Below are positions 1-51,950 of a stretch of DNA of 51,950 bases, piece by piece; the first letter of the stretch is position 1, and each line of letters begins with the position of its first letter. Origin of the DNA: Acidobacteriaceae bacterium (GTDB lineage Bacteria; Acidobacteriota; Terriglobia; Terriglobales; Acidobacteriaceae); contig DAIDGZ010000104.1 in assembly GCA_027452125.1 (NCBI GenBank), forward strand, positions 1 to 51,950, given 5' to 3'. Position numbers and translations under genes: made by a program. The notes under the pieces were generated by a model that was not told where the DNA came from, ran no database searches, and saw only the letters and a program-made list of their open reading frames with translations.

Positions 1-134
1 GCATGATGATGCGCGGGATCGAGAAGCAGCATTCGTCCACGGTGACCAGCGCGATGGTGGGCTGTTTCCGGCAGAAGGAGACGCGCACGGAGTTTCTGTC
101 GCTGGTGCGGCAGCCGGGCAGCTCTGGGGTTTAG
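1..134 (+). CDS. 3' end of an unidentified gene (partial)
   Basis: An open frame enters from the left edge and stops at a TAG at 132-134, leaving the last 43 residues. The tail is basic and polar, with no membrane segment and no motif I recognise. Codon use matches the GC-rich neighbours, so it looks like a real C-terminus. Three ATG codons in a row at 3-11 are probably internal, because nothing upstream can be seen. The AT-rich promoter of the next gene follows after about 140 bases, so the two are probably transcribed separately. Function unknown. Confidence 0.5.
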
Positions 135-252
135 GCGGGGAATTGCTTCTGCAAGTACGTAAGAAATCAATTGTTTAGAGTGCGTTCAAGAGGCGTGCCA
201 TCGACTCACCGGTTGTGGTGGGAGAAGTGGCACGTCTGATTTTTCGATCATT

Positions 253-280
253 TTATTCAATATTCTTTTTATTTGAATAA
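253..280. repeat. 8-bp perfect inverted repeat, candidate operator
   Basis: TTATTCAA at 253-260 and TTGAATAA at 273-280 are exact reverse complements separated by 12 bases, so the arm centres lie 20 bp (about two helix turns) apart. The site sits in the only strongly AT-rich stretch of this part of the window. Its right arm overlaps the predicted -35 box of the winged-helix gene. A dimeric regulator bound here would block the promoter. The natural candidate is the winged-helix protein itself, by analogy with autoregulated antitoxins (inference). Confidence 0.5.
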
Positions 281-301
281 TAAATAAAATGCTCTTATAC
301 T
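273..301 (+). promoter_or_regulatory. Promoter of the winged-helix/nucleotidyltransferase pair
   Basis: TTGAAT at 273-278 (four of six bases of the sigma-70 -35 consensus) lies 17 bases before TATACT at 296-301 (five of six of the -10 consensus). The ATG at 310 starts eight bases after the -10, so the transcript would be leaderless or nearly so. No Shine-Dalgarno sequence is present. This promoter decides the start: the upstream ATG at 289 falls inside the spacer. Confidence 0.55.
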
Positions 302-309
302 TGTTGCAG

Positions 310-843
310 ATGCTGCGGCCGCTCGACATTGTCGTTCTTTTGCGCCTCTCGCTGGAGAGCCAGGGGAGGCCCTCGTATCAGCGTCTGGCGGCCGATCTCT
401 GTCTCTATCCCTCCGAGGTTTATGCATCGGTGAAGCGCGCCCAGGCTTCGCGTTTGTTGCAGAAGATTGGGCGCAATCACCGGCTGAACCGTTCGGGCTT
501 GGTCGAGTTTTTGCTGCACGGGATTCAGTACGCTTTTCCGGTGGAGCAAGGAGGTCCGGTACGGGGTGTGCCCACCTCCTATGCGGCACCGCCGTTGAAC
601 GGGAGCATAGCCGGCGATGATCTGCCTCCGGTCTGGCCCTATGCCGAGGGATCGGTGCGCGGGTACAGCTATGCACCGCTGCACAAGAACGTGCCACGAG
701 CAGCGCTCCACGACGCACGGCTCTACGAACTGCTGGCCTTGGTGGATGCGTTGCGCGGCGGCCGTGCACGGGAACGCCAGTTGGCTGCAAGCGAACTGAG
801 GAAGCGTTTGGAGGCTGGGGTGGATGAAGAATCCCAATCTTGA
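310..843 (+). CDS. Winged-helix DNA-binding protein, antitoxin-like
   Basis: A 177-residue protein that opens with a helix-turn-helix-like segment (residues 1 to about 60: LRPLDIVVLLRL, then SYQRLAADL and YPSEVYASVKRA). It has no membrane segment, and the C-terminal 40 residues are charged and helical. It overlaps the downstream nucleotidyltransferase gene by 20 bases, so the two are translationally coupled, in the antitoxin-first order typical of AbiE-like type IV modules. I chose ATG 310 because a good -35/-10 pair precedes it and LRPLDIVV is a natural N-terminus; an in-frame ATG at 289 would add seven residues inside the promoter. The role as autorepressor and antitoxin is inferred from order and fold. 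It could instead be an ordinary regulator of its neighbour. Confidence 0.7.
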   Translation: MLRPLDIVVLLRLSLESQGRPSYQRLAADLCLYPSEVYASVKRAQASRLLQKIGRNHRLNRSGLVEFLLHGIQYAFPVEQGGPVRGVPTSYAAPPLNGSIAGDDLPPVWPYAEGSVRGYSYAPLHKNVPRAALHDARLYELLALVDALRGGRARERQLAASELRKRLEAGVDEESQS

Positions 844-1519
844 TTTGATTCAGGCGGCTGCGGAGCGCCTGCGCCCTCTATTGAGCGAGGTTGTGTTTGT
901 TGGAGGATGCGCGACTGGTCTTTTAATTACGGATCAGGCCGCAGCGCCGGTGCGCGGCACCAACGATGTCGATGTGATCGCAGAGATCGCGTCCTATGCG
1001 GACTACGTAGTCTTTTCTGATCGGCTTCGTGCGTGTGGATTTGACGAAGATACCAGCGAAGGCGCCCCTGTATACCGCTGGCGATGCGCGGGGCTGGTGC
1101 TGGATCTGATGCCGCTGGATGAAAGAATTCTGGGATTTTCGAATCGCTGGTATGCGGATGCATTGCGCACATCCAGGGAGATTGCACTTACGAAGCATCT
1201 GGTGATCCGGCTGATCACAGCCCCGTACTTTCTCGGTACCAAGCTGGAAGCATTTCGCGGTTGCGGAAGGGCGGACTATTTTGCCAGCCGTGACCTTGAG
1301 GACCTGATAGCAGTTGTGGATGGTAGAGCTTCGCTTGCAAGCGAGATTGAAGCAGCTCCAGCCGCTCTGCGCGCGTATGTCGCGCAGGCCGTTCGCGAAC
1401 TGTTAAGCAACCCTCGCTTTCTGGATGCATTGCCGGGATATCTTTTGCCGGATGCAAGCAGTCAGGCTCGCGTCGGGATGCTTCGAGACAGGCTTTACGC
1501 ATTTAGCGCTCTGGGTTAG
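824..1519 (+). CDS. AbiEii-like nucleotidyltransferase, candidate toxin
   Basis: A 231-residue protein with a minimal nucleotidyltransferase core. G27-G28 are in the glycine turn, RGTNDVDV (residues 44-51) supplies metal-binding Asp48 and Asp50, and Asp94 in VLDLMP is the probable third carboxylate. A later segment, TKLEAFRGCGRADY followed by RDLEDLIAVVDGR, matches the KL..F..R..RD..DL pattern of AbiEii/AbiGii-type proteins. Members of that superfamily act as toxins that transfer nucleotides, for example onto tRNA; the substrate here is unknown. The gene overlaps the preceding winged-helix gene by 20 bases. All core residues are present, so it is probably active. The toxin role is an inference from family and gene order. 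Confidence 0.72.
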   Translation: MKNPNLDLIQAAAERLRPLLSEVVFVGGCATGLLITDQAAAPVRGTNDVDVIAEIASYADYVVFSDRLRACGFDEDTSEGAPVYRWRCAGLVLDLMPLDERILGFSNRWYADALRTSREIALTKHLVIRLITAPYFLGTKLEAFRGCGRADYFASRDLEDLIAVVDGRASLASEIEAAPAALRAYVAQAVRELLSNPRFLDALPGYLLPDASSQARVGMLRDRLYAFSALG

Positions 1520-1611
1520 CCGCGTTGCTCCTGCATTTGGGGGTGTGCTTCATCCTGACCACGGCGATGCTGTGTTGAGCAACTGATTGAGATGTCCGGA
1601 TCGGACGCGCA

Positions 1612-1638
1612 TTGATGCACCCGGTAATTTTGTAGAGT
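1612..1638 (+). promoter_or_regulatory. Predicted truB promoter (leaderless)
   Basis: TTGATG at 1612-1617 and TAGAGT at 1633-1638 are 15 bases apart. The -10-like box ends six bases before the GTG start at 1645, which would put the first transcribed base at the start codon. No Shine-Dalgarno sequence precedes the GTG. The rest of the 125-base gap from 1520 shows nothing else. Confidence 0.4.
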
Positions 1639-1644
1639 AGTGAA

Positions 1645-2535
1645 GTGAACGGACTTTTAGTGATCGACAAGCCGGGCGGCATGACCAGCCACGATGTGGT
1701 GGGCCGGCTGCGCAAGATAAGCGGCGAGCGCTCGATTGGGCACCTGGGCACGCTGGACCCGATGGCGACCGGCGTGCTGCCGCTGCTGCTGGGCAAGTAC
1801 ACCCGGCTGGCGCAATACTTCTCTGCCGCGGAAAAGAGTTACACCGGAGCGATCCGCTTCGGATTCGCTACGGATACTTACGATGCCGCGGGACAGGCCA
1901 ACGGCCCCGACCGCTGGGTGGAACTGGGCTCAGCCCTCAGCCTGGACAGAGTTCGCGGAGCGGCTGCCCGGTTTCATGGCGCGATGGAGCAGATGCCGCC
2001 CGCGTTCAGCGCGAAGAAGATTGGCGGGACGCCGGCCTACAAGCTGGCCCGCGAGGGCAAGCCGGTGGAGCTGAAGCCCGCGCGCATCCACATCTTTTCG
2101 TTTGAGATTACCCGCATGCAGGGCGCGGAGGCCTTCTTCACCATGAGGGTGAGCGCCGGAGGCTATGTGCGCTCCGTGGCCCATGAACTGGGCCAGGAAC
2201 TGGGTTGCGGGGCACACCTGACGCAGTTGCGGCGCACCCGGGCCGGCGTCTTCACGCTGGGGCAGGCACGCACGCTGGACGAACTGGCTTCCGTGGCCGG
2301 CAACGTGGATGCGCTGGAGCATCTCTGTGTGCATCCGCGCGCGCAGCTGCCAGAGATGCCCTCGGTGACGGGCGATGCGATGGTTCTGGGCCGTCTGCGC
2401 AATGGCGCACAGGCGAACCTGCCGGAGTTTTCGCAGGCGCCACTGGTCAAGGTCTTTGCCAGCCAGCGGGAGCTGGTGGGGATTGCCAGGCGCGTGGCGG
2501 GGACGCTGTTTCAGCCGGTTGTGGTGATGGGGTGA
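1645..2535 (+). CDS. truB: tRNA pseudouridine(55) synthase TruB
   Basis: A 296-residue enzyme that isomerises U55 to pseudouridine in the T-loop of tRNAs. The N-terminus GLLVIDKPGGMTSHDVV is typical, and the catalytic aspartate is Asp38 in GTLDPMATGVL. The middle contains the PPAFSAKKIGG and GYVRSVAHELGQELG segments of the family, and a C-terminal PUA-like part follows from about residue 235. Length is normal. The GTG start is fixed by the conserved N-terminus. In many genomes truB follows rbfA; here a toxin-antitoxin-like pair lies in front instead. The gene has its own predicted leaderless promoter and is convergent with the esterase gene. Confidence 0.95.
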   Translation: MNGLLVIDKPGGMTSHDVVGRLRKISGERSIGHLGTLDPMATGVLPLLLGKYTRLAQYFSAAEKSYTGAIRFGFATDTYDAAGQANGPDRWVELGSALSLDRVRGAAARFHGAMEQMPPAFSAKKIGGTPAYKLAREGKPVELKPARIHIFSFEITRMQGAEAFFTMRVSAGGYVRSVAHELGQELGCGAHLTQLRRTRAGVFTLGQARTLDELASVAGNVDALEHLCVHPRAQLPEMPSVTGDAMVLGRLRNGAQANLPEFSQAPLVKVFASQRELVGIARRVAGTLFQPVVVMG

Positions 2536-2555
2536 AGGCTGATGCCAGGGACTGT

Positions 2556-3170
2556 TCAGAGTAGCGGCCGGAGCGCGGGCAGCAGGGTTTTGGCAATGAT
2601 CTGGGAGCCCTTTGCCGTGGGATGAATGCCATCGGGCTGAATGGTCCCGGGGACGTGAATCAGGCCGGAGTAGATCATGGGCACAAAGGCTACGCGGCGC
2701 CTTGCGGCCAGCTCGCGGTACACCTGGCCAAAGCTGCGGATGTAGTCCGGCCCGTAGTTGGGGGGCAGGGTAATGCCGGCGAGCAGGACGCGGATGTGCG
2801 CGGCCTGGAGCGTGCGCAGCACCTGGTCCAGATTGGCGCGGGTGGCTGCGAGCGGCAGTCCGCGCAGCCCGTCGTTGCCGCCGAACTCCACGATGACCAC
2901 GGCTGGATGGAGGCGGAGCACGGAGGGGAGACCCTCGACGGCGTCCTTGGTGGTGGCGCCGCTGACGCCGCTGTTGACCACCCTGTAGTGGTAGCCGAGT
3001 GCGTTCAGGTCCTTTTGCAGGAAGCCGGAGTAGGCCTGTCCTGCGGGCAGGTTGTAGCCGGCGGTGATGCTGTCGCCGTAGCACACCAGCAGCGGCCGTT
3101 CCACCGCACGCAACGGAGCGGCCAGCACAAGCAGCAGCATTGAAACGAGAAAAGCGCGTCGAACGTCCAC
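2556..3170 (-). CDS. tesA: TesA-type SGNH esterase (arylesterase/lysophospholipase)
   Basis: A 204-residue GDSL/SGNH hydrolase. It starts with a hydrophobic signal peptide (residues 1 to about 22, RAFLVSMLLLVLAAPLRA). Block I is CYGDSITAGYNLP with the nucleophile Ser, block III is VEFGGNDGLRG, and block V is QPDGIHPTAKG with the Asp-His pair. These are the TesA family blocks, so it should hydrolyse acyl or aryl esters in the periplasm. It is divergent from a YbbA/YbbP-like ABC exporter, the same arrangement as tesA-ybbA-ybbP in E. coli, which supports the assignment. The GTG start is preceded by TACACT with a six-base gap and no Shine-Dalgarno sequence. Confidence 0.88.
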   Translation of the reverse strand: MDVRRAFLVSMLLLVLAAPLRAVERPLLVCYGDSITAGYNLPAGQAYSGFLQKDLNALGYHYRVVNSGVSGATTKDAVEGLPSVLRLHPAVVIVEFGGNDGLRGLPLAATRANLDQVLRTLQAAHIRVLLAGITLPPNYGPDYIRSFGQVYRELAARRRVAFVPMIYSGLIHVPGTIQPDGIHPTAKGSQIIAKTLLPALRPLL

Positions 3171-3176
3171 ACAATT

Positions 3177-3182
3177 AGTGTA
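3177..3182 (-). promoter_or_regulatory. -10-like box of tesA (leaderless)
   Basis: On the minus strand TACACT ends six bases before the GTG start at 3170. No convincing -35 is visible at 17-18 bases. It fits the TANNNT-N6-start pattern seen repeatedly in this window. Confidence 0.35.
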
Positions 3183-3235
3183 GAGGCAGGGAACACGTGG
3201 AAGCGTGTCCGCGAATGCGAGGGGAGAGGTGCCGA

Positions 3236-3952
3236 GTGATCGAGGTGCGCAATGCAGGCAAGTGGATTCAGAATGGCTCGCGGCGGGTGGAGATTCTCAA
3301 GGACATTTCGCTGAGCATACCCGCGGGACAGTTTGTGGCCATTGTGGGCGCCAGCGGCAGCGGCAAGAGCACGCTGCTTGGCCTGCTGGCGGGGCTGGAT
3401 ACCCCCACGGAGGGCGAGATCTGGCTGGACGGCGTACCCATCCACAACCTGCGCGAAACTGAACTGGCCGCCGTGCGGGGCCGCAAGATCGGCTTCGTCT
3501 TCCAGTCTTACCAACTGATCCAGACGCTCACCGCACTGGAAAATGTCCTGCTGCCGTACGAACTGAACCGCGAGGGCAGCGGGCTGGCCAGCGCACGCCG
3601 GTTGCTGGAGGAGGTTGGCCTGCGCGAGCGCATGGACCACTATCCGATTCAGCTCTCCGGCGGGGAGCAGCAGAGGGTGGCGCTGGCCCGGGCCTTTGTG
3701 GCGGAGCCGCCCATCCTGATGGCCGACGAGCCTACGGGCAACCTCGACTCCAGCAATGGCCGCGTGGTGCTGGACCTGCTGCTGGAGCGCAACAAGCGCG
3801 CCGGCACAACGCTGGTGCTGGTGACGCACGATCCGGAGGTGGCCGGCCACGCCGACCGCCGCATCACCATCAAGGATGGCCGCATCGTGGAGGACACGCT
3901 GCCGTTTGTGTCTGCCGCGGCCCCGATGCAGAGCGAGGCGCAGCATGGCTAA
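3236..3952 (+). CDS. ybbA: ABC exporter ATP-binding protein, YbbA/LolD/MacB class
   Basis: A 238-residue nucleotide-binding subunit. It has Walker A GASGSGKSTLLGLL, the Q-loop in FVFQSYQL, signature LSGGEQQRVALARAF, Walker B PILMADEPTGNLDS and the H-loop VTHD. The DEPTGNLDS sequence is typical of the LolD/MacB/YbbA family that works with FtsX-type permeases. The GTG at 3236 is preferred over a GTG at 3197 because GGGGAGAGG lies six bases in front and the protein then begins right at the family's N-terminal strand. It overlaps the permease gene by eight bases, so the two are translated together. Substrate unknown; with tesA alongside, a lipid or envelope role is plausible. Confidence 0.9.
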   Translation: MIEVRNAGKWIQNGSRRVEILKDISLSIPAGQFVAIVGASGSGKSTLLGLLAGLDTPTEGEIWLDGVPIHNLRETELAAVRGRKIGFVFQSYQLIQTLTALENVLLPYELNREGSGLASARRLLEEVGLRERMDHYPIQLSGGEQQRVALARAFVAEPPILMADEPTGNLDSSNGRVVLDLLLERNKRAGTTLVLVTHDPEVAGHADRRITIKDGRIVEDTLPFVSAAAPMQSEAQHG

Positions 3953-6533
3953 GCGCGCACTGAGCTGGCGGCGCGCCGCGGCTATCGGCTGGCGCGACCT
4001 GCGCTCCGCTCCGGGCAAGTTTGCGTTTGTGATTCTGAGCGTGGCGGTGGGCGTGGCTGCGCTGGTGGGTGTGCGCGGCCTGAGCGACAGCTTTCGCCAG
4101 ACGCTGGGCGTGCAGGCGCGTTCGCTGATGGCTGGCGATCTGAGCGCGCGTATCTTTCAGATGCCCACGGCGGAGCAGAGCGCCAGGCTGCGTGCCCTTG
4201 AGGACGCCAACCCCGGCCTGCGCATGACATGGACCACGGAGACGCTCTCCATGGTTTCCGTACCGCCCGATCCCGTGCCGCTGCTGGTGTCGCTCAAGGC
4301 GGTAGATCCCAGCGAGTATCCCTACTATGGCACGGTTGGGCTGGACCCGCAGATGAGCCTGCGGCAGGCGCTCGCCGGCGACTCGGCCGTGGTGGCCGAA
4401 GAGTTCCTGATCCGCATGAAGGCGCGGGTGGGAGAGACGCTGCGCCTGGGCGGACGCGACTTTCGCATTACCGCCGTGCTGACGCAGGAACCGGACCGCA
4501 TCTCGGCAGGCGGCGGCATTGGCCCGCGCGTCTTCATCTCCCGGGACGCGCTGCAGAGCACCGGCCTGCTGGCGCCGGGTAGCCGCGCCAGTCAGCGCCT
4601 GCTGGTCAAACTGCCGGAGGTGGCCCCGCATGGCCTGAGCGCCACGGCGGAGGCGGCTGCGGTGCGCAGCGCGGTGGAGTCCGCTCTGCCCGATGCACAG
4701 GTGATGGACTACCGCGAAGGAAATCCTGCGCTCACGCGCGGTCTGGACAACGCCACCTCCATCCTGAGCCTGATCTGCCTGGTGGCGATGGTGCTGGGCG
4801 CGATCGGCGTGGCCATGGCCATGCATGCGCACCTGGAGCAGAGGATGGACATGCTCGCCATTCTGAAGGCCATGGGCGCAGACTCGACTGACGTGCTGCG
4901 CATCTTTCTGTTGCAAACGCTGGGGCTGGGCCTAGCCGGCGGCCTGCTGGGCGTGGCCGCAGGCGTGGGCGTGATGATGGCATTGCCGGCGGCCTTTGGC
5001 AAACTGCTGGCAATTCACACTACGCTGCATTTTCCCTGGCAATCTGCGCTGGCCGGGCTGGCTACAGGATTGCTGACCACATTGCTCTTTTGCCTGCCGC
5101 CGCTGCTGGATGTGCGCAACGTGCGCCCGGTGCTGGTGTTGCGCCGCCTGGTGGAGCCGGGGCCGGAGGGCTTTGCCGGATGGCTGCAGCGCTGGTGGGC
5201 GCGGCGACTACAACTGGGGATTGCCGTTCTGGTGGTGGTGCTGCTGGGGGGAATCGCCTGGGGATTGTCCAATTCCGCAAAGACAGGCGCGTGGTTTGCG
5301 TTCTTCTTTACGGTGGCGCTGGTGGTGCTGATGCTGCTGGCTGCCGTGGCGCTGCGTGCGGTGCGCTTTTTGCTGGATCGGGTGCGTCTGCATCTGCCCT
5401 CTTCACTGCGGCAGGGGCTGGCCAATCTTTACCGGCCCGGCAACCAGTCCGCGGCGGTGCTGGCGGCGCTGGGCACCGGGGTGATGCTCATTCTCGCCGT
5501 CTACCTGATGCAGGCCGACCTGCTGCGCGATCTGCATGACACGGCCTCGATCCGCGTGCCGAACGTCTTCCTCATCGATGTGCGCACGGATGAGCTGGAC
5601 GGAGTGAAGGCGCTGGTGGATAAGCAGCCAGGCGCGTTGCAAAAGCTGGAACTGATCCCGGTGGTCACGGGGCGCTTTCTCTCCATCAACGGCACGCCAG
5701 TGGAAGAACTGAAGGGCAAGCACTTTCCGCGCCGCATGCTGGAGAATGCCGAGTTGAGCTGGGGGGATGCCGTGCCCGAGGGGGACAAGCTGATTGCGGG
5801 CAACTGGTGGCATGACGCCAACGCCGCGCAGATCGCGGTGGAGGAGGGCGTGGCCAAACGGCTCGATCTGACGGTGGGCTCGCAGGTGCAGGTGGAAGCG
5901 GGGGGGCTGCCGCACACGCTCACCGTGGCTGCACTGTATCGGACAGACGGCAAACACCTGAGCACGCGCATGCGCTTTGAGCTGCCCTCCGGCCTGCTGA
6001 AGGGGCTGCCGGTGGCGTGGTACGGAGGCGCGCACTTTGCTCCGCAGCAGGTGGCTCCGATGGAGCGCGCGCTCTTTGCGGCGTATCCCACGGTGACCGT
6101 GATCAACGTGGCCGATGTGCTGGATCGCATTGAGGCGGTGGTGGATCAGATCACCTTTGTTGTGCGGCTGCTGGCGGGCTTTTCCATCCTGGCGGGACTG
6201 ATGATTCTCGCCTCCAGCATTGCCAGTACCCGCTTCCGCCGCATGCGCGAGGCGGTGGTGCTGAAAACACTTGGCGCCACGCGCATGCACATTGTGCGGA
6301 CCTTTAGCGTGGAGTTCAGCGTGCTGGGCCTGCTGGCCGCGGCGGTGGGCGTGGTGTTTGCCAATCTGCTGACGCGCGTGCTGCTGCACCGGCTCGACGT
6401 GACTTTCCACTTTGCCTGGGGAGCGGCGCTGGCTGCGCTGCTGGGCACCGCTGTGCTGGCTACAGCTACCGGTTGGATTGCCAGCTACCGCATTCTCGGC
6501 CTGCGTCCGCTGGAGGTGCTGCGCGAAGAGTAG
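3945..6533 (+). CDS. ybbP: ABC exporter permease, FtsX/YbbP family
   Basis: An 862-residue inner-membrane protein with the YbbP layout. There is one N-terminal membrane helix (about residues 25-47), a periplasmic domain, three helices around residues 270-400, further helices near 435-500 and 515-540, a second periplasmic domain, and three final helices from about 735 to 855 ending in RPLEVLREE. The repeated FtsX-like domains match the long permeases of the E. coli ybbAP type rather than the shorter LolC/E. The ATG at 3945 lies in an ATGGCTAA overlap with the end of the ATPase gene. The pair probably forms a mechanotransmitter-type exporter. No accessory membrane-fusion protein is next to it. 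Confidence 0.88.
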   Translation: MAKRALSWRRAAAIGWRDLRSAPGKFAFVILSVAVGVAALVGVRGLSDSFRQTLGVQARSLMAGDLSARIFQMPTAEQSARLRALEDANPGLRMTWTTETLSMVSVPPDPVPLLVSLKAVDPSEYPYYGTVGLDPQMSLRQALAGDSAVVAEEFLIRMKARVGETLRLGGRDFRITAVLTQEPDRISAGGGIGPRVFISRDALQSTGLLAPGSRASQRLLVKLPEVAPHGLSATAEAAAVRSAVESALPDAQVMDYREGNPALTRGLDNATSILSLICLVAMVLGAIGVAMAMHAHLEQRMDMLAILKAMGADSTDVLRIFLLQTLGLGLAGGLLGVAAGVGVMMALPAAFGKLLAIHTTLHFPWQSALAGLATGLLTTLLFCLPPLLDVRNVRPVLVLRRLVEPGPEGFAGWLQRWWARRLQLGIAVLVVVLLGGIAWGLSNSAKTGAWFAFFFTVALVVLMLLAAVALRAVRFLLDRVRLHLPSSLRQGLANLYRPGNQSAAVLAALGTGVMLILAVYLMQADLLRDLHDTASIRVPNVFLIDVRTDELDGVKALVDKQPGALQKLELIPVVTGRFLSINGTPVEELKGKHFPRRMLENAELSWGDAVPEGDKLIAGNWWHDANAAQIAVEEGVAKRLDLTVGSQVQVEAGGLPHTLTVAALYRTDGKHLSTRMRFELPSGLLKGLPVAWYGGAHFAPQQVAPMERALFAAYPTVTVINVADVLDRIEAVVDQITFVVRLLAGFSILAGLMILASSIASTRFRRMREAVVLKTLGATRMHIVRTFSVEFSVLGLLAAAVGVVFANLLTRVLLHRLDVTFHFAWGAALAALLGTAVLATATGWIASYRILGLRPLEVLREE

Positions 6534-6561
6534 ACCTCGCGCAGCGCTCGGTGAAGGGCTG

Positions 6562-7986
6562 TTAGCTGAGCCGGTAGGGTGTTGCCGGTGCGGGTGACGG
6601 CTCGGGCACAGCGGGCATCTGGTCCGCGGGGATGGGCACGGCGCCGGCCAGTCCGACGCCGCTGACATGGAGCGTGTTGAGCAGCCTGCCTTCAAAGCCT
6701 GTGACCTTGATGCCGCTGAGAGCCACGCGCCGCGCATAGGCCAGAAAGATGCCCCTGGTGCAGGTTCCTGTGATGTTACTCAGCGTAAAGCCATCCAGCG
6801 GCTTTAGCGGGTCGATCTCCTTCGCCTCTACCAGCACCGGCACATCGTGGACATGCACGTTGCTGAAGCTCAGGTTGCGCACGGTGGGAATGCCCGCCTC
6901 GCCGGGCACGGGAACCTCGTCGTGCTTGCCGCTATTGGTGAAGTTGAGGCGCAGAAAACCCTGCCGCGCGCCGGAGACATCGAGGTTGCTCATGTGGATG
7001 TTCTCAAGAAACGCGCCGCGGCCGACGCGGGTTTTGATGTAGACCGCATAGCTGCGCGCGCCGAGGAACCTGCAGTCGGAGACGCGCACGTTGCGGATGC
7101 CCGCGGAGGTTTCGCTGCCGATGCCGATGCAGGCGAACCAGGAGTCGGCAAAGCTGCAGCGGGTGATGGTGACGTTTTCTGTGGGCCGCGCGATGGTGTT
7201 GCCCTCCATGCCCCGGCCGGACTTGAGCGAGATGCAGTCGTCGGCGGTGGTGAAGGTGCAGCCGTCGATGAGGACGCGGCGGCAAGAGTCGACGTCGATG
7301 CCATCGGCGCCGCTGTTCACCACAAGGTTGCGAAAGACGACGTCTTCGCAGTAGACGGGATGGGTGGACCACATGCCGTACTGGGTCGTGGTCAGGTCCT
7401 GCACGCTCACGTGGCGGCAGTTGATGAGTTCGATGAGCGCGGGCAGACGGTGCCCGCTGGGGCGCTCGATGCGTCCGCGGATGGCGCTGCTGCCGGTGAT
7501 GCTGCCGGGGCCGGTGAGGGCGATGTTCTGGGCATCCTCTGCCGTGATGAGCGCGCTGTAGCCCTGGCGCCACTTGCCCTCCCAGCGCACCTGGGTGAGC
7601 GGGTAGTCGGCCATGTCGGGCGAGCCGAGCAACTCGGCGTCCTTTTCCAGATGCAGGGTGACGCCGCTGCGCAGGGCGAGGGTGCCGGTGAGGTATTTCC
7701 CTGCGGACAGGGTGACCACGCCGCCGCCGAGCATGGAGCAGCGCTGAATGGTCTCCTGCAGAGCGGCGGTGTCTTTGGCGACGCCATCGCCCTTGGCGCC
7801 GTAGTCGCGCGCGTTGAGCGTGGCCCTGGGGGCTGCCGGAGCAGCGGGCTGGTGCGGCGCGGCGTTTGCGGGTGGGTTTGCCTGTGCTGCTTCCAACAGG
7901 CTGGCCTGCGCCAGCACGGGCGCCAGCGCGGCACTGGCGGCTGTCCACTTGAGCAGGCTTCTGCGGTCTACGGGGATGCGTTCCAT
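6562..7986 (-). CDS. Tat-exported GH28 polygalacturonase-like hydrolase
   Basis: A 474-residue secreted enzyme. The N-terminus has a twin-arginine signal (RRSLLKW followed by a hydrophobic stretch to about residue 30) and then a Pro/Ala-rich linker. The pectate-lyase-like beta-helix begins at about residue 58 (LNARDYGAKGDG). GH28 catalytic elements are present: ADGIDVDSCR in place of NTD, ADDCISLKSG with the paired Asp, CIGIGSETSAG at the GHG/IGS position (without the usual His) and YIKTRVGRG for RIK. It should cut galacturonan or a related pectin chain outside the cytoplasm. A GAGGG ribosome site precedes the ATG. The missing His suggests an altered or exo-type specificity. It is a lone gene on the minus strand, downstream of the toxin-antitoxin pair. 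Confidence 0.88.
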   Translation of the reverse strand: MERIPVDRRSLLKWTAASAALAPVLAQASLLEAAQANPPANAAPHQPAAPAAPRATLNARDYGAKGDGVAKDTAALQETIQRCSMLGGGVVTLSAGKYLTGTLALRSGVTLHLEKDAELLGSPDMADYPLTQVRWEGKWRQGYSALITAEDAQNIALTGPGSITGSSAIRGRIERPSGHRLPALIELINCRHVSVQDLTTTQYGMWSTHPVYCEDVVFRNLVVNSGADGIDVDSCRRVLIDGCTFTTADDCISLKSGRGMEGNTIARPTENVTITRCSFADSWFACIGIGSETSAGIRNVRVSDCRFLGARSYAVYIKTRVGRGAFLENIHMSNLDVSGARQGFLRLNFTNSGKHDEVPVPGEAGIPTVRNLSFSNVHVHDVPVLVEAKEIDPLKPLDGFTLSNITGTCTRGIFLAYARRVALSGIKVTGFEGRLLNTLHVSGVGLAGAVPIPADQMPAVPEPSPAPATPYRLS

Positions 7987-8071
7987 GGTTGGCCCTCGGT
8001 TCCCGATTAAATGGTCTGACCTCTAAGCGTAACCGATGGATGGGGCGTAGGGACAGGGGAGAAGCGGGGCT

Positions 8072-8440
8072 CTATAACGTCGTGCGCATTTCAATCGTAT
8101 GCGCCACAGGCTCGACGATCCGAACTTTGCCGTGGCCAGGATTCACCTCATCCCGGAGACGAATCAGGCCGAACTGCCGCAGCTTGTTTACGTCCCGTGT
8201 TACGGAGCCTCGGTTACGGCCGAGTTCCTCAGCAAGAGCCGAGACGCTCAGCCGTTTTTTTCGCACGGCCTGGCAGAGCCGGATACGTTCTGCCGTAAGG
8301 CATTCGAACATGTGGAGAGGATCGGCGAAGGTGATGATCTTTTCCGCCGCTATGCTCTCGCCGCGCTCCAGCTTTTCAGCGCGCTCCAGTGAGCGGCGCA
8401 CATGGCCCACAAGCCCGTCAGCGAATACCTTGGTTTTCAT
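8072..8440 (-). CDS. tumA: TumA-like antitoxin, winged-helix regulator
   Basis: A 122-residue DNA-binding protein. The middle (about residues 50-100) is a winged helix: LTAERIRLCQAV, then LSVSALAEELGRNRGSVTRDVNKLRQFGLI, which I quote only in part as the recognition helix NRGSVTRDVNKL. This is the HVO_A0114/MarR-like type of regulator found with DUF6516 toxins. It overlaps the end of the upstream toxin gene by 23 bases, and an excellent Shine-Dalgarno AGGAGGAG lies inside that toxin gene. Toxin-first order matches known tumE-tumA loci. It probably neutralises the toxin and represses the operon (inference). Confidence 0.78.
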   Translation of the reverse strand: MKTKVFADGLVGHVRRSLERAEKLERGESIAAEKIITFADPLHMFECLTAERIRLCQAVRKKRLSVSALAEELGRNRGSVTRDVNKLRQFGLIRLRDEVNPGHGKVRIVEPVAHTIEMRTTL

Positions 8441-8744
8441 AACTCCTCCTCAGGGCGTCCACTTCGCGATAGAACCGCCGGGCTGTTTCCAGATAACCTT
8501 GAAACTCAACGATCTCAACCTGGCCCAGAAAGTGGCGTTCATGCACGCCGTGAGCGTTATCGAAACCGAGAATCCGGCCGTGATCCATGCGTGACCGGTG
8601 AGGCAGCAGAAATGCAAGATTGTAGCGAGCAACTTCACCGTGACTGTTGAGCCAGACCTCTTCGCGCAGTATGCCCACGCCGCCAGCGCACCGAAAGTAC
8701 GTTTCATAGTCGGTGATTTTTTGCAGGCGCGCGTGCTTGCCCAT
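8418..8744 (-). CDS. tumE: TumE-like toxin (DUF6516 family)
   Basis: A 108-residue protein with the diagnostic DUF6516/TumE segment GRILGFDNAHGVHERHF, preceded by an aromatic-rich beta region (EEVWLNSHGEVARYNLAFLL) and followed by a helical tail ending in AALRRSYEN-like charged residues. TumE proteins are about this length and are encoded just before a winged-helix antitoxin, as here. I prefer ATG 8744 to an in-frame GTG at 8783 because TTGCAT-18-CACAAT ends six bases before it and neither start has a Shine-Dalgarno sequence. Toxin activity has been shown for family members; the biochemical target is not something I can state from sequence. Confidence 0.78.
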   Translation of the reverse strand: MGKHARLQKITDYETYFRCAGGVGILREEVWLNSHGEVARYNLAFLLPHRSRMDHGRILGFDNAHGVHERHFLGQVEIVEFQGYLETARRFYREVDALRRSYENQGIR

Positions 8745-8750
8745 GCGCTC

Positions 8751-8780
8751 ATTGTGGCTCAGGTGATGCGAGAAATGCAA
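8751..8780 (-). promoter_or_regulatory. Predicted tumE-tumA promoter (leaderless)
   Basis: On the minus strand TTGCAT (8775-8780) and CACAAT (8751-8756) are 18 bases apart, and the -10 ends six bases before ATG 8744. The match to consensus is moderate (three and four of six bases). Confidence 0.35.
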
Positions 8781-8866
8781 CACCTGTAGAGGGCAAGAGG
8801 AGAATTTGATTTCGGTGGATCGATGATCAGGTTGGGATCAGCCTGGCTCCAGAAGAGACAAGCGAT

Positions 8867-9502
8867 CTACTGCGCCGACTCCAGCATGTGTCCCATCTTC
8901 TCCCGCTTGGTGCGCAGGTAGCGCTCGAAGGTTTCCTGCGGCGCGACTTCGGCGGAGACGCGTTCGGCCACGGCGATGCCTGCGGACTCCAGCGCGGCCA
9001 CCTTGTCAGGATTGTTGGTGATCAGCTTGACCTGGGAGACGCCCAGCAGCTTGAGCACCTTTGCGGGCAGCTCGTAGGCGCGGCAATCGGCGGCAAAGCC
9101 CAGCTCGACATTGGCCTCGACCGTATCCAGGCCGCGGTCCTGCAATTCGTAGGCCTGCAGCTTGGCCATCAGGCCGATGCCACGGCCCTCCTGCTGCTCG
9201 TAGAGCAGGATGCCCGCGCCGGCCTCGGAGATCTTGCCGAGAGCCAGTTCCAGTTGCAGGCGGCAGTCGCAGCGCAGCGAGCCGAAGACGTCGCCGGTGA
9301 GGCATTGGGAGTGGATGCGGACCAGCGGCGGCGCGGAGTGGATGTCGCCCATGACGAGCGCCACCAGCCCCTCCACCTCGCCCACAGGGGCACAGCCGGG
9401 CGTCGCAGGCGCAGGCCGCCCTTCAAAGCCCAGAATGCGGAAATCGCCCCAACGGCTGGGAAAATCGGCCTCGGCCACCTTGACTACACTCTCAAATGCC
9501 AT
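8867..9502 (-). CDS. ribA: GTP cyclohydrolase II
   Basis: A 211-residue enzyme that converts GTP to 2,5-diamino-6-ribosylamino-4-pyrimidinone 5'-phosphate, formate and pyrophosphate, the first step of riboflavin synthesis. The zinc site is the C-x10-C-x-C cluster in HSQCLTGDVFGSLRCDC, and LYEQQEGRGIGLMAK carries the catalytic and GTP-binding residues. TNNPDKVAALESAGI is the typical C-terminal segment. It is a stand-alone RibA without the DHBP-synthase (RibB) domain, and no other riboflavin gene is nearby. A -10-like TAAAAT lies six bases before the ATG and there is no Shine-Dalgarno sequence. Confidence 0.95.
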   Translation of the reverse strand: MAFESVVKVAEADFPSRWGDFRILGFEGRPAPATPGCAPVGEVEGLVALVMGDIHSAPPLVRIHSQCLTGDVFGSLRCDCRLQLELALGKISEAGAGILLYEQQEGRGIGLMAKLQAYELQDRGLDTVEANVELGFAADCRAYELPAKVLKLLGVSQVKLITNNPDKVAALESAGIAVAERVSAEVAPQETFERYLRTKREKMGHMLESAQ

Positions 9503-9508
9503 AGCTCT

Positions 9509-9514
9509 ATTTTA
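9509..9514 (-). promoter_or_regulatory. -10-like box of ribA (leaderless)
   Basis: TAAAAT on the minus strand ends six bases before the ribA ATG at 9502. A TTGGGA at 9535-9540 could be the -35, but the 20-base spacing is long. The divergent acetyltransferase promoter shares this 84-base gap. Confidence 0.4.
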
Positions 9515-9550
9515 CGGCCTGATGTACTTGCACATCCCAAATCCGGCGGC

Positions 9551-9578
9551 TTGACACTGCCGCGCGCATGGCTAAATC
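9551..9578 (+). promoter_or_regulatory. Predicted promoter of the acetyltransferase gene
   Basis: A perfect -35 hexamer TTGACA at 9551-9556 is followed after 16 bases by TAAATC at 9573-9578. The ATG at 9587 begins eight bases later, so the leader would be absent or only one or two bases. No Shine-Dalgarno sequence is present. Confidence 0.45.
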
Positions 9579-9586
9579 TAAGCCTG

Positions 9587-10117
9587 ATGAGTTCATGGCC
9601 GCAGCCTGCTGTGCAGATTGTCCCCGTTGCGGGAGCGGAGTCGCTGGCGCAGGTGCGCGCCCTTTTTGAGGAGTACTGGGAGTCGTTTGGGTTTACGCCG
9701 TGCTTTCAGGGTTTTGGTGATGAGGTGGCCAGCCTGCCGGGGCGCTATGCAACGCCCTCGGGCCGGTTGGCGCTGGCGCTGGTGGATGGGCAACCGGCTG
9801 GCTGCATCGCCTTGCGCGCCCTGAGCGCCAGCCAGGGCGAGGTGAAGCGGCTTTATCTGCGGCCCGGCTTTCGCGGGCGTGGGCTGGGGCGCGCACTGTT
9901 GCAGTGGATCATCGCGGAGGCGCGCGCCATCGGCTATGGCGAGCTGGTTTGCGATACGATGCCGACGATGACCGATGCGCTGGCGCTGTATGACCGCGCG
10001 GGCTTTGTGCGCACCGGGCCTTACTCGCCCGATCCCTCGCCCGGCGCGGTCTATCTGCGGCTGGAATTGAACCCTGCGCTGGAAGTACCGTCGCCGGGCA
10101 ACCCCGCAGCGCGATAG
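9587..10117 (+). CDS. GNAT-family N-acetyltransferase
   Basis: A 176-residue protein with the GNAT fold. An N-terminal helical part (AQVRALFEEYWESFGF) is followed by strand beta4 (GCIALRAL), then the acetyl-CoA pyrophosphate loop RGRGLGRALL at about residue 105, and the last motif ALALYDRAGFVRTGPY. It should transfer an acetyl group from acetyl-CoA to an unknown small molecule or protein. The open frame extends far upstream, but that part is antisense to ribA. The start at 9587 follows a good promoter and gives a normal GNAT length. It ends nine bases before the histidine kinase gene. Confidence 0.85.
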   Translation: MSSWPQPAVQIVPVAGAESLAQVRALFEEYWESFGFTPCFQGFGDEVASLPGRYATPSGRLALALVDGQPAGCIALRALSASQGEVKRLYLRPGFRGRGLGRALLQWIIAEARAIGYGELVCDTMPTMTDALALYDRAGFVRTGPYSPDPSPGAVYLRLELNPALEVPSPGNPAAR

Positions 10118-10120
10118 AGT
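10115..10120 (+). promoter_or_regulatory. -10-like box of the LytS-type kinase gene
   Basis: TAGAGT ends six bases before GTG 10127 and overlaps the end of the acetyltransferase gene. No -35 is recognisable. The same hexamer and spacing occur before truB. Confidence 0.3.
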
Positions 10121-10126
10121 GATTGC

Positions 10127-11428
10127 GTGGTCGATAACAAGCTCATTCTCATAACGCTGCTGGTGAAGCTGGGCGTGGTGGCCTCGGTGGCCAGCATCCT
10201 GGCCCGCGCTACCAGCTTCCGCCGCCTGTTTTTTGCGGAGCGGCGCAGCCCCACACAGACGCTGGCCATGCTGGCCTTTTTTCTTGTGCCGCTCACGCTG
10301 GGCGTGTGGGTGCGCATCGTGGTGCCCAACTTTCTGGCCGCCGACATCTCCTTTGAGACCACGATCCTGCTCGGCCTGCTCATTGGCCCCGGCTGGGCGA
10401 TGCTGGGCGGCGCAGTGCTGGCGCTGCCGGCCGTGCTTCACTCCGAGTATCTGGCGCTGCCGTTCAACCTGGTGGTAGGACTGACGGCGGGGCTGCTCGG
10501 TCTCTTTGTGCAGAAGGAAGAGGTCTGGTCGTTCACGCCCTTCATCGATCTCAGCCTCTACCGCTGGGTGCGGCGCAGCCTGCTGAAGCCGCGCATCGAC
10601 CGCCAGATTCTGATGCTGGTGCTGATTGTGGCCATGGAGGCGGCGCGCGACTGGCTGCACAGCCTCTACCCGCATCGCCTGTTTGCTCTCGTCTCCGATC
10701 AGGTCTGGCTGCAACTGCTGGTGCTGCTGAGCGCGCCGATTGTGGTGGGCATTGCGCTGAAGGTGTGGAATGCGCTGCGCCTGGAACTTTCACTGGAGGA
10801 TCAGAAGCGGCTGCTGCTGGAGGCGCGCCTCGATGCTCTGCAACGGCAGATCAATCCGCACTTCCTGTTCAACACGCTCAACTCCATCGCTTCGCTGGTG
10901 CGCAGCCAGCCGGAACTGGCCCGTGAACTGACGGTGAAACTGGCCAACATCCTGCGCGCGCTGCTGCGCGACCACGATACTTTTGTTCCGCTGCGCGACG
11001 AGCTGAAGTTTACCGACGATTATCTGGACATCGAGGTGGTCCGCTTTGGCGCCGACAAGCTTCGCGTGGAAAAGGAGATCGATCCGCAGACGCTGGAGGT
11101 GATGGTGCCCAGCATCCTGTTGCAGCCGCTGATTGAGAACAGCATCAAGCATGGCCTGGAACCGCGTATCCACGGCGGCACCGTAACGCTGCGCAGCCGG
11201 CTGGAGGGCCAGCGGGTACTGATCGAGGTGGCCGATGACGGCGTGGGCATGGGGCCGCGGCCGGCCAGCGCGCTGCGCCGCACCGGCGCGGGCATCGGCA
11301 TGAAAAATGTGCGCGAGCGGCTGGAGGTGCTCTTCGGCAACGATGCGCAGTTTAAGGTGACCAGCAGCCCGGGCCGCGGCACGCTCGTCGCCATCGAGAT
11401 TCCCGCCATGACGCAAAGCCGAGAGTAA
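10127..11428 (+). CDS. LytS/YehU-type sensor histidine kinase
   Basis: A 433-residue membrane kinase. Residues 1 to about 215 hold six or so hydrophobic helices of the 5TM-Lyt sensor type. A coiled coil (EDQKRLLLEARLDALQRQ) leads to the phospho-acceptor His245 in INPHFLFNTLNSI. The ATP-binding part has PSILLQPLIENSIKHGL (N box), ADDGVGMG (D box) and GAGIGMKNVRERL (G box). Such kinases usually pair with a LytTR-domain response regulator, but none is adjacent: the next gene is a WalJ-like hydrolase. The ligand is unknown. It may respond to cell-envelope state or a small carboxylate, as in related systems. Confidence 0.9.
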   Translation: MVDNKLILITLLVKLGVVASVASILARATSFRRLFFAERRSPTQTLAMLAFFLVPLTLGVWVRIVVPNFLAADISFETTILLGLLIGPGWAMLGGAVLALPAVLHSEYLALPFNLVVGLTAGLLGLFVQKEEVWSFTPFIDLSLYRWVRRSLLKPRIDRQILMLVLIVAMEAARDWLHSLYPHRLFALVSDQVWLQLLVLLSAPIVVGIALKVWNALRLELSLEDQKRLLLEARLDALQRQINPHFLFNTLNSIASLVRSQPELARELTVKLANILRALLRDHDTFVPLRDELKFTDDYLDIEVVRFGADKLRVEKEIDPQTLEVMVPSILLQPLIENSIKHGLEPRIHGGTVTLRSRLEGQRVLIEVADDGVGMGPRPASALRRTGAGIGMKNVRERLEVLFGNDAQFKVTSSPGRGTLVAIEIPAMTQSRE

Positions 11429-11488
11429 CCAGGGCACAGGAGCCACATGCGTCAACTGTCCTGCGCACAAATGCACAGGCATTGGCGG

Positions 11489-11494
11489 TATTCT
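11489..11494 (+). promoter_or_regulatory. -10-like box of walJ (leaderless)
   Basis: TATTCT ends six bases before ATG 11501. It supports this start over an in-frame ATG at 11447, which would add 18 residues not typical of the family. Confidence 0.35.
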
Positions 11495-11500
11495 CAAGAG

Positions 11501-12499
11501 ATGGTGCGTTTCACGGTGCTGGCGTCGGGGTCGAAGGGGAACAGCACGGTTGTCTCCGGCGGCCGCACCCGCATCCTGGTGGATGCCGGCCTGAGCTGCC
11601 GCGAACTCTTCAAGCGCATGCGCCAGGCAGGTGAAGATCCCGAGACGCTGGACGCGGTCATCATCACCCACGAGCACCAGGATCACGTGAACGGCCTGGC
11701 CGTGACCGCCCGCAAGTTGGGCATTCCGGTGTACTTTACGGAGGCGACTCACCGCGCATGGATGCGCTGGCTTACCCCGCGCCGCCAGATGACCTACGCG
11801 CAGTGCCTGGAGCAGTGCCGGAAGCAGACCGCCGAGCGCCAGGCCGAGCCGGATGCCGCTGCGCCCGAGGGCGAGCCCGACGATCCCGAGCCGGATGTGC
11901 TGGTGGCCGCCGCCGAACCAGCGGTTGAGCCTGGGGCAGTTATGGCTGAGTCCGAGCCCGAGCTGGACCGCGCTCCGTGGAAGGATGACCCCACCTGGCT
12001 GCCCGGCGTGGAGTATTTTGAGGCCGGCCGGCCTTTCCAGATTGGCGACATCGCCGTAAGTCCGTTCACGATTCCCCATGACGCTGCTGACCCGGTAGGT
12101 TTTGTCTTCGGGGCGGAAGGAGTCCGCATGGCGTTCGCCACCGATCTGGGGTATATGCCTCCCAACGTCAAAGCTCAGCTCAAGGGTGTAGACCTACTGC
12201 TGCTGGAGTCAAACTACGATGCGGAGATGCTGCGCGACGGTCCGTATCCGTGGTCAGTGAAGCAGCGGGTTCTCTCCCGGGTCGGTCACCTCTCCAACGA
12301 CGCGGCTGCGGAGTTTCTGGAGCAGGACTACGATGGCCAGGCTGCGTACGTGATTCTGGCTCATCTTTCTGAAAACAATAATTTGCCCGAATTGGCCCGC
12401 GTGGCCGCCGAGCGCGCGCTGAACGGCCGGGCCAGCCTGCTGGGCAATCGCCTGCTGCTCGCCGCCCAGCATGAGCCACTTTCTCCTATTGCTTTCTAA
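11501..12499 (+). CDS. walJ: WalJ/YycJ-type MBL-fold metallohydrolase
   Basis: A 332-residue metallo-beta-lactamase-fold protein. The N-terminus VLASGSKGNSTVV is characteristic of YycJ/WalJ, followed by ITHEHQDHVNGL, which supplies the metal ligands, then ATDLGY, LLLESNYD and RVGHLSNDAA. The YILAHLSENNN segment near the end also fits. Family members are predicted exonuclease-like or DNA-repair-linked hydrolases. An acidic, low-complexity insertion of about 70 residues (roughly 100-170, rich in Glu, Pro, Ala and Asp) interrupts the fold and makes it longer than the usual 260 residues. Codon use is normal across the insertion. Confidence 0.87.
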   Translation: MVRFTVLASGSKGNSTVVSGGRTRILVDAGLSCRELFKRMRQAGEDPETLDAVIITHEHQDHVNGLAVTARKLGIPVYFTEATHRAWMRWLTPRRQMTYAQCLEQCRKQTAERQAEPDAAAPEGEPDDPEPDVLVAAAEPAVEPGAVMAESEPELDRAPWKDDPTWLPGVEYFEAGRPFQIGDIAVSPFTIPHDAADPVGFVFGAEGVRMAFATDLGYMPPNVKAQLKGVDLLLLESNYDAEMLRDGPYPWSVKQRVLSRVGHLSNDAAAEFLEQDYDGQAAYVILAHLSENNNLPELARVAAERALNGRASLLGNRLLLAAQHEPLSPIAF

Positions 12500-12515
12500 G
12501 CAATTGCGGTAGAAT
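12489..12515 (+). promoter_or_regulatory. Predicted promoter before a 200-base non-coding stretch
   Basis: TTGCTT at 12489-12494 and TAGAAT at 12510-12515 are 15 bases apart. The -35 overlaps the end of walJ. Transcription would start near 12522, almost 200 bases before the next gene, so this promoter makes either a long leader or a separate small RNA. Confidence 0.35.
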
Positions 12516-12521
12516 GGATTA

Positions 12522-12718
12522 GCGGGCATCACTCTGTAGCAGGCTATAGGTGGGCAACGCAGGCGCCCCGAGGAACCGGCACGGCCGTTTCAGCAGGCAA
12601 CATCACGGAATCGCCTGGCTCGGTCGAGCGTCTAAAGGGAAGCGGGTGGCGTTGCCTTGTACGTCGCGCACGTTGCGGACGATCCATCACATCCTTTGCA
12701 AAGTGAGTCTCTACGTTT
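12522..12718 (+). ncRNA. Candidate structured leader or small RNA
   Basis: This 219-base gap between walJ and the zinc-finger gene has no convincing ORF. It contains the 8-bp complementary pair GGCAACGC (12553-12560) and GCGTTGCC (12649-12656), which would close an 88-base domain. Inside it CAGGCG (12560-12565) can pair with CGCCTG (12612-12617). A further hairpin is possible near 12662-12680. I compared it by eye with SRP RNA, 6S RNA, RNase P and common riboswitches and found no decisive match. A possible promoter precedes it. Confidence 0.25.
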
Positions 12719-13180
12719 ATGGCAAGTACCCGATGTACCGATCGTGTTGTAGGCTCCATCCTGGCAAGCTGGCGCTATGACATCTCCGGAATCCACCCCG
12801 AGATGCGCAAGGACTACGAAGGCCATCTTGCAGATTGCGCCCACTGCCGCTCCCGGCAGAAGTTTCACCGCAGTCTGGATGTTTCCCTGGCCGTACTGAC
12901 CTCGTTAGCGGTTCTTTTCTTCCTCTTCGCCCTGGCGGTGCTGAAGCACGTGAAGCCGCTGGATCATGTGGCCTTCAATGTATTTGGTCTCGATATCTCC
13001 GACATGTACCACATGCTTTTCTCCGCCGGCATTGCCGGGTTGATCTTTTCGGTGATTGCCGTGGTGCTGGTGTTTACGGCTACGCCGGCTTCCTCCTACC
13101 TGGGCGGACTGGCTGCGGAACGGGCTCGCCTGCTGGAAGAGCGCCTGCCCGCCGGAATCAAAACCACGCGCCCACGCTGA
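12719..13180 (+). CDS. zf-HC2-like zinc-finger membrane protein
   Basis: A 153-residue protein. The N-terminal cytoplasmic part holds an H-x3-C-x2-C motif (His36, Cys40, Cys43 in HLADCAHC), as in zinc-containing anti-sigma factors. Two membrane helices follow, roughly residues 54-75 and 95-120, and a basic C-terminus. Anti-sigma factors of this type bind an ECF sigma factor, but no sigma gene is adjacent, so the partner is unknown. It may instead be one of the many small zf-HC2 membrane proteins of unknown role. A strong terminator follows 20 bases after the stop. Confidence 0.7.
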   Translation: MASTRCTDRVVGSILASWRYDISGIHPEMRKDYEGHLADCAHCRSRQKFHRSLDVSLAVLTSLAVLFFLFALAVLKHVKPLDHVAFNVFGLDISDMYHMLFSAGIAGLIFSVIAVVLVFTATPASSYLGGLAAERARLLEERLPAGIKTTRPR

Positions 13181-13199
13181 TCATTTGCGGCGCAGATGT

Positions 13200-13233
13200 A
13201 CAAAGGCCTCCCGCTCGGGAGGCCTTTGTGTTT
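13200..13233. terminator. Rho-independent terminator
   Basis: A long perfect stem, ACAAAGGCCTCCC paired with GGGAGGCCTTTGT around the loop GCTC, ends in a T-rich tail (GTGTTTG). It closes the zinc-finger gene. Confidence 0.8.
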
Positions 13234-13319
13234 GTGGCTGGAAGCACAGACGCTGCTCACGTCGCGCCCCGAACCCCGTCTCATCACAGGAAGCAGTTCA
13301 CGTTGCGGGTATTGCAGGG

Positions 13320-13679
13320 ATGCACAACAGGCTGATGCGAGCGCTGATCTCACTCCGGGTGCGGGGCTTCGTGCTGCTGCTCAGCGCTGCAACTTTCGGC
13401 TGGTGCATGCAGGCCAAGCTCTCGCTCTATGAGAGTCCCACGCCCGCCCATCTATTGATGGCCGCCAAGCTGATGCAGGACGCTCCGTTCGGCAGACGGC
13501 TGGATAACGGATTCAAAGACAATCTGCATTCCTTCTCGGGGGTTCCCGAGCGCTTGCCCGCGCCTGCCGGGCCGCTGTGTTTCGCGGCAGTTTTGCTCCT
13601 GTTCCTGGGCAGGGCGTGCGTCTCCACCTTTGACCGCACGCCGCACGCACTCTACTTCCGCCCTCCTCCTGCTGCCTGA
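13320..13679 (+). CDS. Small membrane protein of unknown function
   Basis: A 119-residue predicted protein with two hydrophobic stretches, about residues 14-28 (FVLLLSAATFGWCMQA) and 82-100 (LCFAAVLLLFLGRACV), flanked by positive charges. The C-terminus is Pro-rich. I do not recognise the family. It follows a terminator, so it begins a new transcription unit with the next two small genes. An in-frame ATG at 13335 is an alternative start; the ribosome site (GCAGGG) is weak for 13320. Codon use and the plausible membrane topology favour a real gene. Confidence 0.5.
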   Translation: MHNRLMRALISLRVRGFVLLLSAATFGWCMQAKLSLYESPTPAHLLMAAKLMQDAPFGRRLDNGFKDNLHSFSGVPERLPAPAGPLCFAAVLLLFLGRACVSTFDRTPHALYFRPPPAA

Positions 13680-13791
13680 CCTCCTCACTTCAGCGTATTT
13701 ACGCAAAGTCATGTTCAGCGCCGGCCAGGCCGGCCGCATATTGCTGAGGTTGCATGCCCCCATGCAGGGGCCACCTCAGGAGGATTTTGTC

Positions 13792-14295
13792 ATGCATCTG
13801 GCATTTGCTTTTGTCACGGCATGCGCCGCATTTGCGACTTTTCAGAGTCTGCGTACGGTCACTATCGGCGAGGGGCCGCGGCGGTCCCGGCTGAGCGGTT
13901 CCAGCCTGGCGTTGACCGGAGTGCCGCGTCCGCCCTTTAAGGCCCGGCTGCGCTGGATCAGCGCGGAAGAACTGGTCCGGCTTATCAGTGCCGATCCGGA
14001 GATGATCCTCTTCCGGCTTGTCGATGAGAACTCCGATCTGGGCCGTCCGCAAGGCCCGCCAGGTTACCTCTCCGTCACGGTGGAAGGGCTGCGCGAGACG
14101 CTGCCCTGGATTCCATTGAGCAGCCGCATTGCCATCTACCGGCAGGGCGGCCTGGACAGCGAGCGGGTCAGCCGCATCTCCAGCATTCTGTGCGGGCGCG
14201 AGGTCCTTCTGGTCTCTGACGCCGCAGTGCCCGCCCTGCTGGACCAAACCCTGCACGCGAGCGAGGTGAGCCATGCAACTGAAGAGATTGATTGA
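13792..14295 (+). CDS. Rhodanese-like protein lacking the catalytic cysteine
   Basis: A 167-residue protein. A hydrophobic N-terminal segment (residues 2-18, LAFAFVTACAAFATF) is a membrane anchor or signal. Residues about 54-160 resemble a rhodanese domain: RWISAEELVRLI, then LFRLVDENSD, then the loop IYRQGGLDSERV, where the catalytic Cys of the family's C-x-x-G-x-R/S loop is Arg117. It therefore cannot act as a sulfurtransferase and is probably a binding or regulatory domain. AGGAGG lies 9 bases before the ATG and fixes this start. It overlaps the next gene by 23 bases. Confidence 0.65.
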   Translation: MHLAFAFVTACAAFATFQSLRTVTIGEGPRRSRLSGSSLALTGVPRPPFKARLRWISAEELVRLISADPEMILFRLVDENSDLGRPQGPPGYLSVTVEGLRETLPWIPLSSRIAIYRQGGLDSERVSRISSILCGREVLLVSDAAVPALLDQTLHASEVSHATEEID

Positions 14296-14626
14296 TCCAA
14301 GAGGGAAGCTGGTGCTGGAGCGGCTCGGCGGGAAAAGCACTTTGCTGGTCGATCCCGATCCGCAGGAGTGCGAGGACCTGCGGGAGAAGCTGGCCCGTGC
14401 GGGCAGTCCGGTGCAAACGGCCGCTACGCTATACGAGGTTTTTGGGCTGCAACTGGACGAGGAACCAAGCTTCACCGTACTGAGCGATGCGCTGGGCGAC
14501 TATCACCTTTCGGCGGTGAGTGAGTACGCCCGCCATCGCTGGCCGCGTACCCAGGTGGTTGTGATGGGGAAGGAGAAGGAAGAAGGTCCGGGGCGCGCAC
14601 ACGAATACGCGCTCGCCGGCTGCTGA
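14273..14626 (+). CDS. Degenerate receiver-domain protein
   Basis: A 117-residue protein whose residues about 22-115 follow a response-regulator receiver pattern: STLLVDPDPQECEDLREKL as strand 1 and helix 1, FTVLSDALGDY at the phospho-acceptor strand, and RTQVVVMGKEKE at strand 4. The acidic pair is altered (DPDP) and the protein ends at AHEYALAGC, before the usual conserved Lys, so phosphorylation is doubtful. It is translationally coupled to the rhodanese-like gene by a 23-base overlap. Both may be parts of one signalling unit, possibly with the convergent GAF/PP2C phosphatase (inference). Confidence 0.55.
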   Translation: MQLKRLIDPRGKLVLERLGGKSTLLVDPDPQECEDLREKLARAGSPVQTAATLYEVFGLQLDEEPSFTVLSDALGDYHLSAVSEYARHRWPRTQVVVMGKEKEEGPGRAHEYALAGC

Positions 14627-14659
14627 AGAGCGTCCGACTGGATGTTGAGCGGCGAGAGC

Positions 14660-14699
14660 AGAGCACGGCCAGCTTCCAGCAGGAAGCCGGCTGTGCTCT
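14660..14699. terminator. Bidirectional hairpin between convergent genes
   Basis: AGAGCACGGCCAGCTTCC and GGAAGCCGGCTGTGCTCT pair over 18 bases with one G-U and one mismatch around the loop AGCA. It lies between the receiver-like gene (plus) and the PP2C gene (minus). No strong T-run follows, so termination is inferred from position and stem strength. Confidence 0.5.
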
Positions 14700-14719
14700 A
14701 TGCGATCGTTTACAGGCGG

Positions 14720-16531
14720 TTATCGAACGCGCAGGACGATGATGGTCTCATCGTCGAAGCGGTCGTGTGTGCCCTGGAATCGGGCCACATCGGCGAGGAT
14801 GGCGTCGGCAATCTCCCCGGCAGGCTTGTTGCGCAACTGGCAGAGGAGGCCGGAGAGGCGCTCCTGCCCGTACATCTCTTCCTGGTCATTCTCCGCGTCG
14901 AGAATGCCGTCGGAGATGAAGATGATGACGTCGCCGGGCTGAGCGGCGAGGTTGAACTCCTCGTACGTGACATCCGGGAAGAGTCCCAGCGGGAAGCCTT
15001 CTGCCTTGACCACCATCGACTCGCCGGCGCGGCAGAAGATGGGCTGCACGGCGCCGGAGTTGGCCACTTGCAGCGTCTGGTTCTCGTCGTTCCACACGGC
15101 GTAGAGCATGACTACGTACTGCGACTCGAGCTTGCGCTCCTGCAGTGTGTCATTGAGCAGGGCCAGCATCTCGGCGGGCGAGGGCTCCTGCAGCGCGGCT
15201 GAGCGCATGATGCCGCTGACCAGCGCGGCAAACAGGGCCGCCGGAGCCGCCTTGCCGCTCACGTCGCCGAGCACAATGGCGGTGCGGTTGGGTCCGTAGT
15301 CCAGAAAGTCATACAGGTCACCGCCGATGGTGCGGGCGGGCAAAAAGCGCACGGCCAACTCGGCATGCGGGTGCGAGGGCGGTTCCTGGGGCAGCAGGCG
15401 CATCTGCACCTGCCGGGCCATGGCGATGTCGCGCTCCAGTTGCCGCTCCTGGCGGCGTACGGCCTGATAGAGGCGCGCATTCTCAATGGCGATGGCCACC
15501 TGCGCGGCCAGCGTGGTGAGCATGCGCTCGTGCTCTTCATTGAAGAAGCCCGGCCGCGTATGCTCGAGGTCCAGCACGCCGATAATGCGGCCCTTGTAGA
15601 AGAGCGGGGCAATCAGTTCGGAGCGCGTCTCCTGGTTCATGGGGATGTAGCGCGTTTCCTTGCTCACGTCGGGCACGTTGATCAGCCGCCACTCGCGCAC
15701 GGCCGCGCCCACCAGCCCGGTATTCACCGAGATGCGACGCATTGGCGCATGGGCATAGCCGAAGCGCCAGGCATAGCGCGTCACCAGAGTCTCGCCCTTG
15801 TCGTCCAGCAGCATGATGGAGAACATCTGGTAGTCGATGAGGCGGCGGAGCAACTGACCTACCCGCTCCAGCAGCGGGCCGAGATCGAGAATCGACGCCA
15901 GCTCGATGGAGATCTCGTTCAGCACCTCGAGAGTCTGCGCCTGGCGGGAGATGCGGGCATACAGGCGCGCATTCTCAATGGCCTGGGCGATGCGCGAGGC
16001 GGTCAGCTTGAGCACCCGCAGATGCTCGGGGCGGAAGTAGTTGGCCTCTTCGCTCTCGATGTCCATGACTCCGATCAGCCGGTTCTTGGCGATCAGCGGT
16101 ACGGCCATCTCTGAGCGCACATCGGGATTGACGGAGATGTAGTGCTCCGAGGTGCGCACATCGTTGAGCAGCAGCGGCTGGCGCGTCATGGCCACCTGGC
16201 CTACGACGCCCTTGCCCATGGGCAGGCGGAGCCTTTGTGCCTCGGCCTTGTGGCCAATCTGGAAGCGCATGCGCAGGTCGTGCGTACGGTCGTTGAGGAG
16301 GAAGATGGCGAAGATGCGGTAGTTAATGATTTTGCGCACCAGTTCCGAAGTGCGGGTCAGCAGCGTCTGCAGGTCGAGCGTGGTGTTGAGCGCGTCGGAG
16401 AGCTGCATCAGGTAGGCAAGGTCAGCGGCCTCGAAGCCTGCGCTTTGCGAGGTGGCAGAGGCAGGAGAGTCCGTCCGGCTCTCGCTCATGCGTTCCGGTT
16501 CCTCTGCTGGAGATGGGGAAGTCGATGTCAT
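14720..16531 (-). CDS. GAF-GAF-PP2C (SpoIIE/RsbU-type) serine phosphatase
   Basis: A 603-residue soluble signalling protein. GAF domain 1 spans about residues 45-190 (GKGVVGQVAMTRQPLLL) and GAF domain 2 about 215-370 (NTGLVGAAVREWRLINV). The coiled region RQERQLERDIAMARQVQ leads to a PP2C domain from about residue 390, with the metal-binding aspartates in GGDLYDFLDYG, VLGDVSGKAAPAAL and FISDGILDA. Such proteins dephosphorylate an anti-anti-sigma factor in partner-switching pathways. No anti-sigma or STAS gene is next to it. ATG 16489 is an alternative start with a better ribosome site (GAGGAACCGG) and would remove 14 disordered residues. Confidence 0.9.
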   Translation of the reverse strand: MTSTSPSPAEEPERMSESRTDSPASATSQSAGFEAADLAYLMQLSDALNTTLDLQTLLTRTSELVRKIINYRIFAIFLLNDRTHDLRMRFQIGHKAEAQRLRLPMGKGVVGQVAMTRQPLLLNDVRTSEHYISVNPDVRSEMAVPLIAKNRLIGVMDIESEEANYFRPEHLRVLKLTASRIAQAIENARLYARISRQAQTLEVLNEISIELASILDLGPLLERVGQLLRRLIDYQMFSIMLLDDKGETLVTRYAWRFGYAHAPMRRISVNTGLVGAAVREWRLINVPDVSKETRYIPMNQETRSELIAPLFYKGRIIGVLDLEHTRPGFFNEEHERMLTTLAAQVAIAIENARLYQAVRRQERQLERDIAMARQVQMRLLPQEPPSHPHAELAVRFLPARTIGGDLYDFLDYGPNRTAIVLGDVSGKAAPAALFAALVSGIMRSAALQEPSPAEMLALLNDTLQERKLESQYVVMLYAVWNDENQTLQVANSGAVQPIFCRAGESMVVKAEGFPLGLFPDVTYEEFNLAAQPGDVIIFISDGILDAENDQEEMYGQERLSGLLCQLRNKPAGEIADAILADVARFQGTHDRFDDETIIVLRVR

Positions 16532-16554
16532 CAGTGTCGAAGGGAATGATACCG

Positions 16555-16603
16555 CAGTGAAGAGTGGACAGTGAACAGTTGACAGTAGACAGCGAGCAGT
16601 GGA
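16555..16603. repeat. Seven tandem degenerate heptamers
   Basis: Seven consecutive 7-base units: CAGTGAA, GAGTGGA, CAGTGAA, CAGTTGA, CAGTAGA, CAGCGAG, CAGTGGA. The consensus is CAGTGGA/CAGTGAA. Related words continue loosely to about 16640. The array lies just upstream of the PP2C gene in the 347-base gap to deoC. It has no coding potential that I can see. Confidence 0.7.
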
Positions 16604-16746
16604 GCGGAGTGGAGGGCAGTGAGCACGGCGCAGTGAATGATGGGTGATGCGTTGAATGAAAGCGGAAAAAAGGCTTTAGCTGCGTTCGATCAGGAAACGT
16701 GCGAGGCCTGGCCCGGGAATGCGCCTTCCCATTGACGTGTGCAGAC

Positions 16747-16785
16747 CGAGTTCGTTTGATCATCCTCTGCGATCAAACGAACTCG
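16747..16785. repeat. Perfect 15-bp inverted repeat
   Basis: CGAGTTCGTTTGATC (16747-16761) and GATCAAACGAACTCG (16771-16785) are exact complements around a nine-base loop. The site is downstream of deoC and upstream of the PP2C gene, both on the minus strand. There is no T-run on either side, so it is not a classical terminator. It could be a regulator site, an mRNA-end stabiliser or a dispersed palindromic element. The rest of the gap, 16604-16746 and 16786-16878, shows nothing else. Confidence 0.7.
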
Positions 16786-16878
16786 CGCGCAGCTTGGATC
16801 ACGATCCGAGGAGGCAGAAACTCCAGATGCCCGGCCGCGATTCATGATCCACCGATCTCCGATCGCTGTTTCTCGTCT

Positions 16879-17634
16879 TCATTCCGCGCCCAGTTCGCGC
16901 ACGATGGCCACCGAGGCAGAGGCGCCGATGCGGTTGGCGCCGGCTTCGAGCAGAGTCTTTACGTCGGCCAGGGTGCGGATGCCGCCTGAGGCTTTGACGC
17001 CGCAGCGGGCGCCGGCCACACCGCGCATCAGGGCTACGTCCTCGGGGGTAGCGCCTCCTTTGGCAAAGCCGGTGGAGGTCTTGATGAAATCCGCGCCGGC
17101 CTGGATGGCGATCTCCGCGCCGCGCAGCTTTTCCTGCACGGTGAGCAGGGCTGTCTCCAGGATCACCTTGAGCAGCACGCCGTTGTGGTGGGCGACGTTG
17201 GCCACCGCGTGGATGGTGTGATGCACGGCCTGGTGGTTGCCGCTCTTGAGCTGTCCGATGGGGATGACCATGTCCAGTTCGCGCGCGCCGAGGCGGACCA
17301 GGGCTGCCGCCTCCTGGCGCAGCGTGGACACCAGCGAAGCGCCCAGCGGGAAGCCGATGACCACACCGACGGGAACGCCCGTGCCGGCCAGCATGCTGAC
17401 TGCCGTCGAGGCCCAGACGGGGTTGACCATGGCGCAGGCGAATCGGTAGCGGACAGCCTCATCGCACAGGTTCTCGATCTGCTCGCGGGTGGCATCGGGC
17501 TTCAGCAGGGTATGGTCGATGACCTGGGCCAGCGTCTGCCAGTCAGCCAGAGCCTGGACGGCAAATCCGGCGGAGTCAAAGGTGCCGTGGTCGAACTCCA
17601 GATCCGTTTGATCGATGGATGTGATTGCAGACAT
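16879..17634 (-). CDS. deoC: Deoxyribose-phosphate aldolase
   Basis: A 251-residue class I aldolase that cleaves 2-deoxyribose 5-phosphate to glyceraldehyde 3-phosphate and acetaldehyde in deoxynucleoside breakdown. It has IDHTLLKPDAT near the N-terminus, the LDMVIPIGQLKSG segment with the catalytic Asp, the Schiff-base Lys in FIKTSTGF and the second Lys in GVKASGGIRT. The ATG at 17634 is preceded by AAGGAG with eight bases between; the frame runs on upstream to 18036 but that part is antisense to hpt. It has about 40 extra N-terminal residues compared with compact DeoC proteins. It is encoded 130 bases downstream of hpt, consistent with nucleoside salvage. Confidence 0.95.
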   Translation of the reverse strand: MSAITSIDQTDLEFDHGTFDSAGFAVQALADWQTLAQVIDHTLLKPDATREQIENLCDEAVRYRFACAMVNPVWASTAVSMLAGTGVPVGVVIGFPLGASLVSTLRQEAAALVRLGARELDMVIPIGQLKSGNHQAVHHTIHAVANVAHHNGVLLKVILETALLTVQEKLRGAEIAIQAGADFIKTSTGFAKGGATPEDVALMRGVAGARCGVKASGGIRTLADVKTLLEAGANRIGASASVAIVRELGAE

Positions 17635-17764
17635 GGGGTTAGCTCCTTGCCGCAAGGCGCTACGCATGGCGCCCTGCTCAGTGCGGTCCGGCTGTCGAGT
17701 ATAGTCCTTCCGTCTTCGCGCTGCCAAAAGAATTGGACGCTGCGGGAGACAGAGAGTTGACACG

Positions 17765-18310
17765 TTATTCCGGATGGTTGGGCGGCATGAGGCAGATATC
17801 CGGCAGATTCCGGTAACGCTCGGCATAGTCCATGCCGTAGCCAATGACAAACAGATTTGGAATGGAGAAGCCGACATAATCGGCGTCAATTTTTTCGATG
17901 CGCCGCGAGGGCTTGTCCAGCAGGGTGGCGATGCGCAGGGATTTGGGCTTCTGCTGCAGAAACAGCTTGCGCAGGTAGGTGAGCGTGAGGCCGGTGTCGA
18001 GGATGTCCTCCACCACCAGCACATTCTTGCCCTCAATGGGCTGATCCAGGTCCTTGATCAGCTTGACCGCGCCGGAGGAGCGCTGGCCCACGCCGTAGCT
18101 CGAAGTGGCCACAAAGTCGAAGGTGGCGTCGGCGTCGATGGCGCGGGAGAGGTCGGCCAGGAAGAAGGCCGCGCCCTTCAGGACGCCCACCATGACCAGT
18201 TTTTCACCCTTCAGATCCTGGGTGATCTGCGCACCCATCTCGGCAACCCGCTGGGCGATCTGTTCCCGGGTGTAAAGGACCTCGAGGCCCTGATAAGAAG
18301 TGGTTGACAT
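17765..18310 (-). CDS. hpt: Hypoxanthine phosphoribosyltransferase
   Basis: A 181-residue purine-salvage enzyme that makes IMP or GMP from hypoxanthine or guanine and PRPP. It has VGVLKGAAFFLADL in the N-terminal part, the PRPP-binding motif VLVVEDILDTGLTL, and the C-terminal GFSIPNLFVIGYGMDYAERYRNLP motif (quoted only in outline: IPNLFVIGYGMDYAE). Length is typical of bacterial Hpt. I chose ATG 18310 because a TTGCCG-18-GATACT promoter ends six bases before it; an in-frame TTG at 18346 lies inside the -35 box. No Shine-Dalgarno sequence is present. Confidence 0.93.
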   Translation of the reverse strand: MSTTSYQGLEVLYTREQIAQRVAEMGAQITQDLKGEKLVMVGVLKGAAFFLADLSRAIDADATFDFVATSSYGVGQRSSGAVKLIKDLDQPIEGKNVLVVEDILDTGLTLTYLRKLFLQQKPKSLRIATLLDKPSRRIEKIDADYVGFSIPNLFVIGYGMDYAERYRNLPDICLMPPNHPE

Positions 18311-18316
18311 ATATCC

Positions 18317-18346
18317 AGTATCGGCAGAGACAGTGCCGGGCGGCAA
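18317..18346 (-). promoter_or_regulatory. Predicted hpt promoter (leaderless)
   Basis: On the minus strand TTGCCG (18341-18346, four of six bases of the -35 consensus) and GATACT (18317-18322, four of six of the -10) are 18 bases apart. The ATG at 18310 follows after six bases, so the start codon would be the first transcribed codon. Confidence 0.5.
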
Positions 18347-18442
18347 GCGGGGCTGTGCAAATTCTGGGAATCGGCCGGGATGGGGGTTTCAGAATGGCCT
18401 GGGGTGCGGTGGATCGCGCGCTCACTCCGCCTTCGGCACGTC

Positions 18443-18448
18443 TATACT
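18443..18448 (+). promoter_or_regulatory. -10 box of lgt (near-leaderless)
   Basis: TATACT (five of six bases) ends nine bases before ATG 18458, leaving a leader of at most two or three bases. There is no Shine-Dalgarno sequence. The -35 region is weak. It is divergent from the hpt promoter in the same 147-base gap. Confidence 0.45.
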
Positions 18449-18457
18449 TGTAAGACG

Positions 18458-19261
18458 ATGCTGCCTTTTCTGCATTTTGGCCCCCTCACCCTGCCGACCT
18501 TCGGACTCATGCTCTGGCTCGCCGCTGTGGCTGGCGCCATCGTGGTTGACCGCGCCTTTCACCGCGCCCGCATCAATGCCGATGCTGTGAGCATGGTGGC
18601 CTTTGCCGTGGTCGCAGGCATTCTGGGCGCCAAGCTGTGGCACGTTCTCGACACGCCGAGCGACTTTCGCGCGCTGGGCTGGCGCGTCTTGTGGGACTCC
18701 GCCGGATTTGCCTGGTATGGCGGCCTGACTTTTGGCATCGCAGCGCTTGTCTACCAGGGCTGGAGGGCCAAGATCGGCATCCTCCGCACGCTCGACCTTG
18801 CCGCACCGGCCGCGGCCATCGGTTACGGGATCGGCCGCGTCGGCTGCTTCCTTTCCGGCGATGGTTGCTATGGCATTGCTACGAATCTGCCGTTTCCCTG
18901 GGGCATGAGCTTTCCTCATGGCATTGAGCCCACCCTGCCCGGGGTCCGCGTGTACCCCACGCCGTTGTATGAACTCATCGCCGGGCTGTTGATTGGCTGG
19001 TGGCTGTGGCGCCGCGGTGGCAAACCGCATGCCACGGGCGTGATTCTGGGGCATTATCTGATCCTCACCGGCCTGGCGCGCTTTCTGGTGGAGTTCATCC
19101 GCCGCAACCCGAAGATTCTGCTGGGCCTCTCCAATGCGCAACTGGCCAGCGTGGGCGCGATGATTGCGGGAGCCGCGCTGGTGGCCTGGGCCAGCTCGCA
19201 GCCGGTGGAGACTGAGCCGCCGCTGGATCTTCCGGTAGAGACTGAAGAAAAGAACGCTTAA
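18458..19261 (+). CDS. lgt: Prolipoprotein diacylglyceryl transferase
   Basis: A 267-residue inner-membrane enzyme that attaches diacylglycerol to the lipobox cysteine of prolipoproteins. It has about seven hydrophobic helices. WYGGLTFG and the Lgt signature region GYGIGRVGCFLSGDGCYG match the family; the usual Asn and Glu of the signature are Cys/Ser and Asp, as in the Lgt variants with GCFL. VYPTPLYELIAGL is the C-terminal conserved loop. A hydrophilic tail of about 25 acidic residues (EPPLDLPVETEEKNA) extends the C-terminus. The ATG at 18458 is the first codon of the family N-terminus. Confidence 0.88.
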   Translation: MLPFLHFGPLTLPTFGLMLWLAAVAGAIVVDRAFHRARINADAVSMVAFAVVAGILGAKLWHVLDTPSDFRALGWRVLWDSAGFAWYGGLTFGIAALVYQGWRAKIGILRTLDLAAPAAAIGYGIGRVGCFLSGDGCYGIATNLPFPWGMSFPHGIEPTLPGVRVYPTPLYELIAGLLIGWWLWRRGGKPHATGVILGHYLILTGLARFLVEFIRRNPKILLGLSNAQLASVGAMIAGAALVAWASSQPVETEPPLDLPVETEEKNA

Positions 19262-19291
19262 TCCGTTTGCGGATTGTTTTGGGGAACTGAG

Positions 19292-19978
19292 CTACAGCCG
19301 TTTGATGAAGGCCAGGGCCTCTGCCAACTGAGGAAACTGCGCCTCTTCCGCCTTGAATTCGCGGGAGTGGACGCAGCGGCGCAGACCGCGCATCCTGACC
19401 GGATGCTTGAGATGCAGCATCTCGTGGTAGAGCAGGTATTCGATGGCGTAGCGAGGGCTTGAAGGGCGATCGAAGACGCGGCTGACCACAATGGTGTTAT
19501 GGGCAGCGTCATAGTGGCCGAGGGAGCGCTTGGCCATATGCTCGCTCCACGTGAGGGCGGGCCGGCCCAGCAGACCGCCGAAGAAGCGCTCGTTGAGAGT
19601 GTCGAAGACCTCTTCGAGGTGATAGTAGCGGCCTTCCGGCCCGAAGTAGCGCTTATTGCCGCGCGCGCTGCGAATCAGCTCAGTCTGGCGCGTGACTGCG
19701 GCGGAAGAGGCAAAGCGCTTATAGCGGACGTTGTGCGCAGGCTCGATAGGCTTTTTGTAGAGCTTGGCCAGCAGGATATGCGCAATGGCGCGGAGTACGG
19801 GCTCCGGAGCGCCCTCCAGCAGGTCAGAGAGGCTGACATGCAGATGGCCTTCGCGCAGCCGGATGGTGGTGTTCAGCGAGGTAAAGCGCCGAAAACGCAC
19901 TGTGATGGGCGGCATAGGCGCACGCGGGCGCAGGGCGCGATATTCCTGCTGGAAGATGGGGATCAGATCCGGGCTCAC
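19292..19978 (-). CDS. SprT-like zinc metallopeptidase
   Basis: A 228-residue protein with a SprT/zincin-type active site in the C-terminal half: YHEMLHLKHP (HEMLH with two His ligands and the catalytic Glu) and a third ligand in VHSREF. The N-terminal half includes ILLAKLYKKPIEPAHN. The SprT family includes the DNA-protein crosslink protease Spartan, but bacterial members are mostly uncharacterised. GTG 19978 is preceded by TATCCT with eight bases between and no Shine-Dalgarno sequence. It is convergent with lgt (30-base gap) and divergent from the sirtuin gene. The 165-base gap to the latter shows no other feature. Confidence 0.78.
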   Translation of the reverse strand: MSPDLIPIFQQEYRALRPRAPMPPITVRFRRFTSLNTTIRLREGHLHVSLSDLLEGAPEPVLRAIAHILLAKLYKKPIEPAHNVRYKRFASSAAVTRQTELIRSARGNKRYFGPEGRYYHLEEVFDTLNERFFGGLLGRPALTWSEHMAKRSLGHYDAAHNTIVVSRVFDRPSSPRYAIEYLLYHEMLHLKHPVRMRGLRRCVHSREFKAEEAQFPQLAEALAFIKRL

Positions 19979-20143
19979 CGAGGCTTAGGATAGCAGGCTG
20001 CGGAGGCCGGAAGAAGAGGGGGGCAGCGCCGGAGAGCGCGCGCTGATCCTGTGGCGACAGGGCCCAAGCGACGCTCTCGAGCGCTGCGCCTTGTTCCTCT
20101 TAAGGGGTTTGTGAGTCCTGTTCAACGGGGAGGAAGCCAGACC

Positions 20144-20869
20144 ATGCAGCAGATGAAGATCCATGTGGAAGCAGCCGACCGTGTGTTTGTGCTGACCGGA
20201 GCGGGCATCAGCGCGGAGAGCGGGTTACCGACATTTCGCGCCTCGGATGGATTGTGGTCCGGGCATCGGATTGAAGAGGTATGCACGCCAGAGGCCTGGG
20301 AGCGCAATCCGGCGCTGGTGTGGGAGTTCTATTCGAAGCGGCGCGAGGATGGCGCCAAAGCCCAGCCCAATCCGGCGCACATTGCTCTGGCAGAACTGGA
20401 AGCGCAAGTCGGCGACCGGTTTTTTCTGTGTACACAAAACGTAGACGATCTGCATGAGCGCGGGGGCTCGCAGCGGCTGGTGCACATGCATGGCGAACTG
20501 GCCAAGTCGCGCTGTGAGGACGACTGCGGGCGTCCGCCGGTGGAGGATCGCGCCATCTACAAGAGCCTGGCCGAGGTGGGACACTGCGCCTGCGGGGCAC
20601 GGCTGCGGCCGCATATCGTGTTCTTTGGCGAGATCCCGCTGGAGATGGGGCGTATTGAACGGGCCATCAGCGACTCGACTCTGATGATTGTGGTGGGCAC
20701 CTCAGGATCGGTATACCCGGCAGCCAACTTTGTTCACTGGGCGCGACAGGGCGGTGCGCGCACCGTCTACATTGGCCCGGAGCGGCCGCTGAACGCCTCT
20801 GCATTTACCTATGTGGTGGAAGGCAAGGCCGGCGAGGTGATGCCGGGACTGTTTACGGTCGATGCCTGA
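20144..20869 (+). CDS. Sirtuin NAD-dependent protein deacylase
   Basis: A 241-residue Sir2-family enzyme that removes acyl groups from lysines using NAD. It has GAGISAESGLPTFRASDGLW for NAD binding, TQNVDDLHERGG, the catalytic His in HMHGEL, and PHIVFFGEIP. The FYSKRRED segment has the Tyr-x-x-Arg pair seen in class III sirtuins such as CobB and SIRT5, which points to deacylase activity on acidic acyl groups as well as acetyl. The zinc cysteines are spaced C-x3-C and C-x-C rather than two CxxC pairs. GGGGAGG at 20127-20133 lies ten bases before this ATG and fixes the start; the frame runs open upstream to 20051. Confidence 0.92.
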   Translation: MQQMKIHVEAADRVFVLTGAGISAESGLPTFRASDGLWSGHRIEEVCTPEAWERNPALVWEFYSKRREDGAKAQPNPAHIALAELEAQVGDRFFLCTQNVDDLHERGGSQRLVHMHGELAKSRCEDDCGRPPVEDRAIYKSLAEVGHCACGARLRPHIVFFGEIPLEMGRIERAISDSTLMIVVGTSGSVYPAANFVHWARQGGARTVYIGPERPLNASAFTYVVEGKAGEVMPGLFTVDA

Positions 20870-20917
20870 CCCAGGAAGTCCGCAGCGCGGCGGCAGGCGA
20901 AGCCGCGAACTGCAAGA

Positions 20918-20953
20918 AAAAGCCCCATCCTGATCCATCAGGACGGGGCTTTT
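20918..20953. terminator. Bidirectional terminator
   Basis: AAAAGCCCCATCCTGAT and ATCAGGACGGGGCTTTT form a 17-bp stem with one A-C mismatch around a two-base turn, with A- and T-runs on the two sides. It serves the sirtuin gene on the plus strand and the convergent TonB receptor gene on the minus strand. Confidence 0.85.
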
Positions 20954-20967
20954 CCATGCGTGGGCGC

Positions 20968-23262
20968 TCAGAACTTGAAGCGGTAGCGGACGGCGGCAGA
21001 GAACATGCGCGGATCGTTCATGTGGAAACCGCCGATGGTGACGGAGTTGTCCTGCAGGACGCGGTGGTTGGTGACGTTGAGGATGGAGCCGGTCACGGTC
21101 CACTTCTCGGCAAAGGTGTGTCCGGCGGAGACGTCGAAGGTGGTGTGGGCGGGCAGGTACTCACCCTGGTAGGGTCCCTGGCCCGAGCCGGCCAGGCCGT
21201 TGACAAAGCCCGACCCGTAGTAGACGTTGGTGGCAAACCAGGTATGGGTGGGCAGATCCGCGGTGAATCCGGTGTTCAGGGTGTTGCGCTGGTCGTGGTC
21301 CACCGGGGTGTAGTCCGGGCCGAGATTGCAGGCGGGATCGGTGGGGCTGCTGCAGGCAAAGCCGCCGATCACGTTGCCGCGTTGTTCGGCGATCTGGTTG
21401 GAGTAGGCAAGATGGAACTGGCCGAAGCGGGCCAGGCGGGGCGAGCGCAGGGTCATCTCCCAGGCGCGGACCAGCGCGCCATCCACGGCAATGGGGAAGT
21501 AGAGGTTGGACTCGCCCACGTTGGAGTGGTCAAGGAAGTTGTTCACGCGGTTGCGGAAGGTATCCACATCCAACGACCAGCCTTTCCAGGGAATGGCAAT
21601 GCCGAACTGGTGCTCTTCGTCGCGCTCCGACGGCAGGGGCACGAAGGTGTTTTCGCCTTGCTGGGCGTGGACGTAGTTGAGGAAACCGGCGGAGACGGTC
21701 TGTACCGGCGCGGGCTGGAAGTAGTGGCCATAAAAGCCGCGCAGCACCCAGTTGAGGCGGGGGATGCGCACCGTGGCGCCGATGCGCGGATACGAGGCGC
21801 TTTCATTCAGCGCGGAGCGATAGATGGAGAAGCGCATGCCGCCGAGCAGCGTCACATACTGGCCGAGGCGCAGTTGATCGGAGAGGTGAAACTCCACCAG
21901 GCCGGCGTTGGCTGTGGAGGTGGTGTTGGGCACGCTGTTGGAGGAGTAGCTCTGGTCGTTGATGACCAGGCCGAAGAGGTCATTCTCGCGCTGATAGAAC
22001 GAGTAGAGGCCGCCGGAGAAGCTGTTGGGGCCCAGGTCGGCGCGCATATCGCCCTGCATGCCTGCGTAGTTGGAGGTCTGGTGCCAGGTGGTGGCCACGG
22101 GGTAGTCGCTGGCGCGCGAGTCGTAGTTAGCCTGGTTCAGGTGATAGAAGGGCGCAACGGTAAAGAGCATTTTAGGCGAGAGGGTGTGCACCCAGTTGGC
22201 GATGGCGAAGGAGTCGCGCTCGCCCTGCCCGTCGCGCAGCCCGTACGAGCAGTAGTAGGCCGACGCGCACTGGTAATCGTTCTGGTTGGGATCGTAGGGG
22301 ATCTGGAAAAAGTCCTGGCGATATTGGGCGTCCAGCCGGAGCTGATCCTTGGACGTCTGATTGCGGATGACGGAGACGAAGGCGCTGGCGGAGTTGGTGG
22401 CGTCATGGTGCACGGCGGGTATGGGAGTTTCCAGGCCGTAGTTGGAGCGTGATCCGATGACGCTGGTGTACCAGGCTGTCTTGTCAGTGTGGTTGCCGAG
22501 AGAGAGCTGGGCTTCACCGGAATAAAAGTTGCCAGCGGAGAGGAGCAGCTCGCCTTCGTGGTCGCGTTCAAAGCCGTTGCGGGGAACCACGTTGAAGACG
22601 CCGTAGGTGCGGTCGCCCACGTCGGCGGAGTAGCTGCCGCGCTGCGTCTCCAGGGAGTCGATGTCTTTGGGGTCGATCTGCGGGCCAACGTTGGCATCGA
22701 TTTTGGTGTTGGGAATCTGGATGCCGTCGATGAGCCAACTGGTCTGGTGTCCGCCGCGGATGTGCAGCATGTCATGGGACATGTAAGCGCCGGGCACGTA
22801 GTCGGTGATCATCTCCATGCCGATGGTGCGGGTGGCTCCGGGGGTTTCGTCGATCATCTTGCGGGTGATCAGGGTGGTAGGCGTCACGGTATCCGGGGTG
22901 GCCACTGCGCCCTCCACGACAACGGACTGCTTGGCCGAGCCGATGGGCATGGGGATGTGGAGAATCGGGTTGGTGCCGGAGACTACGGTAAGAGGCTCGC
23001 TGACCGAGGCAAAGCCCGGCGCGGTGACGGTGAGACGATAGACACCAAGCGGCGACTGCGGCAGCTCAAACTCGCCTCCTGTATTGGTGACACCGTGGAG
23101 GACAAAGTCAGAGCCGGCGGCTTGCAGCGTCACCTGGGCTCCGGCGATGGGGCGGTGTTCGGGGTCGTGGACGATGCCGTGCACCGTGGCGAAGACGGTG
23201 GCAAAGGCGGGTAACGATGCAGCGATAAGAAGAACCGAGATAAGAGCGATAAAACGGCGCAT
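20968..23262 (-). CDS. TonB-dependent receptor with carboxypeptidase-regulatory-like domain
   Basis: A 764-residue outer-membrane protein. A signal peptide (residues 1 to about 25) is followed by a carboxypeptidase-regulatory-like domain (HDPEHRPIAGAQVTLQ, to about residue 110), a plug domain (about 125-260, with MLHIRGGHQTSWLIDG) and a 22-stranded barrel ending in the expected terminal Phe (YRFKF). It should import a scarce ligand using TonB energy. A small Cys/His-rich secreted protein is encoded 208 bases upstream on the same strand, which hints at a metal such as copper (inference). The ATG at 23262 is preceded by AGGAGG at a rather long spacing of 12 bases. Confidence 0.88.
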   Translation of the reverse strand: MRRFIALISVLLIAASLPAFATVFATVHGIVHDPEHRPIAGAQVTLQAAGSDFVLHGVTNTGGEFELPQSPLGVYRLTVTAPGFASVSEPLTVVSGTNPILHIPMPIGSAKQSVVVEGAVATPDTVTPTTLITRKMIDETPGATRTIGMEMITDYVPGAYMSHDMLHIRGGHQTSWLIDGIQIPNTKIDANVGPQIDPKDIDSLETQRGSYSADVGDRTYGVFNVVPRNGFERDHEGELLLSAGNFYSGEAQLSLGNHTDKTAWYTSVIGSRSNYGLETPIPAVHHDATNSASAFVSVIRNQTSKDQLRLDAQYRQDFFQIPYDPNQNDYQCASAYYCSYGLRDGQGERDSFAIANWVHTLSPKMLFTVAPFYHLNQANYDSRASDYPVATTWHQTSNYAGMQGDMRADLGPNSFSGGLYSFYQRENDLFGLVINDQSYSSNSVPNTTSTANAGLVEFHLSDQLRLGQYVTLLGGMRFSIYRSALNESASYPRIGATVRIPRLNWVLRGFYGHYFQPAPVQTVSAGFLNYVHAQQGENTFVPLPSERDEEHQFGIAIPWKGWSLDVDTFRNRVNNFLDHSNVGESNLYFPIAVDGALVRAWEMTLRSPRLARFGQFHLAYSNQIAEQRGNVIGGFACSSPTDPACNLGPDYTPVDHDQRNTLNTGFTADLPTHTWFATNVYYGSGFVNGLAGSGQGPYQGEYLPAHTTFDVSAGHTFAEKWTVTGSILNVTNHRVLQDNSVTIGGFHMNDPRMFSAAVRYRFKF

Positions 23263-23470
23263 GATGAAAGAAGACCTCCTGAATCGATCGTGCTGAGGAG
23301 TGCGAGTGCGCGGCGCAGGAGATGCCACGGCATTGTAGATACATGGGGAAGCGCCGCAAGCGAGCTCCAGCGAGTCAGGCAGAACCGTCAGCGAACGCCG
23401 AAAGCCCCTGAAGAGGGCAGGCGAGAGCCGCAGCCGGGATGAGATTGGAGCGATGCCTGGGACAGCAGAT

Positions 23471-23860
23471 TCAGCTTTGGATCGAGGGAGGAGGGCCGCG
23501 GCCGGCATGGCTGCCGATCTGGCCTGGGCGCGTGGCGGCGCGATCCGAGAGCAATCCCAGGAATTGCGTGGGAGACGCGGGTGGCTGCGCTGGGTGCGTC
23601 AGATCTGCCTGGGGATGGGAAAGAAGAGCGTTTGCCGGGCTGGGATAGTACGGACAGGTGGAGGGAGCACTGGCAACCGGCGTGGAGCCGGAGGTCATGC
23701 GGGCCATCATCTGCGTCCAAATGGCGGCCATGGCGCAGTGGTGCATGCCGTGTCGGCGGCAGCAGACGGGCAGGCTCATGTCGTCGCTGGCGGGCAGGAG
23801 CGAGGCGAGAGGGCTCAGCGCCAGTAACAAGGCCACGAAGATGGAGAGTCCGCGCCGCAT
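23471..23860 (-). CDS. Small secreted Cys/His-rich protein, possible metal binder
   Basis: A 129-residue protein. Residues 1 to about 25 form a signal peptide (LSIFVALLLALSPLASLL). Just after it comes a dense cluster, LPVCCRRHGMHHCAM (Cys33, Cys34, His37, His40, His41, Cys42, with Met39 and Met44), of the kind that binds copper or zinc. The rest is Pro/Ser-rich and probably disordered, with a further Cys near residue 70. I do not recognise a named family; DUF2946-like proteins near copper receptors are similar in kind. The ATG at 23860 places the signal peptide at the N-terminus. The 208 bases to the receptor gene show no clear feature. Confidence 0.6.
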   Translation of the reverse strand: MRRGLSIFVALLLALSPLASLLPASDDMSLPVCCRRHGMHHCAMAAIWTQMMARMTSGSTPVASAPSTCPYYPSPANALLSHPQADLTHPAQPPASPTQFLGLLSDRAATRPGQIGSHAGRGPPPSIQS

Positions 23861-23979
23861 CCTGCATTCATCGTAAATGAGCGGGGCTTGCCGGGGAGCG
23901 GGAAGGCACATCCCCTTCGGGTATCATCAGAGATATCGCGTAGCTCTTACCACGCAACTCAAAATCAAAGGATTACCCG

Positions 23980-25284
23980 GTGTCAGAAGTCCATGGTTCC
24001 GCAGTGCCGTCTGAGCTTTCCTCCGCAACGCCGGAGTCGCCTCTCCAGAGGCCTTTGCGCATTGCCCTCTTCGGGTTTGGGACCGTGGGCAGCTCGGTGG
24101 CCCGGATTCTGGTGGAGTCCAGGCCCAACGGGGTTGAGCTGACACATGTGTTCAACCGCAACGTGGCGCGCAAAAAGGCCGACTGGGTGCCCTCTGGCGT
24201 GGTGTGGAGCGAGGATGCCGATGCCGTGCTGGCCTCCGACGCCGACGTGATTGTGGAGCTGGCCGGCGGACTGGACCCGGCAGGCAACTGGGTGCGGCGC
24301 GCACTGGAAGCCGGCAAGAGCGTGGTGACAGCGAACAAGAAATTGATTGCCTACCACGGCGTGGAACTGGAGAAGCTGGCGGCCGAGCGGGGCGGGCACC
24401 TGAAGTATGGCGCTGCCGTAGCGGGCGGAATTCCGGTGATTCCGGGGCTGGAGCAGGGGCTGGCCGGCGACCGCATTGAGCGGATCGAGGGTATTCTGAA
24501 CGGCACCTGCAACTTCATCCTGAGCAAGATGGAGAAGGGCGCCGAGTATGCCGACGTGCTGGCCGAGGCGCAGAAGCTGGGCTATGCCGAGGCCGATCCC
24601 ACGGAGGATGTGGGCGGCTTCGATGCGCGCGCCAAGCTGTCCATTCTGATGCGGCTGGCGCTGCGGGTGCAGATTCACCCGGACGAGATTACGCCGCGGC
24701 CGATCACCACGATTACGGCGATGGACTTCAGCTACGCGAAGGACCTGGGCTGCACCATACGCCAGGTGGCGCGCGCGGAGTGGGCACAGGGCCCGGTGGC
24801 GGCCACGGTGGGGCCGATGCTGGTGGACCTGAACTCGCCGCTGGCCTGGTCGCGAGGCACAGAGAATATGGTCATCATGAGCGGACGCTACGGCGGCGAC
24901 GTGGTTTTCAGCGGTCATGGCGCGGGCGGGCATCCCACGGCGGTGGCGGTGGTGAGCGACCTGCTGGCCCTGGCGCACGGCTCACGGCGGGTGGCGATTC
25001 CCGCAGCTCCGGCCAAGGTGGGCGTGGAGTTCGAGGTGCCGCATTACATCCGCTTCCTGGTGAACGACCGTCCGGGCATTGTGGCTGCCATTACGGCGGC
25101 GCTGGCCCGGGAGAACATCAATATCCGCGCCATTGTGCAGAAACCGGGCTTCCCGGCGGATGCGCTGCCCTTCGTGGTGACGGTGGAGCCCTGCAGGTCG
25201 TCTGCCCTGCAGCGGGCGCTGACCAGCATCAAGACGATGGACTGCCTGCTGGTGGAGCCGCTGGACCTGCAGATGCTGGAGTAG
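23980..25284 (+). CDS. hom: Homoserine dehydrogenase
   Basis: A 434-residue enzyme that reduces aspartate semialdehyde to homoserine for threonine and methionine synthesis. It has an NAD(P)-binding N-terminus (LFGFGTVGSSVARIL), the VVTANKKLIAYHG segment, the catalytic domain signature GGIPVIPGLEQGL and NGTCNFILSKM with the substrate-binding residues, and a C-terminal ACT domain from about residue 350 (VNDRPGIVAAITAAL) for allosteric control. Length is typical. The GTG start follows AAAGGA with nine bases between. I looked for a SAM or threonine-type leader upstream and found none. Confidence 0.95.
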   Translation: MSEVHGSAVPSELSSATPESPLQRPLRIALFGFGTVGSSVARILVESRPNGVELTHVFNRNVARKKADWVPSGVVWSEDADAVLASDADVIVELAGGLDPAGNWVRRALEAGKSVVTANKKLIAYHGVELEKLAAERGGHLKYGAAVAGGIPVIPGLEQGLAGDRIERIEGILNGTCNFILSKMEKGAEYADVLAEAQKLGYAEADPTEDVGGFDARAKLSILMRLALRVQIHPDEITPRPITTITAMDFSYAKDLGCTIRQVARAEWAQGPVAATVGPMLVDLNSPLAWSRGTENMVIMSGRYGGDVVFSGHGAGGHPTAVAVVSDLLALAHGSRRVAIPAAPAKVGVEFEVPHYIRFLVNDRPGIVAAITAALARENINIRAIVQKPGFPADALPFVVTVEPCRSSALQRALTSIKTMDCLLVEPLDLQMLE

Positions 25285-25354
25285 GCGGGACAAGGGGCTA
25301 GGAGCTGAAAAGAGGCTCACACGGGATGTTGAATTTGATGCTGGAGGTCGCTGC

Positions 25355-25564
25355 ATGATCGGAACTATCTATCGATGTGAGATTTGCGGGGAGGAGAGCG
25401 ACAACCCGCAGAAGTGGATCGCGATCCACTGCAACGACGCGCAACTAACGGTCTTCAAATGGACCAAAGAGGCCGCCGAGGCGCCGCATGCGCGGCACTA
25501 CTGCGGCGAGGCCCATGCACAGATCTACATCAGCCGGTGGATGGAGTCGGTTTGCGGCGCATAA
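25355..25564 (+). CDS. 69-residue Cys-rich protein of unknown function
   Basis: A very small protein starting MIGTIYRCEICGEES, with a CxxC knuckle (Cys8, Cys11), a lone Cys at about residue 26, and HYCGEAHA near residue 48, which could complete a zinc site. It ends MESVCGA. CTGGAGG lies seven bases before the ATG. It is 70 bases downstream of hom and convergent with the LacI-type gene, with only six bases between stops. The arrangement of Cys and His suggests a zinc-ribbon or treble-clef fold. Function unknown. Confidence 0.65.
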   Translation: MIGTIYRCEICGEESDNPQKWIAIHCNDAQLTVFKWTKEAAEAPHARHYCGEAHAQIYISRWMESVCGA

Positions 25565-25570
25565 ACGCCG

Positions 25571-26647
25571 CTAGCTACGCATGGCCGGGGCGGTGCCCGT
25601 GGACTCGCGAATGACGAGTTCGGGACTCATCACGATCTCCGTGGGGAAGGCCTTTTCTCGGTTCGCAATGCGCTCGAGCAGCACCTGGGCGCCGCGCTGG
25701 CCCATCGCCAGCAGAGGCTGGCGGACGGTGGTGAGCGAGGGCGTCGCGTAGGCCGCGGAAAGAATATCGTCGAATCCCACGACAGAGACATCCTGCGGCA
25801 CGCTCAGGCCCGCGTCCTTGAGCGCGCGGATGGCGCCGATGGCGGCAATATCGTTGAAGCAGAAGACCGCGGTGAATTTGCGGGTCTTCTCCAGCAGAGC
25901 CTTCATGGGCTTGTAGCCGATCTCCGGGGCCATGGGGTGATGTCCGGTCTTCATGGACCAGCCCGCGGCGTCAATGCGTACCACCAGTGACGGATCGATG
26001 TGCAGGCCGATCTCTGCCGCCACCTGCTGGATGGATTCCCAGCGATATTCGGAGTCAGGAATCGCCTTTGGGCCGCGCATGAAGGCGATGCGGCGGTGGC
26101 CCAGCCCGTAGAGGTGCTCAAGCGCCTTGCGCACGGCCATGGAGTGGTCCAGCACGATATTGGTAACGTTGGGCGATTTGCTGTGCGCGGAGATAGCGAC
26201 CACCGGCACCGGCACGTTGATCTCGTCCGCCGGGGTATTCAGCAGGAGAAAGCCATCGACGGCGCGCTCGACGAGCATGCGCGGATAGGTCTCGATCAGC
26301 TCGCGCTTCCAGTCGTGACAGGCGGTGAAGTAGAAGTAGTGGGCGGCGGTCAGCTCCTGCACAACGCCGCTCATGACGCGGGTAAAGTAGCCTTCGCTGA
26401 GGTCGGGGGCGAGCACGCCCACGCTCATGGAGCGGCTCTGACGCAGGGAACGGGCAAAGTAGTTGGGGCGGTAATTGAGGCGGCGGGCAGCCTCGATCAC
26501 GCGATCGCGCGTCTCCTGGGGGATGGACTTTCCCGCAGGAGAGTTATTCAGTACCAGCGAAACCGTGGTCTGCGACAGGTCAAGGTGTGCGGCGAGCGTT
26601 TTCAGGTTGACGTGTTCCGGCGGTGCCGGATTTTTCCCCTTTGCCAT
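25571..26647 (-). CDS. LacI-family transcriptional regulator
   Basis: A 358-residue regulator. Its N-terminal helix-turn-helix (NLKTLAAHLDLSQTTVSLVL) and hinge (RRLNYRPNYFARSLRQ) are followed by a periplasmic-binding-protein-like sensor from about residue 75 (SVGVLAPDLSEGYFTRV) to the end. Such proteins repress sugar-use genes until an inducer binds. It lies 149 bases downstream of a GH78 rhamnosidase gene on the same strand, so that gene is a likely target. A TACAAC box ends six bases before the ATG and no Shine-Dalgarno sequence is present. A loose palindrome around the CG in TGTAACACGTTTTC near this box might be its own operator. Confidence 0.92.
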   Translation of the reverse strand: MAKGKNPAPPEHVNLKTLAAHLDLSQTTVSLVLNNSPAGKSIPQETRDRVIEAARRLNYRPNYFARSLRQSRSMSVGVLAPDLSEGYFTRVMSGVVQELTAAHYFYFTACHDWKRELIETYPRMLVERAVDGFLLLNTPADEINVPVPVVAISAHSKSPNVTNIVLDHSMAVRKALEHLYGLGHRRIAFMRGPKAIPDSEYRWESIQQVAAEIGLHIDPSLVVRIDAAGWSMKTGHHPMAPEIGYKPMKALLEKTRKFTAVFCFNDIAAIGAIRALKDAGLSVPQDVSVVGFDDILSAAYATPSLTTVRQPLLAMGQRGAQVLLERIANREKAFPTEIVMSPELVIRESTGTAPAMRS

Positions 26648-26653
26648 GTTGGA

Positions 26654-26659
26654 GTTGTA
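26654..26659 (-). promoter_or_regulatory. -10-like box of the LacI-type gene (leaderless)
   Basis: TACAAC on the minus strand ends six bases before ATG 26647. No clear -35 is seen. Confidence 0.3.
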
Positions 26660-26796
26660 ACACGTTTTCCCGCAAGGATACAGGGGTTCCCTTGAGATAG
26701 ATCGATTTTGCAGGGGGTGATTTGGGGAAAGTGCGGGAGGGATGCTCCTCTGCTCAACGGATGGAGCGAGAGGAGCATTCTCCTGGCTGGTTGGCG

Positions 26797-29241
26797 CTAT
26801 TGCACGGCTGAGGTTGCGTGGATGCGATTCGCGCCGGGGTGGAGCGGCCAGCTTTTGCCGGCGAAGACGAACGTGCCGCGCAGCGTGCCAGGCAGGGTGA
26901 CGGTTGCCTCCAGCCCTTGGCCCTGGCGATGGTAGTCCACCTGAATCATGCCCTGGGGATGGGGGAAGGTTGCATTGAGAGAGGGCAGGGAGCCAAGATG
27001 CGGCGCGATGCGGACGGTGTTGAAGGCGGGACTGGCCGGCTGAATGCCCGCGACCAGGGTGAGCAGGTCGTAGATGGGATGGGCGCTCCAGGCGTGCGAG
27101 TCGGAGCGGGTAGGCTCCGGCTGCTCCGGCCAGGTGCTGAAGTGCAGGGCGAGCATCTGCCGCCAGGGCTGGATGGAGTCCAGGTAGTCGTCGGCCATGC
27201 CGGCGTGGTCGAGGGCGCGGGACAGGTAGAAGCGGAAGTAGTAGGAGGCGCTGAGGACGCCGTCGGGCGTGGTGCCGGGCTCAATGCGCAGCAGTTTGCG
27301 CAGAACGGCCTTTTGCTGTGCCCGGGGAATGACGTCGTAGAGCACGCCCATGATGTTGGCCTGCTGGCTGAAGACGGTCTTGTCGGGGTTATCGGCGAGC
27401 ATGCCGCGCGACGGAACCCAGCACTTGCCGTAGATTCCGGCGCGTACATGCGCGGCGCGGGTGCGATAACGCGCGGCCAGCACGGGGTCGCCCAGCGCCG
27501 CCTCAAGGTCGGCCGCGTTGTGGAGCGCGCCGAGGTACTGGAGGGTGGTGACGCAGGACTCGCGATTGGCGCTGTAGGTGGGAATCGTGCCGGAGGGGAC
27601 CCAATCAATGAAGCTCCACCAGGGCAGCTCATGGAGCAGGCCGTCCGGCTGCTCATAGTGGGCAAACCAGTCGAGCACGGCGCGCGTGCCCATGAGCGAC
27701 TCGCGGACGGGCGTGGGGTCGGGACGGTACATCCACCAGTCGTGGAGCATGCCAATCCACAGCAGGGAGAAGGTGGGAATGTTCTGCGGCAGCGAGCTGG
27801 GATAGCGGCTGCGGGTGATGCCCTCGGGGATGCGCGAGTCGTTAAAGGCGTCCAGAGCCTGCCGGGCAAGACGATCGTCGCCGGCCACGGTGTAGGAGAT
27901 GAGAGCCTGGATGCGGGTGTCGCCGATGTACTGTAGCTGCTCGTAGTACGGCGTATCCATGTAGGTTTCGTGGGCATCGAGGCGGGCGGTGCGCCAGCTG
28001 ACCTGCCAGATTTTGGCCAGGTCGGCATCGGGCGACTGGAAGGTGGCGCGCTCCTCAAAGGGGTAGGCGGTGAAGGCTGCCTTGAGGGAGTTGAGGGTGA
28101 GCGGCTGGCCGGCGGTCTGGATATCCAGGTCAAGATAGCGCCAGGTACGCCACCAGAGCGGTTCGAAGACGCGGTTGACGCCGCCGTCGGGGAGGAACTC
28201 GTCCTTGAGCCCATGCGCCTGGCGGGGTTGGCTCACGCCCTGGGCATCGGTGTAGGAGAGGGCGTTACGGTCTCCTTTGTGCTTGTGGTTGTCATAGAGA
28301 GCCTCAGAGTAGGTGAGCCAGAGGCTGGCGCCCTTGCCGCCGGAGACGGAGAGGATGGGGTAGGCGGTGGTGAGCGTTTGGCGGTCCAGCAGGAGGTGGA
28401 TGTGCGCATGCGCCGGGATGGTGATGGGGCTGGCCGGAAAGTGATTCCAGGCGGATTCTCCAGAGTCAGCTCCGGTGATGCGGACGGTTTCTCCGGCGCT
28501 GGTGGGGGTGTAGGTGTTCGCCGGAAGAGTGTCCTGGAGCAGCCCCCAGGGGTTGTCGGCGGTCGTGTCCGCTGAGTGAGCTGTACTGAAGCCGCCACGA
28601 ATGCTGTCGCGCATGGGCGTTCCGACGGCAACCCAGTCTGTGCTGGGATCCGAAGGCGTGTTCCAGCTCCAGTCATCACGGGCGGCGTCGATCTGCTCGC
28701 CGGGGCCGGCGGCCATGTAGCTTTTCTGGTCGACGGAGCTGCGATCCAGCGCCAGGTGGCCGGGGTCAATCTCCACCTGCCAGTCTTTTGGGGTGCTGAT
28801 GCCGGCGTCGCCGGTGGCCTCGCTTTCCAGCAGGAAGGCGGTGCGGTCGCTCATCTGGGCGATGGGGGCGAAGATGCCCCAGTTCCAGACCGTAGCGGTG
28901 ATCAGGTTGCGGCCGGAGTGCAGATAGGGCGCCAGATCGAAGCGTTCATAATGCCAGTGGGTGAGGTCGCCGCGGGCAGGTCCGTCACCCACACGCCGAC
29001 CGTTGACATAGAGAACGAAGCGGTTGTCGGCGCTGACTCGGACGATGTAGCTGGCCGGAGCGGAGTCCAGGGCGAGGAGGCGGCGAAAGTGGAGGACCAG
29101 CGGCTCGCGGAGCGGGGCTGTGGGGTGCGAAACCCATGCGGCATGCCAGAGGCGATGCGGCGGGTCGGGCGGGTTTGCAGCGCGGCAGGGAAGTACAGAG
29201 CAGGCAAGAGCGAGAAGCAGGGCAAAGGAAAACGAACGCAA
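26797..29241 (-). CDS. Secreted GH78 alpha-L-rhamnosidase
   Basis: An 814-residue protein. A signal peptide (residues 1-21, FALLLALACSVLPCRA) is followed by N-terminal beta-sandwich domains (about 30-380), where RVSADNRFVLYVNGRRVG is a typical rhamnosidase N-domain segment. The (alpha/alpha)6 catalytic barrel spans about 400-720, with DTPYYEQLQYIGDTR at the position of the GH78 acidic motif and LLHELPWWSFIDW beyond it. A C-terminal beta-domain closes the protein (VRIAPHLGSLPSLNATFP). It should release terminal rhamnose from pectin side chains or glycosides. The TTG start has GGAGGC seven bases before it. It is transcribed towards the LacI-type regulator. Confidence 0.88.
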   Translation of the reverse strand: MRSFSFALLLALACSVLPCRAANPPDPPHRLWHAAWVSHPTAPLREPLVLHFRRLLALDSAPASYIVRVSADNRFVLYVNGRRVGDGPARGDLTHWHYERFDLAPYLHSGRNLITATVWNWGIFAPIAQMSDRTAFLLESEATGDAGISTPKDWQVEIDPGHLALDRSSVDQKSYMAAGPGEQIDAARDDWSWNTPSDPSTDWVAVGTPMRDSIRGGFSTAHSADTTADNPWGLLQDTLPANTYTPTSAGETVRITGADSGESAWNHFPASPITIPAHAHIHLLLDRQTLTTAYPILSVSGGKGASLWLTYSEALYDNHKHKGDRNALSYTDAQGVSQPRQAHGLKDEFLPDGGVNRVFEPLWWRTWRYLDLDIQTAGQPLTLNSLKAAFTAYPFEERATFQSPDADLAKIWQVSWRTARLDAHETYMDTPYYEQLQYIGDTRIQALISYTVAGDDRLARQALDAFNDSRIPEGITRSRYPSSLPQNIPTFSLLWIGMLHDWWMYRPDPTPVRESLMGTRAVLDWFAHYEQPDGLLHELPWWSFIDWVPSGTIPTYSANRESCVTTLQYLGALHNAADLEAALGDPVLAARYRTRAAHVRAGIYGKCWVPSRGMLADNPDKTVFSQQANIMGVLYDVIPRAQQKAVLRKLLRIEPGTTPDGVLSASYYFRFYLSRALDHAGMADDYLDSIQPWRQMLALHFSTWPEQPEPTRSDSHAWSAHPIYDLLTLVAGIQPASPAFNTVRIAPHLGSLPSLNATFPHPQGMIQVDYHRQGQGLEATVTLPGTLRGTFVFAGKSWPLHPGANRIHATSAVQ

Positions 29242-29388
29242 GGCAACGCCTCCAATTTATCGCATACCAGCTTAACCGAGGCGTGGCGCCGCGGGGAAAG
29301 CACGGGGCAGGGAGCCGGCGCGGTGGGGTAGGATGGCAGGGGGTGAAAAAAGCTGAAATTTTACCATCTATGCAGTTGATTTTGCGGC

Positions 29389-29410
29389 CTTGTAACCTTC
29401 TATTCACATT
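29389..29410 (+). promoter_or_regulatory. Candidate pho box before pstC
   Basis: CTTGTAACCTT and CTATTCACATT are imperfect 11-bp direct repeats in direct succession. An 11-bp period of 7-base half sites with 4-base spacers is what PhoB-type regulators bind. The pair ends seven bases before a -10-like TAGCCT and sits where a -35 box would be, as in activated pho promoters. Confidence 0.5.
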
Positions 29411-29417
29411 CGGCAGG

Positions 29418-29423
29418 TAGCCT
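29418..29423 (+). promoter_or_regulatory. -10-like box of pstC (leaderless)
   Basis: TAGCCT ends seven bases before GTG 29431, and no Shine-Dalgarno sequence precedes the start. There is no sigma-70 -35; the candidate pho box takes its place. Confidence 0.35.
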
Positions 29424-29430
29424 GTTAGAG

Positions 29431-30516
29431 GTGAACGCAAACGTGCCAGAGATACATATCTCCCAAGCGCAGTTTCAGTCGGAGCAGGGGCCTCAGGAAA
29501 CGGGATCGGCCGCGGCGGCGGAACGGATCTCCGAGGTCCGCAGATTCCTGCTATCCCGGGGGAACTCCGCGATTGCGGATCGCGGCTTCTATTACCTGAT
29601 TCTGCTCTGTGCGCTGAGCATCTTTTTTATCGTTGCGCTGATTGTGTGGCAACTGGTGCAGCGCTCACAGCTCAGCTGGCACGCCTTCGGACTCAAGTTC
29701 TTCTACCAGTCATTTGTCGACCCGGATACGCACCTGCCGATGTTCTGGGATCCGGTGAACGCGCGGTTCAGCGCGCTGCCGTTTGTGTATGGCACGCTGG
29801 TGTCGTCGTTTCTGGCGCTGCTGATGGCGGTGCCGCTGGCCGTTGGCGTGGCGGTCTTCCTCACCGAGATGTGCCCCAAGTGGCTGCGCGGACCGCTGGC
29901 ATTTTTAACGGAGCTGCTGGCGGCGATTCCCAGCGTGATCTACGGTTTGTGGGCGGTGTTTGTGCTGGTGCCGCTGATGCGCGACCACGTGAATCCGCTG
30001 CTGGTGCAGTCGCTGGGGTGGACTGGGCTGTTTGACGATCAGAATCCGACAGGATTGGGCTTTCTGGCTGCGGGAGTGATTCTGGCCATCATGATTCTGC
30101 CCATTATCTCCTCGCTGACCCGCGAGGTGATGTCGGCGGTGCCGCACTCGCAGCGCGAAGCGGTGCTGGCGCTAGGCGCCACCCGCTGGGAGATGATCCG
30201 CATGGGCGTGCTGCGTAATGCCCGGGTGGGCATTGTCGGCGGCATCATCCTGGGATTGGGCCGGGCGCTGGGCGAGACCATGGCGGTGACGATGGTGATT
30301 GGCAACACGCCGGAGATACACAAATCACTGTTGTCGAATGGAAGCTCGATGTCCGCGGTGATCGCAAACGAGTTCACTGAGGCCGTGGGCGACATGCACC
30401 TGAGCGCGCTGATCGAGATTGGCCTTGCGCTGTTCATTGTGACGATTATCGTGAATGCGCTGGCGCAGTTGCTGGTGTGGGCGGTGACGCGCGGCGCGCC
30501 TTCGCAGGCACGGTGA
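29431..30516 (+). CDS. pstC: Phosphate ABC transporter permease PstC
   Basis: A 361-residue inner-membrane permease of the high-affinity phosphate importer. A soluble N-terminus of about 50 residues precedes the first helix (YYLILLCALSIFFIVALIVW in outline). Six helices follow. The EAA-type loop that contacts PstB is ALGATRWEMIRMGVLRNARVG, quoted in part, then ILGLGRALGETMAVTMV, a PstC hallmark. First gene of the pstC-pstA-pstB-phoU cluster. No pstS is upstream; the divergent neighbour is the GH78 gene. A candidate pho box lies in the 189-base gap. Confidence 0.93.
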   Translation: MNANVPEIHISQAQFQSEQGPQETGSAAAAERISEVRRFLLSRGNSAIADRGFYYLILLCALSIFFIVALIVWQLVQRSQLSWHAFGLKFFYQSFVDPDTHLPMFWDPVNARFSALPFVYGTLVSSFLALLMAVPLAVGVAVFLTEMCPKWLRGPLAFLTELLAAIPSVIYGLWAVFVLVPLMRDHVNPLLVQSLGWTGLFDDQNPTGLGFLAAGVILAIMILPIISSLTREVMSAVPHSQREAVLALGATRWEMIRMGVLRNARVGIVGGIILGLGRALGETMAVTMVIGNTPEIHKSLLSNGSSMSAVIANEFTEAVGDMHLSALIEIGLALFIVTIIVNALAQLLVWAVTRGAPSQAR

Positions 30517-30576
30517 GACGCAGGGGACAGGGAAACGAGTAGAGGTGGACTCGCCGGAGGGGCGGGAGAGGATCGA

Positions 30577-31443
30577 GTGGCGACCGAATACAAACTCAAG
30601 TGGAAGCTGCGGACGCTGACCGACAATGCGGTGACGGCGCTGGCGATTCTGGCGACCCTTCTGGTGGTGACGCCGCTGCTGTGGATCTTTGGCTATCTGA
30701 TCTATCGCGGCGCCAGCTCGCTGAATCTCGCATTTTTCACCCAGATTCCCAAGCCGGTGGGCGAGACGGGCGGCGGCATGGCCAACGCCATCCTGGGATC
30801 GGGCATCATTCTGCTGCTGGCCAGCTCGATTGGCGTACCGATCGGCATTGGCGGTGGCATCTTTCTGGCGGAGTTTGGGCGGGGGACGAAGCTGGCCAAT
30901 GCCGTGCGCTTCACTGCGGACGTGCTGAATGGCGTGCCGTCGATTGTGATGGGCCTGGCCGCGTATTCGCTGGTGGTGATTCCGCAGGGGCATTTTTCGG
31001 CATTTGCCGGCGGCGTGGCGCTGGGGATCATGATGATTCCCACGGTGTGCCGCACCACGGAAGAGATGCTGCTGATGGTGCCGCATGCGGTGCGCGAGGC
31101 GGCGCTGGGCCTGGGCGTGCCCAACTGGCGCTCCGTGCTATCGATTACGGTGAAGACGGCTTCGCCGGGGATTATCACGGGTTGCATGCTGGCCTTTGCG
31201 CGCGTGGCAGGCGAGACGGCGCCGCTGCTGTTTACCGCGCTGGGCAACCAGTTCTGGAGCGCCAGCCTGAATCAGCCGATTGCGGCGCTGCCGTTGCAGA
31301 TTTACGTGTACGCGTTGTCTCCCTACGATGACTGGCACAGACTGGCGTGGGGCGGAGCGCTGGTGCTGATTGCCTTGATTGTGCTAGCGGTTTCGCTGGT
31401 GCGCTGGGTGACCAGCCGCGGTGTTCTGAAGGGCACAAGCTAG
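30577..31443 (+). CDS. pstA: Phosphate ABC transporter permease PstA
   Basis: A 288-residue partner of PstC with six membrane helices. ADVLNGVPSIVMGLAAY and MMIPTVCRTTEEMLLMVP are typical PstA segments, and REAALGLGVPNWRSVLSIT is the loop that docks on PstB. FARVAGETAPLLFTALGNQ closes the core. The GTG start has GGGAGAGG six bases in front, unlike pstC. It lies 60 bases after pstC and 85 before pstB, all on the same strand. Confidence 0.94.
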   Translation: MATEYKLKWKLRTLTDNAVTALAILATLLVVTPLLWIFGYLIYRGASSLNLAFFTQIPKPVGETGGGMANAILGSGIILLLASSIGVPIGIGGGIFLAEFGRGTKLANAVRFTADVLNGVPSIVMGLAAYSLVVIPQGHFSAFAGGVALGIMMIPTVCRTTEEMLLMVPHAVREAALGLGVPNWRSVLSITVKTASPGIITGCMLAFARVAGETAPLLFTALGNQFWSASLNQPIAALPLQIYVYALSPYDDWHRLAWGGALVLIALIVLAVSLVRWVTSRGVLKGTS

Positions 31444-31528
31444 AGGCGCGGCTGCCGCTGAGTTTTCTGACCGTTTTATGGCTTGAGTGTTGCGGGTTTG
31501 AAGGTAGCGAAGAAGGAGAAGTGCTTAC

Positions 31529-32287
31529 GTGGGTGTCGGCATTGAAGTGGCGAACCTGAATGCGTGGTATGGGAGCAACCACACGCTGCAGGACATCAAC
31601 CTGAATATCCCGGCCAACCATGCAACGGCGTTGATCGGGCCTTCGGGGTGCGGCAAGAGCACCTTTGTGCGCTGCCTGAACCGCATGCATGAGACCAATC
31701 CCATTGCGCGCGTAACCGGCACGGTGCGGATCGGCGACGTGGACATCTACAGCGATGCCAAGCCGGTGCAGATTCGCCGGCGCATCGGCATGGTCTTTCA
31801 GCGGCCCAATCCGTTTCCCACGATGTCTATCTACGACAACGTGGCGGCGGGTCTGAAGCTGAATGGCTATACCAACAAGCGTGCCCTGGATGAGATTGTC
31901 GAGAAGTCGCTGAAGAACTCGGCGCTGTGGGACGAGGTGAAGGACGACCTGAAGAAGAAGTCGGGCGCCAGCCTCTCCGGCGGTCAGCAGCAGCGCTTGT
32001 GCATTGCCCGCGCGCTGGCGGTGGACCCCGAGGTGCTGCTGATGGACGAACCGGCCTCGGCGCTGGACCCGGTTTCCACCTCGAAGATTGAGGATCTGAT
32101 CTTCCAGCTCAAATCGCAATACACCATCGTGATTGTGACGCATAATATGCAGCAGGCAGCCCGCGTGGCCGAGAAGACAGGGTTCTTCCTCAACGGGCGG
32201 ATGGTGGAGTTCGATTCGACGCACAAGATCTTTACCAATCCCAGCGACAAGCGCACAGAAGACTACATCACAGGCAGGTTCGGATGA
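31529..32287 (+). CDS. pstB: Phosphate ABC transporter ATP-binding protein PstB
   Basis: A 252-residue ATPase with [15 protein letters not shown] at the start, Walker [18 protein letters not shown], signature [15 protein letters not shown], Walker [14 protein letters not shown] and the H-loop [13 protein letters not shown], all typical of PstB. It powers phosphate import through PstCA. The GTG start is preceded by AGGAGAAG with six to eight bases between. Its stop overlaps the phoU start in ATGA. Confidence 0.96.
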
Positions 32288-32985
32288 CACGCATTCGTTT
32301 TCAGCAAAGCCTGGAAGACCTGAAGGAGAACCTGCTGGTGATGGCGGGCCTGGCCGAACAGGCCATCCAGCGGGCGATTGAAGCCTACCGGGTGCGCGAT
32401 CTCTCCATTTGCGACCTGGTGAGCCGCAGCGAGATTGCCATCAACCGGCTGGAGCGGGACATTGACCAGGCGGCGCTGGACCTGCTGGCGATGGAGCAGC
32501 CGATGGCCATCGACCTGCGCTTCATCCTGAGCGTGATCAAGATCAACGCCGACCTGGAGCGCGTGGGCGATGCGGCCAAGAGCATCAGCGACCGTGTGCG
32601 CAACATGGAACAGATGGCCGCGGTGGAGCTGCCGGTGGATATTCCCAGGATGGCGTCACTGGCTGCGGACATGGTACGCAAGAGCCTGCAGGCCTTCATC
32701 GAGGGCGATCCAGAACTGGCGCATACCGTACTGACCATGGATGATGCCGTGGACGCGATGAACCGCGCCGCGTATAAGGCGCTGACCAAGGTGATGGAAG
32801 ATCAGAGTCACGTGGCTCCGCAGGCCCTGAATGCATTGATGATCTGCCGCAGCCTGGAACGCGTGGCCGACCATGCCACGAATATTGCCGAGGACGTGAT
32901 CTTCTGGGTGCAGGGCGCGGATGTGCGGCACAGCAAGAGCATGGCTGAGGCCGCGAAGGATTCGCAGGGAACCAGGCGCGAGTAA
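32284..32985 (+). CDS. phoU: Phosphate-signalling regulator PhoU
   Basis: A 233-residue all-helical protein with two PhoU repeats. Each has the E/DxxxD metal-binding pattern: [18 protein letters not shown] in the first and [18 protein letters not shown] in the second. PhoU links the Pst transporter to the PhoR kinase and keeps pho genes off when phosphate is plentiful. The four-base ATGA overlap with pstB means translational coupling. No phoB or phoR is in the window. A strong terminator follows, so this gene ends the pst operon. Confidence 0.95.
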
Positions 32986-33011
32986 CGCGGCATTATTGAC
33001 GATCTGTTGAG

Positions 33012-33042
33012 GCACCGGGCTGAGGCCCGGTGCTATTTTGTT
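33012..33042 (+). terminator. Terminator after phoU
   Basis: GCACCGGGC and GCCCGGTGC form a perfect 9-bp stem around TGAG, followed by TATTTTGTT. It ends the pst operon. Confidence 0.85.
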
Positions 33043-33079
33043 ATGGGTGTAAATTTGGCGTGTTTCAAGGTGGCTGACG

Positions 33080-35908
33080 ATGTTGAAGAGACTTGTTACG
33101 CTTGCGGCATTGTTGCTGAGTGCGGGCCTTCTGTCTGCCCAGCGGATCAATCTTCCTTCCAGCAAAGAGTTGATTGAGCCGGTGCCGGGACACCCGCAGC
33201 GGCTGAATAGCCTGCCGGTTTCGATGGCGGTGTCGCCCGATGGACGCTACGTAGTGACGGTGAATGCGGGCTATGGAACCTTCGAGTCCAACTACGACCA
33301 GTCGCTCGCCGTGCTGGATACGCAGACGCTCAAGGTGGAAGATTTTCCAGACAAGCGGACCGAGGCGCGGGCTTCCAAGCAGACGCTCTATTCGGGGCTA
33401 GCCTTCAGCGGCGAAGGCCAACATCTCTACGCCAGCATGGGATCGTTGGCAGACCCGGAAGGTCACGTCTCCGGCGATACCGGCAGCGGAATTATTGTGT
33501 ACGGATTTGCCGCCGGCAAGATCACGCCGGAGCGGTTTATCCATCTGCCGCTGGTGCAGCTTGCTCCGGGGCATCACTCGAACTTGCTGACGGGAGCAGC
33601 AGGCAGCCAGGCGGTGCCGTTTCCGGCTGCGATCACGACAGTAGAGACAGCGAGCGGAGAGAGGCTGCTGGTCGCGGGCAACTGGTCAGACGATGTGTGG
33701 CTCATCGATCCCGCAAGCGGGAAGATCGAGAGGCGTTTCGATCTGGCGGAGAGCAACACTGTGCCCTCGACGTATCCGATCTCCCTGATTGTGTCGCGGG
33801 ACGGCAAGCGGGCCTTTGTGGCGCTATGGAATGCCTCAGAGATCGCCGAACTCGATCTGGTGAAGGGGACCGTGGAGGGCAAGCTTGCGCTGCTGAAGCC
33901 GCGGAGCGACGTGGCCCCCGGTACGCATCCCTGCGCCTTTCAGTTTTCGCCGGACGAGAAGACGCTGTACGTGGCGCTATCGAATCGCGATGCCGTAGCC
34001 GCGGTGAATGTGAGCGGCACACAGCTTGCGGTGAAGGGCTACTTTGATACGCGGCTGCCCGGACAGAGCTACTTTGGCGCGGAGCCGGTGGCGCTGGCCA
34101 TGAATGCGAGCGGCAGCAGACTGTATGTGGCCAACCTGGGCAGCGACGCGGTGGCCGTGATGGACACCCGCAAACTGACGGCGCATGCGGAGAAGCAGGG
34201 CATGGTGGAGCCGATCGGATTTATCCCCACCGAGTGGATGCCGATCTCGATGGCGTCCATCGCCTCGAAGACGGGCGGCATGCTCTACGTAGCGACAGAC
34301 AAGGGCAAGGGCACGGGGCCGAACAACTTTGCCCAGCGCGTGGTGCAGGCCGAAACCCATGCACGGCGCGGGGCCACAACCTATATCGGCACGCTGCTCT
34401 ATGGGTCACTGGCGGTGATCTCCGAGCAGCAGATTGCAACGCATCTGACGGAGTGGACCGCCTCCGTGCTGGACTCAAATCGGATGAAGGCCGGGCAGGC
34501 GAAGATTCGGTTTGCCGATGGCCGGTCGGACCCGATCAGGCACGTGATTTACATCATCAAGGAAAATCGCACGTACGATCAGATCCTCGGCGATCTGCAG
34601 AAGGATGGAAAGCCGGTTGGTAATGGCGATCCGGACCTGAGCATGTACGGGGCTGCGATTACACCGAACGAGCACCGGCTGGCGCTGCAGTTTGGCGTGC
34701 TGGACAACTTCTTTGACTCCGGCGAGGTGTCGGGCGATGGGCACGTGTGGTCCAACGCCGCCATTGGCACGGACTACCTGGAGAAGACCTGGCAGCAGAA
34801 CTATCGCGGCGGTCAGCGGACCTATGACTACGAAGGCGTGGTGGCAGAGGGCTATCCGCTGCTGCAGAAGATTCCCGATGTGAATGAGCCGGCGAGCGGC
34901 TATCTGTGGGGCGATCTGGCGCGGCACGGCAAGAGCTACTACCACTTTGGCGAGTTCATCGCTTCCACTTTCTGCGGGGCGAAGGCGACTTCGAATCCGC
35001 AACTGGGGCCAATGCTCGAAGGGCCGCAGTGCGCGCGCAAGGCGATTGAGCCGGGTCAGCCGATTCCCGCGGACTGGGGCGGCGGCGTGAACAAGTGGCC
35101 ATGGGCGATTCCGCTGCTGGCCGGGAACACGCCAACCAAGCCGGAACTGGTGGGGCACTTTGCAGCCGAGTCGCCGGACTTTAACCTGATGATCCCGGAC
35201 CAGATTCGCATCAACGTGATCGAGCGGCATTTGAAGCAGTGGATCGCGGACAAGAACAACGGCAATGATACGATGCCGGCGTTCATCACGGTTCGACTGG
35301 GCAACGATCATACGGCGGGGACGCGGCCGGGCGGGCCAACGCCGCAGGCCTCGGTTGCGGACAACGATCTGGCGCTGGGCAGGCTGGTGGACGATATCTC
35401 GCACTCGCCCTTCTGGAGCGACACGGCAATCTGTGTTTTGGAGGACGACGCACAGAACGGTGGCGACCACGTGGATGCGCATCGCAGCATCGCGCTGGTG
35501 ATCAGCAAGTATGCGCCGCACGGGAAAGATGGGATGCCGTTTGTGGACAGCCACTTCTATTCCACGGTGAGCATGGTCCGGACGATGGAGGAACTGCTGG
35601 GGCTGCCGCCGATGAACAACAACGACGCATTCTCCTCGGTCATCGCATCGCTGTTCACTGGGCCGGGAGACCAGCCGGCGTACGACGCGGACACTATGAA
35701 CCGCGAGAATGGGCTGATTTATACGGCGAACCAGGCAACGGCGGTGGGCGCGAAGGAGAGCATGAAGATGGACTTCACGCATGAGGACCGTGCCGACGCG
35801 CGCAAGCTGAACGTGATTCTGTGGAAGCAGGCGATGGGGAACAAGCCGGTGCCGGCGATGCTCCTGGCCAAGCCGAAGCCGGCGCACAAGAACGATGACG
35901 ACGACTAG
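33080..35908 (+). CDS. YncE-like beta-propeller fused to a phosphoesterase
   Basis: A 942-residue secreted protein. A signal peptide (residues 1-20) precedes a seven-bladed beta-propeller of the YncE/40-residue YVTN type (about 45-430; PDGRYVVTVNAGYG, FSPDEKTLYVALSNRDAVAA in outline, SGSRLYVANLGSDAVAV). From about residue 487 a phosphoesterase domain of the acid-phosphatase/phospholipase C type begins with HVIYIIKENRTYDQILGDL, carrying the ENR-[ST]-[FY]-D nucleophile motif. VLEDDAQNGGDHVDAHRS holds the C-terminal metal ligands. The architecture is common in Acidobacteriota. It follows the pst operon, so a role in releasing phosphate from organic esters is plausible. It has its own ribosome site (AAGGTGG). 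Confidence 0.88.
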   Translation: MLKRLVTLAALLLSAGLLSAQRINLPSSKELIEPVPGHPQRLNSLPVSMAVSPDGRYVVTVNAGYGTFESNYDQSLAVLDTQTLKVEDFPDKRTEARASKQTLYSGLAFSGEGQHLYASMGSLADPEGHVSGDTGSGIIVYGFAAGKITPERFIHLPLVQLAPGHHSNLLTGAAGSQAVPFPAAITTVETASGERLLVAGNWSDDVWLIDPASGKIERRFDLAESNTVPSTYPISLIVSRDGKRAFVALWNASEIAELDLVKGTVEGKLALLKPRSDVAPGTHPCAFQFSPDEKTLYVALSNRDAVAAVNVSGTQLAVKGYFDTRLPGQSYFGAEPVALAMNASGSRLYVANLGSDAVAVMDTRKLTAHAEKQGMVEPIGFIPTEWMPISMASIASKTGGMLYVATDKGKGTGPNNFAQRVVQAETHARRGATTYIGTLLYGSLAVISEQQIATHLTEWTASVLDSNRMKAGQAKIRFADGRSDPIRHVIYIIKENRTYDQILGDLQKDGKPVGNGDPDLSMYGAAITPNEHRLALQFGVLDNFFDSGEVSGDGHVWSNAAIGTDYLEKTWQQNYRGGQRTYDYEGVVAEGYPLLQKIPDVNEPASGYLWGDLARHGKSYYHFGEFIASTFCGAKATSNPQLGPMLEGPQCARKAIEPGQPIPADWGGGVNKWPWAIPLLAGNTPTKPELVGHFAAESPDFNLMIPDQIRINVIERHLKQWIADKNNGNDTMPAFITVRLGNDHTAGTRPGGPTPQASVADNDLALGRLVDDISHSPFWSDTAICVLEDDAQNGGDHVDAHRSIALVISKYAPHGKDGMPFVDSHFYSTVSMVRTMEELLGLPPMNNNDAFSSVIASLFTGPGDQPAYDADTMNRENGLIYTANQATAVGAKESMKMDFTHEDRADARKLNVILWKQAMGNKPVPAMLLAKPKPAHKNDDDD

Positions 35909-36020
35909 AACGGTGCGTCAATGCATGTGGGATAGTTCAATAGATAGATGATGTCAATGTGTGAGTCAGGGTGCTAAGATGGCAGGCGAATCGCGTGAAG
36001 TTTGCCTAGAGGAGCCTGCC

Positions 36021-37529
36021 ATGCGTAAGTCTGCTGCAAAGCTGGGAGTGCCAGCCGCTGCCTGCCTGTTTTATGCCTTTGTCCTGTGCCTGTTTTCAGG
36101 GAATGCACTGCATGCACAGAAGCCGCTGAAGCTGACGGTTCATTGGGACAAGGTGACGGAAGTTTCAAAGACCACGCCGACGCTGCAGGTGGTGGTGAAT
36201 GCGCCTTTGCGTCCGGGGCAAGCGCTGGGCGCGGCCGCGTACAAGGCGCTCAAACAACTAGGCGCGGACGATGTGCGCTATGTGCCGTGGAAGCCCTATC
36301 CGCGGCTGGTGGTGGCTGAACTGGAGCCGCCGACGCCGCAGAAGACCTCGTGGGACTTCAGCCTGATTGATCCGATGACAAAGGAGTTCTTTGCCGCGAC
36401 GGAGGGACATCCGACGGTGATGAACTTTTCGACGATTCCGGCATGGCTATTCAAGACAGACAAGCCGGTGACCTATCCCGCCGATCCCAACCAGGTCGAC
36501 TGGCACTACACGCAGGGCACAGATCTGCGCGACCCCAGCGGCAAAGAACTGGGCGACTACTTTGCGCGGCTGGTGAGCTGGTATGTGGATGGCGGTTTTA
36601 CCGATGAGAATGGCGCGCGGCACGAGTCCGGCTATCACTACAAGATTCCCATCTGGGAAGTGCTCAACGAGGTGGACTTTGAGCACAACATGACGCCGCA
36701 GGTGTATACCGAGCGCTATGACGCGATTGTGAGCGCGATTCAGAAGGTGTCGCCTGAGACAAAGTACATGGGACTTGCCGTGGCGAAGCCGGGCCTGAAT
36801 CCAGAGTGGTTTGAGTATTTTCTGAATCATGCCAACCACAAGCCAGGCATCCCGCTGGACTACATCTCCTATCACTTTTATGCCAACACAACGCCGGACG
36901 AGGGCGTGGACAACTGGCAGTACACGTTCTTCGATCAGGCGGACGGTTTTCTGAATACAGTGCGCTACGCCGAGGCGATCCGCAAGCGGCTCTCGCCTGA
37001 AACCAAGGTGGATCTGAATGAGTTGGGCGTGATTCTGCCAACCGATAACCGGGCTGGCGACGATATTCCGCCGCCCCATGCGTACTGGAACCTGTGCGGG
37101 TCGCTGTACGCGTATCTCTACATCGAGCTGTCGCGCCTGCAGATTGATATTGCGGGCATGTCGCAACTGGTGGGGTATCCGACGCAGTATCCCAGTGTGA
37201 GCATGATGGACTGGACGCAGAACAAGCCCAACGCGCGCTACTGGACACTGAAGCTGATCAAGGATGCGCTTCACCCCGGCGACAAGATGGTGGAGACGGA
37301 GATCATGTCGCGCGATGTGGCGGCACAGGCCTTTGAGACGCCGATGGGGCGGAAACTGTTGCTGGCCAACAAGCGCGATCGCACCATCGATGTGCAGCTG
37401 GCGGATGCAGACAAGGCTGCCGCGCTGGTGGTGGACGAGACAACCGGCGACGAACCGGCGCGAAGAGTGACTCCCGCAAATGGCAAGATTACCCTGGGAC
37501 CGTTTGCGGTTGCCGTGGTGAGCTGGTAA
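36021..37529 (+). CDS. Secreted GH39-like glycoside hydrolase
   Basis: A 502-residue protein with a signal peptide (to about residue 33, ending ALHAQ). A TIM-barrel catalytic region of the GH39/clan GH-A kind spans about 40-400. The acid/base candidate is Glu217 in WEVLNEVDFE (the NE pair of clan GH-A) and the nucleophile candidate is Glu334 in DLNELGV. A C-terminal beta-domain follows (VAAQAFETPMGRKLLLANK). Substrate may be xyloside, iduronide or another plant glycan. GAGGAG sits seven bases before ATG 36021, which I prefer over ATG 35961. The isomerase gene begins six bases after its stop, so the two are one operon. Confidence 0.68.
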   Translation: MRKSAAKLGVPAAACLFYAFVLCLFSGNALHAQKPLKLTVHWDKVTEVSKTTPTLQVVVNAPLRPGQALGAAAYKALKQLGADDVRYVPWKPYPRLVVAELEPPTPQKTSWDFSLIDPMTKEFFAATEGHPTVMNFSTIPAWLFKTDKPVTYPADPNQVDWHYTQGTDLRDPSGKELGDYFARLVSWYVDGGFTDENGARHESGYHYKIPIWEVLNEVDFEHNMTPQVYTERYDAIVSAIQKVSPETKYMGLAVAKPGLNPEWFEYFLNHANHKPGIPLDYISYHFYANTTPDEGVDNWQYTFFDQADGFLNTVRYAEAIRKRLSPETKVDLNELGVILPTDNRAGDDIPPPHAYWNLCGSLYAYLYIELSRLQIDIAGMSQLVGYPTQYPSVSMMDWTQNKPNARYWTLKLIKDALHPGDKMVETEIMSRDVAAQAFETPMGRKLLLANKRDRTIDVQLADADKAAALVVDETTGDEPARRVTPANGKITLGPFAVAVVSW

Positions 37530-37535
37530 GCGAGA

Positions 37536-38054
37536 ATGAATCCGATGAACAGCGAACGTGCGTTGCGAGTGGGCCTGTGCGGGATTGGCCTGGAGGCTTA
37601 CTGGAGCCAGTTTGCAGGACTGGAAGAACGGTTGAAGGGATACGTTGGGCGCGTGGCCGAGCGGCTGTCTCGTCCCGGCGTAGCCGTGGTGAACCTGGGG
37701 CTCATCGATACACCGCAGCGCTCGCGCGAGGCCGGGCACGCGTGCCGCAGGGAAGATGTCGATGTCCTCTTCCTGTATGTAACCACCTATGCGTTGTCGA
37801 ATACGGTGCTGCCGCTGGTGCAGCGCGCCGGTGTGCCGGTGATCGTGCTGAACCTGCAGCCGGAGGCGGCAATGGACTACGCCGCCTTCAACAAGCTGAC
37901 GGATCGTACGGCGATGACCGGGGATTGGCTGGCGTATTGCTCGGCGTGTCCGGTGCCGGAGATTGCCAATGTGCTGATGCGCGCGGGGATTCCGTTTCAT
38001 CAAGTGACGGGCGTGCTGGATGATGAAGCGACCTGGCGCGAGATGGAGGCGTAG
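37536..38054 (+). CDS. N-terminal fragment of the isomerase-family gene
   Basis: If the TAG is a true stop, this gives a 172-residue protein: the N-terminal alpha/beta domain only (GLCGIGLEAYWSQF at the start, VLNLQPEAAMDY and MTGDWLAYCSACPVPEIANV further on). It lacks the metal and sugar ligands of the second half, so alone it should be inactive. The start ATG follows the GH39 stop by six bases. Confidence 0.55.
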   Translation: MNPMNSERALRVGLCGIGLEAYWSQFAGLEERLKGYVGRVAERLSRPGVAVVNLGLIDTPQRSREAGHACRREDVDVLFLYVTTYALSNTVLPLVQRAGVPVIVLNLQPEAAMDYAAFNKLTDRTAMTGDWLAYCSACPVPEIANVLMRAGIPFHQVTGVLDDEATWREMEA

Positions 38055-38069
38055 CTGGCAGCAGCGCAG

Positions 38070-38975
38070 GTGCGCGCGGCGATGGCGGCCACGCGGCTGG
38101 GGCTGATGGGCCACTATTACAGCGGCATGCTCGACATCATGACCGACGTGACGCAGGTTTCCATTGCGTTTGGCACGCATGCAGAGATTCTGGAGGTGGA
38201 CGAGCTGAGCGCGCTTTGCGCCGCGGTGAGCGCGGAGGAGGTTGCGCGGCGCGTAGCCGAGTTCAACGATGCGTTTGACGTGCAGCAGGACTGCCCGGAA
38301 GATGAGTTGCGGCGGGCAGCGCGGACCTCGGTTGCGCTGGACGCCTTTACGGCGCGGCACGATCTGCAGGCGATGGCTTACTACTACAAGGGCTCAGGCA
38401 ATGCGGCGAATGAGGACACGATGAGCTCGATCATCCTGGGCACCTCGCTGCTGACAGCGCGGCATATCCCGGTGGCCGGCGAGTACGAGGTAAAGAACGC
38501 GATGGCGATGAAGATGATGGATGTGCTGGGCGCAGGCGGCTCGTTCACCGAGTACTACGCGATGGACCTGAAGGATGACCTGGTGCTGATGGGGCACGAT
38601 GGGCCGGGACACATTGCGATTGCCGAAGGCAAGACCAAAGTGCGCCCGCTGAAGGTGTATCACGGCAAGGTGGGACGCGGCCTCTCCGTGGAGATGAGCG
38701 TGAAGTATGGGCCGGTGACGCTGCTCTCCGTGGTGGAGGATGCGGAGCGGCGTTTCAAACTGGTGGCGGCGGAAGGGGAGTGCGTCGCAGGGCCGATCCT
38801 GGAGATTGGAAACACCAACAGCCGGTACAGGTTTTCACTGGGAGCGCGCGGATTTGTGGAGGCGTGGAATGCGCAGGGCCCCGCGCATCACTGCGCCGTG
38901 GGCGTGGGTCATGTGGCGGAGACGCTGAAGAAGACCGCAGCGCTGATGGGGCTGGGCTATTGCCGGGTATGCTGA
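38070..38975 (+). CDS. C-terminal fragment of the isomerase-family gene
   Basis: In the same frame after the TAG, the first ATG at 38070 would give a 301-residue protein with the central and C-terminal domains. No Shine-Dalgarno sequence is evident before it, so separate translation would need reinitiation close to the upstream stop. It retains CPEDELRRAARTSVAL, YYYKGSGNAANEDT, and GLSVEMSVKYGPVTLLSV. Confidence 0.5.
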   Translation: MRAAMAATRLGLMGHYYSGMLDIMTDVTQVSIAFGTHAEILEVDELSALCAAVSAEEVARRVAEFNDAFDVQQDCPEDELRRAARTSVALDAFTARHDLQAMAYYYKGSGNAANEDTMSSIILGTSLLTARHIPVAGEYEVKNAMAMKMMDVLGAGGSFTEYYAMDLKDDLVLMGHDGPGHIAIAEGKTKVRPLKVYHGKVGRGLSVEMSVKYGPVTLLSVVEDAERRFKLVAAEGECVAGPILEIGNTNSRYRFSLGARGFVEAWNAQGPAHHCAVGVGHVAETLKKTAALMGLGYCRVC

Positions 38976-39012
38976 GAGCGGAAATGAAATTTTGATCGCG
39001 CAGCAAATAAAA

Positions 39013-39044
39013 AATCCCGAGACTCAGCACAGAGTCTCGGGATT
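39013..39044. terminator. Bidirectional terminator
   Basis: AATCCCGAGACTC and GAGTCTCGGGATT form a perfect 13-bp stem around AGCACA, with an A-run before and T-rich bases after. It separates the isomerase gene (plus) from gltD (minus). Confidence 0.85.
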
Positions 39045-39058
39045 CTTCTGTATGGGGC

Positions 39059-40540
39059 TTAGACGGTTGCGTGATGCGCTTCCGCGGTCTCCGCCTCTTT
39101 TGAGGCCAGATACTTGTCCACGGCCTCGGCGGCCTTGCGGCCCTCGCTGATGGCCCAGACGACCAGCGACTGGCCACGGCGCATATCGCCCGCGGCGAAG
39201 ACGCCTTCGACCGAGGTCATGAAGTCCCGGGTCACCACGTTGCCGCGCTGATCCAGATCGAGGCCGAGCTGCTCGATCATGCCGTTCCGCACCGGACCGA
39301 GGAAGCCCATCGCCAGCAGAACCAGATCGACATCGAGGTTGAACTCTCCGCCCTCAACCGGCTCGAACTTGGGCGGGGGACCCACGCGGGTGGCGCGCAG
39401 CTGCTTGACGTTGCCGTTCTCGTCGCCGACAAACTCGATGCTGTTGATGCTCCAGTCGCGGACGAAGTTGGGGCCGAGGACAGTGCCTTCCTCGTGCGAG
39501 CTTTCCGTTCGCAGTTGCAGCGGCCACAGAGGCCACGGCGTGGAAGCCGCGCGCTGCTCGGGAGGCTTGGGCATGATCTCGAACTGATGCACGCTCTTGG
39601 CGCCCTGACGAAGGCTGGTGCCCAGGCAGTCCGCGCCGGTGTCGCCGCCGCCGATGATGACGACGCGCTTGCCGGTGGCGAGGATTGGCGCAGGAGCGCC
39701 CATGGATTGCAGCAGCTTCTCTTCCGTGTCGCCCTCGTTGCGGCGATTCTGCTGGGGCAGGAACTCCATGGCGAAGTGGATGCCCTTGAGCTCGCGGCCG
39801 GGGATGTTGAGGTTGCGGGGCTGCTCGGAGCCGCCGCAGAGCAGGATGGCGTCGTACTCTTCGCGGAGCGACTCAACGGAGACGTTGACGCCGACGTGTG
39901 CGTTGGTGATGAAGCGGATGCCCTCGTCCTTCATCTGCTGGATGCGGCGATCGATGACGTGCTTTTCCAGCTTGAAGTTGGGAATGCCGTAACGGAGCAG
40001 GCCACCGATGCGGTCGTTCTTCTCGTAGACGGTGACGGAGTGGCCGGCGCGGCGCAACTGCTGCGCGGCAGCCAGGCCGGAGGGACCGCTGCCGATGACG
40101 GCAACCAGCTTGCCGGTTGCGTTCTCCGGCGGCTCGGGATGAGTCCAGCCCTCTTCCCAGGCGCGCTCTACGATGGAGCGCTCAATCAACTTGATGGAGA
40201 CAGGCGGCTGATTGATGCCGAGCACGCAGGCGGCCTCGCAGGGGGCAGGGCAGATGCGGCCGGTGAACTCGGGGAAGTTGTTGGTGGCGTGCAGGCGGCG
40301 GATCGCAGCCTCCCAGCGGCCGTTGTACACAAGGTCATTCCAGTCGGGAATGATGTTGTTCACCGGGCAGCCGTTGTGGCAGAAGGGCACGCCGCAGTCC
40401 ATGCAGCGTGCGCCCTGCTCGCGCTGCTTTTCTTCCGGGAACGGCTCGTAGATCTCCTGCCAGTCGTGGAGGCGATCCTCGGGATCGCGGCGTGTGGGCT
40501 GCTCGCGTTTGATTTCGAGAAATCCTGTGACCTTACCCAT
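39059..40540 (-). CDS. gltD: Glutamate synthase small subunit
   Basis: A 493-residue NADPH-oxidising flavoprotein that passes electrons to GltB. The N-terminal iron-sulfur region has [19 protein letters not shown] and [12 protein letters not shown]. The FAD fold follows ([19 protein letters not shown]) and then the NADPH site ([16 protein letters not shown]). [19 protein letters not shown] is the C-terminal FAD segment. GAGGTGC precedes ATG 40540. The start overlaps the end of gltB by eight bases, so the subunits are translated together from one mRNA in the order gltB-gltD. Confidence 0.96.
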
Positions 40541-43500
40541 GCTGCACCTCAGTAGCCGCCACCAGAGGCGACGTGTTTGCGGAAGATACGTAGACTTCCT
40601 TGGCACGAGCGACGCCGAGGACGCGCTTGTATTCGTGCGGGAAGACCTTGATGAACTTGGACTGCGCCTCGTTCCAGTGCTCCAGCACCCAGGCGGCGCG
40701 CGGGCTACCGGTCAAGTCGCGATGACGCTCCAGCAGCGTGCGGACGCGGGCGATGTCAGCCTCTTCCGCCAGCGGTTCCAGATCGACGCCAGCGGTGTTG
40801 CAGCGTCGCGTGGAGAAGTCGCCTTGATCGTCATAGACAAAGGCGATGCCACCGCTCATGCCGGCGGCGAAGTTGCGGCCGGTGGAGCCGAGGACGAGAA
40901 CCAGACCGTTGGTCATGTACTCGCAGCCGTGGTCGCCCACGCCCTCAACCACGGCGGTAGAGCCGGAGTTGCGGACGGCGAAGCGCTCGCCAGCGATGCC
41001 GTTGAGGAAGACTTCGCCGCTGGTGGCGCCATACAGCACCACGTTGCCGACGAGGATGCTCTCTTCAGGCAGGAAGCTGGAAGTCTTGGGCGGGTAGGCG
41101 ATGATGCGGCCGCCGGAGAGACCCTTGCCCAGGTAGTCGTTGGCGTCGCCTTCGAGTTCCATCGTGACGCCGTTGGGAACGAAGGCGCCAAAGCTCTGGC
41201 CGGCGGAGCCGTTGAACTTGTAATGGATGGTGCCCTCGGGCAGACCGGCCGCGCCATAGCGGCGGGCGATCTCGCCGCCCAGCATGGCGCCGACGGTGCG
41301 GTGCACGTTGCGGATGGCGAAGCTTCCCGAGACCGGCGTGCGCGACTCCAGCGCGGGTTTGGCCTTGGCGATCAGCTGGTGATCGAGCGCCTGGGCCAGG
41401 CCGTGATCCTGCGCGATCATGCGGCGACGGGCCACACGTCCGGGCAGAGCCGGCGAGTAGAGGATCGAGGAGAGGTCAATGCCCCTGGCCTTCCAGTGGG
41501 CATCGGCCACCGAGGCATCGATCCTGTCGACACGGCCGACCATCTCGTCCACGGTGCGGAAGCCCAGCTTGGCCATGTGCTGGCGCATCTGCTCGGCAAT
41601 GAAGAAGAAGAAGTTGATGACGTGCTCGGGCTGGCCGGTGAAGCGCTCGCGCAGGACCGGGTCCTGAGTGGCGATGCCTACCGGGCAGGTGTTCAGGTGG
41701 CACTTGCGCATCATGATGCAGCCCAGGGCCACCAGCGGCATGGTGGCAAAGCCGAACTCTTCGGCGCCGAGCAGGGCAGCGATGACCACGTCGCGGCCGG
41801 TCTGCAGTTTGCCGTCGGTCTGCACGCGGATGCGGCTGCGCAGGTCGTTGAGCAGCAGGACCTGCTGGGTCTCGGCCAGGCCAAGCTCCCAGGGCAGGCC
41901 GGCGTGCTTGATGGAGCTGAGCGGCGAAGCGCCGGTTCCACCCGAGTCGCCGGAGATGAGCACCACGTCGGCATGGGCCTTGGAGACGCCCGCGGCGACG
42001 GTGCCCACGCCCACCTCGGAGACCAGCTTCACCGCGATGCGGGCCTTGGGGTTGACGTTCTTCAGGTCGTAGATGAGCTGCGCCAGATCCTCGATGGAGT
42101 AGATGTCATGGTGCGGCGGAGGCGAGATGAGGCCCACGCCGGGGATGGAGTGGCGCAGACGCGCGATGACATCATCCACCTTGTGGCCGGGCAACTGGCC
42201 GCCCTCGCCGGGCTTGGCGCCCTGGGCCATCTTGATCTGCAACTCGTCGGCGTTCACCAGGTAGTGCGCGGTGACGCCAAAGCGGGCGCTGGCCACCTGC
42301 TTGACGGCGCTGCGGCGCAGGTCGCCGTTGGGATCGGGCGTAAAGCGCTGCTCGTCTTCGCCACCCTCGCCGGTGTTGGACATGCCGCCGATGCGGTTCA
42401 TGGCGATGGCCAGAGTCTCGTGGGTCTCCTTGCTGATGGAGCCGAAGCTCATGGCGCCGGTGGTGAATCTCTTGACGATCTCCTTGGCCGGCTCCACCTC
42501 ATCCAGAGGAATCGGATTGTCAGAGTACTTGAGCTGGAGCAGGCCGCGCAGCGTGCACAGCTGGCGATTCTGCCCGTCGATCAGGTCGGTGTACTCCTGG
42601 AAGGTCTGGAAGCTGTTCTGCCGCACGGCATGCTGCACCTTGCTGATGGTGAGCGGATTGAGCAGGTGATACTCGCCGCCGATGCGGTAGTGGTACTGGC
42701 CGCCGACTAGCAGTTCGGTCTCCGAGTCGGTGAGAGGCTGGAAGGCGAACTCGTGGCGCATCTGGGCCTCGCGGGCCAGCACGTCCAGGCCAACGCCCTC
42801 AATGCGCGAGGCGGTACCGGGGAAGTAGGACTCGACCAGGGACTTGTTGAGTCCCACGGCCTCAAAGACCTGTGCGCCGCGGTAGCTTTGCAGGGTGCTG
42901 ATGCCCATCTTGGAGAAGGTCTTCAGCAGGCCCTTGTTGACGGCCTTGATGAAGTTCTTCTCGGCATACTCGGCGCTGACATCGTCCGGCAGCAGGCCGC
43001 GACGCTTCAGGTCGTGCAGCGTCTCGATGGCCAGATACGGATTGATGGCGCTGGCGCCGTAACCGATGAGGAGGGCGAAGTGCATCACTTCGCGGGGTTC
43101 GCCGCTCTCGATGATAAGGGCCACCTGGGTGCGGGTCTTGTCGCGCACCAGGCGGTTGTGCACCGCGGCCATGGCCAGCAGGCTGGGGATCGGGGCATAG
43201 GTGGAGTCCACGCCGCGATCCGAGAGGATGAGCAGCGTGTAGCCGGAGGTGACGGCATGCGCGGCGCGCTTGGCCAGTTCGTCCAGGGCGCGCTTCAGGC
43301 CCTTTTCGCCGTCCTCGGCACGGAAGAGCGTGGGCAGCGTGGTGGCCAGCAGGTCACCGGAGGAGACGCGGCGCAGCTTCTCCAGATCGCGATTGCTCAG
43401 GATCGGATGGGGGAGCTTGAGGGTATGGCAGTTGGCCGGCGTCTCATTGAGAATGTTGCGCTCAGTGCCGATGTAGCTGATGAGCGACATGACCAGCTCT

Positions 43501-45122
43501 TCGCGGATAGGGTCAATCGGCGGATTGGTGACCTGGGCGAAGAGCTGCTTGAAGTAATTGAAGAGTAGCTGCGGACGATCGGAGAGGCAGGCCAGCGGCG
43601 TGTCCGTGCCCATGGAGCCGATCGGCTCGGCGCCGCCTGCTCCCATGGGAGCCAGCAGCATGCGCAGATCCTCTTCGCTGTATCCCTGCGCGCGCTGACG
43701 GCGCAGCAGCGTCTCCGGGTTGGAGGCGATGAGGCGGGAGGGCTCGGGCAGCATGTCCATGGTGACCTGCTGCTGCTTGAGCCACTCGCCGTAGGGCTGG
43801 CGGGAGGCAAGCTGCTTCTTGATCTCTGCGTCGGAGATGATGCGCTGCTGGACGGTGTCCACGAGGAACATGCGGCCCGGTTGCAGGCGGCCCTTCTTGC
43901 GGATGTCCTCCGCGGGCACTTCGATCACGCCGGCCTCGGAGGCGAGCACGACCATATCGTCCTTGGTGACGATGTAGCGGCCGGGACGCAGGCCGTTGCG
44001 GTCCAGGGTGGCGCCGATGACCTTGCCATCGGTGAAGGCGATGGCGGCAGGGCCATCCCACGGCTCCATCAGGGAGGCGTGGTACTCGTAGAAGGCGCGC
44101 TTGTCCTCATCCATGTCCGGATTGCCGGACCAGGCCTCGGGGACGAGCATGGCCATCACGTGGGGCAGGGAACGGCCGGAGAGAAAGAGGAACTCAGCGG
44201 CGTTGTCGAGCGAGGCGGAGTCCGATCCGCCGGGGACGACGATGGGATAGAGTTCCTTGATCTTGTCGCCGAAGTTAGGGCTGGCAAAGACCGACTGGCG
44301 CGCGTTCATCCAGCTCACGTTGCCGCGCACGGTGTTGATTTCGCCATTGTGAGCGATGTAGCGGTAAGGGTGAGCCAGTTTCCAACTGGGGAAGGTATTG
44401 GTGGAGAAGCGCTGGTGGATGAGACACAGCGCGCTGGTGACCTGCGGATTGGCCAGTTCGATATAGAACTTCTCAATCTGCGGAGCCAGCATCAGGCCCT
44501 TATAGATGATGGTGCGGCAGGAGAAGGAGGGGACGTAGAACATCTCCTTCTCTTCAATCTCAGAGCCTGCGATCTCATTCTCGGTGCGGCGGCGGACGAT
44601 GTAGAGCGTGCGCTCGAAGGTCTCTTCATCCATGCCCTCGGGACGAGCGACGAAGAGCTGCTCGATGTAAGGCTGGGTGGCGCGCGCTTCGCGGCCGATG
44701 GCGTCGCCGTTCACCGGCGTGTCGCGCCAGCCGAGCACCTTGATGCCCTCAGACTCGGCGATGCGCTCGAAGATGCCCTCGCACTGGAGGCGGTCCTGCT
44801 TGTCCACGGGCAGGAAGCACATGGCTACGCCGTAGAGGCCGGGCTCGGGCAGCTTGATGCCCAGCTCGGTGCATTCGCGGACGAAGAAGTCGTGAGGAAT
44901 CTGAATAAGGATGCCGGCGCCGTCGCCGGTCTCCGGATCGCAGCCGGCGGCACCGCGGTGAGTGAGGTTGATCAGCACCTCAAGCCCTTTGCGGATAATC
45001 TCGTGGCTTTTTTCGCCGCGGATATTGGCGACCAATCCCATGCCACAAGCATCGTGTTCATTCTGCGGATGATAGAGCCCTTGTGGCTGAGGAATGCGGA
45101 GACGACTGTTCGATGTTTCCAT
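40533..45122 (-). CDS. gltB: Glutamate synthase large subunit
   Basis: A 1529-residue enzyme that moves the amide of glutamine onto 2-oxoglutarate. A propeptide of about 25 residues precedes the N-terminal nucleophile Cys26 ([14 protein letters not shown]). The glutaminase domain follows to about residue 430, then a central domain, the FMN-binding synthase domain from about 820 ([24 protein letters not shown]), and the 3Fe-4S cluster [16 protein letters not shown] near residue 1140. The C-terminal GXGXG helix domain ends the protein ([16 protein letters not shown]). Length is standard. The ATG at 45122 follows AAAAGG; an upstream in-frame extension to 45182 looks non-coding. Confidence 0.97.
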
Positions 45123-45670
45123 GGCACCCTTTTCGAGGAGCGTTTTTGCAGTACAGGAGCACAGTCCGGTGGGGGTACACAACCGCGACGCGAATCCAAC
45201 TGGGAAATCGCCTACGTTCAGAACAAGGAGTTTTGCCTGAGCAGGTCCGGCCGCGTCCGAGACTATGCTGAATCTTTACTATAACGAAAAAAACTGTCCG
45301 CCGCAGCATATTCGTCCCGCGCACCGGGGCAGGGGCTGGCATCCGGCTGTTTTTGTGTCATATAGCGGTGGGATTGGGGGCGGGCGCGCGGCGGCAAGCG
45401 GCTGGAGGAGCGGCCGCTATTCAACTGGCTTTTTCCTGGCCCCGGCAGCGCTCCTAAAGCATCCCTCTGACACGTCGCCTTCTTCTAAGGACGCATTGCC
45501 AGGGAGTGAGCGGGAGTTTTCCGCAAAGCTGTGCGAGCGTGTCTCTATCAAGGGGTATTGCCTACGGGCGCGATCAGCCAGCCGGTGCGTGGAGCGCGGC
45601 CAGCCCGGTGTTATACTTATGGACTAGGCGCGTGTCCGCGCCGGTATCCTTCATTACGTCTGAGGTCCTC
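45123..45670. other. 548-base divergent intergenic region
   Basis: This gap between gltB (minus) and yebC (plus) has no convincing gene. On the minus strand a TATAGT box at 45278-45283 in an AT-rich patch could be the gltB -10, which would give a leader of about 150 bases. On the plus strand TATACT at 45612-45617 is a plausible yebC -10 with a weak -35, giving a leader of about 45 bases. Open frames crossing it are GC-rich chance frames. Confidence 0.4.
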
Positions 45671-46417
45671 ATGTCAGGCCACTCCAAATGGGCCACAATT
45701 AAGCACAAGAAGGGCGCGCTGGACGCGAAGCGCGGCAAGATCTTCACTCGTCTGATCAAGGAAATCACCATTGCAGCGCGCGCTGGCGGTGATCCGGACG
45801 GTAATCCTCGCCTGCGCACGGCGATTCTGGCTGCCAAGGCCGAGAATATGCCGGCGGACAATATCAAGCGCGCCATTCAGCGCGGCACCGGCGAGATTGA
45901 AGGCGTCACTTACGAAGAAATCTCGTTTGAAGGCTATGGGCCGGGCGGCGTGGCCATCATTGTGGAAGTGACGACGGACAACCGCAACCGTGCGGTCAGC
46001 GAGATCCGTCACACGTTCTCAAAGAACGGCGGCAACCTGGGCGAGTCAGGCTCGGTGCGGTTCATGTTCTCCAAGAAGGGCATCATTGCCGTGGAGAAGT
46101 CTGCTGCCTCGGAAGAGCAATTGATGAACATCGTGCTGGAGCACGGCGGCGAGGACCTGAACGACGAGGGGGATACCTGGGAGATCCTCACCGACCCCTC
46201 GGCTTACGAGGCATTGTCTGAAGCTGTGAAGGCCGCGGGCATCCCGACCGTGATGAGCGAAGTCACCATGATCGCCTCCACCTACACCAAGCTGGAAGGC
46301 AGCACAGCCAACCAGATGGTGCGCCTGCTGGAGACGCTGGAAGACCTGGACGACGTGCAGAATGTCTACTCCAACTTCGACATGGATGCCGAGCAGGTGG
46401 AGTCGGCCGCAGGCTGA
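45671..46417 (+). CDS. yebC: YebC/PmpR-family protein
   Basis: A 248-residue cytoplasmic protein of the YebC/TACO1 family. The N-terminus [20 protein letters not shown] is the family's signature (quoted in full once), followed by [30 protein letters not shown] and the C-terminal [14 protein letters not shown] segment ([17 protein letters not shown]). The family was first described as transcription regulators and is now also linked to translation of proline-rich stretches. ATG 45671 begins the conserved N-terminus. The open frame runs on upstream to 45506 but that part has no family similarity. A terminator follows. Confidence 0.95.
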
Positions 46418-46445
46418 ACCAGGCAGGGAATGAGCGTAAGAGAAA

Positions 46446-46472
46446 GACCGCCGGTTGCGGCGGTCTTTTTTT
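46446..46472 (+). terminator. Terminator after yebC
   Basis: GACCGCC and GGCGGTC, flanked by AAA and TTT, form a stem around GGTTGC and run into seven T residues. A classical rho-independent terminator. Confidence 0.88.
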
Positions 46473-46482
46473 GACAAGCGCA

Positions 46483-47232
46483 ATGAAACAAACGGAGAAG
46501 GTGAAAACATTGAAGCGCTGCTTGAAGTTTTTGTTCTGCGTGTCTTTGTCCTGTGCATTTGCGGCTTCTGCCCAGACGGCGAATCCGGGCGCTGCCAAGG
46601 TTGAGGATGCAGCGACGAATCCGGTGGCTCACGTGCGGGATGCGATGAGCTGGGAGTTTGGTCCGTTTGTGAACTGGGGTATGGGCGTGGGGAATCGCTC
46701 AGACTTCAAGTTTCTGTGGGCCGGCTTTCAGGTGGGCAAGCCGCTGACGCCGGTGATTCCACTGGGCAAGCTCAGCGGGCAGTTTGAACTAGGCGGGAAC
46801 ATCATGCCCCTGTGGCAGGCCTATACGCCTTCGCCGCATGAGCAGACCTTCAGCTATCAGGGGCAAACGTACGTGGCTCCTGTCGGCGGCGGAACGTTCT
46901 ACGGCGTGGCCATGACGCCGGTGATTCTGCGCTGGAACTTCCTGACCCATTCGCGGCGGATTCAGCCCTGGTTTCAGGGCGCGGGTGGGCTGATCTACAC
47001 GACGCATAAGTTTCCCCCAGCGCAACTGGTGCCACACGGCACGCCGGGCGGTACGTCGGTCTTCAACTTTGCGCCGCAAGGCGGCGTTGGCCTGCACTAC
47101 TTTGTAAAGCCGAATCGTTCGATTGATCTGGGCGTGAATGCCGTGCACATCTCCTCCGCCTCGCTGGGCGACAAGAATCCGGGCGTAAATGCGAGTGTGC
47201 AGATCCAGGTAGGTTACACATTCTGGAAGTAA
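46483..47232 (+). CDS. PagL-like lipid A deacylase / outer-membrane protein
   Basis: A protein of up to 249 residues with a signal peptide (KRCLKFLFCVSLSCAFAASA) and a small beta-barrel. The pattern FGPFVNWGMGVGNRSDFKF, then RWNFLTHSRRIQPWFQGAGG, then a C-terminal NAVHISSASLGDKNPG resembles the His-Ser active-site strand of PagL-type lipid A 3-O-deacylases, and it ends in YTFWK. It may trim an acyl chain from lipid A, or be a related barrel without that activity. The start is uncertain: ATG 46483 has no ribosome site, while TTG 46510 lies seven bases after GGAGAAGG and begins exactly at the signal peptide. It ends five bases before the formimidoyltransferase gene. Confidence 0.62.
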   Translation: MKQTEKVKTLKRCLKFLFCVSLSCAFAASAQTANPGAAKVEDAATNPVAHVRDAMSWEFGPFVNWGMGVGNRSDFKFLWAGFQVGKPLTPVIPLGKLSGQFELGGNIMPLWQAYTPSPHEQTFSYQGQTYVAPVGGGTFYGVAMTPVILRWNFLTHSRRIQPWFQGAGGLIYTTHKFPPAQLVPHGTPGGTSVFNFAPQGGVGLHYFVKPNRSIDLGVNAVHISSASLGDKNPGVNASVQIQVGYTFWK

Positions 47233-47237
47233 GAGCC

Positions 47238-48158
47238 ATGCAAGAGCCAGTTGTGGAGTGCGTCCCGAACTTCTCAGAAGGCAGAGACACCCGGCGGGTC
47301 AAGGCGATTGTTGCCGCGATGCGCGTGGAGGGGGTGCGGCTGCTGGACTGGTCCATGGACGCGGACCACAATCGTTCTGTGGTCACGGTTGCCGGGCCCC
47401 CGGCGGCGGTGGTGGAATCTGCGGTGCGCGGTGTGGGCAAGGCGGCTGAACTCATCGATCTGACCCGCCAGGAAGGCGTCCATCCGCGCATCGGCGCAGC
47501 GGACGTGATTCCATTTGTGCCGGTGCGCGGGATCAAGCTGGAGCAGTGCGCGCTGCTGGCGCGGCAGGCCGGTTTGGAGATCTGGCGGCGTTACAGCGTC
47601 CCCGTCTATTTCTATGAGGCTGCCGCGGCACGGCCAGACCGAGCAAATCTTGAGGATGTGCGACGCGGCCAGTTCGAGGGGCTGCGCGAGGCTGTATCCA
47701 AGGACCCATCGCGGCGTCCGGATCTGGGCGGGCCGGGCCTGCATCCCACGGCCGGCGCCAGCGCCGTGGGCGCGCGTAAGTTCCTGGTGGCCTACAACAT
47801 CTATCTTGACTCGGCGGATGTGGCCGTGGCCCGGGCGATCGCGCGCGGGGTGCGCGCATCCTCTGGCGGGCTGAGGGGCGTAAAGGCCATGGGGGTGCTA
47901 GTGCATGGGCGGGCGCAGCTCTCCATGAATATCACGGACTTAGAGGCGACGCCGATCTCGAAGGTCTACCGCACCATACAGGCGTTGGCGGTTCGACACA
48001 AGGTGAGTTTGGCCGAGGGGGAAGTAATCGGCCTGTTGCCAGAGGCCGCCTGTGAGCGGGATAGCGAGTGGATGCGTCAAATAACTAGGTTTGATCCGCA
48101 GGCGAGGATTCTGGAGCGCAGGCTGGAGCATCCATTAGCCTGGCCGGATGAGATGTAA
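47238..48158 (+). CDS. Glutamate formimidoyltransferase (FTCD N-domain type)
   Basis: A 306-residue enzyme matching the formimidoyltransferase half of FTCD. It starts VVECVPNFSEGRD, then SMDADHNRSVVTVAG with the catalytic His, then HPRIGAADVIPFVPV and PTAGASAVGARKFLVAYN, and SMNITDLEATPISKVY near the end. It should exchange a formimidoyl group between formiminoglutamate and tetrahydrofolate, in histidine breakdown or folate metabolism. The cyclodeaminase half is absent and no hut genes are near. It starts five bases after the PagL-like gene, suggesting co-transcription rather than shared function. Confidence 0.9.
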   Translation: MQEPVVECVPNFSEGRDTRRVKAIVAAMRVEGVRLLDWSMDADHNRSVVTVAGPPAAVVESAVRGVGKAAELIDLTRQEGVHPRIGAADVIPFVPVRGIKLEQCALLARQAGLEIWRRYSVPVYFYEAAAARPDRANLEDVRRGQFEGLREAVSKDPSRRPDLGGPGLHPTAGASAVGARKFLVAYNIYLDSADVAVARAIARGVRASSGGLRGVKAMGVLVHGRAQLSMNITDLEATPISKVYRTIQALAVRHKVSLAEGEVIGLLPEAACERDSEWMRQITRFDPQARILERRLEHPLAWPDEM

Positions 48159-48233
48159 GCGGTTCGAACGGGACAGAGACTGGTAGGATACCAATCGGGT
48201 TTGTTGGCTGCCCGACGCCGGAACGGTGAGGAC

Positions 48234-49205
48234 ATGGCAGCCGGAGGGAAAGAGACGTTGAAATCGTTTGTGAAGTACACCCTTGTATTGATGCTGGCGG
48301 CGCCAGCGTTGGTGAGCGCGGCAGAGTTGGGCACGGATGCGCGCGGAGCCATTCCCCGCGATGTGCAGCAGCTGGTGGTGATCGACTATCGCGCGATGCA
48401 GAACTCGCCGACCGCGATGGAGCTGAAGGAGCGCGTGATGCCGCCCGAACTGCGGCAGTTTGACGATGCGCTGCGCAAGTCTGGCCTGAATGACAACAAC
48501 GATGTGGATTCACTGGCCTTTGCGCTCTTCCGGCCCTCGCCCACGAGCGACAGCCTGGACACGGTGGGCATCGCCCAGGGGCAGTTTCCCATGGATGACA
48601 TCATGGCGGGCTTCCGCAAGCAGAAGGTGAAGCCGGTGATGGTGCGCACCAACAGCATCTATCCCATGACCAAGGCGGGCATGGTGCTGTGCTTCGTCGA
48701 TCCTTCCACCATGATCTTCGGCATGAAGTCTGCGGTGACCAAGGCGCTGGATGCGCGCGACGGCATGGTGCCGAGCCTGTTGAACAACAGCACTCTGATC
48801 GATGCGATGCACAGTGTGGACTCCGAGCCGCTGTGGAGCGTGCTGGACAGCAAGGGCACGCAGACCATGATGAAGCAACTGATGGGCGAGGCGGGTTCGG
48901 TGACCAACTACGACTCCGTAAAGCAGCGCCTGCAGGCGTCCTGGTATTCGATGGACTTTGCGCACGGCGTCAAGCTGGACCTATCGATCTCCACCGGCGA
49001 CTCTTTTTCCGCGGCAACCATCTCTTCGCTCATGTCCGCGGCCATTACGGTGAAGAAGATGACCAGCACGGATGTGGAGAAACAGGCCCTGAACGATACG
49101 CAGGTCACGTCGAGCGGCGGCTTGCTTTCGGTGCGCTATGCTTCTTCTGACGACCAGTTCAGCAGCCTGCTGCAATCGCCACTGTTCAAGAGCGTGGTGC
49201 AGTAG
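48234..49205 (+). CDS. Secreted protein of unknown function
   Basis: A protein of about 323 residues with a signal peptide (FVKYTLVLMLAAPALVSA). The mature part is about 300 residues, mixed alpha/beta, without cysteine pairs, and includes IPRDVQQLVVIDYRAM and MKSAVTKALDARDGMVP. I recognise no named family; I believe similar secreted proteins occur in other Acidobacteriota, but could not check. The start is unsure: ATG 48234 or TTG 48258, the latter placed after GGAGGG and just before the signal peptide. It is 75 bases downstream of the formimidoyltransferase gene. Confidence 0.7.
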   Translation: MAAGGKETLKSFVKYTLVLMLAAPALVSAAELGTDARGAIPRDVQQLVVIDYRAMQNSPTAMELKERVMPPELRQFDDALRKSGLNDNNDVDSLAFALFRPSPTSDSLDTVGIAQGQFPMDDIMAGFRKQKVKPVMVRTNSIYPMTKAGMVLCFVDPSTMIFGMKSAVTKALDARDGMVPSLLNNSTLIDAMHSVDSEPLWSVLDSKGTQTMMKQLMGEAGSVTNYDSVKQRLQASWYSMDFAHGVKLDLSISTGDSFSAATISSLMSAAITVKKMTSTDVEKQALNDTQVTSSGGLLSVRYASSDDQFSSLLQSPLFKSVVQ

Positions 49206-49253
49206 CGGCCTGGAGCATCTTTCCGGTGCGGAACAAAAGCCTGCGTAAGCAGC

Positions 49254-49286
49254 AAAGCGGCAGTTGCTGTTAGCAACTGCCGCTTT
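49254..49286. terminator. Bidirectional hairpin terminator
   Basis: AAAGCGGCAGTTGC and GCAACTGCCGCTTT form a perfect 14-bp stem around TGTTA, with GCAG/CTGC extending it. It lies between the secreted unknown (plus) and the BtuB-like gene (minus). The T-run is short. Confidence 0.75.
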
Positions 49287-49339
49287 ACTGCTTCTGGCGT
49301 CACACTTCACAAATTGAAGAAGACCGTCTTGAGGCTTAC

Positions 49340-51877
49340 CTAGCGTCTGCGCCGCACGGGCACTTCGAAGCGAAGGCCGCTGCGCACGGTCATGGGCAGG
49401 CTGGGATATCCGATGGGAGCCATGTGCTGGTTGCTGAGCAGGTTGTTGGCCTGCACGTAGAGGCTGGCCCAGGAGAGCAGCCGGTAGCTGCCGTCCAGGT
49501 CGAGCCGGGCAAAGCCATTGTCCAGGTTGCGGTTGGGCAGCAGCAGACTGTTGCCGCCGTTGGCGTCGGCATACTCCAGATAGGTTGAATCGTCACTGCG
49601 GCTTGCAAAGGCAGTGTTGAATACCGCACTCAACCTGCTGGTGGAGTAGGTGACGGTGAAATAGCCAGTGTGCGGCGGCCGACGGAAGGGGCGCGCGCCC
49701 ACCAACGGCGTATAGGCGCCGATGGGAGTGCCATTGTAGGTGGGCGCATAGCCGCCGACCAGGGCCTCGTTGTCGCTGTCAAAGGAGCGCTGCACCACGG
49801 CATCGAGATAGGTGTAGCCGCCGCGCAAAAACAAGTTGTGGCCGATGCCGCTCTGCACGCTGGCTTCGACGCCCTGCGCGCGATACGCCTGGGTATTCAC
49901 CGTCAGGCCGTAGTCGCCGTTGTAATAACCGAGCGCCTTCAGACTATCGATGAGCGTCTGCTTTTCAGCGGCTGTCAGACCGGGAATCAGGTTCGGCAGC
50001 AACTGTGCTCCGACATACTCGATCTCGCGGCCAAACTGATTGTGGAAGTAGCTGGTCTTGAAGACAATGCGGCCGCTCAGGAAACTCTGCTCCACGCCGC
50101 CCTCGTAGGTGCGGGTGGTGGGCGCCCCGAGCGGCCCGATGTGAAGCTGTTGCGCGGTGCTCTGATAGCCGTGCGTGGTGAGGAACTGGTAGAGGGAACC
50201 GAACTGATCTGTCAGCGCAGGCTCACGCACCGCATCGCCATAGTTGAAGAGAATGCGCGTGCCGCTGAAGACGCCGGCGCGCGGCTTGAGCGCGTAGAAC
50301 GAGACGCCCGCCCGCGGCGAGGTCTGCGTGCCAAAGAGCGAGTAGTGCTCCAGGCTGCCGCCCAGCATGTAGAAGAAGCGTCCTTTGTAATCTCCGTGAA
50401 TACTGGCAATGTAGTTGTAGTTCGTGCGTTCGGCGGTTTCGTGAGTTCCATAAGAGGGCACGTTTTCCAGGCCCCGCTCGTCTTCAAAATGGAAGCCGAG
50501 CAGTCCGGTCAGGTGCGGGGTAATCGCAAGATCGGCGCTGTAGAGAAGCTGGTCGCGGTTGGAGGCCAACTGGCTGTTGTAGGGGTAGGTCTGTGCATAG
50601 TCCAGCACGGCCTGACCAGTGGCCGACGTGCCATTGGCTCCGTGAATGGTGACCACCTGGCCCAGGCTGTCGCCGTAAGCATCATAGGCGCCGCTGCCGC
50701 TCTGCTGCCACAGGTAGTACTGCTCACGCTTGCGCGCCAGGCCGTAGAGGACACGCTGATGCAGGCTGGCCGAGGTCTGGTTACTGATCGAAGCGCTGAG
50801 GTAGAGATCCTGATCCTTCTGTGTGGCGTCGTCGGCCACGTGGTAGAAGTTCCACGCGTTGGGTACGCCGGTGGCGGAAACACCATAGTGCACTCTGCCG
50901 CGTATCTGTGTGGAGCCGCTCGGGGCCCAGCCGACGTTGGCCGCGGAACTGGCAAGATGATAGGCATCCCGGGGCAGGGCATTGCTGGTTTGCAGCCAGC
51001 TGAAGGCACCCAGATAATCCAGCTTGCCGCGCGCTCCGGCCAGCTCCGCGTCTTCCCGCGAGGTGTTGAAGTTGCCGCCGTCGCCTTCCAGCATCAGCGA
51101 GGGGAAGGGGGTGGTTCCATGCGGCGTGGTCAGGTTCACGACGCCACTGGCGGCATCGGCTCCATACAGGTTCGAGTTGGGTCCGCGATAGATCTCTGCG
51201 CTTTGCACCGCAGTGGTGGCGAGCGGCCCGAAATCGAAGCGCCCGCCCAGGTCGCCGATGCTGACGCCATCCATCAGAATCTTGTTGGCGTCGGAGTTGC
51301 CGCCGCGGATGAAGAGCGAGGTTTGCGCGCCGCGCTGTCCTTCCTGCACGACGGAGACGCCGGGCATCAGGCGGAGCACGCCGGTCAGATCGACATGCGT
51401 TCCCATATCCAGGGCGTGTATGACGTTGGTTGCGGCGCTGGTTTGCGGTTGCGGTGTGGGTGTGCCAGTGGCGGTGACGACGATGGACTCACGCGCCCAG
51501 GCTGGCTCCAGCACAACTGTGCGGCTCACATCATCGAGCGGCCCGGCGTAGAAGTCCGGCGTATCCACCTGGCGGAAGTTGGGAGCGGAGACCACGAGAA
51601 AGAAGCGCCCCGGCTTACCCGTGGACATGGTGAAGCTGCCATCCGAGGCTGAGAGGGCTGAGGCAATCTGGCGCCCATTGGCGATGAGAATCACACTGGC
51701 GCCGGAGACACGCGCTCCGGTTGCGTCAGTCACAAAGCCGTGGATGGAGGCCGCGCGGGTAGGCGGCGCGCTGAGCAGAAGAAGAATTGCGGGAATGCAA
51801 AACAGGAAGATGGAAGCTAGTGACCGACGGCACGCAATGCGCAGCCAGATGGCGCGCGACGAAAAAAAGACAGGCAT
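49340..51877 (-). CDS. btuB: BtuB-like TonB-dependent receptor (predicted cobalamin uptake)
   Basis: An 845-residue outer-membrane receptor. A long basic signal peptide (to about residue 43, FLFCIPAILLLLSAPPTRA) precedes a carboxypeptidase-regulatory-like domain (about 45-115, GFVTDATGARVSGASVILI in outline), a plug (about 150-260; VLRLMPGVSVVQEG, SLFIRGGNSDANKILMDGV) and the barrel. The end is unusual: RSGLRFEVPVRRRR has four arginines after the last strand rather than a terminal Phe. GGAGGAG lies five bases before ATG 51877, which I prefer to an in-frame start at 51907. A cobalamin riboswitch end lies directly upstream, so vitamin B12 or a cobinamide is the likely ligand. Confidence 0.85.
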   Translation of the reverse strand: MPVFFSSRAIWLRIACRRSLASIFLFCIPAILLLLSAPPTRAASIHGFVTDATGARVSGASVILIANGRQIASALSASDGSFTMSTGKPGRFFLVVSAPNFRQVDTPDFYAGPLDDVSRTVVLEPAWARESIVVTATGTPTPQPQTSAATNVIHALDMGTHVDLTGVLRLMPGVSVVQEGQRGAQTSLFIRGGNSDANKILMDGVSIGDLGGRFDFGPLATTAVQSAEIYRGPNSNLYGADAASGVVNLTTPHGTTPFPSLMLEGDGGNFNTSREDAELAGARGKLDYLGAFSWLQTSNALPRDAYHLASSAANVGWAPSGSTQIRGRVHYGVSATGVPNAWNFYHVADDATQKDQDLYLSASISNQTSASLHQRVLYGLARKREQYYLWQQSGSGAYDAYGDSLGQVVTIHGANGTSATGQAVLDYAQTYPYNSQLASNRDQLLYSADLAITPHLTGLLGFHFEDERGLENVPSYGTHETAERTNYNYIASIHGDYKGRFFYMLGGSLEHYSLFGTQTSPRAGVSFYALKPRAGVFSGTRILFNYGDAVREPALTDQFGSLYQFLTTHGYQSTAQQLHIGPLGAPTTRTYEGGVEQSFLSGRIVFKTSYFHNQFGREIEYVGAQLLPNLIPGLTAAEKQTLIDSLKALGYYNGDYGLTVNTQAYRAQGVEASVQSGIGHNLFLRGGYTYLDAVVQRSFDSDNEALVGGYAPTYNGTPIGAYTPLVGARPFRRPPHTGYFTVTYSTSRLSAVFNTAFASRSDDSTYLEYADANGGNSLLLPNRNLDNGFARLDLDGSYRLLSWASLYVQANNLLSNQHMAPIGYPSLPMTVRSGLRFEVPVRRRR

Positions 51878-51888
51878 GAAAGCTCCTC

Positions 51889-51950
51889 CGTTCCCCTCGG
51901 AACGCAAGCGGTTGGCAGCGTCAAGGACCGGTCTCCTGACTTGCGCCTGG
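51889..51950 (-). promoter_or_regulatory. Cobalamin riboswitch, 3' part (cut by window edge)
   Basis: Read on the minus strand, AAGTCAGGAGACCGGTCC (51925-51942) matches the B12 box AAGCCAGGAGACCNGCC with two differences. It is followed by TTGACG and then the hairpin CGTTCCGAGGGGAACG (51889-51904), whose end touches the GGAGGAG ribosome site of the receptor gene. The layout suggests control of translation. The 5' part, including the ligand-binding core, is beyond position 51950. Confidence 0.8.

Follow-up and report, generated by a model that had tools for sequence, protein, structure and literature searches.

An isomerase gene in the window (the whole 51,950-nucleotide stretch of Acidobacteriaceae DNA that was analysed) is interrupted by a single in-frame TAG, which is probably a fresh Trp-to-amber mutation that arose very recently in this lineage. 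One G-to-A change would have turned TGG, the codon of the invariant Trp173, into amber TAG. Ribosomes would then release a chain of 172 residues that ends within a long helix, and this truncated product, without any residue aligned to the active site of L-arabinose isomerase (AraA), would provide no working isomerase, except for traces of full-length enzyme that near-cognate misreading might yield. The features are listed in Table 1.

Table 1. Interrupted isomerase gene, its parts and the adjoining upstream gene (positions in the window)
Feature	Position	Strand	Basis
GH39-like gene, directly upstream of the isomerase gene, open	35961..37529	+	ORF, Pfam
Isomerase gene, predicted L-arabinose/L-fucose isomerase fold, 479 codons plus TGA, one interruption	37536..38975	+	Frame, domains, homology, orthologue model
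N-terminal part, 172 codons; no residues aligned to the AraA active site	37536..38051	+	Orthologue alignment, orthologue model
In-frame TAG, codon 173; TGG (Trp) in 109/110 other distinct orthologues	38052..38054	+	Alignment
C-terminal part, 306 codons; central and C-terminal isomerase domains; Glu316, Glu339, His354, His451/His452	38055..38972	+	Domains, alignment
GGAGG, Shine-Dalgarno-like, chance-looking; 5 bases before CTG 38055	38045..38049	+	Sequence; inference

Of the 480 codons in the frame, only two are stops, namely TAG (codon 173) and TGA (codon 480), and reading through the frame with X in place of TAG, its sole interruption, gave a protein of 479 residues. Stops make up only 1.6–2.6% of codons in the six frames here and long shadow frames occur in the window (for example, 637 amino acids on the − strand, 36447–38360), so the openness of the second part is by itself weak evidence for a gene. 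Codons 1–172 and 174–479 both align collinearly with intact orthologues, and homology therefore settles that this is one interrupted gene. The preliminary description had placed two halves in one frame, parted only by the TAG and with C as the next base; frame reading and collinear homology agree with it, and the codon directly 3′ of the stop is CTG.

The part after the TAG matched PF11762 (43.7 bits, cut-off 25) and PF24856 (28.8 bits, cut-off 24). Codons 1–172 gave no Pfam or NCBIfam match at E 0.01; they are 53–86% identical to the N-terminal parts of orthologues at loci L002–L026. The C-terminal part reached 51 bits against the AraA equivalog NCBIfam NF002795, for which the cut-off is 622; the parts were scanned separately and the whole protein is thus unscored. 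The fold was taken from an AlphaFold2 model of the intact orthologue at locus L032 (mean pLDDT 88.8), which matched E. coli L-arabinose isomerase (4f2d) with a TM-score of 0.86 (by query) at 17% identity, and by this model the product of the interrupted gene belongs to the AraA/FucI isomerase fold. Glu316, Glu339, His354 and His451/His452, which we take to be catalytic, align with the active-site motifs of AraA and all lie beyond the TAG, and the truncated product would be expected to be inactive. The L032 counterpart of Trp173 is Trp170, within helix 161–181 of the model. Among the literature matches listed, no title names this isomerase subfamily.

Orthologues were collected from other genomes among the relatives (match in 26/98 at E 1e-20), from public genome contigs (best 80 of 575 loci) and from across the phylum (match in 27/395 other genomes at E 1e-40, three of which were already in the relatives' set). 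This gave 133 loci, of which 130 cover codon 173 (L028, L029 and L041 do not and were dropped), and 111 distinct sequences after duplicates were removed. In this set, which includes the best 80 of the 575 contig loci, codon 173 is TGG in 109 sequences, TAG in the window and GCC in one; an earlier alignment of 106 covering rows, duplicates included, had 105 TGG and the window TAG. The GCC row (L239, 37% identity) has a gap beside codon 173 and an ADWC motif just before it and so looks like an alignment shift; in the similar locus L027 the Trp is aligned at this codon. We infer that the change ran from TGG to TAG. The stop is not conserved in relatives, TAG standing at codon 173 in 1 of the 111 distinct sequences, and no orthologue collected is broken there, for which reason two genuine genes were rejected.

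Damage elsewhere in the gene was assessed against 85 distinct orthologues from L002–L109, after loci with an alignment shorter than about 430 residues (including L057) had been dropped. Positions were called invariant when all rows with a residue agreed and at least 90% of rows had one. The window keeps 80 of the 81 invariant positions and loses only Trp173. The preliminary description had thus called both the codon change and the soundness of the rest of the gene correctly; nothing resembling an old pseudogene was found.

For the age of the stop, the ancestral state was approximated by pairwise and three-taxon codon counts. The tree sister of the window gene is L003 (80% nucleotide identity), and codons in which the window departs from a state common to L003 and L033 were counted as changes on its own branch. 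There were 2 nonsynonymous and 19 synonymous changes before the stop, and 5 and 24 after it. Counted likewise downstream of the stop, two relatives gave 16:45 and 15:29 (nonsynonymous:synonymous), a sum of 31:74, from which 5:24 does not differ significantly (Fisher p 0.24); no relaxed selection after the stop was seen in this comparison. As judged from these codon counts, the downstream codons show continued purifying selection on the window lineage, and the stop is therefore of very recent origin, an artefact, or tolerated. By a rough Poisson bound, neutral evolution after the stop can have taken up no more than about 1–14% of the branch, depending on the baseline; with no relaxation visible, the stop, if real, is too young for visible decay. 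Continued decoding across the stop would also account for a dN/dS that has stayed low until now.

The isomerase gene was found in 25 of 58 other genomes of the same genus and was missing in 33/58 at E 1e-20, a figure that overstates its absence because many of the genomes without it are incomplete. The orthologue at L057, in another Acidobacteriaceae metagenome-assembled genome (MAG), carries a TAG of its own at codon 241 (L057:549–551), a variable position, and is intact over the rest of its alignable part; this TAG is independent of that in the window. The patchy presence within the genus and the break in L057 fit a dispensable gene. The further suggestion that the stop followed loss of a sugar pathway is without direct support, because nothing interrupts the matched length of the adjacent GH39-like gene, and 46 of the 59 loci L002–L060 (duplicates included) have a relative of that gene near the isomerase. 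Between phoU and the GH39-like gene lies a 942-amino-acid protein (33080–35908) with beta-propeller matches above the cut-off and a phosphoesterase match below it; its relatives adjoin the GH39-like gene in L032, L035, L053 and L054. Before it, two binding-protein-dependent permeases, an ABC ATPase and a PhoU protein stand in a row (29431–32985); this looks like a phosphate transport (pst-phoU) operon, and its order is kept in the relative L167.

If the A came from faulty sequencing or assembly, or from a minority strain in a MAG-like consensus, the gene of the organism itself would read TGG and be intact. A fresh mutation and a base-call error (or a mixture of strains in the assembly) would look alike, since purifying selection downstream and the lack of a second lesion are exactly what an error would show. 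The bin is in 178 contigs and 67.11% complete, and the other broken orthologue, L057, also comes from a MAG, in a contig that ends inside the gene. The bin itself does not have the look of an error-ridden one. When relatives' proteins were compared with 709,624 of its bases, 80 homologous places (29,916 aligned residues; some are shadow frames, so fewer than 80 genes were covered) were found, and 12 of them held a stop in the alignment. By eye, the isomerase was the sole clean interior interruption among these; the other 11, judged as a group, were put down to stretches preceding a start, to alignment margins or to shadow frames, and in two of them (L113:1–456 and L213:796–242) the stops are adjacent or multiple and do not sit right at the edge. 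In the reverse control, 14/152 places had stops, with two frameshift-like pairs; a smaller earlier run had stops in 4/40 and one frameshift-like pair, which lies over the isomerase itself but on the opposite strand.

Same-frame splits were also sought by codon usage in 284,975 bases of the bin, which yielded 20 candidate stops, the isomerase included. Pfam searches on both halves of 10 of the 20, other than the separately scanned isomerase, matched both in three (L115:2260, L123:17996 and L123:2961), one half only in one (L123:15492) and neither half in six. The three look like tandem genes because their halves match different families. The comparison with the relatives' proteins showed no other clean interior interruption by eye, and a generally bad assembly was rejected. 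Frequent errors in the bin are unlikely, given that only the isomerase was cleanly interrupted among the 12/80 places with stops and that the reverse control gave 14/152; a single error is not unlikely. A literature search on premature stops in MAGs gave no match. On balance we consider an error, the main rival, less likely than a fresh mutation, and regard the A at codon 173 as probably real in the living population.

Functional readthrough, in which UAG would be misread, perhaps as Trp or Gln, and the stop would lower full-length isomerase without abolishing it, is improbable. It draws on the low dN/dS after the stop, on the C directly following it and on the available portions of Belinky et al. 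2021 (PMC7918605), where in-frame stops under purifying selection are described in bacteria and readthrough is suggested. Among the origins of in-frame stops these authors include sequencing errors and pseudogenes, and they focus on stops common to at least two species to remove errors, whereas the present stop is in one genome only. According to the consulted text of a ribosome profiling study in E. coli (PMC5373646), bacterial readthrough is rare relative to frameshifting. Release factor 1 (RF1) is present (530.7 bits, cut-off 423.25), and none of the 26 tRNA genes has the anticodon CTA, although the bin is 67% complete and also without tRNA-Trp and others. Local RNA folds near the stop were no better than shuffles (z 0.10 and −0.40), and structure-driven recoding was rejected for this reason. 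Nothing directly supports readthrough, an option in the preliminary description; among 27 hand-picked likely ORFs of the window, 4 also end in TAG followed by C. A stronger form, in which the amber is real, fixed and decoded often enough to keep the isomerase selected, as a leaky switch on a sugar pathway, is quite improbable.

By a rough codon-usage filter applied to L110–L129 and the window, 164 gene-like segments ended in TAG (67, the isomerase TAG counted too), TAA (50) or TGA (47), and within the window alone TAG ended 10/32 by the same filter. TAG is therefore the commonest terminator of such segments in this genome of 62% GC by the rough filter; among the 27 hand-picked window ORFs TAA leads (12 TAA, 9 TAG, 6 TGA). 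A change of genetic code was rejected, since the genome has RF1 and regularly uses TAG as a terminator. Nothing points to a special decoding mechanism at the isomerase stop, and little supports recoding.

A split protein, terminated at the TAG, restarted at CTG 38055 or GTG 38070 and assembled from its pieces, is very improbable. The GGAGG that ends 5 bases before CTG 38055 is a possible, weak restart signal by its sequence, but the break would fall inside the long helix of the L032 model, no orthologue among those collected is split at this codon, and an invariant Trp would be lost. A-to-I editing, by which UAG would become UIG and be read as Trp, is scarcely credible and was rejected on its unmatched motif: it would restore the conserved residue exactly, and tRNA-Arg(ACG), the standard TadA substrate, is present, but the site reads GTAGCTG, by eye two bases off TACG and five off YTACGAA, and its 35-base fold is no better than shuffles. 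Natural bacterial TadA editing sites lie within TACG (UACG in RNA), mostly YTACGAA, and about 31% of sites are one or two bases off TACG when TadA is overexpressed, as given in the sections of PMC12255301 available.

The isomerase stop is thus most likely an ordinary event, either a fresh disabling mutation or else a base-call error, and it changes no view of bacterial decoding. The fresh mutation, if real, shows gene loss caught cleanly at the outset, ahead of any visible decay, in a gene variably present within its genus; its ancestral codon, TGG, had been called correctly from raw sequence alone. Among known counterparts, the L-arabinose isomerase AraA of E. coli (4f2d, 2ajt) is alike in fold (TM-score 0.86, orthologue model against 4f2d) and in its Glu/Glu/His/His motifs, and unlike in identity (17%) and in the score of the C-terminal part (51 bits against the AraA cut-off of 622). 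The in-frame stops of Belinky et al. (PMC7918605), as far as the available portions describe them, likewise include TAG within a gene whose dN/dS is low before and after it, but there the focus is on stops common to at least two species, in contrast to the one genome here. The recent nonsense pseudogenes and polymorphisms of bacteria in general likewise present, in one genome, a single in-frame stop where the gene is otherwise conserved, and the isomerase gene shows no difference from them, provided that the consensus base at codon 173 is real.
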